From Adineta ricciae (lineage: Eukaryota > Rotifera > Eurotatoria > Adinetida > Adinetidae): a stretch of DNA of 64,000 nt. Of this stretch, positions 1 through 64,000 are shown piece after piece; the first letter of the stretch is position 1; each line of letters starts with the position of its first letter. The stretch lies in contig CAJNOJ010000020.1 of the NCBI GenBank assembly GCA_905250025.1, positions 248,001 through 312,000 of the forward strand, in the 5' to 3' direction. Made by a program: the position numbers and the translations under genes. The notes below the pieces were generated by a model. That model worked only from the letters and a program-made list of their open reading frames with translations, was not told the DNA's origin and searched no databases.

Positions 1-197
1 CAAGGTGAAAGAACACTCGAAGCTCTTTCGAAATTCATTGATTCGAATGGTCAAGAAGCAGGCAAAATCCCCGAAGAGGTACGTCTCACACAAACATCTC
101 CACACATGATTGATTCAAATGTTTTTCTTTATTTCAGACGGCTGAACAAACCGAAGAAGCCGACGAAGAAGCTGACGCTGGCCATGAAGATTTATAA
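1..197 (+). CDS. Protein disulfide-isomerase, C-terminal end (partial)
   Basis: This is the 3' end of a gene that begins outside the window. Two exons are visible: 1-78 and 138-197, with a 59-base GT..AG intron at 79-137 in phase 0. The first exon reads QGERTLEALSKFIDSNGQ, which matches the end of the last thioredoxin-fold domain of PDIA1/P4HB-type isomerases. The second exon is a short acidic tail ending in GHEDL, then a stop. HEDL is a KDEL-type endoplasmic-reticulum retrieval signal, so the product should be a soluble ER-lumen oxidoreductase that forms and rearranges disulfides. The catalytic CxxC motifs lie outside the window, so activity cannot be checked. ATTAAA at 289-294 is a plausible poly(A) signal. 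The family call is firm; the exact paralogue is not. Confidence 0.8.
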
Positions 198-855
198 AAG
201 CCAAGTATAGAAATGTTTGCGTCTTAATATCATCGAGAATCTTTACATATACTCATCTGTTTTTTTTTTCTTTGTCTTTTATTTATCTATTAAATTTTCC
301 CTCTATTACTCTATTTATGTCCATCATTGATAACGAACGTGTAGAATGAAATCAAAAGCCTTCGTGACTGACATATCTAGTTTACCGAGTTGTTTACTCT
401 TAGCGTGGTTTTTCTTTCTATTATTTCAAAATTAATCATCGTTGGAGAACAGAATCAGAAAGTCCATAGTTATTGCAATCATTTCTTAGCTCTTATATAA
501 TAGAATATCCGCGTGTTGATCATTCTCTCGTTTATTCACCGGTTGCTGTGTTGTTCTTGTTAACATTTCTTTTTTTTGTCTATGTTTGTTTTGTTTTTTG
601 TTTCCTTTCGTCGATTGCTGTCACATGTGTGCATGTGATAGGGGTACTAAACGAGAATACATTAACATATGTTGAAAATCAATATAGCAAAATTCGTCTG
701 TTCATTCTCATCAGTGATGACTTGATCTTATCTGGAAGATTGATTATGTGCTTTAGAATCGATCAGAAGATGTGAACAGAGTTTTAGATATATTGTTTGT
801 TGAAAATCTTTTATTTCATCTAGCTTTAGTAGCTAGTAACAAAACAACGAACGGT
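198..855. other. Convergent intergenic region, PDI and NOL6 3' ends
   Basis: This stretch holds the 3' untranslated regions of the upstream PDI-type gene (+) and NOL6 (-). A 100-codon hydrophobic open frame at 473-775 has no homologue I recognise and looks like chance. I see no RNA gene or repeat. Confidence 0.6.
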
Positions 856-3800
856 TTAACACCAACGTTCAGGAAAAGTACGAATCTCTTTGATAATTCC
901 TGTTCCTAATGATTTCCATTGGTCGATTATTTGAACATAATCGATATTAGGATGACCATTGCTTGTCGTTTTCGATGGTTTCCATAGTACACAAACCATG
1001 AGACCACCGAATTCATCATGAAAGAATTCCGCTTGTTCATTATAGGCGGCCTAGATGAAATGTATTTCAGAATCAAATCCGTTCTTTCCTTCTGCGCATC
1101 TTACTCGTAATTCGGTAACAAACAACTGTGCTGGATCATAATCAACAACAGATAACAATTTATTCTGTTGATTATTCACATCGGATCCTTTCGTGCGCGT
1201 TGTATATGTTACTTCTGTTGATACATGATCGATAGCTTGATAGGCACGTGGACATTGAAGTGGATCCAACATAATGATGACATCATACGAAGTGAGACTT
1301 GGTCGAAATAGAAACTAAACAAACTTCATTGATAGAGAGAATTGTTCGTCAGGAAGTCCAACGTACTTTAATCGATTCACTATTATTTGTTTCCAGATGA
1401 TTCAATGCTTCCTTGGCTAGTTGTATGACACGTTTCATGACTGGAACGCTTGGTTTCGTACTCTCGTGAAATGCTACGGATGGCATTATGCACAGAGCCG
1501 GTAGAGATGATCGTTCCGTTTTGAATTGTGCTTGCATCTGAAACACTTGATCTTCTACAAAATCGTAAACGAGTTATGAGTAAAAATTCACTGTTTCTAT
1601 CGTCATTACTTGTCAATTCGTGGTTAAAATTAATAATTAACGGTTCATTGATCCAATCAAAATCACGAAGTAGACGAAGAACACGACTAAAACCGGTTAG
1701 CATTGATCTAAATACGCGGAAGCATTGTAAATTTTTCCACCGAATTATTCCATACATACTTTGGTGGTTCGAACGGAGCTGAATGAAGAAAAACATAACA
1801 GCAAATTAAGTCGGCATTGATGCTTTCAAAATGGTGTAGAAGCAGTTGAGATGAAAGCCATCGTTTAAACAAACGTGATACTAATTGATAATGAGCAAAT
1901 TGTTGACTAACACTAAACAGTTAACATTGTTAATTGAAAATATCGTCAAAGTCGCTCTCACCCATAGATAGCTGCATGAATCTTCGGTAAATATTCTGTA
2001 TCAAATCTCAATTTCTTCGATAAATCCGTTTTCTTTATTGTTCGTGCCAGACCATCCTTTTTTCCCGCTGCACTTTCGATCAAATAGATCTCTTTATGGT
2101 ACGATATAACTAATCGATAGATGTAATGATTTTTTTCAATATAAACACAATCGGTCGTTGCCCGACAGGTCAAATGAAATTGTTGCTGTAACAGTTTTGC
2201 TAGTTGAATGTAGTAGAGTATCTTCGAGTGTTTGATACGTTCCAAAGTTTCAAAATCGCGATCATTTGAACTGGTCTTTTCCAACTGACATAAAATAGCT
2301 AATGATGGACTGAACGGTGGTGCATACCGTGAGGTTGAACGAGGAATTAATGCCTGAGTAGTATGTTCAATCGAACGAATTTTATGCAAATCAGTTAGAA
2401 ATACGGATGGTAAAGGTGGAAAGACATTTGTATAACGAAATGTTTCGTCAACACCAACGATATTATTGATTTTCAGAGGTAGTTCATTGTTTAACGTGCG
2501 AATTTGTTTGGATAGTTCAACGAATTCACGACAAAGATAGATATGTTGTTCATCACCTGTCCCATACGATGGAAAAAGACGAGCTGGAATTGACAGTAGA
2601 CTTGATGGAAGTTGATCGTTGTAAACAAATTCAATATGAGTTGGAGATATACCAGCTTGTCTGAAAGAAGAATATATTAATTAAACGAAATCAGAAAATG
2701 AAAACGAAACTTACATTTCCAAAAGATAACGAGTTGCGTCCATCCAGATCAATCGTTTATCTTTCGCAGTTTCGACATTCCAAACAACAGACTCAAGGAT
2801 TGAACCATCAGGAAAACGACGCAGTTCGGATCGTTCGGTCCATAGTTTTCGAAATGTTGCGGCCTGGAAAAGAAACGCAAATTCATTTGTTTCAAATTCG
2901 AACAGATCTTTAGTTATCCTTATCTAATCTTGCCGACTCAGATAACACGATATGTTGACTTTAAAGGTCTCTGACGTCGATACGACAATGATAACGATTG
3001 AAATCGAGTAATATCTTACCTCTTTCGTTTCATTCTCTGGTCCTTTGAGTACCGACAAATCGTATTGATCAGAGAAAATCACTCCGAACGTGATCGATGT
3101 TCTTGCCGGTACCGGTTCATTGATTGGCCACTAAAAAGAAAACAAATACACAATAATCTGTACTACAACTAGCAGGATAGGTTTTTTTTTGTCGACAACT
3201 AATCGAATTGATCATGAATCAAAGATTGACAAAAAATACGGTTCCGCGTATAAAATCAATAAGCGAGTATCTTTCAGTAGGCAAATATTCGTCGATGATG
3301 CTCTTGTTTGCACCATTGAGACTATATTCCCATTCTTGAAATCGGTTAAATCAATGACTTTCAAGCATTGAAGGTAACTGTTCAGGTAAAGAAACTTTTC
3401 TTTGTAAATCGATGGTTCTATTCGTATACAGTTGTCATTCAATCCTGATGCGGGATCCAAATAGAGTTGTAATTGTATATCCAATGTGTATCGATTGAAA
3501 TTTCTTAGACAAATCTCTTCGTTTTTGTTCCTGTAAACCACTAGTAAATTGTTTTGATCACATGTGATATCCAGTAGAATTTCGTCTGAATTGAATAAAT
3601 CAACCTTTCGATTAATTTTCAAATTCAACTTCTTTTCATCAAACAAATATTCGACAAGATCATGATCACCAACAATTCCATACATTATCGACTTGTAAAA
3701 AGCAATACGATTCAATGGTAAACTATCCGATACGCATCCTAAATCATTTACAGACAGTGTCTTTCGATCGAGCATGTACAAGTGATTGAAATCGTTTGTT

Positions 3801-6767
3801 GAAATGAAGTAATGATCAGTGTCCTGATTGTATGCTATATCGCATAGTTGCGTACTGAAATGCAATGGCCATTGAAGGTAGAGACGTTGAAGACAATGGT
3901 ATTTGTTGTCTTCGTACTGAAGAAAAACAAGAATATTTAATTTGGAATTGTACAGAAGAACTTCATTAGATTTCGTCGAACTCGCTAGGCAATGATATTT
4001 CATTTCACATTGGCTGAACATGATTGTTGAATGGCCCATTTGACACGAGTTTTCATCTGATAATAACGACTTATACAAGCAAACTAATGTCTTATTATCA
4101 TTCTTGCTCAACGATGGACTACGTAGGTATAAATCGGGAAGGAACAGAGAATCGATTTCGTATCCAGTTCGTTTTCCATCGAAATATCTAGTGATTAGAA
4201 TGGAAAGATTTGATGCGTTCTCCAGAGAGTGATCATGAGATTGTATCGGAGTACTCGATATTGATTTGAGTGTGCATGGTTGCTTTGTTACTGGTTGAAA
4301 ATTCACACCTTTTCGGGGTGGCAAACAAGCAGAGATGATGACTGGTAGTTTCTTTTGAATCATTTCTTTCCAAGGGTAAATCGCGGTTTTGCTTGTTAAC
4401 TCTCGAAAGTGTGCGTAGTCTAATTTGATGTTTTCATTCAATTGGTTTGTTGTGAAAGAATTTATGCCCAAATGTAGACGTTTTTCAAATGAATTCAATT
4501 GCGAGTAAACGCGTAAATATTCCAGTTGTTCAGGAAAATCACCTGGCAGATTGGCCGTTTGCGTTTGTTCGCGTATTGTTAAATACTGTCTGTTGATTTC
4601 CATGTAATATTTTTGATAAAGTTCTCGAATTTCGTTCGACTTCTGTTGAATGAAGTTCTCGATTTGTTCGATAGTTTGTGTCTTCCATCGATGAAGTTGT
4701 TCATCGAGATATAGCATATACTTTTGATTACGCGCATGTATCGTCGATGTATGGAATTGTTCGTGATAGATTTTCGAAACTTTTTGGAATTGTATTAACA
4801 AATCCTCTTCCATTCGTCTAGTTCTCTTCTTCTTGTTCTTAGTCTCTCAGTTTACCGCACAAGTGTTCGTCTATGAAGAACAAATGAAAGATAAGAAACT
4901 TACGGTTTTTACTAGTGATGGTAAAGGGCAAAGTAAACTGATACGTTCTTTAAGACCATTTTCAAGGAGATGAAGAACTTGTTGGCAGAGAAGAAAATGC
5001 TTATTATTCAGATTATCCATTAATAGTTGATTTTTCGTTGATTTTCCTTCAAGAAGTTTATCATATTGATCAATAGAAGAGATCCTGTATGAGAAAGAAG
5101 AAAATGACCAAAGAATTTTACAGAGTTGGTGTACTTACTGAATAGTTGCGTCCATACTGTAGATTGGTTTCATCGATGTCATGAAAAGAGTTTGAAAATG
5201 ATCGATGACTGGATCATTGAACGAGTTCAAGGATATTCGTGCTTCGTATTGTAACTAAAATTGAAGATGTGTATGGAACTTCCAATCAAGTCGTCTTGTT
5301 CTTACTCGTTTGTAATTTGCTCGCGTTAATGTATGAAAAACATTGAGCAATCCAGACTGATCGGTCAAGACACAGTCGTCGTTGTTAAAGATATTTTCAG
5401 CAGGTTTTTCGTTTGATAATGAACGATTATCAATTGGTAGAAAGTTGTTTTCCACTTGAATGGAGAGAAAGAGAGAGAGGAAATTGAGATTTTTGTAATC
5501 AAGTTTCGATCTCAGCTTACTTAATGCCACTAGAACAATACGAAAAACTTGATAACTATTCATTTGTCGAGTGAGTTTATTCGTTTGTAGTAAATAAGCG
5601 AGTAGAAATGCTGACATTCCACCTTCAAACGAGCCGAAGTCCTAAACAGACGAAGGAAATTTCATTTTGATCTTCTACAGATATGTTCACTTTTTTACAT
5701 GGGATAATTGTCGTTGTTCAAGCCAGATTTTGAATAATTTCAATCCATTACATAATTCTTTCGACGAAGAAAAGATTTTCTTCAAATATTCCGATGTTTC
5801 TCGACAACGGCAATCGAACAGAATCGACGAATTGTAGTTCGGCGTCGGATAGAACGGTTCATTTTCTTCTTTTCCATCGCCAGCAAACCAATTCCAACGA
5901 AGATTACTCGATGTTGGTAAGAAGCGTTTTTCTTTGAAAGAGTTCTGCTCTGGTGCAAGTATTATTCGAATAGCAAATGTCGATGATTCTACACACGCAT
6001 AGAAAACAAAATCAGAGTCTGGAAGAAGAGATTTCTTACCTTTCGGTTTGACTAATAGAACAGCGTGATTGTTTGTTGTATCATTCAAATGTGCGAATTC
6101 TAATGAGTGCTTGAGTTTTTTTGCTAAATAGCACAGATAGATAGCTCGTTTTCCTATGTATTCATTATTGAGATAATCTCTTTTATGAATACATATACGC
6201 GGAATTTCCACCAGAAGATCGATGATAGTCGAGAGTTTATTCGATGATTTGACTATGAAACCATCGTATGTATAAGAACCAATCGACTCGATGACTGTTG
6301 GTGGAAAGAATTGAAATGACTTTTCCATTTTCGCATAGGATAATGGTATCTTAATATTGAATTTGTCTAACCATTCCGACATCTTTGAGAACTAAATACG
6401 AAGATATGAGAAAGAAAAAGCGCACGAATACGTTCGAATTTACTTCTCGAACTTTGCCCTGAGGAATCGATTTGAGTTCATTTGAAACTTCGTCAATAAA
6501 TTGATTGATTTCATGACGTTGACTTTCTTTTAATGTTACTTCATTCAGCAATGCACTGACCTTTAGTAAAAATTCAATGAAGAAACTTTTCCACGCCATC
6601 GATTTACATACTTTCATTTTAGTTACAGTTGAATGAAAAGTGATTTCGGATTCGAAATACGCCGTTTCAACATCTTGTTCTTCAGCATATTCAACTTTTT
6701 TCTTCTTCTTCTGTCCGTGTCCGTTGGTAAACGAAACACCATTGGATTTACGTTTTAGTACTTCCAT
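856..6767 (-). CDS. NOL6: Nucleolar protein 6 (NOL6/Nrap/Utp22), about 14 exons
   Basis: NOL6 is an RNA-associated protein of the small-subunit processome, needed for pre-rRNA processing in the nucleolus. I traced about 14 exons with matching splice phases, roughly 1,100 residues in total. Recognisable blocks in order: a basic KKKKK stretch near the N-terminus; the nucleotidyltransferase-like domain (FFPPTVIESIGSYTYDGF, KRAIYLCYLAKKL, PTPNYNSSILFD, KIWLEQRQLSH; 5700-6391); FEGGMSAFLLAYLLQTNKL (about 5570-5630); ERSELRRFPDGSILESVVW (2715-2863); LPLKINNIVGVDETFRYTNV (about 2450); and the C-terminal DEFGGLMVCVLWKPS (about 960-1010). The ATG at 6767 directly follows a TTCTTAG acceptor-like sequence, compatible with leader trans-splicing. 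The stop is at 856-858. All introns are short except 3132-4903, which contains another gene. No disruption seen. Confidence 0.92.
3212..4813 (-). CDS. Intron-nested coiled-coil/beta-propeller-like protein, unknown function
   Basis: An uninterrupted 533-codon frame lies inside the one large NOL6 intron (about 3132-4903), on the same strand. The flanking NOL6 exons join in phase without it (LVKT to WPINEP), so it is a separate gene and not a NOL6 exon. Residues 1-150 are rich in Q, E, R and K and look coiled-coil (RWKTQTIEQIENFIQQKSNE). Residues about 200-533 alternate short hydrophobic strands with loops (NSKLNILVFLQYED, HYFISTNDFNHLYMLDRKT, RLLILYAEPYFLSIFDS), which suggests an NHL- or WD-like propeller. 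TRIM-like proteins without RING or B-box have this layout and are numerous in bdelloids, but I see no zinc-binding cysteine pattern. The ATG at 4813 lies four bases after an AACTAG acceptor-like site. Function unknown; the gene call is good because of its length. Confidence 0.72.
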   Translation of the reverse strand: MEEDLLIQFQKVSKIYHEQFHTSTIHARNQKYMLYLDEQLHRWKTQTIEQIENFIQQKSNEIRELYQKYYMEINRQYLTIREQTQTANLPGDFPEQLEYLRVYSQLNSFEKRLHLGINSFTTNQLNENIKLDYAHFRELTSKTAIYPWKEMIQKKLPVIISACLPPRKGVNFQPVTKQPCTLKSISSTPIQSHDHSLENASNLSILITRYFDGKRTGYEIDSLFLPDLYLRSPSLSKNDNKTLVCLYKSLLSDENSCQMGHSTIMFSQCEMKYHCLASSTKSNEVLLYNSKLNILVFLQYEDNKYHCLQRLYLQWPLHFSTQLCDIAYNQDTDHYFISTNDFNHLYMLDRKTLSVNDLGCVSDSLPLNRIAFYKSIMYGIVGDHDLVEYLFDEKKLNLKINRKVDLFNSDEILLDITCDQNNLLVVYRNKNEEICLRNFNRYTLDIQLQLYLDPASGLNDNCIRIEPSIYKEKFLYLNSYLQCLKVIDLTDFKNGNIVSMVQTRASSTNICLLKDTRLLILYAEPYFLSIFDS

Positions 6768-7950
6768 CTAAGAACCAAACTTTTGTACAAATGCTCTCTC
6801 AAAGTCTGTTCAAAAGAACTCTGAGTGGATGAAAGAAACGAACGAATCATAGATAAGCCCGACCACTTCGACCGCAACTAGACGACCTCTACGGAATACC
6901 GGCGGTGCAAATGTACATCAATGGCTACAAACCTTGTCATTCAGAATGAAACTGTGTGTTTTAAATGAACCGATAGTAAAACTGTTTTCCATTGTCTTCT
7001 GTTGTGACACGGTGGTGATTTTTCACAAATAAAAACTCATTTCTATTGACAGACTCGACGAAAACAGAAAAATAGTTTTGTGTCAAAACAAACCGAAGGT
7101 CCATTTCGTGTTCGCATCGTATGAATAGCGTGACTGACTCGGAAAACTTAACCAATGAGTCAGTCGGGTCGATTCATTGTACTTTGAGATGTGCGTATTA
7201 TCTGTTTGGAACGTGAACTTCGTGTACCGACGGTATACGTACTTATAGCGAACCTATCGACATGAAGAAAGATCAATCATCTCTGTGCATTCTTCTTTCA
7301 AAATGAATCATTTCTAGTATCATCATATGCATATCTTTTCTCTCTCTAAGTAAAAGAACAGAACAAAATCAAACAAAATGCATTTTGATGAAACAAGAAA
7401 GAAAAGGAAGAGAACACGAGAATTTATTTTTCTCTTTCCCCCTGTCTCTCTCTCTCCTTCATTCACTCCTTATATATCTCGACAAGGCAAAAATACACGC
7501 GTTCGTTCTATAGCAAACATATGCTTATATATGGTCCGATTCTGGGATGGTCATATCTCGCCATCATGTATGAGTCATCAGCTTTTTTTTGCTTGTTTAA
7601 AACTGCTGCCAATTTTCTGGTTGAAGGCAATGTACGTTTCGATTGTTCATTACAATAAGGGGTAATCATTACTTGAAGATCGTAGGTACACTTCGTTTCC
7701 CGTACCTAATATGGCAGAGAAAGAGTTTTCTTCCTTCTTTCTTTCTTTCTTTCTCTCGTTTTAACCTCTGTTTTTTTTATTATCATTCTTTTTATGATCT
7801 CTCCCATTCTATTTGCTCTCTTGTTCGAGCTTGATGACAAATATAGACTGCAAGAAAAGGAGGAATGACGTTGATTCTTGATTATAATTACCAACAATAA
7901 CCTTTTGTGTTTTAGTATTTCTCTTTAGTACATCAAAATATTAAATTTCA
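6768..7950. other. Divergent intergenic region between NOL6 and SPTLC2
   Basis: This is the divergent upstream region of NOL6 (-) and SPTLC2 (+). It contains a pyrimidine-rich stretch at about 7427-7460 and a short TTTC microsatellite at about 7731-7756. Two acceptor-like TTTAG sequences at about 7910-7930 precede the SPTLC2 start and could serve a spliced leader or a 5'UTR intron. I see no gene. Confidence 0.6.
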
Positions 7951-10277
7951 ATGACAGGCACCCTTTTCTCAAAGGTAAATAAGTGGAACATCGATTTGTT
8001 TACGACGAATGTCGATATATGCAATATGAATTGTTCATTTAGGCTGATAAAGACATAGAAATAAATAAGAATAATGATTGCAATGATCTTCAATGTGAGG
8101 AATTCGAAGAAACACCACTCTATGCCGCTGTGTTAACTTATCTTAGCTACGCTATACTTTGTTTATTCGGCTGGCTACGAGATTTTCTACGACAATCAAA
8201 TATTGAGAAGAAACGTGGTGCTGTTGATCCTAATGCTTCATTGGTTTGTTAAATTAAATACCTATTCAATGAAACAATACACCTTTGCTTGTTTTGTAGG
8301 GCTTCGTTCCACTCTATCAAAGTTATGAGTCATTTTACACACGGAATATGTACACACGCGTTCGGGATATTTTTAATCGTCCTATCGCCAGTGTACCTGG
8401 CGCACAGTTTGAATTAACAGAGCGCATGTCTGACGATTATAATTGGACGTATAGGTATGTCCACATTGAACGAATTTCAATAAGTATAGAACAGTTTTTT
8501 TCGTATGAAGATACACAGGCAGAACAATTAGTGCTGTTAATTTCGGTTCATACAATTATTTGGGTTTTGCTGAACGCACGGGTCAATGTGCAACTGATGC
8601 TATTAATGGACTGAAATCCTATGCGGTTTCTAGTTGTAGTACACGGTCTGAAATAGGTAAGCGAATTGCTTATTGACTTAAGATAAGAACGTTAATAATA
8701 TCAAAATAATATGCTTATTTTTCCTCGTGCTGTCGAGCCTCACATCAATGGCAGACCGCTTTTTATAATAGCTACTCAACGGTGATTTTGTAAAACAGAT
8801 GGGAAATCATGAATATGAATAAATTACAATCTATTATTAGGTACTCAACGTTATCATGTTGAACTCGAACAACTACTAGCGAACTTTCTTGGTGTAGAAA
8901 GTAGCATCGTGTTTGGCATGGTTAGTGAATGTGATTTGCAATAAATTAGAAAGCCTATCTTCAATCTTCGTAGGGTTTCGCAACAAATGCATTGAATTTG
9001 CCAGCAATAGCATCGAAGGTATGAAGAAAAACTTCACTTTCAACCACTTTTCTACGAGAATCGTTTAGGGCGATTTAATTCTAAGCGATGAAATGAATCA
9101 TGTATCACTCATCATAGGAATGCGTATTTCAGGTGCAAGCTATCAGACATTTGCGCACAACGGTAAGTTGTTTGTTGTACTCGATTATTTGCAAGTACAT
9201 GCGAATATGAATAGATATGAATGATTTGGAAGCCAAATTACATGCCGCAATCGTTCACGGACATCCTCGAACGAATCGACCCTGGAAAAAAATCTTCATC
9301 GTTGTCGAAGGTGTATACAGGTTCGTGAAATTTGTCTACGAATCTCGTTAATATGTAATGAAGTTTATGTTCAGCATGGAAGGATCCATCTGCCGCTTGC
9401 CACAATTGATTGAGCTTAAAAAGAAATATAAAGCATATTTATACATGGATGAAGCACATTCAATTGGTGCTATGGGTAAAAATGGTCGAGGCATTGTCGA
9501 TTATTTTAATGTAAATGTTAATGACGTGGACATACTAATGGGCACATTCACTAAAAGCTTTGGATCAGCAGGCGGTTATATTGCAGGAAGAAAAGTAAGA
9601 TATGACTAATGATCTGAAATAAAGATTGTCATGTAAAGACATTATTTTTCATTCGTGTAGAACGTTTTGATTGAATATGCTGGGATTTCTTCTTTTTTTG
9701 TTTTAGTCTCTGATTGATCATATTCGTATACATTCTCATGCCAATACCTATGCGTCAAGTATGTCAGCGCCAATCGTCCAACAAATTATCTCTTCTCTTC
9801 GTCTTCTCAGTAGTCCAGAAGGTAAATCTGATATATCAGACTAATTTATAAATACACAGTTCGATATTTCTAGGTAAAAAACGTATTTGTCAACTGGCTG
9901 ACAATGCACGTTATTTCCGACGAAAATTAGTCGACATGGGTTTTATTGTCTATGGAAATAAGAACTCACCGGTGGTACCCATGCTACTGTATTTACCTGC
10001 ACGAGTAACGCATTTCAATCGTGAAATGTTACGTCGTGGTATAGCCGTTGTGACTGTTGGTTTTCCAGCGACGAAACTATTAGAAGCCCGTGTTCGTTTT
10101 TGTTTGTCTGCTGCTCATACACGACCTATGCTTGATGCAGTAAGTACACAAGTGCTTTCCTTTCATTTTTTTTCCATTTCGCTTTTGTAGGCATTAGCAG
10201 CAATAGACGAAATCGGTACAGATATATGTTTACGTTATTCATCTCGACATGTACATCGACGGTTGAAAGATTTGTAA
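7951..10277 (+). CDS. SPTLC2: Serine palmitoyltransferase catalytic subunit 2
   Basis: SPTLC2 is the PLP-binding subunit of serine palmitoyltransferase, which condenses serine with palmitoyl-CoA to 3-ketosphinganine at the ER. It catalyses the first step of sphingolipid synthesis. Twelve exons add to 508 codons, with phases that all agree (7951-7974, 8043-8243, 8300-8454, 8523-8656, 8841-8920, 8974-9018, 9069-9162, 9215-9320, 9375-9594, 9707-9821, 9874-10139, 10191-10277). Family blocks: an N-terminal hydrophobic segment after [78 protein letters not shown]; and the PLP-lysine motif [16 protein letters not shown] (lysine codon near 9553). [21 protein letters not shown] is near the end. The ATG at 7951 gives a short first exon, MTGTLFSK. 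I see no disruption. SPTLC3 is a vertebrate duplicate, so SPTLC2 is the appropriate name. Confidence 0.93.
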
Positions 10278-10903
10278 ATTTGCCAACCGATACTTGTTCA
10301 GATATTTGTCAATCTCCGATAAAAGATCATCTTTTCTGTCCACTAAGCACACAGCGAACAAGAATTGCATTATGAACTGATCTCAAGAAAAACAATACTT
10401 TTGTTTTGATCCTTCATTTCTTTTTATATCGATTCGAGCTTATGTTCAATTCGTATGTTCACTCATATACTGTCTGCGCGTTGTTCTCTGGCTGGCTTTT
10501 TCTCTTTTTCCTAGTTTCCTGTATGTTCCATATAATATGTAAATTTGCGGCTTTTCACTGAACGAACTAACCTATGTAGAGTAATAATTTCTACTCGTTT
10601 CATTTCTTTTTTGTTACATATATAAAAACTAACGATGACTAGCTGACTTCTTTTTCTTTATCTAAAACAATTATCCTTATGATATATCCATCTAGAATCT
10701 TCAAATCACTGGAGTGCATTGATGATACCATCTAGAGTACGAAAAAAAAACGTTTCGATTGTTTTCAGCAGATACACATTATTGTTTGACATCTGAATTA
10801 AGAACGCGAGAAGAAAAATATACGTGTAGATTTCAGAGAGGTGCTCGTAAATCCATCTGTTATCTTCTGAATCAGATTCGAATGCAAATTCAACGGAATG
10901 CTT
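10278..10903. other. Convergent intergenic region (SPTLC2 and ACY1 3' ends)
   Basis: The 3' untranslated regions of SPTLC2 (+) and the aminoacylase gene (-) meet here. The sequence is AT-rich and I see no gene. An open frame on the plus strand at 10759-11013 overlaps the last aminoacylase exon antisense and is a shadow. Confidence 0.6.
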
Positions 10904-12300
10904 TTACTCTTTTGTTAGACGTTCAATTAATTTCGTATAGATGTGAATACCATAAAGAAAGACTTCAACCGATAAATGTTCATCATGATCATGTAGAAGA
11001 ACAGGCGTATTGATCATTGGAGAAAAGCCAATAACTGGATAACCAAAATGGCGGAGAAATCGACCATCAGTATTAGCTGGAAAGATCGTCCAATTGGTTT
11101 TGCAGTTTAGTTCTTCAAATGTGTGTTTTATACTTGTCAGCCACCACTATGGCTGATTGATATCGGTTACTCGATTAATTGCTCTGGTAGTTAGATATTC
11201 AACTTGAACTTCCTGGTCGTTTTCTTTTCGTATTCGTCGTATTAGATCAATTAAAAATTCTTCGAATTCACCTTCACCGCCAGGTCTGATCCGACAATCG
11301 AAAAATAGTCTATATTGATCAGGTACAACGTTAACTTGAACGCCACCAGACATTTTCGTTAAATTAACTGTGGTGATATTGCCTAATTGAAGTGGATGAT
11401 CACTTGTTTGGCTCTGTTCGAATCGTTGTTGCTCTCGAGTACGATAGTCTAGCATTTCATTGATAACAAATTGAGCTTTTTCACCAGCTGTATTTTGAAT
11501 TAGACGTGATCCATGGCCGGTGTTACCTTTTAAAACAAAATCTACACCAAGTGCACCTCGATTGCCATAGTAGACTTGATATACATCAGTCTCATTAGCT
11601 AAACCTGTTAGACAACAAAGACGATGAGTAAATTGTTTTCCTAGTTTACATAATACCTTCATCTAGAGCAAATCCAACATTCATCGCCTTGAATTGATCG
11701 AGTTGTACAAACTTTTTCATACCTTCTGCACCACCAATTTCTTCATCAGGAACAAATAGACAATGGATGGTTCGTTTTGGTTCATACTGAACTCGTTTCA
11801 AACGTCGAATCGCTTCTAAATATTGAATGCCAACACTAAAATATGATGCGATCGGATGTTTTACAGAGACCATTCTCCTTAAGGTAATGCTTTTCATTCT
11901 ATTTACCATTTCATATCTTGTGTACCTCGTCCATAGATTTTTCCATCTCGAATCTCACCCGAAAATGGTGACACAGACCAGCATTCTTCAAAAACTGGAA
12001 CAACATCAATATGCGAAAGCAGTAGAATTGATTCGGCATCTGATGACGATGACCACTAGATCATTATACGAATGGATTATAATTCTGAAAAAAGAATTTA
12101 ACAAGATCGCCTACGGTCAACACAGCTGCCTGACGATCCTCACCCGTCGTAACGAGTGTGTATTCAAGATCGAGTTCTTCAGCGTAGTTTTTGAGAAACT
12201 CAAACGCACTCTGATAATCCGGTTTCGGTTGTACAGTTTTAATTTGAATGTATTGAACAAATCGTTCAATAGCCACTTGATTTTCCCTTTCCACATTCAT
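10904..12300 (-). CDS. ACY1: Aminoacylase-1, M20 metallopeptidase, with one in-frame TAG
   Basis: Aminoacylase-1 hydrolyses N-acetyl amino acids to acetate and free amino acid in the cytosol, using two zinc ions. The exons join cleanly: 12300 to about 12140 ([20 protein letters not shown]); then [20 protein letters not shown] with zinc-ligand His/Asp and [10 protein letters not shown]; then [18 protein letters not shown] with the catalytic Glu pair and GFALDEG; then [28 protein letters not shown]; and the last part [19 protein letters not shown] and LLHDHDE. The introns are 50-76 bases. One anomaly: between TDINQP and WWLTSIK, which is NPWW in the human protein, an in-frame TAG lies at 11147-11149 (complement). 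The frame before and after it is conserved. The ATG at 12300 lies three bases after TTAATTCTAG, an acceptor-like site, and 142 bases after the NAMPT stop. This copy may be recently inactivated or the base may be an assembly error. Confidence 0.82.
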
Positions 12301-12442
12301 ATTCTAGAATTAATCTCTAAAATGATATGTTCGTTCTAGTATACTAACTACAATGAATCTTTATTATATATAAGAAATGCTAACACATCCAAAGACGTTT
12401 TATTCATCCTGGCAAAAGAATACCAATGAATTAAGAAAAGAG

Positions 12443-14099
12443 TTATTTCAACGCATCCGTTTTCATGAATGAAATCGAATCTAATTGGTCAACAGGAATA
12501 TCACATCTCTTTCGAATAGTTTCCAATGAATATTCTTGTAGGAGTTTGCCATGTTCGAAAACAGTCACCAGTTGATCTTCAGCTTGCTCATATTCATCAG
12601 CATGTTGAATACTACTCAAAGTTCGATAAGTACCTTTGTCGTCTTTGACTAATTTCAAACGCCCAGGTTTATTGCGTTTGCCTGTATCAGTTATTGGATC
12701 TTTAGCAACAGCCAAACCACCAAGACCAGTTATTTCAACGTAGGAACATTTAATCGCAAATTTCATTGTGTCGCGATCGAATTTCTGTAAAAGACCACCT
12801 GAAAGAACATTGAAAAGTCTATCAGATCACATTAAATCAAATATGCATGCTTACCACCGCTGCCAAACACGAGATTGTCCGTAGAGAATCCAATCTTTTC
12901 AATTAGAGAAACGATCTCATGAATTGTTTTCAAACTAACTCCATCACCTTGAATAATTCGAACGTGTTTATCAAGAACTTTAAAACCTTTTTGATTCACA
13001 TATCCACCGAATTTTTCATATAGAATATTCAATAAACGACTGAGTACTTCCAACGGATCGCCTGAATCAGGTCGAATGACTAACGTTCCATCTCGTGCCA
13101 AGACTTTGTCACGTAAGGAACCACCCCAAATATGTTCACAAGCGTTATAAATATCGTACGAATCTGATACACATGCAACTGTACCAGTTGGATACGTGTC
13201 TATATTCATAGAGAACCAAAGAAATGTTGTGAATGTAAATCTATTGCCTTACTCAATAGATTCTCATAAGCGTCTCGTTCTCGGTCACGCGTCCAACTAA
13301 CCATCGTTGAATGTTCACTCGCTGGAATGGAATTTGCAGCTATTTCTTTTGCTAAGTAATAATTTCTTGCTAGAACACATCCAGAAATGGTATCCGTGCC
13401 ATAGAACGATGTTAAATGAGCACATCCTCCGACTACAGAGAAAAAGAAGAACGAGCCTCAACTAAATCAACGATAAAAAAATCATTTACTAGCAGATGTT
13501 TCATAAGAAGATACACCTCGAAAGCCGAAGTCATGCATTTGTGTTTTAATCAATGATGGATCGCCTGTGCGCACCAATGCTCTCAACTAAATTCATACGA
13601 TTACAATTTTTCTCCTCGTAGAATTCTTTACCAGCAATTTCTTGATTTCTCTTGAATTTGTTGCGATTGTTGTCGGATACCAAACTTGTAAGAGAATCGT
13701 TTCGAGAAAGCTTGCTAATGACGCACATCTTGGATCGGTATTTTCAATTGTCATCAAAACATTTCCCGTTGGAACGACTGTACCTTCCGGCACAGCTTTA
13801 ATACGTACTGGCAAATGTCCATCGTATGTCTCTATGATATATTCCCACATGTCTTTGTCCACAATATCTTTTCCGAAATGTTCTTTCCAAAATTCCGTCG
13901 CTTCGACAAGTTTTTCCTTCGTTACAACTTGTCCAAGTAAATGTTTCTTGAGAACATATTGTAAACCAAAGAACACTTGTTCCGGATAGGGTCCGCCACG
14001 GCTTTCAAGGTAAGCATAGACAAGTGTTGTTTGCGGTGGATATTGTCGATGATGAGAGATTTTGTATGAATCAGCCTTTAACAGAATGTTGTCCTCCAT
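12443..14099 (-). CDS. NAMPT: Nicotinamide phosphoribosyltransferase
   Basis: NAMPT makes nicotinamide mononucleotide from nicotinamide and PRPP, the rate-limiting step of NAD salvage. Six exons are seen in consistent frames. Markers: [20 protein letters not shown] at the N-terminus; [96 protein letters not shown], which includes the catalytic His region; [65 protein letters not shown]; and KKDP-like [18 protein letters not shown]. These cover the substrate and phosphoribosyl-binding residues. The start is the ATG at 14099 (MEDNILL), because the frame upstream has only TTG. The C-terminus (12443) is complete. It lies 355 bases downstream of the TREX-like gene and 142 bases upstream of ACY1 on the same strand. 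No damage seen. Confidence 0.95.
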
Positions 14100-14454
14100 T
14101 GTCTCAACGAATAAGAGTGTATTCAATGTATCCTAACGCGTTTATATACGTTGGAAAAGAACTTTTTCACGAATGTTTTAATGGCGACACAAGGAAGAAA
14201 AATAAAAATAAAAATAGAAAGAGGTGACGTTGACTGAAAACAATCTGGAGATTTTAAACGACATTTCTTGTCTACAAACGAATGAAGATAAAAGAAAAAC
14301 AAAAAAAATTCTAACAGTAGTGGAGAACAACATAATCAAGTCGGCGCGTAGAATAGCAAACAGAAGAGAGAAAAAAATTCTTTTTGTGATTCAACCTATT
14401 CTTTCAAGTTAACAAAACGCAGATGTTGATTTTAAAGTCCTGTTCTTCGTTATG
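14100..14454. other. Spacer between TREX-like gene and NAMPT
   Basis: This spacer between two minus-strand genes reads purine-rich on the plus strand (AAAAATAAAAATAGAAAG). It must hold the 3'UTR of the exonuclease gene and the NAMPT leader. No other gene is visible. Confidence 0.5.
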
Positions 14455-15526
14455 CTACAATTTTAATGGTCGTTTGATATTGACAGTATTTTTCGGCGAA
14501 AATACCTTTGGTGTTCGAGAAATTTGAGGTAGGGATGAAAATGATTTCAGTACTTGATGATGTTCGTGTGCCCATTCAAGCCAGTCGGGAAGATATCGTT
14601 TTAAGATAGCTAGAAGCATTGTACAATCATCTTCAGCTCGATGAGCTTGAAGCAACGTTGATCGGTTGAACTCTCGTTCATAGATCTGAACAAGTTTCAT
14701 CGAGCATTTGGCTGCGGTCGATTCCGCTTTAATTGGAATTTCAACATATCCTACACGAGTTGTCGAGATCGCCGGAGGTGGTATTTCAACTATAGGAGTA
14801 ATTGCAACGTTCTCCGCTTCGTTGAGTAATCTATAGATTTCTCGGAAGAAAACTAATGAATCAGCGCATGCGATATCTGTTATGAAGGAATATATTGGTT
14901 GATCAGAAACTACTTTTGCAAGCGCACATTGGATCTCATTGAATAATATCGGGAAATCAAATATATTGCCATTGTGTGCTAAATATTCAAAACGTTTTAT
15001 ATTCAAATTAAATATTTATGATAAATCTTGAGTTTCTCACCAACAAAACATAATGGTTGAGGGAAACTGCTGAGAAAACTTTCCATTGCGATGATAGTTG
15101 CATGACTGAACGGAGCACAGTTGTTTAACATATCATTATTAAGTTCTAAAATGAATTTTTGCTTGTTATGAAAGAATGTTGAGATATTTACCAGATAGTT
15201 CTGCTGCTTTGGAACGAATCGGTTTTTCTGGATTGAAATATGTCACAAATTTGTTCTAAGAAAAGGCAAATAAAGCTCCATACAACGACCTTTTCTCTTC
15301 ATTCGATTTACCAAAACTCGAGGCAATTCATCATGAGTGTCCATTCGATCTAATGTTGATCTAGACAATATCGAATAGTTACGAAGACAACATACATGAA
15401 GCAAGTAGAAACGTACATCTGCACAGCAATCATTGCCAGTTCGGTTATTTTCGGTTCATCATAGACTAAACCAGTTGTTTCTAGATCGAGAATAACCAAT
15501 GTTTTGAATTGAGATACTTTCGTCAT
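14455..15526 (-). CDS. TREX-like DEDDh 3'-5' exonuclease
   Basis: This encodes a DnaQ-fold 3'-5' exonuclease of the three-prime repair (TREX) type, which degrades single- and double-stranded DNA ends. Exo I is at the N-terminus (LVILDLETTGL followed by PKITELAMIAV), giving the first Asp and Glu. Exo II is AHNGNIFDFPIL. Exo III is HRAEDDCTMLL with the DEDDh His and Asp. Five exons: 15526 to about 15415; THDELPRVL; FVTYFNPEKPIRSKAAELS; the exon with APFSHATIIAMESFL; and a long last exon to 14455. The start is the ATG at 15524-15526, since only GTG lies above it. No C-terminal membrane anchor as in mammalian TREX1 is seen, so TREX2-like is closer. It lies 150 bases after the stop of the SIM/PIP-motif gene, in a same-strand array. 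The substrate and pathway in this animal are inferred from the family. Confidence 0.85.
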
Positions 15527-15676
15527 TATCACGAACGTAGAAACTATCTAGAATGTACTGATCACATCACTTTCTCATTAGACGAGACATTATTGATTAA
15601 ACTGTTTTCTTTATTGATTAGAATTTGATGAACACACAATAACACATCGAACATGTATAATCGCGCGTTTCGATAT

Positions 15677-18250
15677 CTAATTAACTGGTACAAAACAATC
15701 TGATAAATGCAACGTTTTCCATTTTAAACACAATAACCGGAAGAGTAATTTACTACGCTGAAGTTCTTCGTCATCCTTAGTTTGTTCACAAAGATTTGTT
15801 AATTGTGAGTAAATGCCATCGAGTTGGCAACGTAATATCGTTATAATTTTCTTCAAAAACACTGGAAATGGAAAAGTGAAACTTTCCATTTCTACAAGCA
15901 CAAATCAAATGTAGTAATTCACATAGCTAGCAAACGTACCATTTACAAGATCAGCGAATGTGAATAACAAACTTCTTGCTAGTAGCAATGAGTCAGGATC
16001 TGTTTCCTAAGACAACATGCTTAATGTTCACTCGTTCAATGAAAAACTTACTTGAACAGATCGAAAAAATTCGTTAATACGGTCGATTGAATGCAATTTG
16101 ATTTCAAATCGTTTCCAAATGAGTTCATTGATGAGTAATAAACGAATATCAATCAATAAATTTTCATCGAGCACACACATTTTCAAACATGTTTGATTGT
16201 CTTGATATAATTCGGCTAAGAATCGAGCCATCTGAACGAAGAAAAAGAGCTCACTATTCCAAAGACTGATCTTTCATTTTTCAAACCAATACCTGCTTGG
16301 TCCGATAGTTTTGTTCATTAGCGAATAGTACACAAAGTTCCATAACATTGAAACAAAGAGAAAGTTTATGATTAGTGAAACTAAATGAAACGCTTTAGTA
16401 GAGTTTTGATCAATGCGCAGAATTTTCTTTACTTATCATTCTGACAAACAATGTGTCGAATTGAATCTTCTATCCATTGAAAGACTCGATTTTCTGTATG
16501 ATGGAAGACAAATGGTTTCGTATTCGAACATTTTCTCCGATGGATTTCGATTAGTTCAATGAAATAGATAACTAGTTTAATACGAAAGAACGCATTGATG
16601 TTTCTCGTTTTTACGAATTTTTGCTTGACGAAATCATTGAAGTAATCGTCTTCGATCAATGACGAACGATATTTCATCTTGTTCACCATTCCACAGAGAT
16701 CATATTCGATAAAATCAAATAATAAATCGAATAACTCGTGTAAAATTGAAACATATTCGTCACATTGATTACAATTTATGTCACCGGTATGATTGTAGGT
16801 AGGTAATTCATGCAATAGATAACGTAAATGCGATGTTAGACTAAATTGATAGAAGGAAAATTCTTGTTCGCTATGGTCAGAATATCTAATAATAAACATT
16901 TTTAGGAAGTTAAAGATTATCATTGAAACGAACGACGGATCGACCTGATAGGTTGATTGAATGCTTTGTTCATGGCAGATGAAAATATGTTCGAGAAGAA
17001 GTGATTCAAGATTCAGTAACCATTTTATACGTACGGAAGACGAATGAACTGAATGGTCGAGAAGTTTTTCACGCGCACGAATGTTATTGGGAATTGAAGG
17101 GTCGAATGTCAATAACGTCGATATATCATCATCTTCATCGATAATAATGCATTCGTCAGATTCGCTTTCCGAGTGATCCATCAGGTCCTTAGCGTTTGAA
17201 GCCGCACGAAGATTATCCTGATGAGTTGAAGAATTGTTTACGTGAAAATAATCTCGGATGGTTTTTCCCGTATGAACTAAAGGTGTCCTCTTCTTTCGTT
17301 TGTTTGAAAGAGACTTTCCGCTTCGTAGTGACAAAGGAATGTCGTCTGTGAACTAAAAGGAGAAACGGTTTTCAGTCGATTTAAAATGACTGATTACTGT
17401 CAATGGCTTAGTCGTCGTAGCTTTTTGTTCAGTAATGACAAAATTAAAACTTTCGAGGGTAATTTGTCGTAGACTGTCAGGTTTTCGTCGTGATCTTTTT
17501 ACATTTTTACGGTTAATCACATTGCTCGTTACTCGTTTTTTATTTTGATTATTTAATTGCCTGTCGACTGAAGTACGATCAGACAAACTATCATTTTGAC
17601 CGTCTAGTTGTGGAAAAATTACATCGATATCATCGGGTATCACAGGTTCGCTTTTCACCGGGCAACAACTATACGTCACAAATAAATCTTCAACATCGGT
17701 TGTCAATTTTTCTAGAAGAATGACTCATTTCTACAACTGGATTCTCAACAGAAAAGATACCTGCCGACAATGGATCCGTTTCCATAGTTCGTTCGACTTG
17801 TTCGTTCATCGCCTCATCATCGTCACTTTCATCTACTGGTTGATGATTATCCGATTTCCATTCCACAAGTTTGTTAAGAAAATCATCGTTATCATACGTG
17901 CACAATTTCGGTGACGAGGTCAATTCAATCTCCTCTTCGGATTCATCAGACGTGGCGTTTTGTTCATTACTCTCAATGATATCAAATGTAATCGGATAGA
18001 ATTGTAGCGATGATGGGCAAATCTTGATATTATCTGACAGTTGCTCTGGAAGAAATGATTTAAAATCAAAACTTGTTCGAACAGAATTTGCTTGAAATCG
18101 ACATCGGAAATAGTAAGATATTCGTTCTCTATGCCAACATACATTCGGTAGTAAACAACAGTCATCATCAAACTGTGACCGAGATGAATCTATTATAATA
18201 CAAGGCTGATCATCAGAATATTTGCTCGTGCAAGAAGTGGAGGAACTCAT
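15677..18250 (-). CDS. Unrecognised protein with SUMO-interaction and PIP-like motifs
   Basis: About six exons with agreeing phases start at the ATG at 18250. They run through short introns at 17712-17760 (49 bases) and about 17348-17392, then the large exon 16430-17348 and three more, to the stop at 15677. I do not recognise the family. Visible motifs: two near-identical hydrophobic-acidic clusters, PCIIIDSS (exon 1) and ECIIIDEDDD (exon 3), each a classical SUMO-interaction motif. Two PCNA-interaction-like motifs are also present: RQITLESFNF, with Q, L and F in PIP spacing, and GKTIRDYF. Basic patches (KNVKRSRRKPD, NKRKKRT) suggest nuclear import. The C-terminal half is helical and hydrophobic (LLINELIWKRFEIKLHSIDR). 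This layout fits a SUMO/PCNA-linked genome-maintenance factor, and SLF2-like is one weak possibility. It shares a 156-base divergent promoter region with the first SKP2 gene. Existence is well supported; function is inference. Confidence 0.7.
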
Positions 18251-18406
18251 TGAGATGTATGTGTTATCAGCGTATTCTATAATTACTCTGTCAAATTGAC
18301 AAAAGCAGTGGTCATCTGCTGGACAAATAACAATCTATGTCTGTAGATGCCGCGCTTTAAGATCATCAACTGAACTTGATTGTTTTTTTCTGATTCTTTG
18401 AAAAGA
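18251..18406. promoter_or_regulatory. Short divergent promoter region
   Basis: Only 156 bases separate the starts of two divergent genes, the SIM/PIP-motif gene (-) and the first SKP2 gene (+). Both promoters must lie here or inside the genes. I see no TATA box on either strand. Confidence 0.45.
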
Positions 18407-20149
18407 ATGGCTACCACCAAACGAGTACGTCTGTTATTGAAATTTTTTGTCTGAAAAACTTTATTTTTGATTCTTATTTAGAAATATAGCATCGTTGCAC
18501 AAAGTGAACTTGATTATGAAAATCCGTTGTTAAATGGTAAAAAAATTCGTAAGTCCAACGGTAAAAATAAATTCAAACTTGATCTTCTATCCCGTTGGTC
18601 TGGCGATGTTTCGAATACCAATCAGTATCATCCAAGTAAAAACAAAATCAAAACGAAGTGTAAGATTCTTGATGTGAATCAATTCAATAGTTTTCTGTTT
18701 GTATTTTCATCAGCTCAATCGACTCTATCTGAATTGCCCGATGAAATTCTTCTGCTAATTTTAAGTTATTTGAATAAACCATCACTTGTTGCGTTTAGTC
18801 AAACTTGTCGACGACATCAAGCAGTCGGGTGAGTTCGAAATAGTCTCAGTTGCAACGGATGATTTCATTGATAATTGCAGGCATCATCCATCATTATGGC
18901 GACGGATTGATATGTCTTACAAACGTGTCGACTGCGAACAATTGAATAGACTTTTACAACGTGGAACAACAACGCTGAAAATGTACCAAACAACAGTACG
19001 AATTAAAGGTCTACAAATTCAGTATGAATCTCTGTTTCTGTTTCAGGTTAGCAATTTGAAATTGATTTCGATCGAACCATCGTTGTAAGTGTTAAGTTGT
19101 ATTTTTCGTGAACAAAAGGAAATATTTGTTTCGCTTTTAGTTTACGTCATCTTGATTTATCATCAACAGTTGCATCCAACGAATTTCTCGTCAATATACT
19201 TCATTCATGCCGTTCCTTATGCAAACTGAGTTTAGAATCATTACAATTGACACCTAAAGTTATCGAGTAAACATCGACTCATTCTTTCCAAATACACAAA
19301 ATGGAACTCCTTTATTTCTGAATAGAAAGATTGTTCTGAATGAACAACTTGAAACCTTGAACCTTGCCATGTGCACAGGTTTAACTTTGGAATCTATTCA
19401 ATCGATAACAAACAAACTTACATTGTATGTTAAATTCAAAACGAATGCATTCGTTCGATTTTCTTTCATAGGTTACGTTGTTTGAATGTTGCTTGGACAA
19501 ATCTAACTGCTGCAACTGTTCAGTATCTTTGTGAGAATATACCAAGGTGTATTGAACAATTGAATATCAGTGGACAACGGCATAATTTAACTGATGACTG
19601 TAAGAGGAAATTTGATTTGACGAGAGAAGAATTATTTTACAAATTCATCCTTGATCAGTTGAATTATTTCAGAAGCTTTTTCTCTGCTTCATTTGCTTTC
19701 GAGCTGATGTCAATATACTTTCTTCGTATTCTTAGTTATACAATCATTGGCTCGTCGCGCTCTTCGACTACGAGTTCTCGATATTAGTGATTCGATTTTA
19801 CTAACTGATCAATCTATTATATCGCTTCGACTACACTCTCGTTTACTTACACATCTCTCAGCATCACGTTGTTACCTATTAACAGCACCAGGACTCGTGT
19901 AAATTCATTTTTTGTCCGACAAATATGCAGATCATCAATATTCGTCTGTTTTGTTTTAGCACGTTAAAGTTAATACCGACTTTTTCCACATTGGATATTT
20001 TTGGAACATTAGCACCGGGACCATTGCAACAATTATTGCAAGAATGCAGCACACGCATTCATTTAAACAAGTATCTTTTCTCGAATATAGCCCGGCCAAC
20101 AACAGGCGTTCACCGTACATCGATTTGGGGCTTACGTACGCGATTGTAA
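18407..20149 (+). CDS. SKP2: SKP2-like F-box/LRR protein, first tandem copy
   Basis: SKP2 is the substrate-recognition subunit of an SCF ubiquitin ligase; in animals it recruits phosphorylated p27-type cell-cycle inhibitors with Cks1. A tiny first exon (18407-18424, MATTKR) is followed by a basic N-terminal region. The F-box comes next (LSELPDEILLLILSYLNKPS), then LWRRIDMS and leucine-rich repeats (LRHLDLSSTVASNEFLVNIL, LCKLSLESLQLTPKVIE, LNVAWTNLTAATVQYLCENI). The C-terminal signature ARPTTGVHRTSIWGLRTRL corresponds to ARPTIG...IWGIKCRL of vertebrate SKP2. That ending separates SKP2 from other FBXL proteins. Introns are short. The product is shorter at the N-terminus than human SKP2. The paralogue begins 190 bases downstream. 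Good confidence in family; regulation not visible. Confidence 0.85.
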
Positions 20150-20339
20150 CTCAATGATGTCAGATATCTGTTCAAGATAGTAATGAGCGATTTGATATGT
20201 TTTTGTTTGTTTGTTTGTTATATGAACATGTATTGTTTTATAAAGACATTGTATTTCTTTCATTTGAAACTGATATAACTAGATATATACTCTCGAAGTG
20301 AACATTGAACTTTTATTGATGTTTAGATAAGCGAATAGA

Positions 20340-22217
20340 ATGGAACCATCGAAAGTTAAAGAACGATATCAAGCATGGAAACATCAAGGACCAACACGTT
20401 CTTTAGCTCGATGTGATTCAACAGATCTCTTTCCACAAATGGTTCCACAGTAAGTTATCTGACTGATGTTTTCGTCTGACTCGAATGCTTTATGATTTAG
20501 AAATCAACTTAATATACACAGTCATATCTGTCCAAAAGCACCGGAAGTTTTGTTTGACGATCGAAGTACATATTTCAATGGTGTTGACGATGATCAATAT
20601 CAACAGCCTATGTCGGCTCGAGCACCATCAGCCAGCTTATCTCGACAGTTGTCAAGTACGAGTTTAAATCAATCGATGAATAGAATATCGTCATCAGAGA
20701 ATGGTCCTCTTCGTATTCGATTCCGTCCGCTCGATCTCTCAGTCATCGCACCAATGAAAGAAAATCGAGCAAGATCATACAATAGCATAACAAATATGAA
20801 ACACAAAGGTTAGTTATCGAATAGTTATTCTGTGATATTCCATTCAGTTCTTTATAGATTATATCAATTTATTATCGGATGAACTGATCCTATCAATTTT
20901 CAAATATCTTCCGCGTGCATCGCTCGCAGCAATGTCTCAAACCTGCCGTCGTTTACGCTCGCTGACGTACGTTAATGTTTCTTTCTATGAGCAGACGTAT
21001 TATTCCTTTTATTACCTTGTAGTCACGATCCAATTCTATGGTGCCGAGTAGATATGTCCCGAAAACATGTTGAAAGTTGCTATCTACGAGATGTTCTCCT
21101 GCGCGGTACAGTCGTTCTCAAGATGTATCAAACAACCGTTCGTAGAATGAAAAGAATTTCTTTTTTCTCTAAAATCTTGCCAACTAATTTCTATTCAGAT
21201 TCATGGAAGTTCGATTTATTCACCTAATCGAAATACATGGTAAGTATGTGTGGTATCTTCGATACTTTTGCCTCAAGCTTGACATCTTTCAGGTTCACGA
21301 AGCTGCAGTTTCTCGATCTAACTCTGGCAACCATCTCACCGGAATGTTTATTAAGTCTGATGAGTGTCTGTCGATCATTGCGAAAACTCAGTTTGGAAAC
21401 TCTGCCATTAAGTTTAGCCATATTCGAGTAAGTCATGGAATTCAAGCTGTTTGACGATGCATTTGATTTCTTTTAGAAAACTTGCCTCGAATGCACAATT
21501 GGATACGTTAAATCTAACGATGTGTACCGGAATTGATCTCGATTGCTGCTCGATCCTAACAGGACAAATGAAACAGTACGGAAAATACCTATGAGACTGT
21601 TTGATCAAGATTTGTTTTAGTTTACGATATTTGAATTTGGGTTGGACGCAGTTAAGTGATCAATGCGTGCATTTCATCTGTCGAACTATGCAGGCCAGCA
21701 TCGAACAATTGACATTGAGTGGTTTTCGACAAGGAATGACAGACGAATGTAAGAGTTGCTTTTTCTCCTATCAGTTTTCATCGTAGATGACTCTGGATTT
21801 TGTTTGTAGGCGTGGAAAATTTAACACGTCGTGCTGTTCGTCTTCGTGTGCTCGATTTAAGTGATTCAAGTCTTCTTACTGATAAATCAGTTGCAAGCGT
21901 CCTTCGCAATTGTCTTCATTTAGAACACATCGCGTTCTCTCGTTGTTATGCAATTGCTCCCATTGCCTATGCGTATGTTTTTTAAATTTTACGGCAATCG
22001 GATTTCGTAATCATTGTTCTTTCTTAGATCATTGAAACAGTCACGACATTTGACATCGCTGGATATATTCGGCGTTGTGGATGATCGTGGATTGCAGAAA
22101 TTACATTCCTTACTTGGTTCATCGATTGCTTTGAACCAACAACGATTTTCCTATGTAGCTCGGCCAACATATGGCCTTCGTCGCACGTCCATTTGGGGTC
22201 TAAGAACACGTCCATAG
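20340..22217 (+). CDS. SKP2: SKP2-like F-box/LRR protein, second tandem copy
   Basis: This is the second SKP2 gene, in the same orientation. It starts MEPSKVKERYQAWKHQGPTR and has a longer serine-rich N-terminal region (SASLSRQLSSTSLNQSMNRI) than its neighbour. The F-box is LLSDELILSIFKYLPRASLA, followed by LWCRVDMSRKHVES and LRRs: LQFLDLTLATISPECLLSLM, LRKLSLETLPLSLAIFE, LDTLNLTMCTGI, LRYLNLGWTQLSDQC, IEQLTLSGFRQGMTDE, LRVLDLSDSSLLTDKSV, FSRCYAIAPIAYA and LTSLDIFGVVDDRGLQKLH. The end is ARPTYGLRRTSIWGLRTRP. These align block by block with vertebrate SKP2. The two copies differ in N-terminus and in most repeats, so the duplication is not recent. The ATG lies 13 bases after an acceptor-like GATGTTTAG at 20318-20326. 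The stop is 90 bases before the next gene. Confidence 0.88.
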
Positions 22218-22307
22218 AAATGATAATGAATGATTTTTTTTGTTTTTAATAGTGCGCGTGTGTTTTCTAGTTGAGTTTTAATAATTAAATAAACTTTTTT
22301 GTAGATT

Positions 22308-22853
22308 ATGTCGAATACTTCAGATGTTAAAGGAGAAATACCTGGTCAATGGCTGGTAAGAAATTCCGTATACGAAAAGATGTTACTCTGAACAATACTC
22401 TCTATAGATAAGGCCATGTGAAGAATATCATGAAGAATTAAGTCATTGCCGAGGTACGATAGCAATTTGGAGTCAGTTGATATCATCCTTGTCTGATTAG
22501 GTTGGCTTGGTCGACTGCAGCAACGATATATGTTCGGCGAAAAAGTAGATTGTGCGCCCATTGCTGAAGCACTTCATCATTGTATGTTTTGGTTACAGCG
22601 AAAAGACGTTGATTCATTGGTAAGAATAACTTACATATTAAATCGGTTTATTCTTTGAGGTTTATTTGATTGTTAGAAAAAGTTGATATCGTATGAAGAA
22701 GATCGTCTGATTCATCGAAAATTATCATTAGAAAATAACGATGTATGGCAAAAGAGAAGTAAACCGCCGAGTGATTGGAATGCTCCTCTTCCAGATTGGG
22801 CAAAAAAAAGAGCGGAGTCAGTTGGAAAACAACAAGAACAAAGACAATCATGA
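22308..22853 (+). CDS. PANTS/C22orf39-like (DUF3128) small protein
   Basis: Four exons encode about 129 residues. The order of motifs matches the UPF0545/C22orf39 family (PANTS, DUF3128): RPCEEYHEELSHCRGW, a YMFGEKVDC segment, a second cysteine pair, then KLISYEEDRLIHRKLSLENN with NDVW, KRSKPPSDW and NAPLPDW. Vertebrate PANTS is a small synaptic protein. The paired cysteines resemble mitochondrial CHCH-type proteins, but the role here is unknown. The ATG is only three bases after TTTTTTGTAG (AG at 22303-22304) and 90 bases after the SKP2 stop. Its mRNA 5' end is therefore probably made by splicing from an upstream transcript or by a trans-spliced leader. The reading frame is intact and ends KRAESVGKQQ..., stop at 22851-22853. 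Confidence 0.8.
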
Positions 22854-25292
22854 ATTGAACTACTCTTTTTGTATTTGTAATTTCTCTATTTTGAAAAACA
22901 TGATAAATTTAGACGGATTGATTATTGGACAAACTGACTTGAACATGAGTCAGTTGTATTTTCGTATTTTGGGATTCAAACGATACACTCTCGTGAGAAG
23001 AAATAGTTTGACTCGATATTTCGACAGTATTGATTGGGATTGAGAGAAAATCAGGTACATATTTGAACACTTGGTGAAGTTCTCTGTGAACGGATATAGG
23101 CAAGTCCTTCTTGTACTTCAATTGAAGGTGAGAGAAAAGTACAATGCAAAAATTGTTTCGATACGAAAATCACATAGCTATAGCAAGTATACGCTCTTTA
23201 GAGTTTTATCTCCTTTTTATGTGGAGTCTACTTTGCACATCTCTAGCGCAATACGATTTTCTTAATTAGAAGTACATTAACAACCGAAATTATGTTCTCA
23301 ATATCGCTCTAAGAGGAAAAAAACACTACTAATCTATTCTCACAGAACGAATAAGTTTGTTTTTATTTCTCGATGGACTTTATATTCACGGGTGCGTCAA
23401 TTTACATTCTTCTTTCTATTTATTTTTCAATGTGTAAACAGTGATCGGGGATTCGATCTAAATTCAGAATCTATATATAGTTTTCGAATGCATAATTAAT
23501 ACATTGAGGCAAGCATGAATCATATATGTCTATTTGTAGCAATTCTATTACGATGCAGGTGTCTCTTCTGTATTTGAACTTGTTCTCGAGGGAAGAGTAC
23601 AATTCAACACTTCTTTACATTCGTTCATAGAGAACTTTATGAAATGTTCGAACACACAACCACTTTTCTATCAATGTCAATCAATAGTAGTCAAATATTG
23701 AAAATACCAAGTATAACTACTTCTTCCCAAGTGAATATATTGTAGTTTTGACGGTTTTGATACTAATGAAGAGAGCACGTACCCGCCTATAGTTCGTCAC
23801 ATATAAAAATGCTTGCTTATTTTTCAACAATAATATATCACAACTCTGAATCAAGTATAAATTTAAATAACGAGATATATACATGGACATCATCTCCTGT
23901 GAATTTAATGAAAAGAAATTCAGACTATGTAATCCGACGAAAAGATTTGTTGATACCGATAGATGGCACGTTTGGACGTTATTAAGTGTATTGTCTTGGA
24001 TCTCTTTTAAAATGTCCTTTCACTTCTCGGTTTCTTAGTGTCCAGTCTTTACCTTCAGCTTCAATTCTCCCACTGTACGGTCTTTGCTTTGTCTCTCCTT
24101 CTCTCCTCGTGTTCCTATCAGGTACTTTCTTTTCTACTAAACCGAAAATCTCCCTTGTACCTTATCATGAACTCGTTTATGTTCTACTACAATGTCGTAA
24201 GTACGCACATATTCGAGTGAGATAACTTTGTGCAGAAACCAGAAAAAGAGTACCTCTATCAAATGTCAATGATCTGATCAATGATATTTGGTGTTATACA
24301 TTCAAGAAACGAAGAATATCAAAGCGCAGAAGATGACGATGATTTTCATACGACGAAAGTTTGCATCTGAATTGGTATTCATAGCCGAATTCAATGTTGA
24401 ACATGCATTCAGCGTAGACATAGTGCTTGATTACGAAATCAAGCTTAGAACTTCATTTATCTTATTGCTTATCGAGATGTACTTATAATGTGACAGCTGA
24501 ATTTCCCTCTCATTAAGTGCGCAAATCTAATTTTACTCCAACATCTTTTCGTTTTTTCTATTGAGTGTAATTACATTGCTAGGCGGAGCATTCAGTACAC
24601 ATCAATTTTAGTATCGTCAAGGTACGCCAAACTCTTCCTGTTCAATCACCTGAAAAGACCCAACCTTAGTCATGTGTCACGAATAGTTTTATGTAGACCA
24701 CGCTATTGTTTTTCTCGTAAATAGAACGAGTTCATTGTGTGACTCCATTCCCAAAGACAATCAAGTTTATCTTGTTAATATTTGAAGTGTGCGCGTATTG
24801 TTTATGTAGCTTATCGAATTTGTACACGCAATGACAACAATTATGATGTGCATAGTCTTCAACTTGTCTGATTAATAGAATAAGTAAGTGTTTATACCCA
24901 GAGGAATCATTTTGATAATTACATAATCAAAAGTGAGGGGAGGAGAAGAAGAAGAAAAGTACGGTGCTTTGAAGTGGACATACATAATTTTAATTGTCAC
25001 ATAGCCCCTACGGCGAAACGACGTGCGTTTAGGAATGCGATTTAAATATTTTCAAATAAAATACACGTTGATCAACCTTAATTAGATATATCCTGTTGAT
25101 TTGACTAACGATGTTAACAAAATCATGAGGACTGTCTTTTATGGTAAGTCAAAAATCGCCTACATAACTAATAACATTAAGTTCGATAGGGCAGAAAATG
25201 TAGAACGGAGGGTTGAATCTATTCTCTCTCTCTCTCTTTATTTTTCGTAGATTTTACTGAAAAAGAGAGAAAAGGACAGAGAACAGAAACAG
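22854..25292. other. Gene-poor region upstream of the neuropeptide gene
   Basis: About 2.4 kb of AT-rich sequence without a gene I can support. A weak candidate for a small secreted peptide starts at about 23515 (MNHICLFVAILL) but has no supporting homology. There is a (CT)n run near 25224-25237. Together with the downstream stretch this is the emptiest part of the window, which would fit extended tissue-specific regulatory DNA for the neuropeptide gene. Confidence 0.5.
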
Positions 25293-25300
25293 TATATAAA
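25293..25300 (+). promoter_or_regulatory. TATA box of the neuropeptide gene
   Basis: The sequence CAGTATATAAATC contains a good TATA box about 200 bases upstream of the neuropeptide ATG at 25493. Transcription would start near 25325 and give a leader of about 170 bases. TATA-type core promoters are typical of strongly tissue-specific genes. Inferred from sequence only. Confidence 0.5.
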
Positions 25301-25492
25301 TCATCTTAATCATTTTATGTAACACTCGTTATCTTATTCTTTGTTTCTATCGAACTGTTTTTCAAACAGCAATTGGACGTACGTAATATTCATTCATCGG
25401 AATTCGTATTTATAAATACAAATGTTCGATTCTGCATTTCAGATTTGAGCTTCATAGATAGATATACATATACTAACTTCGAATCAATCAGC

Positions 25493-26101
25493 ATGGTTTC
25501 CAATTCGATCATGTATACGCTTCTCCTCACTATGGGTAAGTAAAGTTCATAAGTCATCCGAGAAAAACACCTCCGTAAAGACATTCGCGAAGAAGTGAAT
25601 GATAAATGATTTACAATTAGTTCTGTTAATCATCTAAAACATTTTCTCCGTTTAGGTTTCCTTCTTTTTATGACTACCATACAAGCAACACCAATCCATA
25701 ATGGTATATCATCTATTGAGAAAGTTTTCGATGAAGAATCCGAAGATTCAAGTTTATCCATGGACAAACGCACTTTTAGTAACAGTGATATTCCTGATGG
25801 TTACGTTGGCATCATGTTAGGCAAACGTGGAACCGACACACGAGCAGTTCGCCTTCCCGCCGAAGCTGTTCTTCTTGGCAAACGACGACTACCATACGAA
25901 GCCGTCCTTTTGGGCAAACGAGATTTGCCAAACGAAGCTGTTCTTTTAGGAAAACGCCGCATACCCCATGAAGCCGTACTTTTAGGTAAACGTGATTTAC
26001 CAAACGAAGCGATTCTTTTAGGTAGACGTGATTTACCTAACGAAGCTATCCTTTTGGGAAAACGTGATTTACCAAACGAAGGTATTCTTCTTGGCAAATA
26101 A
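25493..26101 (+). CDS. Multicopy amidated neuropeptide precursor (LPxEAVLL-amide type), apparently new
   Basis: Two exons (25493-25535 and 25656-26101) encode 162 residues and splice in frame. The first 29 residues are a signal peptide (MVSNSIMYTLLLTMGFLLFM, ending TTIQA). An acidic spacer follows, ending SMDKR. Next come TFSNSDIPDGYVGIML-GKR, a GTDTRAV spacer, and seven exact 12-codon units: RLPAEAVLL, RLPYEAVLL, DLPNEAVLL, RIPHEAVLL, DLPNEAILL twice and DLPNEGILL. Each is followed by GKR, GRR or, in the last, GK and stop. Glycine plus dibasic is the usual signal for convertase cleavage, carboxypeptidase trimming and C-terminal amidation, so -LL-amide peptides are predicted to be released from neurons or endocrine cells. 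The terminal GK can still be trimmed and amidated. I do not recognise the family among described lophotrochozoan peptides. Confidence 0.88.
25850..26101 (+). repeat. Seven tandem 36-bp coding units
   Basis: Seven units of exactly 36 bases (12 codons) run from 25850 to 26101, with the stop as the last codon. Units differ mostly at third positions while the encoded LP-x-E-x-x-LLG core is kept. This points to purifying selection on the peptide after expansion of the array. It is part of the neuropeptide gene and not a satellite. Confidence 0.85.
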
Positions 26102-28489
26102 CAAGCAAGAGCAAATCGCAATTTTTATTGACATTTTATGTTAAAACAGTACATATTCATAATACAGTGCGTTTCGTTTTGAATGTACTTTGAAAATCAA
26201 ACAGAGATACTTGAAAATAAAACATCATACAAAACACTAGATATTCGTCTAAGTCCAAAATTCTTTTTGATTCATTGAGAAACGTGTGAATGAAGAACGT
26301 TCTCAAGTCATGCCTTTCTGATGACGCCCGAAAACTGAAAAAAAAACAACAAAATTGTTCTTACGAAATGTTCGCCCTTTCAAAAGCAAACGTACAATAC
26401 TTTTACTTCAGTGTGTAAGTGTGACGTTGTAGCAAAAAGAAAGAAGCATAGAGTTTTCTTCTGCAAAAGACGATGGCGCTAGTCATCATTGTTCGCGTTT
26501 CGTGCAAGATGGCACTATTGTATAACACGAGAAAAGAAAAGATTACAACCTCTTTCGGTATGCACAGTTACCAGTTGAATAATGGCCATGCATAGAAGCA
26601 TCTGTTACATATTTTTCTCATTAAATTGCACAAATCAAACATTCTCTTTTCTCTTTGCTCGCTTAATATTATTTCTGGCTATTTGTTTTACAAATAAAAT
26701 AAGAACTCTCATTTTTTTTTCTTCTTCTTCTTACTTCTTTAGGTTACGTGTCTTTTCTGTAGGTGCCGACGTACCTGGGTATTTTATTAAAAGACTAATT
26801 AATTAAATTATCTCGACTATGAAAATTTGATTGCTAAGATCGTTTTGTCAAAGAACATGTGCGTTTCGTTCCGTCTGATACATTGATCAATTTGATTTCG
26901 GAACAATAAAAAAAAATCCGGTATGTGACATATTTACTTGTTGATTTATGAAGAATTGAGAGAATTATATATGACCTTGTCAGCAGAACAAAGTCTCGAA
27001 AATATGTTTTGTCATTTGACTATTATTAGTAGTATACATGTTCATCTTTCATCGAACGAAAAACAAAATCATCAGCGTATTATTGACTCAATCCGATGAC
27101 GACTTTGAGATGTTAGTACACTAATCTTTGATTATTTTTTGTTTCTTTTTTTTTATCGTTCGCTGACGTTAGTTAACCGACCCCATGCGCGTTTATTGAA
27201 TTGGCACGTTAAAATCGTTGAGTAAGCGATGATCGATGATGTCTCCACCATCACTCCTACTGTTGAGTTACGTCAACGTATCTGTTCATAGTGATGACGT
27301 CTTTCTTTCTTTCGTTTTGTTTAGTTACTAAAGGCTAAGGAAAAAAAAAATCAACGATTAGAACATATTGATCCTCAACGTTGAGAAACAAAGGAGGGAG
27401 AGCGAGTAAATGAAGGTAGGGAATAACAGACTGTATTTTGATAGAATCAAGTTCAATAATGTACTTTTCCTTTTGCTTAAGATATTTAGGGAAAAAAGAA
27501 GAAGAAAAGTGTTTTTCTTTTCTGTTTATTTTTGTTACTATACTTGAAAATAATCCTCTTCAGAATCCATACTTCATTTCTCGGAAGACATTTCAAAATA
27601 ATGTTATTGATCAAAAATAATCGTATGATATAGATGCAGACATTCGCTGATGATTTATTCGCAATAGTTCCAGAAGGTCGCGGAAACTTTAAAATCGAGA
27701 TAGTTTTTCTTTTTCTTTCGAAATAATAAGAAAATGTGTTTCGTCATCATCAACTTGAAGTAGAAACCGGACGATGGAAGACTTAGATGAGCATCGTCTA
27801 TTGTTTGTGGGTGGTTTCTATTCATCGAACGGTTCTTTTTTCTTCATTTACTAAATTTGAAATCTGCGAAAAAGAGAAAGAGAAGAAGAAGAAGAAGAGA
27901 AGGCGATCCTGTTCTTTCATTCGTCGCGTTTGCTTATGTTTTTTAATCACATTTTGCACATACAATTCTCACCTCTGTCATACACTCGGGCGTCTTTTTC
28001 TATGTGAAAAGTTTTCGTAAATATGCATAGATTTTTCTTGCTCAATACACATGTAAACGAAAAGAAACACAGGCAGTAAAAGACAACAAAAGTAAATGAT
28101 TGACCTTGCTTTAAATCTGACGCATTTTTCTGTTTGTTTTTATCAAAATTTAGCCGGTATTGAACAAGTATGTAAAAAAATAAGAAGAGAATCAACGAGA
28201 AGAAAAACTTTTCTCTACGTCGCAGAAAAGAAAGGAAGAAAAATTCTTTGATGCCCTTTTCATAGTCGTGAAATAAAAGAAAGAAAACACACTATAGAGT
28301 TTAGAAACACGTCGGCGAACGTTACTTGATGCGTCAGGAAAAGAATGCTAGAGAATTTATTTTCTGGTACGTTAAGCAAAAGAAAGAAACTAGAAGAGAA
28401 AAATCATGATGGAGTTTGCATTCTATCCTATTCTATTTCCATATGATGTATTTGAAAGTTTGTAAAATGACATTAGTGTTATTGATTGC
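26102..28489. other. Gene-poor region between neuropeptide gene and DYRK2
   Basis: AATAAA at 26217-26222 is the likely neuropeptide poly(A) signal. The rest is AT-rich with purine-rich stretches (for example about 27868-27900) and contains no gene, tRNA or repeat I can support. It probably contains the DYRK2 promoter and leader. Confidence 0.5.
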
Positions 28490-31484
<2,995 letters not shown>

Positions 31485-32279
31485 CATTCAGTTATTAATG
31501 ATGATAAGAAGCTTTGTCATCTTCATTTTACTTTCTTACAGTGTGATGTGTGTGCGTGTGATGGATTTCTTTTTCTTTTCTTCTTTAATTGTTAATCTTT
31601 CTTTTCAAAACCCTTTCTTCATTTTCTATCATTGCACACTGATTGAAATTTTCTCTCTTTTTTTTTTCTCTTCTACTCCTTAGCCCACTGGAATTGTCAG
31701 ATTTCATTTTTCTCCATCCGTCCATTGAGCTAGCACGAAGGAAAATGTTGCTCGTTTTTTTTTTAAACAAATATTAGTTACTTGAATGCTTGTCCCGCGT
31801 GAGAGATTCTTTCAAATTCTAGTGAGTAGGTTGTCTGTGAATCGAGAATGGATAATAATCTTGTTGCGTGTATGAGTGTTTATTTTGTTGATGGAATTTA
31901 CATATAAATATTTATTTTTTTCCTTCTCCTTTTCTTTCTCTTGATTATTCCCCATCAAAAAAAAAGAAATCTATTTTAATTTTTCATAGAAATATTTTCT
32001 TTCTGTCTGTCTTGCACATTTCAATATTTCAATTTTTTGTTTTCTCTACCGAATTCAAATCACTTCACATATACGTATATATTCAACCTGAGCTTTCATA
32101 TCAAATAAAGATATAAATTCAATTGAATGTTCGACGCTAATCATGCGTGTGATCAACAGAATAACAAGATTTTCTGTCAATACATGTATATATGTGCTAT
32201 AATAGATACAAATATTATCATCGACATTTCAAAATATGCGTAAATGAAAAGCAAGAATGAAAACAGGAAAGTGAGGTTC
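31485..32279. other. Convergent 3' region (DYRK2 and aquaporin)
   Basis: This is probably the long U-rich 3'UTR of DYRK2, with an AATAAA in ATCAAATAAAG near 32103-32110, meeting the aquaporin 3' end. No other gene is visible. Confidence 0.55.
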
Positions 32280-33260
32280 TTAAATATGATTTTCCTTGTC
32301 AAGTTTTGCATGGGCACGCGACTTGTTCAGCTCAGCTGATTCAGGTGTTCGTTTCAAAACGCGTGTGTAAATCAAACCAGCAACAATCGAACCGGCTAGT
32401 GGGCCGAACCAATAAATCCAATGATTTTTCCATGAGCCCATAATTGCAGCTGGTCCGAATGATCGAGCTGGATTCATCGAAGCACCGGTATACGGACCAC
32501 CGAATAAACAACCAACTGTAACGGCAAAGCCGACTGCTAAAGCTTTTGAACCGCCGACATCATCACGATGCTTATCACAAATAGCATGCACTGTGTAACA
32601 CAAGATAAATGTTATAAAAAATTCCACAATAAATGCTTGTGTGAGTGAAACATCTTGGGTGATCATTGTCATACCTAAACTATTCTGCGCATGCATCGGT
32701 GTAATCGTTTTAACCAGAGCTGATGCTGACACAGCACCGAGCAGTTGCATGCCAATATATAATAAGGCGCGATAAAAATCGATTTCATTTGCGACAAGAA
32801 ATGTAACTGTGACAGCTGGATTAATGTGCGCGCCACTGACATGGCCAAATCCAACGACAATAGTCGCCACAATCAGACCTGATGCAAGAGCACCGTGTAC
32901 ATCGGGTACGCCTGTTGAAGCGACAGGTAAACCAGTTGATGTTGCGACTAATACTAAGATCAATGTGGCTATATATTCACTAAGGAGTGCTTGATAGAAT
33001 TCAACTCGTTTTACTTGACTCAATGGAAATAATCTGTCGAACAATGACGTTTGTTTAGGTTTTGGTGCAGGGGTTTGAAAGAAAGGTGGATCAGGTCTTG
33101 GATGTACATTTTTTGAAACGATTTTTGTGACAGTTGTTGACAAATTTGGTTGAGTTACATGATTACTATCTGAATCATTGGAATCTATTAGTGGTATTCC
33201 TACATCCATAGGTTGTGTATAACTATCAACCGAGGGTGAGGGTACAAATTGACTTGTCAT
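32280..33260 (-). CDS. Aquaporin (MIP family) with altered selectivity filter
   Basis: A single-exon 326-residue major intrinsic protein: a six-helix channel at the cell membrane. Both pore loops are complete, SGAHINPAVT and GASMNPARSFGPA, and the arginine of the ar/R filter is present. The cytoplasmic N-terminus is long (about 90 residues, proline-rich PKPKQTSLFDRLFP). The C-terminal tail is charged. Aligned by eye to mammalian AQP4, the helix-2 filter phenylalanine is serine (ALASGLIVATIVVGFGH) and the helix-5 filter histidine is cysteine (VTVGCLFGGPYTG). The orthodox water filter F/H/A/R is therefore S/C/A/R, a wider and less polar pore, so solutes other than water are possible. The start is the ATG at 33258-33260, because the codon further up is TTG. 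A TTTCTTTCAG acceptor-like site lies about 25 bases upstream. Confidence 0.9.
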   Translation of the reverse strand: MTSQFVPSPSVDSYTQPMDVGIPLIDSNDSDSNHVTQPNLSTTVTKIVSKNVHPRPDPPFFQTPAPKPKQTSLFDRLFPLSQVKRVEFYQALLSEYIATLILVLVATSTGLPVASTGVPDVHGALASGLIVATIVVGFGHVSGAHINPAVTVTFLVANEIDFYRALLYIGMQLLGAVSASALVKTITPMHAQNSLGMTMITQDVSLTQAFIVEFFITFILCYTVHAICDKHRDDVGGSKALAVGFAVTVGCLFGGPYTGASMNPARSFGPAAIMGSWKNHWIYWFGPLAGSIVAGLIYTRVLKRTPESAELNKSRAHAKLDKENHI

Positions 33261-34786
33261 GTTCAATGACTATTTCGTACAGAATCTGAAAGAAAACAAA
33301 CGAGATAAGTTCTTTTATATATACACTCTTACTGCTTTCAATATCGAGTGGATAAGTATCGACAGGAAAACAAGTGGATGAGTATTTTATAATATCATAC
33401 TCAATCTATTCTCACTCTTGCATTCTCTCTTTTCTTCATAAAAACTTTTCGCTAGCTGACAACATTCGATCAATGACTAGAAGTCAGATTTCTCTCCGTC
33501 TTCTTATCATCGAAATTGACATTTGAAAAAAAGAATGAGGCACGAAATAACATACATCTCACCTTCCTGATGCAATCCATTATATTTTGCCGACTCGGCT
33601 TTTTCAAGCTTTGTACGCGTATTCGCGAACTTTCTTTTCGAGGTAATAAAATGTTTGTCATTAAAATCTCAGTCCATCATCCAACAGCGATACTCATGAA
33701 AAGCAAATAAATATTCGATATGGTCAAATATCAACATCCACTTATTGGGTAATAAAATGCGCCAAGTGACTTACTGTACAGAAGCGAAAATGAGGTTATA
33801 GTCTCGAATTGTATGTGTCAGATGAAAAACTACAACATCATCAGCAATAAAAAGAAGTGTCGCGTCCTCCATTCTAATATCATTTTATCTTATCGAGTTA
33901 CCGCATATGAGATGTCCTTCGTACTATAGATATATAAACCATACCTTTTATATGTTGTGTATTGTATTCTTTCGTGAGCTACTCATTTGATAACAAAGAG
34001 AAGCGAGAATATACCTTACTAGTATACAAATCCATGTGAGACAACGTCGAGTAAACAAATATGATACTATGAAATGTATGACTGTCTAATGAAATATTCA
34101 GTTGTTATGTGACGTGCGCATTGTTTCGATTTTTTATTTATAGCTAGGGTTAATTAGAAAAATCTATTGTTGGAGCAAGGTAAATGACAAAGTTTGCACT
34201 CTGTATGATATCTCACAGTATACAAATGACCAGATCTTCGAAAACAGTATTCTGTTGTTATTTCTTTGCATTTTCGAAGTACATCTAGTTATGCCAATGT
34301 AACATTTATATAAATAACAAATGTAATTTGAAGTCAATGTGCTACGAGAACAAACCTAGACGTGATCGATGGGCTCTTTTGGTTAAAAGATTAGATTATC
34401 TCTTACAAAGAAAGAAAACTAACAACAAAACGTCTTTATTTTCGATAATATATCTGTGACGCATCTTTTTGTTTTCTAACGTCTCAATAATAATCATCAG
34501 ATCGGCTTGACGTAAACTAGCACAAAGAATGACACTAAATTAGGCCACATTATAACTAAAATCAATTCCATCAAGATCTTTCAGAAAAATTCAAAATATA
34601 ATTGACTTTTACGAAAGAAATACCGCTTTTGAAGATACGTGACGTTTACATTTATCATTCCAACAACCACACAATCATTCCGTAAGAATACGAAAACGAA
34701 AATTTCGGAAATAACATCACGCTATTCCTTGATAAACCAATCTTTATAACCATACGCATCCATGTTTCCCCATGCATATTACCATC
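33261..34786. other. Intergenic region, aquaporin promoter side
   Basis: About 1.5 kb between divergent genes. It holds the aquaporin leader and promoter and the upstream region of the small membrane-protein gene. AT-rich; I see no further gene or repeat. Confidence 0.5.
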
Positions 34787-35150
34787 ATGAATCGTTTCTT
34801 ATTCATGACAATGATGGTGATTACATGGCTCTTCGCATATACCAGTGAGTATGTTTCATGTATGATCTGCTGTTAAACAATGCATAAATATAGATTCAAC
34901 GTGCGAAAATTGTTCACCGTGTTGGAGCCTTTTCGATTATCATTATCAGCTGTGCTCTAAGAGAAACGAACCGACACAGATATCAACTTATGTACAATCG
35001 ATATGCACGGACACATTGATTTTACTTGGTATACTTTTACTTGGTACAGTTATTTTCATACCAATTTCACTTTGTTTTCTGTATCTCTACATAAAACGAT
35101 GTCGAAGTTCTGATTCTCAATATGTCATGAATGGATGGATAGTTTTGTGA
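34787..35150 (+). CDS. Small cysteine-rich single-pass membrane protein
   Basis: Two exons, 34787-34844 and 34894-35150, join in frame across a 49-base GT..AG intron to give 104 residues. The product has a signal peptide (MNRFLFMTMMVITWLFAYT). A short ectodomain of about 45 residues has six cysteines (STCENCSPCWSLF, QLCSKRNEP, SICTD). One transmembrane helix follows (TLILLGILLLGTVIFIPISL), then a cytosolic tail with a basic stop-transfer (IKRCRSSD). An in-frame ATG at 34772 would add five residues. I do not recognise the family. Topology suggests a type I surface protein, perhaps receptor- or adhesion-related. AATAAA at 35172-35177 is a well-placed poly(A) signal. The agreement of frame, splice sites, signal peptide and poly(A) site argues for a real gene. 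Confidence 0.65.
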
Positions 35151-35171
35151 AGGTTTACAATTTAAAAAAGT

Positions 35172-35177
35172 AATAAA
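35172..35177 (+). terminator. Poly(A) signal of the small membrane-protein gene
   Basis: AATAAA lies 22 bases after the stop codon of the gene at 34787-35150. Confidence 0.5.
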
Positions 35178-35332
35178 ACATCATCCCTAGGAGATACAGA
35201 ACTATCTGATGATTCATGTGATACGTTGAAGATGTTGTTTATTCATTAAGGGATAAATAAGATAAGAGAGAAAGAAAAGGAAAAAAGGATTGAAATGATA
35301 GGGGTGGTGCGATTGTTCATTGTTCTAATCAT

Positions 35333-36483
35333 TTATTCTTCTTCTTCTTCTTCCTCTTCTTCTTGAGGTGCTGCCTCTTCTTCGGCTGGTGCTTCTTCTT
35401 CAGCTGGCGCCTCTTCCTCAGCAGGTTGATCATGCTAGAAAACAGAGACAGAAGAGCGATTTTTCATTCCGACGAAAATATCAGTCTTGCTATCGTACCG
35501 ATTCTTCCACATCGTGATGTCTTTCTTCTTTGGCGGCGCCCTTATTTTTACGTAATGGGTTTTCTTCAGGCGGTGGAGTATTGTGTTTTATCTTGGCCTT
35601 TGGACGTTCAGCAACGAATTCTGCTTGTTTCTTTTCGGTAGACCAAACATCACGACGATCTTTAAATGTGCGACGATCAGTAACTGAAAGGAAAACAGTG
35701 ATTGCACCATTCTTCATAGGAAAGAACCGCTTACCTCGTTCGTATCGACTGAAAAGCGATACTTTTTGCTACGGAACAAGTCAGATTGTTTAAGAATGAA
35801 ATGTAAATTTGTTCGATAACTTACTGGTGCTTTTGCTGCAACATCGTTATTGGTGCCGAGACTGAAACACAGAAGACAGTATATTGCAAGTCTGACGATA
35901 TTAAGCACTTTTCGGTTACTTACATGCCACCACCAAGACCAGTATGAACAATGTTTGATTTACGTGTCTTAGCCTTTCTATAGATAAATAAGCAACATCT
36001 GGACTGCTTCGAACATAGGAAAATGAATATTACCCTTTCTCAATTTGACGAGCACGTTCAGTTAATTCGACCATCTAAATAAAACCAATTCATTCTCTGA
36101 TGCAAATAATTTACATGAATTCGATAACTTACATCATATTTTTGTCGCTCGAAACGTTCGGTTAATTCATAGATTGAACCGTGTAATTGTTGGAGAAGGT
36201 TGTGCAACTGTTTAGCCTATTGGAGACGAAAAGGAAATATGAAGTTATGAAGAAAGATCTACCAAAATACCTTTTCAACAAGTTGATCTTTTGAGCTTCC
36301 ATCGATTTGTAATTGGGGTACCCGTTGAGCGATGACGGATCGTTTTTCTTGTTCTAATTGTTCAGGAGATTTTTGTAAATCTTCCTTAGCTTTGAGAACA
36401 TTGCTAAATGCTGAACCACTTGCCACTGAAGACAAAATCAAGACTTCTAGAAAAACATTCGATCTCTTTTGCGGCTACTTACT
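35333..36483 (-). CDS. Troponin T with acidic C-terminal tail; start codon split by an intron
   Basis: Troponin T anchors the troponin complex to tropomyosin in striated-type muscle thin filaments. About nine short exons give, in order: MASGSAFSNVLKAKEDLQKS; EQLEQEKRSVIAQRVPQLQI; DGSSKDQLVEKAKQLHNLL; YELTERFERQKYDMVELTER; a basic stretch GKAKTRKSN; SRYERVTDRRTFKDRRD; AERPKAKIKHNTPPPEENP; and a glutamate-rich end (HDQPAEEEAP repeated, then eight E). The heptad pattern and the KYD..EL.ER block are the TnT coiled-coil. A poly-Glu C-terminus is typical of protostome TnT. The acidic N-terminal extension of vertebrate TnT is absent. No ATG suits the first exon, but its final A (36483) joins TG of the next exon (36425-36424) to make ATG in the right frame. 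A longer N-terminus through the upstream open frame is possible but looks unlike TnT. Confidence 0.8.
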
Positions 36484-37246
36484 AGCGCCAAAGTTGTACT
36501 GTTGAGTCGAGAAAAAGAATGGGTGATATGCGCGTAGATAAATAAGTCTAAATGTAGTTGGCTCTGACGACGAGAAAGCAAGAGAGAGATAGAAGAGAAA
36601 AGATGCAACCAGATCTCTTTTTTCTCTTATTCGGGATAACCCGTATAGGATATACAGAAAAAATACCAACCGGAGTGTTTCCTTTACGCACAACAACCAA
36701 CTAGAGTCTATGTATACAGATATCCTGGTAGAATAGCGCTGTTTCTATATCGGGCAATGAGTATGCCCGATGAAGCGAAGGTTATATGAGAAAGAAAAGA
36801 AAAATAACGATAGGAACTATTTATCAATCCAACCGATCTTTCTTTATGTAGGCGATGGAATTGCTCTCAATGGTCAGAATACTTCTTTTGTCTTTTCCTT
36901 TTTATTAGTCGTTGTGGTTATTCTCGTAATAGCATTAATACGAGACAATTATATTACAAATATTGGATAAATATAAAAAATAAAAGTTTATAGAAAACAA
37001 ATAAATTCACAGATACATGTGTTGTAATTGTAAAGAAGTTGAGTCAGATGTATGTTGTATTCAAATAGATATCAGAAGTGTTGTGGTATACATATTTGGA
37101 CGAATTATCGATGAAATTTGTGCATGATTATCACGATTTAAATCTTTTGTTGACAAACTTATATTTTTGGTTGCCTATAAATAGAACAAGCGATTTGATG
37201 TGCATGGGCTATTCCTTTTTACATACGAATTGACTGTAAGTCAACA
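36484..37246. other. Upstream region of troponin T
   Basis: This stretch holds the leader and probable promoter of troponin T (-). An open frame on the minus strand at about 36475-36696 is probably 5'UTR. A plus-strand frame at 36770-36970 is not recognisable. Nothing else seen. Confidence 0.5.
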
Positions 37247-38059
37247 ATGACTTGCGACAAACTAGTCACTATTGTAGATGTTACCGGTGCGCAAGCCAGT
37301 GCAGTATTGAAAGCGTTCGGCCAAACTGGCAAATATAAAGCAAAATGGCCTCTATTGGTCTCTGTATGTCTCTATGTCAAATTCTGCTCTCTAACACACG
37401 ATCCAACCAGTGAAAAGGCACAAGTAGCACAACGTCGTCTAGACGAAAATATCGAAATCTTATTGTGTGACATCAGAAAGAAGGATGACGTCGAAAGAGC
37501 ATTTAAAGATTCGTATTCTTTCTTTGCTTTGACGGACTTTTGGACACAGCCGGATAAGCGTGACGTTGCAATTCATGAAGGGATTATTATGGCTGATGTA
37601 GCTGCTCTACTTGAAATACCTTATTATATTTTTAGTGCCCAAAAAGATGCAACTAAGATAAGCGATGGAAAGCCGTGAGTGTTTTGTTGTATTTTGAATA
37701 GCTTCAGTTAGATAATATTCTAGAATTATTCTACATCGTACGTAAAAAGCATCCTCAATTAAAAAGTAGAATAGTTGAGGGAGATTTCTAGACGCAAAAT
37801 TGAACAGAGTTTACCAAAATTTCGAAACTAGGCGACGGCAAAGTCGTATTTTCGGTTCTAATGCATCAAAATGGTAAATTATTCACGGTCGATATCGACG
37901 ACATGGGCTCGATCGTTTGTAAAATTTCACAAGAGCCTGAAAAGTTTTCAATGGAGTGACTGGCGTTCCAGCCATCTCGAAGTCGTCTGCAAGCTACCTA
38001 AAGCTGTACAAGATAATATATTTTATATGTATCAGTTGTTTGAAGAATACGGTCTTTAG
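37247..38059 (+). pseudogene. NmrA-like NAD(P)-binding protein, decayed
   Basis: Two separated pieces resemble NmrA-like atypical short-chain dehydrogenases. The first (37247-37678) has KLVTIVDVTGAQASAVLKAF, LTHDPTSEKAQ, DIRKKDDVERAFKDSYSFFA and PYYIFSAQKDATKISDGKP. The family glycine motif GATGAQGG is degraded to DVTGAQAS, so cofactor binding is doubtful. Between KYK and LTHDP about 17 extra codons interrupt the usual short link. Past 37680 the expected middle of the protein is missing. A second piece (about 37812-37950) has KLGDGKVVFSVLMHQNGKL and TVDIDDMGSIVCKISQEPEK, then TGA. Further matches (TGVPAISKSSASYLK) are in another frame. The pattern is that of a non-functional host gene. Intact paralogues probably exist elsewhere in the genome. 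Confidence 0.65.
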
Positions 38060-38217
38060 AGTAAAGATATCGATTGAAAAAATGGACGGAGAGTCACGAA
38101 ATTAGATACATTCGAAAGGTAGTTAAAGAAAACCGGATGGAAGGGTGACTGATCGGTCGTTATTCTCGTTAATTTTTTGACGACATGAATCTTTGAGAAC
38201 AAAATATTGCGTTTGAA

Positions 38218-39095
38218 TTAGTTTTTCGTCGCTATGATAATCACAGCATCATTTTCTAATTGAAATGACTTGTTTTCAAAGAAGTTTTTTCCATGCTCTT
38301 CAGTTAAGATTCGTTTGGCTTCACTTTCAGCCTTCAAATATAGATTTTCATCGTTGAACCATGGTGCAACCCGGGCAAAACTAAGAAATGTTCGAATATC
38401 CGGAAATGACATGGACAACTTGAAGTGCAGCCAGTCTCGTATTCGGAAGCCTTGTTGTTCGTACAGACTCCTCGTTAGTTCTTCATTTGCACATGAAAAT
38501 GACGAATCATCGTCGAGGTTTCCTTCGACGCTTTCCTGATTGTTAGTCATAAATAGAATGACGCGTTTCAGTATACTAAGAAATGCGACTTGACTTGCTT
38601 TTGACCAATGACAAGTTATTAATAATCCACCGTTATTCAGATGTTGGTAAAATTCTTGTAGTAATTGATTTTTATTTGATATGTATGGTAACACAAGAGA
38701 GCTAACAATGAAAGCGTAAGTCTCTGAATTGGCGATGCTATCTGAATGATTTAAATCAATCTGGAAGTTCTTCAAACGTTGTTGCGCTAATGCAATCATT
38801 CCAGATGACAAATCCATTCCTTCGTATTGAATATTTTCGATTTGGTTGTCTTTCAATAGCTTCACAATCGTTAATAATGGTTCACCAGGCCCTTTGAACA
38901 GACAGATTTACTCTCATTTACAGAAATCCTTCATATGTTACCTGTTCCATAATCAAGAAGACGGAGCTTCTTTTCCTGAGGACTCGATGCTATGTGCTTG
39001 AGTATTAAGTTGGCAAGGAAGTTATACAGTGGTTGAAATCGTGGCAAAAGAACATCTTCGTAGGCGCCTGATAACACTGACCATTCGTCACTCAT
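38218..39095 (-). CDS. Class I SAM-dependent methyltransferase, substrate unknown
   Basis: Two exons (38942-39095 and 38218-38891) encode 275 residues in frame. SAM-binding motif I is LRLLDYGTGPGEP, followed by MDLSSGMIALAQQRL (acidic loop and motif post I) and NGGLLITCHW near motif IV/V. The N-terminal segment (MSDEWSVLSGAYEDVLLPRF) and the overall layout resemble Methyltransf_11/25-type small-molecule methyltransferases. The substrate cannot be told from the sequence. The start is the ATG at 39095, since codons above it in frame are TTG. With one intron and a bacterial/fungal-looking fold, horizontal origin is conceivable, but composition gives no clear sign. The decayed NmrA gene next to it is convergent, and both could be remains of an acquired region; that is speculation. 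Confidence 0.75.
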
Positions 39096-39435
39096 TTCTG
39101 TTTTGATTAAACGAGAGCGGATAGATATTTGCTTTAAATTTGAGAAACCAATGAAATACAAGAATGTTATCGGCGACCTCTTTTAGTTCTTTAACGAAAT
39201 TTTTTTAGTGCATAATAAGAGTCATCGTTGTTGATTTTGAAATGATAACGAGTAAATCGAAGAACGTTAATTGAAAAGAGTTCTTGTTGTACTGCTATCA
39301 GTTTATTTTTCGCTTATAGTTAACTATAATGCTTGTCTAGGATGCGTATGATCGAAAAACAAAGGAAAAAGGAAGAGAAAAAGGGCGAGTTCATATTGAT
39401 GTTGTTGTGTTGGCTGTTTTGAACAACCTCTATGT

Positions 39436-39712
39436 TTATCTTTGAAAAGGGTATCCAAAACCACCAAACTGTTGATAAGTATTGGGGAAGGTTTGACCAG
39501 CGAATGGATTTGTTGTAGGTGCATTCATATAATTATCAAAACGTATGCCGAATGGATCTATAAGAGAAGATGGCGGATGAATGATGCGTTTATTAGTGCA
39601 AAGATTCGAACTTACTATTCAATCCATTGGCAACACTTTGATTGAGCCAGTTGTTTGGTTGCATATCTTGTTGTTGGATGTTTCCATAAGGATGATAATT
39701 GTTTGACCACAT
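39436..39712 (-). CDS. Small Q/N/G/F-rich protein (72 residues)
   Basis: Two exons (39616-39712 and 39436-39557) separated by a 58-base GT..AG intron give exactly 73 codons including the stop. The protein starts MWSNNYHPYGNIQQQDMQPN and ends FGGFGYPFQR. It is very rich in N, Q, G, P, F and Y, with no signal peptide, membrane segment or known domain. Such composition suggests an intrinsically disordered, possibly prion-like or condensate-forming peptide, or simply a small lineage-specific product. It lies upstream of the methyltransferase on the same strand, with 340 bases between. The support is the agreement of frame and splice sites; expression data are needed to be sure. Confidence 0.5.
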
Positions 39713-41699
39713 GTTTATGTTGAACTTTTCGAAATGGGAATAGAATCGAATGAATACATATCGACAATTCGACGGACTATTTATTGGTCCCGGTTTCTAC
39801 TGTCTCTAGACGAAGAAGGACACAGAGGAAAGAAACTGATCAAGCGTAACTTTAGTTAACTTGATGTTCATTTGATCAATTTTGATTATCGTTACAGATG
39901 AATAGTGATGAAATTTTATCGAATTCATGTACAAACGAAGTTACGTCTTACGGTTTGAGTGCCGTAGAAGGACACTGCGAAAGAGGAGAAACTGATCATG
40001 CATGACATCAGTTTAGTTCAACCTTGGCCAGGTCACCTTCTGAGCATAAATAATTTTCACGCTTGTATCCTTGTTCTTCCAAGTTTCTTCTCACGCTTTT
40101 ATTTCTATCAAACTTACACTCATTTTCATTCATTAACCTTGATTTTAGCGGATGTTTACTCTTGTCCGAGCGGTTCGAGTGCATACATCCATTTGTTTTA
40201 GATTCTTTACTCAAATCCATTGATGTTTCTCCGGCAAAATAGACAAAAAGGGCATTCCAATGATATCAAACGTTCCACGATATTCGCTTGTACTTGTTGA
40301 CTTTCCTAGTCCATTTCTTGACTAGGCGCATATTCACGAAGAACAATAACTAGTACATGGTTACACAATTTGCCGACACTGCAGCACTCACTTAAATAAT
40401 CACAATGGCATTCAACGCTCGTCTTACATTATAGTTTATGCAGTGCATGATGCGCATTTAGTACAAATGTCGTACCTTGAACCCTTATCTGAATGTGAAA
40501 TAGAAAGACTATTACTTTCAGTCTTTAATTACACTTTTAAGAAGGTTTTTTACCGCGCAAGAAATTGCTATAACGGTATATTTGCTCGGGTACCAAAAGA
40601 CAATTATTTGTACATATCTTCGTCTGAATTACTTGTTAATATGAAAATCAAATAGGAAAATGTGTCAACAATAATAAATGCTAGATAAAATGTGATTCCA
40701 GCTGGAGAATGCCACAGACGATGTGGATTAGTCATAAACTAGAAATGTTTTCTTTCTTTTCGTTCTTGTATTTATATATATCTATAACCAGGTCTCTTTT
40801 TCTTCTCCGTAATCTTTATCCTATCGCAACGTACCTTTCAGTTTCTTCTAGATATTACGTCTTTCACCATGAAATGCGCACATTGTTGTTCTTTAGGGTC
40901 TTAGCTTACATAATACACATCGTCTATTGCTTACTGGAAAAGAAAGAAAAATACGAATCTTCTTTGTACTTTATTTTTATTACAATAACAAAAAAAACAA
41001 CAATTTCAATTAATCTCCTTGTTACATCATTAGTGCCAATGACGTAGAAGATCGTATTCGAAAGAAATGAGCTCATCATTTCTTGTATTGAATTTTGTTT
41101 ACTTCATTGTCAGACTTACTGATGCACACAGTGAGACACCAGCATTTCCTATCTGCTAATAATATTTGTACTCTCATAACTTTGATGTCTTTTTGTAATC
41201 ATGCTTCTTTATGTTTAAACTGTAAAAGATATATTGTTTATGATTCATTGTTCTACCATGGACTCGTCAAGGTCAGTTGTTTAAACTTGTAAAGAAGAAA
41301 GGCGTTCGCGTAAAAGTCTTGTTCGTGAGAGTGTGTAAATCCTGTTGACATAATACGTCGATTAAATCGATAAATATCCTTGTTGTGATGAAAAGGGTAT
41401 CAAGAGCGTTGTTATTGTGGTAACAAAGATGCAATCTAGCAAATAAAAGTTTCTACTGAATTTCTGTTTTAATACTTAGGTCACTGGGTTTAATTTTTCT
41501 GTTCTTCCATCGCGTTAACGCTGTCATCGATTGCCTCGTCGAATAATTTTCTTTCCTGACGCGTTTTTTCGACTGCAAGGTTAAAAGACAAGTTTTTCCT
41601 TTCTTTTTACACTACAAGATTTCACGCACGTACTAAGATCGAAGTTTCCTAATCTGTGTGTTCATACACACTATTCTATGCCATTCTTACTTAACACAC
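39713..41699. other. Intergenic region upstream of the nuclear receptor
   Basis: About 2 kb without a gene I can support. Two diverged copies of a segment containing GAAGGACAC and GAAACTGATCA lie near 39805-39845 and 39963-40000. Open frames at 39998-40201 and 40443-40655 have no recognisable homology. It probably contains the receptor gene's promoter. Confidence 0.45.
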
Positions 41700-42915
41700 A
41701 TGGACAATGAAGAAAGTTCTTTGACTTGTTCGACGCCGCAAGCCAAACCAACCGGCAGTATATGTAAAATATGTGAATCACCAGCTAGTCATTCGTATTT
41801 TGGTGCTATCGCATGTTCGGCTTGTAAGATGTTTTTCCGGCGTAATGCAGAAAAGGATTTGGTTTGTTCATATTTGTCAATACGTAAACATTGTTTACAG
41901 AGTCTTTTGTTTGTTTCCACTAGGAACAATTTAAATGCGCGTACGACGGTAAATGCGAAGTGAACTTAAAAAATCGACATGTGTGTTCGGCTTGTCGACT
42001 AGCGAAATGTTTTGCCAGTGGAATGGAAGTCGAACGGATTCGCTGTTCCATGCCAATGAAGAAAATAATCAAAACACAGCATAGAACAACAACTGATCCG
42101 CCATCATCAGTAACAAACCTTTTGGTAAGAAGAAAAAAAAACAAAAGAAACATCCTTGCTATCTAATATGAATTCGCGTATAGTCAGATTATTCGACGTT
42201 ATCAAGTAGTCAATGGAATCATATTTCAAAACTAATCTTTTATCACGATACCTACGGTCCGCTATCAGTCGTTCAACATTTTTTCTCCGAGCAAGTTGCT
42301 CTTCCAGCTAAACTTCGATATAAAGCCTTGGCTTTGAACGATTTCTTCACTTCAGTCTATCTGAAAGCTGAGCAAGTGTTGATCAATAACGAAGACTATC
42401 GTAGATTATCTTCTCAAGATCAATCAACATTAATCCACCAAACATTACGACATGCTGGAGCGTTCGCCGGGATCTTTGTTTCACATCAAACGAAATTACT
42501 CGACGATACATTATTCTACAAAGCCAATGAAAGTCTTTTCGGATCGAGCACAATGACAAGCTTGAAGTTCATCACGAATAGTCTTGACGATGATGTTGTA
42601 TTTATTAAACTAATCGTCGCGATTTTGTTTTTCTCTCCTGCCAATTACACAAGTTTTACCGATCGTATTGCTCAAAGTTTCATTGATCCTCAAATGATAT
42701 TGAGTATTCAAAATACTTACATCGAATTGGCCTGGAAATACATGACGTATAAACATAGTTTTCAATATGCTGTCTTATGTTTTGCTGAACTATTACGATC
42801 TCTCTTTCACTATTACCGTATTGCTGTTCAAGCCGATATCGTAGATACATTCACAACCATGATTCATTCAGTAATTAATCAAACGAAAGAAATTGTTCTT
42901 GTTTCTGATAATTAA
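41700..42915 (+). CDS. Nuclear hormone receptor with atypical P-box
   Basis: Three exons (41700-41861, 41924-42124, 42184-42915) give 364 residues in frame. The DNA-binding domain has two C4 zinc fingers: CKICESPASHSYFGAIACSACKMFFRRNA split by a phase-0 intron, then CAYDGKCEVNLKNRHVCSACRLAKC. The second has normal D-box spacing. The P-box reads CSACK, where most receptors have CEGCK or CEACK, so DNA half-site preference may differ. The ligand-binding half is divergent but helical (LRYKALALNDFFTSVYLKA, FSPANYTSFTDRIAQS). It lacks a clear AF-2 helix at the C-terminus, which ends VSDN. This looks like one of the supernumerary receptors of rotifers. It is convergent with the NCoR-like co-repressor gene. 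AATAAA at 42973-42978 is a likely poly(A) signal. Confidence 0.85.
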
Positions 42916-43361
42916 GTTTGCTTTTGTAATATAGTTCTATTGAGATTGTCAGAAAGAAAGCTTAGTTTATTGAATAAAAACATCGTTCGGATGAAAAATA
43001 AATGAGAGTTCTTCTCTGTCATGCACTACAGTTTATTTAATCGTTAGTCAAGAATGTCGTCAGGTAAAATACGAAAGTTTCTTTTATTTTAGACGTTCAA
43101 TAGACAAACAATACAGAAGAAGGAAAAAGAGACGGCCTTTTGTCTTGAGAACAACAAATGATGAAAACCACGGAAAGAGAATCGTAACAACGAAAAAAAA
43201 AGAGAGAAAAGAAAAGTACATGATAAATGTCTGTGTATGTATGGGTTCGAATTGTATACATGTCAACTCTACTAGAAAGCAAATAAATTGAGACAAAACA
43301 ACTCGACAATATCAGAACAACGAAGAGAAAAAAGAGTTAAGTCGCCGCTTTTTAATTTTAC

Positions 43362-43392
<31 letters not shown>

Positions 43393-43668
43393 AGGAAAGA
43401 ACTCATACACATACGTCCATATCATGAATAAGAGAATAAAAATTTTTGATATATATATTTATATATACTTATATACACGAAAAAAACACACACATCAATG
43501 ATTTTCTAAATATATAATGCTAAACGTACAAAGGAGACGTTTTAACGAAAGTCTGTTTTTGTTCACTGTTTTAATGTTAAATGAAAATCAACAACAACGA
43601 CCGGTTGGATTGAGCAAAAAATACTTAAAGAAAAAAAACAAAAATGAAGAAGAAGGAGAAAAATGTGA
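42916..43668. other. Convergent 3' region (nuclear receptor and NCoR)
   Basis: 3'UTRs of the receptor (+) and the co-repressor (-). Contains the poly(A) signal at 42973-42978, a (GA)n microsatellite at about 43365-43392 and an AT-rich stretch (ATATATATTTATATATACTTATATA) around 43450-43475. Nothing coding seen. Confidence 0.55.
43365..43392. repeat. (GA)n microsatellite
   Basis: About 14 GA units inside the presumed 3'UTR of the NCoR-like gene (CT repeats in its mRNA). Confidence 0.8.
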
Positions 43669-46600
43669 TCACGAAGAAGTTTCAGGTTCTTCAGCTGACT
43701 TAGAAGGAGCCGCTTCGGTGACCATTTCAGTTTCAGACGCAATTGATTCTGGTTCAGTTTTGGGCGCATCACCAGTTGAAGTAGTAGGTGCTTCTTCAGT
43801 TGGTTGGATAACTGGTGAATTTCGTTGTTGTTCAAGTTCATATTCACTAATTAAACGTTTCTTTAATGAATGGGCACTACTGGAGGACGATGGAGTCGTT
43901 GGTGAGGTAGCTATTGGCGGAGTACTACTCGCTGCCGGTGCCATGGGCAATGGACTTTTTGATGTTGATGATTGATTATTATTTACTGATAGAAACGACT
44001 CTGGTTGACCATCACTGGAAACAGGAGAGCTCTAGATGAAAGTTCAGTTTGGCTCGTGTTCAATATGATCTAACTGAAGGTTAATACCTGATCAGCTTTG
44101 CGGGTGGACATCCCTTTCGATGATCGATCGGTTGGTGATGGTGAAGATTGTTGTTCATCTATAGAATATAGGTCAGTTCTTTGTGAACGAACCAATAGTG
44201 GCCTACTTTTATTAATGTATTGTGCGTAGCGTGGATTAATCAATTGATTATTTGCCGCTGACGAATGTTGTGATTGGTCAGTCGATGTACGTGATGATGG
44301 TGGCATTGGACTACCTTGGGTGATTGAACCGGTCGGACGGGATGACCGTGAAGCAAAAGGTGACGAATAGGGATTGTTTAGGAAGTACTGTTGTTGTTGC
44401 ATATACGATTGCCAGTTTTTCTCGTTGGTTGAAGGCGATGATGTTGACTGATGGTGTTGACTTTTGGAGTGTGGTTGCAATGCGAATGGATCACGTGCGT
44501 TCATCGGCGGTTCAGGTGTTGAGTGTGTTGATGAATGGTGCGACTCTTCATTGTCTGGCGATGTTCTATTAAGGAAAAAAAGCATTCGTTTAGAAATTGC
44601 GTCTATAATTAACTTATCACATACCGTAAACGTTTAGATGAAGTTGGCTGAGAATGAGCAGATGATGATTTTTTAAATATACTTGGTATTTCTAAAATAT
44701 GAAATCAACGACGATACTATTCTGAGTTGCTCAAGTGAAAATAGAATAACAAAAGAAGCATTCTTATGGTCATGCCAACAGTAACACAGTGACTTATTCG
44801 CGCATCTATTATTCATTGACATTGTCGGTTTATTTTCATCAAAATGACTCCATGAATGGCTGGTTGTTGCACGTCTGCTACTATTGTCGTTACATCTCGA
44901 AATAGCCCTGGATCTGCTCTCTTGTTTGTGAATAATATCGACAGACAAACGGAATGGGAAAACTTACCATCTTGTTTAACTAATGTTGGACATGGTCGGT
45001 CGAGTTCACCACGAATCAAATAATCGATCTTTTCACAGTTAGCATGTGGTGATGCTGGACGTTTATTCGATTGTTCTTCTATATGACAGAGAGGAAGACT
45101 TTCGAAATCAAATTCTTTTCGTTCTTACCATTAGTTGGCATGGGCTGAGCTTTACCATCAGCATAGATATCACTGGAACCCATTAGCATACGCATTGTTA
45201 TTGAACCACGAGATCGTGTACCTAAAGATTGACCATTTCATTCAGGGAAAAACATTCCTATCCATAGTGTTCTTACGGGCATTGGTACTATTGGATCGTT
45301 CCATACTAGATGGATCATTGGCATTTGGATTTGCTTTTGACGTTCCAGTCGCACTATTCTGAACTTTTTGGTTGATTTCTTTGAAACAACATATATAAAG
45401 TTTTCAGTACGAAGAAGAAATCGAGAGATATTTCAATCCTTACCAACATATTCTTGTTTTTCTAATGGTTGATTCGAAAGGATTTTTTTTATTGAGCTGT
45501 CACGACGTCGTTCAGGCATGTCACCGTCAGAGTTCGCTTTATTCGATAGATCTGATTGATCTATTGGGTTGGAATCTTCATCACCATCGATTAAAATAAG
45601 CTGATTCGAATTCTAGAAGAAAGAATGCACGCCAGTGAGTAAACAAACATCATGAGAATTGTCATTCACTTACGCTGGCTTGATGATTACGTGGTATTGA
45701 ATTATTTGCTGATTCATGTGTTTCCGAATCCCAAGCTGAAGCTTTGCTATCGTTATCTAAACGGACAACTTCTTGTAAAAATCGGAGCTACTTTTGTTAT
45801 TCATACGAGAGTAAAATGAAAGGAAAAGGTCACTGTAACTCATAGGTTTCTCATTCTTTCTCTCTATGGAAAAGAATGAATAAATGACTATCCAATAGAA
45901 AACTAACGTCGGCGCTGACATCGTGTTTTTTTCTTCCTTCAGCAGAAAAAAATACCTTTTTTTTTCCATATCACACTGTCTCTTTATATAGTAAAATAAG
46001 AAAAAATAGTAAATAGAAAATAGAAAATAAAGCCGCCGTGAACAGGATGAAGTAAAACATGGATTCATGCATTCTAATAACTGTCAGTGGTGCGTATAAC
46101 TGACATGGACCAATGCAGTCGTCAAAGTGTTCTTTTTCTGACTAAAGTACATAAAATTACAAGTCAGTTATAACTATGGGATTGAGCAGTCGTCTTCATG
46201 AGGATAAATACGATGAAGTTACTATACTCGAAGAAACATGTACAAAGTGTAAACGCTCGCTAGGACTTTCCGTTATAGAACGAAAAGCAGACATATTGAT
46301 ACATTTGTACAGTTGTATTTATGTATGATGACGGATTTGTATTGCCCAAGGCTATAAATTTCTGTGTCATTTAATATTTTAGAGTAGGACGTGTGCATCT
46401 CGGTTGGTGCATATCGAAGAAAAAAATAGTTGATTTCCTATATTTGTCTTATGTCGGTCACGATGACTTATAGGAAGAAAGAATATGTTAAGAACAGAAA
46501 AAACAACGAACGTTATCTTCATGATAATTATCCTACTTTTCGAGCTGACAAATTCGTTGACATTTTTGTTAATGAATTCTTGTATAGACATCGATTCTTT

Positions 46601-49600
46601 TGTAGTTTTGCTTGCTTCACTGTGATGATTTGTTCGTTGTTGTTGATGATGTTGTTGCTGTTGACTATAATGGGATTGGTGATGCTGATGAGGAGATTGT
46701 TGCTGCGATCGTTGAGATGTTGGCGTGTCAACCGGCAAATGATGATGACCATGCATCAAATAGGTAGCATGTTGCGGCGAGATTTGCGAATTCGGCATCG
46801 GTGGTGGTTGCAATGTTCGAGCATTTGAACTTGCACTATGGTGGTGTTGAGAATGGCGATGCGTGGCTTGGGGTTTATGAACGGTAGTCGCATGGCGCAT
46901 GTAATTCGACGGATTTCCTTCATTTGAATGATCTGAGTAGAGCGGATTTGGATTGGATTTTTCATGAGAAGAATTCTATAAGAAATGATATAAATATAAC
47001 TATTAGGTTTCATTTTCCTCAGCTTACGTGATGATTATGCGCATCGGTACGCTGAAAATGCATTGTTGCACTTTCAGTTCCTGTACGTGCTGAATTGAGA
47101 CGATGATGATAATCATCTGGAGATCTATCAACAATCAATAAAGAATCATAAAAATGTTTTCGAAAATAGAAAAACTATTAAAGCGCTATTATTATTATCA
47201 ACATACCGACTACTTCTATCAGGAACATGTGCTGGTGCATGTCGAGATAGATCAGCGTGTTTCAAAAGGGGATTTTCATTAGTGGCAGAACTATGTTTCA
47301 TCTGAGAATGAACTTGCTGAGGATTTGTCATATTCTGCGTACGCCAAATTTGTGCCGGATAATCATTTCCAGGATAGCCTAAGTCATGCGAATGTCGTTT
47401 TGATGAATGAGGAGGATAGGATGCATCTGGAGGCGAATGAACAGGAACATTCGGCCCTTGATGATGATGATGATGACGACTGAAACGCATCGCAGCTTTG
47501 TGATGTTCTGCTAAAAAAGAAAGGTTAATTTGAGGAGTGTTCCGTCTAGATGTGATATCGAAAGAACCTTTCAATTGTTCGCTGTTATTCGCAGCTGCAT
47601 ATTCATGCATGAGACGTGGATCGAATAAGAACGGCGAAGTAGGCGGAAGTGAACCATAGTAAGATGTGTATGGAAGAAGACTATTGGTAAGAATATCTTG
47701 CGAATAGACACCGTTTGAAGCAAGAAATTGTGAAGCAGCAAGAATAGCTGCTTGTTGTTGAGAATGATGCGAATGTTGTAAAGACGAGACGGATGGACTA
47801 CCAGTTGGAGGGCCAATTGTTGATGGTGGAGGAAGCAATGGTTGGTTCATTGCCGGCGATGGTTGAGAAGGAGAACGTTGATCAGGACCAGGACGGTGTT
47901 GACTATGATAAAAGATAATAAAAATAGTTAACTAATAAATAAATTGCTAAAAAAATATGTACCGTTCATGGCTCGGTGAATGAGTTGTTGCCAAATACTT
48001 TGATGTCAGGTAATCAGCTCTCAATGTTTCGAACGTGTCTGTACTTGGCGGTTCAATTTTTGCTGCAGACTTATGCTGCTGCTGCTGCTGTTGTTGCTGT
48101 AAATATGCTTGTTGCTGTTGCTGTTGCGGTTGTTGGGCATATTGGCGCATGTAGGCATGTTGCTGTTGCTGATGGATCAATTGTTGTTGCTCAGCATTTC
48201 GGTCGAGAATTTTGGGCGCCTTATGATGAGGATAGTCGGTTCTTGTATTATGGTAATGATGAGAATGTGGTGATGTTATGTCTGCAGCAATGGGTTTATT
48301 CGAGGGCGTTGATGATGATATGGGTGTTCCACGCATAATCGAACCTGTTGGTAAATAGGATTGTTGAGGGTGAGATGGATATGGATAGGCTGCTGCAGGC
48401 GATTGAGACTTCTTAATATTCACCAATGGCGGTGGCGGCTGAGCAGCAGTATGAGTCGGATTGTTGCTATTACCTATTTGTCGTTCAGGGGATGAAAACG
48501 TATTAGTATTACTAGCTGCTAAACGTTTTTCTGTTTCGTTCAATGTTTTGTAAATTTCTTTTTCTACGAGTGACGTGATCGTAGAGAAGTTTGTTGTTGT
48601 TGGCGCAGTTGATTTCGCTGGAACTTTCTCTTCAGTCGTCGATGTTTGTTCTTCACCTTCATCAATGACCATTCCTTGAGTTGAATCGTTACTATCTTCA
48701 TTGATAGTCTTCAGTTCATTATCATCATTAACTTGTTTTGTTTGGCCCAACTCTGAGCCTGATATACTGCCATTATCATCATCATTGTTCTAAATATAGA
48801 TTAAGAAACATAAGCATATTCTCATTCGTCAAAGGTTTCTTACAGGATCATCAATGGGTGATGTCGTTTTGCACTGTTTTAAATAGAATGCTCGACAGCT
48901 TTCTTCACTTCGATGAACATATTCGGCGATTTGTGTCCAATCGTGATTGAATTTATCCAATGCTTGTGTAAATGCTTCAGCTTCAGCTTCAGTCCATTTT
49001 TCTACAAACAAACAAGCAGAATATTCAAAACGAGCCTTTTCTCCTTTCGACTACCATCATCATGTTTAGAATTCTGATGTTCGGAAAGCGTGACTTCATC
49101 ATCATCTTCGGCTGTTCGACTTGCATGCCGTTGCCGTACTTGAATAGTTAATTTATCATAACAACGCGGGCAACAGCGTTGAATCTCCGATGGAATTTCT
49201 AAACAAGAATAGAATAACCTTTCGATGTCAGCAAACTCGCCGAATCGACTTACGTAATAAACGACGGATCTCTTCTTGGTGTTCCTTCGATAATTCATTC
49301 CATTTCGGTGGAAAATCACGTAAACGAGTTTTCCGATATTTCTTCTTGCCACCTTTGTCAGTTGTACAAGATATAAATTGGCAACGACTATACCGAAATT
49401 TCAAATGATTATTTTGCATCAGAAAAACGCATAACTAACTTTTTGTTTAAACGTTTGTCATCACCAGTATCACCGGTATCTAGAAAATAAAATTATTAGA
49501 AGAAAAAGCAACCAGTCGTCTCTCGATATACTCATATCACGTCGATCGACATCGCTAAAGAAAAAGAAGAATTATGAAATCAATTCGACAAAAATCCATA

Positions 49601-51627
49601 GAAGAAAACTTACTTATCCATTCGATCAGCCGGACGTTCAGCATCCTAAAGGACGAACAAACGAAGATTTATATTCTATAAGAAAAATGACTGATCAAAC
49701 AAACTTGTCCTGAGCCCAGTGTTTGTTGAGATGTTGACGAAACGATTGTATTCGATGTAACTCTTGTAACGAAAGTTGTTTTAATTGTTGTGGATGCTGT
49801 GACTGTTGTCGTCGTTGTTGTTGTGGGATTTTGTCTTGCGCGACGTTTATTCGCTTGACTCTGTTTACGCAATAGATTCTTGTAGTTTTCTGCTTTCTTT
49901 GTCATATAGTAAAACTGAACGCATTGCTCAGTTGTTTTATTTTCGAGAAATGCGGATATGTAGCCGAAATTTTTCGGCGATTGAGTAAATTTCTCAATGA
50001 AAATCTGTTTCTCTTCAGGTGTCCAATATGGCATTTTGGTTTGTTCTTTATAGAATGCAGCTGCATCGCCTTTGATCAAACCATTATTATTGAAATACTG
50101 ATGTTTACGTTGCCAACGATCGTACATGATTGGTGGAATGACGGACGACTTGCGCATCTTTTCATCCTCTTGTTCATCGCTCTCTTGTTCCGTGGAATTC
50201 GTAGTCGATTGAACTGGTTGATCCGTCGACGATGACAACGGATCTGTTGAAGTCTGCGCCGATTGTTTTTTCTCTTTATCTTCGCGTGCTTTACGTATTT
50301 CTGAAAATGTCTTCTCAAATGTTTCACGATATGTGGAAATATCTTTGGCTAAGATCGATTTTTCATCTTTTTCGATCGATTTTTGCCATTCTTCGTATGC
50401 TTGGTCATATTTTTCACTTTCAAATTTCGTTTGACACATGTAACGTTCGCGACTTTTCTTGAATAGATTTATCAAACGATTTTTCATTACATTCATGTAT
50501 CTAAATAGAGAAGAACTTAGCCATTAGATTTCCTAACGAGTAATATCTGCAAATCATCATACTGTGTGCGAATTTCGTCGATTGGTTCGAGATCACTTGG
50601 TTCATGGTACAATGGAATGGTTAAATCAATATTATTGTGCAATCGATTGAGAACCCTTTGACCATCTTCTGCTACTTTCTTTAAAATGTAAATACAACGA
50701 ATGAGTCATCTTAGACAGAGAATTTCGTTATTGCTATTTAGTCCTACAGTCCGTTTTGTTACTATTCATATCTTTATCTATGTCTTACAAATTCTTATCT
50801 GTTGAAAAATAAACGCTGGGTCGAGTCAGGTATACACTTATCTCACTGTTACTTGATAAGATTACAAATCTTACTCGGTTATCATGTAGAATTTTCTCAA
50901 TTAAAGTTTGTGAACCATTTGTTTTAAATAAATCATCTTGAGTATCGTTTTCATCTTCATCGGCTGCTGAACGATCTGCTTGACTCTTGATTTCACTCTA
51001 CATATGATGGAATAAATATCCAAAATGAAGTTATTTCCTTGTTTACCTGACTCAATCTTGCTCGATGAAGCTTTTTTATTGCTATTTGAATATCAGAGTC
51101 TAATTTCGATATTGAATTACGTATAATTGTTGAATCTCGCATATTTGAATCATTTTTCGGTTCTTCGAGACTGGGTGATATTGCTTCTGTTTGTGGTTGA
51201 TATAAAGCTTGTTCCTAAACAAGTAAACACATTTCTACACATTGATCCGCATTAATAGACATCGAGTCAAACCTTTTTCACATCAATCGATAGTGGTATT
51301 GTTGCTGAATATCGTGACCGTTTTGAATGTTCATCGGTATGTGTTCCCATTGAAGCCGGTCCTCCCAATGAGAAAGCATACGGCGTTAGAGAATTTCGAT
51401 CTGGACTAGTGAAGTGATTGTGATAACTAGCAAGTAGAGATGGTCGACGATGATTTAATCCCATCGAGTTATCAACATTTGGATTGGTACTGTAACGAAC
51501 ATCACGCTAGAAAAATTACATCATGGCTATTCGAGTATGCAAGGAAAGTGTAGATGAAGTTTACTGGTTGAAAATTGTTTGGATAAGCATATTGAGCTGC
51601 TGACATATACGGTGATTGTCCAGACAT
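43669..51627 (-). CDS. NCOR1: Nuclear receptor co-repressor, NCoR/SMRTER family
   Basis: NCoR proteins bridge unliganded nuclear receptors to HDAC3/TBL1/GPS2 repression complexes. The gene has about 20 exons with short introns from the ATG at 51627 (MSGQSPYMSAAQ). In order: a coiled-coil (ISKLDSDIQIAIKKLHRARL); LIEKILHDNR; IPLYHEPSDLEPIDE; the long helical block KKSRERYMCQTKFESEKYDQ; SVIPPIMYDRWQRKHQYFNN; and SANT1, the deacetylase-activating domain (YWTPEEKQIFIEKFTQSPKN, CVQFYYMTKKAENYKNLLRK; about 49860-50025). SANT2 follows (WTEAEAEAFTQALDKFNHDW, SCRAFYLKQCK; about 48845-48995), then a long Q/H/P/S-rich disordered region with a polyglutamine tract (48061-48160). The last exon is Ser/Thr/Pro-rich (SLKKRLISEYELEQ). 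A clear CoRNR box for receptor binding is not visible to me. No disruption seen. Confidence 0.9.
48061..48160 (-). repeat. Polyglutamine-coding tract in NCoR
   Basis: CTG/TTG-rich repeats on the plus strand encode interrupted glutamine runs (QQQQQQAYLQQQQQQQQ) in the NCoR-like protein. Length variation between alleles is likely. Confidence 0.75.
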
Positions 51628-52690
51628 GTTCAATTAATATTCATTATCATCTATTTGAGACTATTTTGAAACTAAGAATAACATTAACAGAATGGATGAA
51701 AAACGTAAATAAGAAGAGTGTGTATGTTAGAAGAGGAAAAACATGGAGAATGAATGATAAAATGAAGAAAAAAAATCAACGTTTGTTATATTTTTCAAAT
51801 GATAAACAACATCATAATTACAATGATTCGTCACGCCTATGAATATACTCATGTATCTACGGTAATACAAACGAGTGGCGACACAATACCTCCAAAGAAA
51901 ATAAAATCCAACAGCTTGATTAGTTAGGTCACAGAGGTTGATTTTCATTCGTTCGATACTTGAGACGAATTGTAATGAAGGAATAGAGGGCGCTGTGAAG
52001 CAAGGTATTCTTCAGGCAAAGATAAAAACTAGATGTGCATGTGTGTTCTATTTTCGCATTTGATAAATATTTGTTCGGAAAAAAGAAAACGAGATTTATC
52101 AGGTATTAATTTCAGTTTTATTGCGACTGTTGAAGTGTTTGTCGTATAGTTTGATATGATCAAAGTCAAAAATAGAAAGCATCTGTTTATCTGTTCATGA
52201 CATTTTATCAAATGCAGAGATGACAGCATCTCTATATGAATGATTTCGGCAAATGAATTAAAATTTCTCGAAGGTGGATTCGTTCGTTTTAATGCTTAAT
52301 GTCATGCCTTATTAACTATTAAAAATCAACGCCATTCTAACCACACTATATGCACTATTGGATAAGCGTGGTGTAGTTGATGTAGAATTCAAATACAGTT
52401 TTTCTTTTTGTATATAATACACGCTTGACAGCGCACTCTTCTCTTTTAACATGAGTCACAAGCTCCTTTCGAGTCAAACGCTGTATAGTAACTATTTATA
52501 GAATGCATACAATCTGACAATGAAACGCATCTGGTATGGAAGATTAAAGTATCTAAAAAAGAAACACAGGATTAACAAAACTTAGCTAACCGATTTCGGG
52601 TCATGAGTCCCCTTCTAAAGTCAACACAGAACATCGACGCATATTGTCTGGTAATCCCAACTATGGTTGAAGAGTTAAAATGTCGAAGGG
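51628..52690. other. Intergenic region upstream of NCoR
   Basis: Upstream region of the NCoR-like gene. TATATAATA near 52413 and an AP-1-like TGAGTCA near 52453 are visible, but no gene is attached to them that I can support. Confidence 0.4.
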
Positions 52691-52698
52691 TATAAATA
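52691..52698 (+). promoter_or_regulatory. TATA box candidate
   Basis: GGGTATAAATAGC is a good TATA match on the plus strand, about 58 bases before the ATG of the small candidate gene at 52749. Weak on its own. Confidence 0.3.
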
Positions 52699-52748
52699 GC
52701 AAAAAATTAGAATGTCGAAAACAGTGAAAAGTATGGCAATAATGATGC

Positions 52749-53059
52749 ATGAGTAGGAGTGAAGGTGAAGATGATTTATTTTTTCAAACTATACTGTTCT
52801 CAGCATATCTAGCTTTGAAAGTTAGTATCATTTGTGCTTTCGATGTTTTGAATTTGCGACATTTTCTCTTTCGACCTTAGATGGGCGTATCGCATATCTC
52901 ACTTATCTGAAAGTAGTTCTTTGTCGAAATCGTTTAGTGAACTATCAACTGGGTGCAATTTGGAAATGCTACGGAGAAGTCCAAAATCAAAATAATTCTT
53001 GTCAAGCACCGCTAATTAAAAATCAGCTGAAACAAAATCATGTAAGAAAAGTTTTGTAG
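52749..53059 (+). CDS. Candidate small two-exon gene, unrecognised
   Basis: A possible small gene: exon 1 at 52749-52764 (MSRSE and one base), a GT..AG intron of 116 bases, and exon 2 at 52881-53059. Together they make 65 codons in frame. The product would be a basic 64-residue protein (DGRIAYLTYLKVVLCRNRLV, YQLGAIWKCYGEVQ). A TATA box lies just upstream. I recognise no homologue, and an open frame of this length can arise by chance, so this is only a candidate. Confidence 0.22.
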
Positions 53060-53150
53060 TTTGTCAGTAAACTATTCTTTATAACCATAGTAAAAAAAGT
53101 TATCTAAAATAAGTTCTCTTCGTCATCCGGTTCTTTCGTATCACATGTGT

Positions 53151-55151
53151 TTAAATATAATCAAATAGTAAATTTCGTGCACGCAGTCTCTTATCATTTT
53201 GTACCCGTTCGATTTCTTTGTTTGTAAGCAGTACTTCTGGGTGAGTTTTGAACGTTCGACGATACGCGCGAATCAGCGTATGGATTGCAGTACCCAGCTC
53301 TTGCAATGCTTCTCTTCCTTTTTTGGGATTCGATGCCAAACAATGTGCCAGACCAATACGACCTTTACCTATATCTGGATGATTGTGCGGTAAACATTGA
53401 TTTTGTATTGAGAGAACTTCTCGAAAAATCTTTTCTGCTTCACTGAAATTATCTTTAGCGAAATGAACATAGCCAATCGCGATCAGTGATTTAGCGACAT
53501 CGGGATGAATCTCGGGTACGCTTCTGTGTAAAATATCACGTGCAGAAGTGAAATATTTCAATGCCTCTTCAGTCTTTTGAGTGACAATAAACTCAATGAA
53601 TCCAAGAGCAATAGCTGCGCGAGCTCCGACGATATCATCGTTCGCGTCCGAATAGATTTTCGTTAGTAGAAGTTTCCCTTTGCCAATATTATCACTGGAT
53701 GTTAGAAGATGAACATAAGCACGCAACAAATTGGCTGAATGAGAATCCTCCGGCAATTGTTGCAGATAGTCAGAGGCTTTTTGACAAAGATTTTGACGTA
53801 GGGTAACTTCAGCTAATTCTTCGTAATGGGTGGTATTTTCGAACCATTTTTCTGCTTGGGTATATAAACCTTTATAGATGAGGATTCTTCCAAATGCTCG
53901 ATGAGTATCATCTAGATTCCTCAAAGACTGCGAATAGTTTTCGTAGAGATCCTGTGTTGCTTGATTTCGATTCAATGTTGGAGATAAACTCAGACCGACT
54001 AGCCAACACGAATCATTTCCGTCCATGAGTTCAACTTTAATTATTCGATGTCGTGACCCACACCAAAATAGAACGCGATCTTTGTCCAATTCACCGTAGG
54101 GAATAGTAAATTGAGTATCTTTGTCGATATTGATTTCGAAGATAACTCTGTGCTTCACATGATCATCGATTTTTACATCGACAAATTTGGCAGCGTCGTG
54201 CATATTTGTATAAGCTAGAAGAATTTCATTGCATATGATAAATTCACCTATACGTTGTTTGATCTTGTCAAGTTCACCTGTCCTCACCCATGTACCATAA
54301 TAAACGGTCCGTGTGGATGAGTTTGCATTGAATTGGTTATGTTTAACAGTCAATTGTTCATAAAAAATTCGAATAAACCAACGTAATGCCCACAACTCAA
54401 TCAAATGAGTTGCATTTAAATGAACATAGCATAGATCGGGTTTATACCAGTTTTCAAGCGGTATATCCACTTGAAAATGGTCATCTACCTCTCCAACGCT
54501 CGCAGTTGTTGCATGATTTTGACAGTACTTTTTAAAGTCGTCAACGCCATCGTCATCATTAGCTGGCTTTTTAACTAGTAGTTGAAGTGCAAGCTGATCG
54601 TGAAGGTTAGCGCCAGTTGTGAAGCGTTCTGTTAGTTTGGAAACAAATTCTTCTCGAGGTGGCTCTGGTTCTTGCTCTTGAGGTGACTCAACTTCCATCG
54701 TTGGATGTTCATGCTGAGGTTGATGGTGGGCTGGTTTTTCAGGCGGCTTCAAATCTTTCTGTATACACTCAAATATTTTACCAAAATCCGACTCGACGCA
54801 CCGAACTTTATCACACAATTGTGCCCATTGATTATGTCTGACGGTGTCCATGCAATAGACATAAATAGATTTTATTTGATTCAATGGTTGGAGACGATTT
54901 GGCACATACATTTGTCCGTATTTCCCTGAAACGAGCATCGATATACATGCTGGTTCACCATCCGCCGATTCAACCAATTCCAGACATTCCAGAGGCTGGT
55001 TAAAGCACAAGACTTGTTTGAAAAGAGAAAGAAATATTCCCTTTGCGTCTGGATCTTGAAGAGCATTATCATCCAACCAAACGAGAGCTAGTCCGTTTTG
55101 GTTAGATGCTTGTTTGTCTGTTGTTTTATAGGTTGTTGACGCTTCTGCCAT
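53151..55151 (-). CDS. ADP-ribosyltransferase-like/TPR protein, probably catalytically dead
   Basis: A single-exon 666-residue protein. Residues about 20-140 (LALVWLDDNALQD, SMLVSGKYGQMYVPNRL, IKSIYVYCMDTVRHNQWAQL) match the N-terminal module of the ART-TPR proteins that are abundant in bdelloids. Residues about 230-400 correspond to the arginine-specific mono-ADP-ribosyltransferase fold (VYYGTWVRTGE, HRVIFEINIDKD, LDKDRVLFWCGSRHRIIKVE). The R-S-E triad is not complete: the usual YRG is YYG, the STS loop reads LLAYTN, and the ExE position before LF is DKDR. Residues about 430-620 are kinesin-light-chain-type TPRs (EIHPDVAKSLIAIGYVHFAK, EAEKIFREVLSIQ, HNHPDIGKGRIGLAHCL). A binding or scaffold role with lost enzyme activity is my inference. 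One long exon in an intron-dense region suggests retroposition or a foreign origin of the family. Confidence 0.75.
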   Translation of the reverse strand: MAEASTTYKTTDKQASNQNGLALVWLDDNALQDPDAKGIFLSLFKQVLCFNQPLECLELVESADGEPACISMLVSGKYGQMYVPNRLQPLNQIKSIYVYCMDTVRHNQWAQLCDKVRCVESDFGKIFECIQKDLKPPEKPAHHQPQHEHPTMEVESPQEQEPEPPREEFVSKLTERFTTGANLHDQLALQLLVKKPANDDDGVDDFKKYCQNHATTASVGEVDDHFQVDIPLENWYKPDLCYVHLNATHLIELWALRWFIRIFYEQLTVKHNQFNANSSTRTVYYGTWVRTGELDKIKQRIGEFIICNEILLAYTNMHDAAKFVDVKIDDHVKHRVIFEINIDKDTQFTIPYGELDKDRVLFWCGSRHRIIKVELMDGNDSCWLVGLSLSPTLNRNQATQDLYENYSQSLRNLDDTHRAFGRILIYKGLYTQAEKWFENTTHYEELAEVTLRQNLCQKASDYLQQLPEDSHSANLLRAYVHLLTSSDNIGKGKLLLTKIYSDANDDIVGARAAIALGFIEFIVTQKTEEALKYFTSARDILHRSVPEIHPDVAKSLIAIGYVHFAKDNFSEAEKIFREVLSIQNQCLPHNHPDIGKGRIGLAHCLASNPKKGREALQELGTAIHTLIRAYRRTFKTHPEVLLTNKEIERVQNDKRLRARNLLFDYI

Positions 55152-55752
55152 CTAATCCTGACGATTTTCCAACTTGGTTTAAAGTAAAGCGACAAAATAT
55201 GACTTGACTGTTTTTTCTCTTCTTCCTTGTCGTAGCGTTGTTGTTGTTTTTCGTCGGATAGAAGGTATCGTCTTTTTTACTCCTTTTCTTTCTTTTCTTC
55301 ATCTTATTTTTCACCATGAAACCTTTCTCCAGAAAAACAAACTCCACAAAAGAAAAAGGAATATGATTAGTTTTTTCAAGCAGCATATGTAAGAAAAACC
55401 TAGGCGATTTCGACCAAAAACGTTGATAAGACAATAGCTTCATTCGCTGTTCATTCACGCATAAATCTGACTAAATGCTTCATATCCGTCTCAGTCTATA
55501 ATGAGAACGCTACTCACATAGGTCCTCTTCGAAAGAAACAGCACTGCTTTCATTGCTTGTCTATGTTTTGTCGTTCTGTACTAGTCACTGTTTATTGCAA
55601 CATCATATTATATGATGTGCAGAAAGTGCGAAGACGAACGTTCGAGTATGTGAATACACGTGTACCTGTACGCATATATATGTGCACGTGTGCCTTTTAA
55701 TAGATGACAATTTAGTATTTAATATTGTTTCAATTTCGTGTGATAGAAAAAA
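55152..55752. other. Divergent region between ART-TPR gene and first P450
   Basis: Divergent upstream region for both genes. It contains CACGTG-type E-boxes near 55656-55690 in a purine/pyrimidine-alternating stretch (GTACCTGTACGCATATATAT). A TGTGATAG acceptor-like site sits just before the P450 ATG. No gene seen. Confidence 0.45.
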
Positions 55753-57551
55753 ATGTTCTTAACATTCATTCTTATTTCGGTTGTCGTATGTTTGACTGTT
55801 CTGTATCTATGGACAACAAACAATGCTTACGATTATTTCAAACGTCATGGTATTCCGGGACCGCCACATCGGTTCTTCTTTGGACATTACAAAGAATTTT
55901 GGGGAACAAAATCGTTTTCAATCATGATTCAGCAGTGGACAAAGCAGTACGGGTCTGTTTATGGTTTATTCATGGGTACGAAGCCGATGTATGTTGTATC
56001 GGACGTCGATTTCATTCAGGAAGTTTACATTAAACAATTTTCATCGTTCCACACGCGACTCGTACCGAGTATTTTACGTGTACGCACCGACAGTAATATC
56101 CATCTATTTCGTGCTACTGGAGACTCATGGCGTCGTCAACGACATATTATTAATCCGACATTTTCATCTGGAAAATTGAAATTGATGTCCCCATTAGTAG
56201 ATGGTTGCATCGATGCCCTGCTGACAAAGTTATCTGAAGAGGTAACGAATGAGCATACAGAAATAAATATTTATGAAATGTACAAGAGATTGACTATGGA
56301 TGTAATTTGTAAGCATTGAAATTATTTATATCGACACAATAACTTTTATTTTCTTCGGATTAAGGTCGTTGTGCATTTGGCATTGATACAGATATGCAAA
56401 ATGATCCAAACAATATGTATCTACAAAAATCAGCTGAGGTTTTCAAATCAGACGTCGAACAAATGGTACTTTTTAAGATATGTAGTGTGATGCCCATCTT
56501 CGCGAAGCCTATACATGATGTTATATTTGGCATTCAACGTATCCAGAAAGCATTTACCCATTCGATTCCGATTCTGAGCAATTTTGAACCACATCCAGCT
56601 CAATGGCTGCTCCAACGTCTAGACGAAGTACTTCAACTTCGCTATCAGTCTATGTCAAATCCACAAAAGCGCATTGACTTATTACAACTGATGATCGATG
56701 CAGCACGTGACACTAAGACTTTGGTATGTATATAGATCCATTTGACTATTATCTGACGTCAATTATACTTTTCCGAATATCGAAATAATATTTATCAATG
56801 GTACTCGCCTTCTTTTAGAATGAAACAGAAGGACATGGCGAATTAAAAGTGTTGAAACTCAGTGAAATCATTCCTAACATTTTCTTATTCATGATTGCTG
56901 GTTATGAAACAACATCGACTGCTCTGGCTTATTCGACCTATGTACTTGCTACACATCCTGACATTCAACGACAGCTTTTCAGTGAGATCGATCAGCATCG
57001 CATCGACCACAATGATCACGACGCTGTTTATGATACAGCAATGAATCTGACTTATCTCGATTTATTTGTCCGTGAAGTACTTCGTATGTATCCTATAACC
57101 AGTAAAGCGATGGCACGTGAATGTAACACAACCACTACAGTTTGCGGTCACACTATCGAAGAAGGTTCGTTTATTTTGAAACCTTTTCCCTGCCCTCACC
57201 CACCCTATCTGATCTATGCTTCGTCTTCTTTCAGGTAGTGTAATTCAGCCTGATGTTTTCACCATTCACTACAATTCTGAGCTGTGGGGCCCAGAAGATC
57301 CAAACATCTTCTATCCAGAAAGACATGCCGAGAAACGACATCCGGCTGCATGGATACCATTCGGTATTGGCCCGAGAATTTGTATTGGTATGCGATTTGC
57401 ACTGATGGAACTGAAGATGTGTTTAATTCGACTATTGAGAGAATATGAGATCGTGGCCAGTGATCGAATCGAAGAAGGATTTCGACGAGAGGAAAGACTG
57501 GTCATTCAACCAGATGCGATATTTGTCAAATTACAAAAACGTTCTTCTTAA
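55753..57551 (+). CDS. Cytochrome P450, CYP3-clan-like, first tandem copy
   Basis: A haem monooxygenase anchored in the ER by its N-terminal helix ([20 protein letters not shown]). Exons: 55753-56308, about 56366-56723, 56819-57165 and 57236-57551, in consistent phases. Motifs: proline-rich hinge [17 protein letters not shown]; helix [20 protein letters not shown]-helix [10 protein letters not shown] with the oxygen-binding Thr; K-helix EVLR; PERF-like YPER; and haem loop [10 protein letters not shown] with the cysteine ligand. The CYP3 clan (3A/thromboxane-synthase-like) fits best, suggesting oxidation of lipids or foreign compounds. The substrate is unknown. The second copy starts about 520 bases downstream. 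Parts of the last two exons and the intron between them are almost identical to that copy, while the rest differs strongly. Confidence 0.9.
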
Positions 57552-58068
57552 AATTTTTTAACTTAATGTATACTACGTTCTCATAAAAAAATAGTTTTGT
57601 TTTCGTCCATGCATACTGTTTCTATTCACTGCAATATATAATTACATTTCTAGATCACCCGTCGACATCATATATCATTTATCTTTCGATACTTTCATGA
57701 AAAGAAATTTCGATAGAAAATAATCCCTTGATATACTTATTTTCTTCGTTCGAAGGTGATAGTACTAAACATGCACTAAACGACCAGACGAAGTAATTCA
57801 TTTGGACGTCCTTTTCACTTTTCCCATTTCTAGGTCAGACATTCTTTCATTTAAAACGAAGAAGAAGAAAATAGCGACTTCACGTGAATCCATCGCCTAT
57901 ACAAACCAAGAATTTATTCTACTTGTCGATCTTATCGGTAATTCGTTTACCATCGTTCTATATATTAAAATTCATGTCCTTCAAGTGCAGTGCAGTGCAC
58001 TTTGTTGACTGATACGAAATTAGACGCTTGTGGTCCCCGGCAGTTATACCCATCCTAACTATTTCAGC
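57552..58068. other. Spacer between the two P450 genes
   Basis: 3'UTR of the first P450 and promoter of the second. AT-rich; no gene or repeat recognised. Confidence 0.5.
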
Positions 58069-59822
58069 ATGTTATGTACTATTGTCCTCTTAACCTGCTT
58101 TCTGTGTTTAATTATTACATACCTCTGGATGACAAATCATTCCTATGGTTATTTCAAACGTCATGGCATTCCGACACCGCCACATCGTTTCTTCTTCGGA
58201 CATTATAAAGACCTATGGGCAACGAAATCATTTTCAATTACACTGCAACAGTGGACGAAAAAGTACGGATCTATTTACGGTCTATTTCTGGGAACGAAGC
58301 CGATGTACGTTGTATCGAATGTTGATTTTCTTCAAGAGATTTATATCAAACAGTTTTCATCATTTCATTCACGACACCTGCCGATTATCCTACGACTTCA
58401 AACTGGCCATAAAGTTCATCTTTTCAGTGCTATCGGCGCAAGATGGCGACGACAACGACATGTGATTAATCCAACATTTACAGCTGGGAAAATGAAATTA
58501 ATGTCTTCATTAGTATCTGAATGCATAGAAACAATGACGCAGAAGCTCTTTTCTGTCATTCAAAGTCAACCAATCGAATTGAATATCTATCAGTTGTACA
58601 AACGAATGACCATGGACGTCATATGTATGTGAGAATCCCTGATTGAAGTGTGACGAACTTCTTGTATTTAGGCCGCTGCGCATTTGGTATTGATACTGAC
58701 ATGCAAAATGATACGGAGAACATATATTTAAAGAAATCCGCTGGAGCATTTGAGTTAGACATCGAGCAATTGTTGATCGTGAAACTGACGAATTTATTGC
58801 CAATTTTTAGTCAGCCTTTCCGTTATTTTTATCTTTTTCAAATTGGTATTCGCCGTGTATTGATAAGATTGATTCCATTTTTGAAGGATTACATTGAAGA
58901 AACGCCAGGCTCATGGCTGACTAATCGTGTCAGAGATGTGGTTAACCTTCGAAAACAATCACCAACGAAACGTATCGATCTGTTACAATTGATGATTGAT
59001 GCTTCCACCGATGGAGACGTCAAAGTAGGCCAAATCTACTTCATATGAGATACAGTTCGATATCTCGCATTCTTTCCTGTCTATAGGATAATGTTGATGA
59101 ACAATTGATGCCAAAAGTTTTACATGCGGACGAAGTTATAAGCAACGTTTTTCTCTTTATGATTGCTGGCTATGAAACAACATCGACTGCTTTGGCCTAC
59201 TCGACCTATGTCCTCGCAACAAAGCCGCTTATTCAACAACGACTACGTAAAGAGATCGATCAGATCGATTGGAAAGATGACAACAAAGAAGCTACCTATG
59301 ATCTAGCTGTTAATCTTCCATATCTTGATTTATTTATACGTGAAGTACTTCGCATGTATCCCGTTGGAACTAAAGGACTGACGCGTGAATGTAACACAAC
59401 CACTACAGTTTGCGATCACACTATCGAAGAAGGTTCGTTTATTTTGAAACCTTTTCCCTGCCCTCACCCACTCTATCTGATCTGTTCTTCGTCTTCTTTC
59501 AGGTAGTGTAATTCAGCCTGATGTTTTCACCATTCACTACGATCCTGAACTGTGGGGCCCAGAAGATCCAAACATCTTCTATCCAGAAAGACATGCCGAA
59601 AAACGACATCCGGCTGCATGGATGCCGTTTGGAATTGGTCCACGAAGTTGTATAGGAATACGGTTTGCACTGATGGAACTGAAGATGTGTTTAATTCGAC
59701 TATTGAGAGAATATGAGATCTTGGCCAGTGATCGACTCGAAGAAGGATTTCGACGAGAGGAAAGACTGGTCATTCAACCAGATGCGATATACATTAAACT
59801 GAAAAAATGTTCTACTGCATGA
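58069..59822 (+). CDS. Cytochrome P450, CYP3-clan-like, second tandem copy
   Basis: The paralogue of the preceding gene has the same exon structure. N-terminal anchor MLCTIVLLTCFLCLIITYLW, hinge [17 protein letters not shown], helix C WRRQRHVINPTFTAGKMK, I-helix [11 protein letters not shown]-helix EVLR, YPER and haem loop FGIGPRSCIG are all present, so it should be active. The ATG at 58069 is used because the frame above it has only GTG. Substrate-recognition regions differ from the first copy, so specificity may have diverged. AATAAA at 59871-59876 is the probable poly(A) signal. The terminal exons carry two tracts nearly identical to the first copy at a constant offset of 2,268 bases, separated by a diverged patch covering the haem loop. 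Confidence 0.9.
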
Positions 59823-60595
59823 AAATGAAATGAGTTATATGATTTAGAGTTTTTTTTTATAAGAAAATCCAATAAATTATTAATTCCTAACTATACCTTC
59901 ATCTCTATCGCGAGCAGTTTATATTGGTCTTGTGTAATCGAACTGTTGTTTCAAGTTTGTAAAACATCAGGAGAATAAGTTATCGCTCCATAACGTTTAT
60001 TTCAATCATATTCCCTATTCAATATAAATTCGCCTTGAAAAGATAACGTTAGCACCATAATTTCTTCTCTTTGAAAGTTGAAGAAAAATTTCACGCTATC
60101 TCATCCTTTTATTCTCGAGTGAAATCAAATCTATAATTCTTTTCCATTGTGCAGTCTTTTCAATGTGCCAAATGGTTACCTTGTCCCATCTGTTCCATCC
60201 TCAATGTCAGTGAACATTAAAAAAATTATTGCAAATTTCCTCATCAACTGAAATCAGCGTTCAATATATATATATATACGTGAAGACGACCTACCTATAG
60301 ATTTATTTCTTTTCAATAAGATTCTCTTCAATATTTGATATTCTTCGATACATCCATGCATCTGTTCGGTCACATTCGTTCTTCCATTTGAAACGATGAA
60401 CTCTTGACCAACATTTTTTTCTCTCTCCTTTCTCTCTTCATTCTTTTTTTTTCTTCTTTCTTCTTATTCTTACGTTCTTTTAACACAGACAATATTCTCT
60501 ACCAGCTCGCATTCTTCAGTTTAACTTTCTTTTTCTTTTCCATAATTCTATACACAAGTGTAACAAAGCCGTATTGTCTTTTCTGATCACGCACA
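59823..60595. other. Intergenic region before the LRR membrane-protein gene
   Basis: Contains the second P450's poly(A) signal (59871-59876), a short (AT)n run near 60264-60280 and long pyrimidine-rich stretches (about 60410-60475). No gene seen. Confidence 0.5.
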
Positions 60596-62388
60596 ATGTT
60601 TCAAACAAATCTTCTCACTTTCATCTTTGTCTTTTTATTAACAAATTTCATTCATATTTATTCCATCGAAATGACGACGATGCAACCAGCACTCGTATGT
60701 ACCTACTGTCAAACGACAGCATGCCATTGTCCTTCACAGCAATCGGTATTGAACTGTTCGCATTATTTACTCGATCTACCATTCATAGCCAATTGTGCTG
60801 AATCGATTGTATGGGAGACAATCGATTTTTCATCACGTAATTTACAATCATTCGATGGAACAAAACTTCTTTCATTACGTATGAAACGTTTATTATTGAA
60901 TTCGAACTCAATCACCGATATTGCTAATGATGCATTCGACGCTGTTGCTGATATTCTTCGGGAACTTAATTTAGAAATGAATCAACTAACGAACGTTTCA
61001 TCGACATGGTTAAATTCAAAGTTATTTTGTTTAGAAAGATTAAACTTGGCCGCAAATGAATTAACTTCATTCAACCATCTGCATCATGTTCAATTATTAA
61101 ATTTGACACAATTAAATCTCTCTCGAAATCAAATCGAGTTCTTTCCGAATGGTATTCAACAATGGACTTCGTTGAAAGAACTTGATTTATCATTCAATAA
61201 ACTTTCGAGTATACCAAGATTTGCTTTGACAGGTCTCAATAACTTAACATGGTTATCATTGGCCTCGAATAGAGATTTAAATTGTAAGTACGTCATCGTC
61301 AAATGACTCACTTCAATCTAGTATTCGACAGGATTATGAGCACATAATGAGAACACACTTCACTACTTGAATACAAAGAAATGTATTCTCTTGAGCTTGA
61401 TTACTTTAAAACGTAACCTGTTTATATAAGAAGAAGAATATTATCTACTCGATTTCTGCATTTCACGACACTCGAAAACAAAAAATAATCATGCTTGCAT
61501 AAGTTTTTCAATGAGAATCTCTAGGAATGTCTCTTTGAATCGGACATGAATTGAATAAAATTTCGTTGATTAGGTGTTATTCAAGATTCGTTTAAATATC
61601 TCAAATCGTTACAGTACCTGGATCTATCAAGTACCAATTTACTTGATTTCGACGCTTGTATATTCATTCAACTGACTGGCTTGCAAATCCTTCGGATCGA
61701 ACACGTATCGTTCAATTGTACGTCGTGCTGGTTACCGATCGCGAGAAAGAAGGCTTTGGAACTTTCTGGTCATTGTTTAAACAATCAGACAATTCAGTCA
61801 TTTGTTTCTTTAACTGACAAGCAATTTCCATACGCTTGTTCGAAATCATCCATTGACTGTTCGACGGATTATTGTGAACCTGGCTCGTTAAATTCAACGA
61901 AGGCAATGAGTAAATCTCGGTTATCATCGAAAACTTCTGATCGAGTGAAAACTCTTACCGCTGAAATCATTGTCGGAATTCTCTTTAGTATTATTACTCT
62001 TGTCATCATCATTCTATCAATTGTTCTAGTGACGCGATGGAAACAAGGTAGACCGATTTTCTGCTGCCATTTTTCACAAACATCGCCAACGATAGCCGAA
62101 GCGACACGTCGCCGTCGTCAACATCATAAGCAAATTATCGACAGTAATCCTGTCGTTATCGAATCTGTTGTTACACATGGAGCGAATATGAATGTTCCAC
62201 CTTATCCGCATCACAATTATGCTTATTTCAATGATGAAACGTCGAACAATAAACGAAAACTCTATAATCCCATGTTCGCTGATTCTCCTGCATTGGATAT
62301 TCGACATCAACAGCAGCAGTCAGTTATCGTTGTCGTCTCCGATGACAGCATCTCTCAAAACAGTCAGTTCTATTCTGAACATTTGTAA
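60596..62388 (+). CDS. LRR-containing type I membrane protein
   Basis: Two exons (60596-61283 and 61574-62388; 290-base intron, long for this region) give 500 residues. A signal peptide (MFQTNLLTFIFVFLLTNF) is followed by a cysteine-rich LRR N-cap (CTYCQTTACHCP...C). About seven leucine-rich repeats follow (LRELNLEMNQLTNVSS, LERLNLAANELTSF, LTQLNLSRNQIEFFPNG, LKELDLSFNKLSSIP, LQYLDLSSTNLLDFD), then an LRR C-cap with paired cysteines (CTSCW, CSTDYCEPG). One transmembrane helix (IIVGILFSIITLVIIILSIV) leads to a cytoplasmic tail of about 125 residues with tyrosines (NYAYFNDE) and no TIR or kinase domain. This suggests a neuronal or adhesion-type LRR receptor; the ligand is unknown. AATAAA at 62459-62464 is a likely poly(A) signal. 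The frame is intact. Confidence 0.85.
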
Positions 62389-62899
62389 CACCAATGAAAG
62401 AAACGAATGATTCTTATGTATAGAATGCACCACACATGTAGTTTCGTATTTATGTTTTAATAAATTTTATAGTTTATTGTTTCTTTCAGGACAGTATGTG
62501 TAAATTGATTTTCATGATGTGAAAATTCGTCAGTACCCGACTCTTTTTAAATGTAGATAGAATCAGTCATCATGTATTTGAACAAATGTGAGAATGTGCG
62601 TGACAATTGACGAAAAACTTACGTCATCATAACCCTGGCACGTACACTTTACTTTCTTCGAAGGACATGCATAATGCTTTGATTTCTAACGTTTTGTTTG
62701 AACTTTAATTGACTAGTCCACCACTAGAATTACCATGTACAGAAATGAATGAACGAAGAAGTCGTGCTTTGTAATTACTGACATCTATTGTTACTTTTCT
62801 CCGTTTCAGATTAGCCAATCAGATTGTGTCTTCCTTGTGACTTCAATAAGCGTACGATAGATTAATACTCGTACTTAATTTGTATCTTAACCCATTAAT
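62389..62899. other. Intergenic region before LRRC57
   Basis: Contains the poly(A) signal AATAAA at 62459-62464 for the LRR membrane-protein gene and the LRRC57 promoter. Nothing else recognised. Confidence 0.5.
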
Positions 62900-63842
62900 A
62901 TGGGAAATAATAATAGTCTTGGCGGTGGTAATGCACTGCGAAAACATGTGGAGACAGCGACGAAAACCGGTGTACTGCAGTATGATAATCGAAAACTGAA
63001 AGAAGTAAGACGCATTGATCGAAAAAGTTCAAATTTTGACAAAAAAAACTATGGTTTAGGTCGATCCTAGCCTTTGTTTGCCTGGCTTACGTACACTATC
63101 GTTAAATGATAATGAACTTCAGACAATTCCGTCGCAAATCGGCTTGATGGTTAATCTAAAAAATCTAAGTCTTCGAAACAATCAACTAAGTAAACGACTA
63201 TCGACGTCTTTGCTTATGTCATCTATCATTCGGATATTTAGATCAATTACCGGATTGTTTTAGTCAACTGAAAAAACTGGAAAATATTCAATTAGGTCAA
63301 AATCAACTCTGTACACTACCAACATCATTTGCGAATCTAAGCGGCTTACGACAATTGACTCTATGCAACAATAAGTTTACAACTATACCTGATTCATTAC
63401 TGAAATTAAGCAATTTACAGCTGCTCGATCTTTCGGGAAATCAAATCACTGAAATACCTGATCAGATTCAAACGCTGCAAGTCGATGAACTCAATCTGAA
63501 TGATAATCGAGTACGAATGATCATCTTCTTGTTCCCTTTCCCTTCACATATGTTTAGATCACAAAAATTTCTGATCATATACGTTTATGTCCTCGTCTGA
63601 AGACGTTACGTCTTGACAGAAATCATCTCCTGCTCGATATAATTCCAGTTGGTTTATTAACTGATTCCAATCTATCATTACTGTCATACGAAGGAAATCG
63701 ATTTGATGAAAAAGCATTTCAAGGCAAGGAAGGATATGATCAAGTAATGATTGAACGTGTTCTCATTGACTAGTTTTGATTTTTGTCATTTTTATTTTAG
63801 TACATGCAGCGTTTCACCGCTAATCGTCGAAAACTTGAATAA
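62900..63842 (+). CDS. LRRC57: LRRC57 (leucine-rich repeat-containing protein 57)
   Basis: Five exons join in frame. The N-terminus MGNNNSLGGGNALRKHVETA matches LRRC57 (human MGNSALRAHVETAQKTG) and starts MGN, a likely N-myristoylation site for membrane attachment. Repeats: LRTLSLNDNELQTIPSQIG, LKNLSLRNNQL, LENIQLGQNQLCTLP, LRQLTLCNNKFTTIPDSLL, LQLLDLSGNQITEIPDQI, VDELNLNDNR and LKTLRLDRNHLLLDIIP. The C-terminus EGYDQYMQRFTANRRKLE matches the family ending (EGYDKYMERFTATKKKFA). Short introns. LRRC57 is conserved in animals with a poorly known function. The last exon is only 13 codons and ends at 63842. AATAAA at 63993-63998 is at the window edge. Confidence 0.93.
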
Positions 63843-63992
63843 AAAACTGTTCTTTTTTTCTCTTTTGGAAGATTTTCTTGTCAATTTAATTCTATAATAT
63901 ACAAATAGATATTTCTCGACATTTCTACTGAACGTTCTGATGATAAAAAACAAGACTCAAAGTTGCGCATGTACTATGTTGTGCTTTAATCA

Positions 63993-63998
63993 AATAAA
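63993..63998 (+). terminator. Poly(A) signal of LRRC57
   Basis: AATAAA in ATCAAATAAATT lies about 150 bases after the LRRC57 stop. Confidence 0.45.
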
Positions 63999-64000
63999 TT

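Follow-up and report, generated by a model that had tools for sequence, protein, structure and literature searches.

The locus holds a gene of two coding exons on the forward strand, 25493–25535 and 25656–26101, whose spliced translation is a precursor of 162 residues. It lies in a 64-kb window, the window being the whole stretch of DNA that was analysed. Both the start codon (ATG at 25493) and the TAA stop that ends at 26101 are read from the sequence, and the coordinates and the repeat consensus given in an earlier note on this DNA are correct. The features of the locus, all on the forward strand, are the following.

25293–25299 (+): TATATAA box-like element, a possible core promoter, about 200 bp 5' of the ATG (motif match only)
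25493–25535 (+): coding exon 1, with the ATG and the first half of the signal peptide (MVSNSIMYTLLLTMG, last codon split), from the spliced translation
25536–25655 (+): predicted intron of 120 bases, phase 1, GTAAGT...TTTTCTCCGTTTAG (TTTAG acceptor), read from the sequence
25656–26101 (+): coding exon 2, with the remainder of the signal peptide, the propeptide, eight peptide units and the stop, from the spliced translation
25688–25771 (+): acidic propeptide TPIHNGISSIEKVFDEESEDSSLSMDKR, ending in the first dibasic site (DKR, 25763–25771), from translation, with the leader cut placed by eye and hydropathy
25772–25828 (+): peptide 1, TFSNSDIPDGYVGIML followed by G (amide donor) and KR, a longer, diverged member of the repeat family, from translation and alignment
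25829–25885 (+): peptide 2, GTDTRAV plus unit 1 (RLPAEAVLL), followed by G and KR, from translation
25886–25921 (+): unit 2, RLPYEAVLL-GKR, with a KRR junction, product possibly LPYEAVLL-amide, from translation
25922–25957 (+): unit 3, DLPNEAVLL-GKR, from translation
25958–25993 (+): unit 4, RIPHEAVLL-GKR, with a KRR junction, product possibly IPHEAVLL-amide, from translation
25994–26029 (+): unit 5, DLPNEAILL-GRR, from translation
26030–26065 (+): unit 6, DLPNEAILL-GKR, from translation
26066–26101 (+): unit 7, DLPNEGILL-GK-stop, from translation
26216–26221 (+): AATAAA poly(A) signal, 115 bp 3' of the stop codon (motif match)

The 120-base intron would be required because the leader is obtained only by splicing: in the unspliced sequence, the longest ATG frame begins at 25670 and has no leader. 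Once the intron is removed, the predicted signal peptide shows a hydrophobic N-terminus (Kyte-Doolittle mean of 2.48 at residues 10–20), so that the signal peptide claimed in the earlier note is borne out as a hydrophobic leader, given this splicing. The signal cleavage after ...TIQA was placed by eye and by hydropathy, and the splice sites were likewise placed without a dedicated predictor. In the 162-residue product, the leader MVSNSIMYTLLLTMGFLLFMTTIQA (delimited by eye) is followed by the acidic propeptide, whose terminal DKR, located by counting along the sequence, is the cleavage site that had been claimed, and then by the units TFSNSDIPDGYVGIMLGKR, GTDTRAVRLPAEAVLLGKR, RLPYEAVLLGKR, DLPNEAVLLGKR, RIPHEAVLLGKR, DLPNEAILLGRR, DLPNEAILLGKR and DLPNEGILLGK-stop. 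Disorder is the structural state expected of such a precursor of short peptides. About 50 bases 5' of the start codon, an acceptor-like site, TGCATTTCAG, was seen by eye at 25433–25442 (+), and it could be the end of an intron in the 5' UTR or an acceptor for a trans-spliced leader.

For the surroundings of the gene, Pfam was run on 30 of the 189 open frames of at least 70 codons in the window, in addition to the precursor. The matches include a nuclear-receptor zinc finger, an Nrap domain, NAMPT, an aquaporin-type channel, a protein kinase, F-box domains, a cytochrome P450 and LRR domains, with a troponin domain match just under the Pfam cut-off; at 0.001, nine of the 30 frames remained unmatched. 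The zinc finger and the near-threshold troponin match make the window look like animal DNA, nuclear receptors and troponin being indicators of an animal source. These 30 frames yielded no rhodopsin-type receptor, a result that is uninformative about the genome. Rfam and tRNA scans of the 64 kb gave no hits in either case. Two tandem and closely similar cytochrome P450-like genes lie at 55716–59819 (+), where similar frames recur twice and the one frame submitted to Pfam, 56819–57235, matches p450. On the reverse strand, a stop-free frame of 666 codons (53154–55151) carries C-terminal TPR repeats and an N-terminal part with no Pfam match, and may resemble a protein type associated with bdelloid rotifers. 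A further open frame of 544 codons, 3215–4846 (-), had no Pfam match at 0.001.

Peptide units and processing sites

The seven 36-base units stand in register from 25850 to 26101 and follow the consensus [DR][LI]P-x-E-[AG]-[VI]-LL-G-[KR]R, the last one ending in GK-stop. They had been described as exact, which holds for their length and spacing and does not hold for their DNA, since Tandem Repeats Finder reports a period of 36 with 75% matches. Residues 1 (D or R) and 4 (A, Y, N or H) vary among the units, while the C-terminal half is constant, a distribution which suggests that a receptor would read the amidated C-terminus.

The units differ in how their N-termini would be released. Between the GKR at 25823–25828 and unit 1 there is no dibasic site, and, barring cleavage at a single Arg, unit 1 would therefore be released as the 16-mer GTDTRAVRLPAEAVLL-amide. 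Units 2 and 4, on the other hand, start with an Arg placed directly after KR, forming KRR, and their products may thus be the 8-mers LPYEAVLL and IPHEAVLL.

The first peptide had been set apart as a divergent one ending in IMLGKR, and it does end in this way, at 25828. It is nevertheless better read as a longer member of the same family, whose segment DIPDGYVGIML aligns with DLPN--EGILL. When peptide 1 is scored against the other six distinct cores, the gapped local score was reached by 7 of 500 shuffles and the ungapped right-anchored score, the weaker of the two, by 26 of 500. Read through this alignment, the precursor probably comprises a single core in one long and seven short versions.

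Searches for relatives and candidate families

The query in the Pfam, PDB and contig searches was the stretch of 143 residues that begins at the internal ATG (25670), which lacks the first part of the leader. Pfam, searched at E up to 10, returned a single irrelevant match below threshold, with HMMER filters that drop most weak hits, and the PDB sequence search returned three matches, all irrelevant (E 0.11–0.45). Viral and prokaryotic contigs gave 3 and 31 pattern matches, respectively, with none confirmed, an absence that is expected and uninformative for an animal gene. Within the 64-kb window, no second copy was detected by blastn (E up to 0.01) or tblastn (E up to 1). Open-access text searched for the peptide strings held nothing relevant, the sole match, a paper on a plant species, being plainly due to chance; no rotifer neuropeptidome was among the open-access matches listed, as judged by titles and the openings of abstracts.

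The peptides were also compared, right-anchored and with BLOSUM62, with 66 published peptides in 32 groups, a comparison to which nine-residue peptides give little power. Unit 1 was entered as RLPAEAVLL, leaving GTDTRAV aside. The panel is a selection of printed peptides, is partial for groups such as FCAP1, LFRFamide, LRNFVamide, opioid, PKYMDT and Wx3Yamide, and omits NPF, NKY, calcitonin/DH31, achatin and the newly named scallop peptides, as well as ELH, tachykinin, CCAP and pedal peptides; its molluscan members come from the portions available of PMC8735849 and PMC5996578. No convincing relative was found in this panel, all groups but one being reached by at least 120 of 500 shuffles. The one below that number, the echinoderm MGFTGNTGILL-amide (1 of 500), was rejected, because this peptide had been picked for its ending through a text search for LLamide and its score rests largely on the shared GILL.

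It is unlikely that the peptides belong to a strongly diverged but known bilaterian family, such as allatostatin A/buccalin, LASGLVamide, myomodulin or cerebrin/PDF, masked by their short length. This explanation can draw on the amidated aliphatic end expected here, as in several lophotrochozoan families in the material available, and on the cerebrin/PDF-like NAGTIDSLYNLPDLFAA-amide, in which LP is likewise followed by a short amidated tail; myomodulin, in addition, ranks fourth among the 32 panel groups, though 169 of 500 shuffles reach its score. The endings nonetheless differ family by family. Allatostatin A/buccalin peptides end in FGL-amide or GxL-amide, whereas the short copies end in VLL or ILL and peptide 1 in GIML, and in none of the peptides is Gly the residue next to the final Leu or two positions ahead of it. 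The myomodulin ending is LR[LM]-amide (with the variants VRL, LRV and VRM), and here the penultimate residue is never Arg. The C-terminal GL[VI] of LASGLVamide is absent from these peptides, and the single long amidated peptide of cerebrin/PDF, with 17 residues in scallop, contrasts with a multicopy precursor made mostly of 9-mers. Pfam includes a PDF model, which was absent from the matches at E up to 10, where filters may drop weak hits. The irrelevance of the sole Pfam match and the outcome of the panel also speak against a known family.

Somewhat less probable still is that the gene belongs with the "FCAP-related" multicopy precursors (FCAP, feeding circuit-activating peptide) of Rotaria tardigrada, R. 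socialis and R. sordida (De Oliveira et al. 2019, PMC6425005), which the earlier note had overlooked. According to the text available from that study, the copy number of these precursors is eight in two of the species (R. sordida and R. socialis) and nine in the third (R. tardigrada), close to the eight found here, and their peptides have a fixed length of 11 residues. The repeated peptide has nine residues here (10 with the Gly), fewer than are described for the Rotaria peptides, and identity with the Rotaria gene is unlikely. Molluscan FCAPs carry LDxLGG...HG or, in scallop FCAP2, [LIM]DR[ILVM]GxGL[IV], and are listed without an amide in the portions seen of PMC8735849 and PMC5996578; these motifs are absent from all seven distinct peptides, and the three FCAP groups lie outside the 12 of 32 panel groups that the fewest shuffles reached. 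Other rotifer precursors in the material available include FMRFamide and RYamide (PMC6425005) and one APGW/AKH precursor in Brachionus plicatilis (PMC10730642), all of which, going by their names, end differently from the peptides described here.

The earlier description of the family as unrecognised is therefore compatible with the searches, in that Pfam, PDB sequences, open-access text and a small peptide panel held no relevant match, but it had left the Rotaria precursors out of account. A multicopy amidated precursor is in itself of a well-known kind; it is the family of the peptide core that is possibly new, and it is plausible that these peptides form a family so far undescribed. A more specific proposal, for which the chances seem about even, is that the gene founds a family restricted to a single lineage of animals, perhaps rotifers or Gnathifera, with the core [DR]-[LI]-P-x(2,4)-[AG]-[VI]-[LM]-L-amide and its own receptor. 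Peptide 1 would then keep the longer core, and the nine-residue copies would have arisen by the loss of two residues and tandem duplication.

Proposed processing and role, and the substitution pattern of the repeats

Peptide biosynthesis comprises a signal peptide, cleavage by convertases, trimming by carboxypeptidase, amidation at Gly by peptidylglycine alpha-amidating monooxygenase (PAM), release from dense-core vesicles and binding to a GPCR. A course of this kind can be proposed for the precursor, with every step from splicing, secretion, cleavage and amidation to neuronal expression and the receptor being predicted from the sequence. The signal peptide would take the precursor into the secretory pathway, where prohormone convertases would cleave behind KR, RR and KRR, the basic residues would be trimmed by a carboxypeptidase, and PAM would convert the exposed Gly to a C-terminal amide. 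For the last peptide, which ends in GK-stop, carboxypeptidase and PAM alone would suffice to form the C-terminus. The yield would be about eight peptides of seven kinds, ending in E-[AG]-[VI]-LL-NH2 or, for peptide 1, in GIML-NH2, and these, once released from dense-core vesicles, would act on a peptide receptor, probably a GPCR; the action through a receptor not yet paired that the earlier note proposed is likewise a prediction. The computed [M+H]+ is 982.5567 both for DLPNEAVLL-amide and for DLPNEGILL-amide, two products that only fragment spectra would tell apart, and 996.5724 for DLPNEAILL-amide. The figure of about eight amidated peptides given in the earlier note thus agrees with the eight predicted here, as in all eight the Gly is followed by a dibasic site (GKR or GRR) or forms part of GK-stop.

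The same processing could serve peptides with a role outside the nervous system, such as a secreted product that acts in defence or mating or is associated with eggs or a gland, and this is considered improbable, to the same degree as a place among the Rotaria precursors. Multicopy precursors with repeated peptides and Gly-dibasic processing do occur outside neurons and nervous systems as well. Typical amidated antimicrobial peptides, however, are cationic and amphipathic, whereas the peptides predicted here are short (8–16 residues) and those of the DLPNE type have two acidic and no basic residues. Moreover, a conserved core that recurs at the C-terminus while the N-termini vary is usual in receptor ligands.

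The processing signature itself stands out within the window. Among open frames of at least 30 codons, the precursor frame has eight matches to Gly followed by two basic residues or by GK at the end (the latter accounting for one of the eight), and the runner-up has two Gly-dibasic matches. In 100 first-order Markov simulations of 64 kb, scored, unlike the real frames, without the GK-end pattern, the top frame had one match in 85 runs and two in the other 15. Since a tandem repeat copies any motif that it contains, the substitution pattern is stronger evidence than this count.

Pooled over the 21 pairs of the seven units, pS was 0.620 (117.5/189.7) and pN 0.167 (91.5/548.3), values which, like the shuffle figures, are descriptive and carry no formal probability, given that pairs among seven units are not independent. 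The resulting pN/pS of 0.27 in the sense frame is the lowest of the six frames, the other five giving 0.63, 7.02, 0.88, 0.50 and 1.73. Third codon positions hold 120 of the 225 pairwise differences, a number reached in 620 of 100000 column shuffles. At the processing sites, the codons for Gly and Arg vary at their third positions, while the Gly itself is kept in 7/7 units and the dibasic site in all except the one ending in GK-stop. Because divergence at synonymous sites is far greater than at sites that change the protein, purifying selection seems to have maintained the peptides together with their Gly-dibasic sites, and the repeat copies look old. That the open frame is a tandem repeat with no coding role, or that the coding lies on the opposite strand, is highly implausible: the antisense frame of 107 codons at 25804–26124 (-) is likewise open and repetitive, but is most likely a by-product, as its pN/pS of 0.50 exceeds that of the sense frame, where the variation is concentrated at third positions and where a signal-peptide-like leader, dibasic sites and a stop exactly after GK are found.

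The multicopy amidated-peptide precursor of the earlier note is thus well supported by the anatomy of the precursor and by the substitution pattern. With the gene layout, the processing sites, the repeat register and the pattern of purifying selection across copies all observed, the locus is very probably an intact gene of an animal, coding for a multicopy amidated precursor of the neuropeptide or peptide-hormone type.

The neuropeptides of rotifers and other Gnathifera have been little surveyed. In the text available from Thiel et al. 2021 (PMC8557429), an in-depth survey of gnathiferan neuropeptides is called the next frontier, a study of three Rotaria species is said to have identified very few precursors, and several peptide families private to single lineages are listed in other phyla (section 5). 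If gnathiferan, the present precursor supplies defined peptides for synthesis, which would serve receptor pairing and antibody staining. As surveys do yield lineage-specific families (PMC8557429), the finding is useful rather than startling.

The precursor beside known peptide systems

The closest parallels in overall design, within the sources as far as they were available, are the multicopy precursors of lophotrochozoans (FMRFamide, APGWamide, FxRIamide, myomodulin and buccalin/allatostatin A), which also combine a signal peptide with many similar amidated copies and a conserved C-terminus. They differ in the core, which ends in RFamide, GWamide, RIamide, RLamide or GxLamide in those families and in E[AG][VI]LL-amide or GIML-amide here. 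The many copies per precursor are shared with FCAP, including the Rotaria "FCAP-related" precursors in the part available of PMC6425005, although the molluscan FCAPs have an LDxLGG or [LIM]DR[ILVM]GxGL[IV] core and are listed as non-amidated in the material available, and neither core is present here.

Short peptides with amidated aliphatic C-termini are likewise known from LASGLVamide of bivalves and aplacophorans, with several per precursor in scallop; its core, as printed in the portions available, is LA[SN]GL[VI], whereas the peptides described here have a P-x-E and do not end in GL[VI]. The LL-amide ending, finally, is shared with SLGSELL-amide from mantis (an EFLamide orthologue), MGFTGNTGILL-amide from sea cucumber (an L-type-like SALMFamide) and FVGLL-amide from zebrafish (NKBb). 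Their upstream residues differ, and no LPxE appears in the printed part of any of the three. Among the matches listed, the printed LL-amide peptides are variants within the EFLamide, SALMFamide and tachykinin families.
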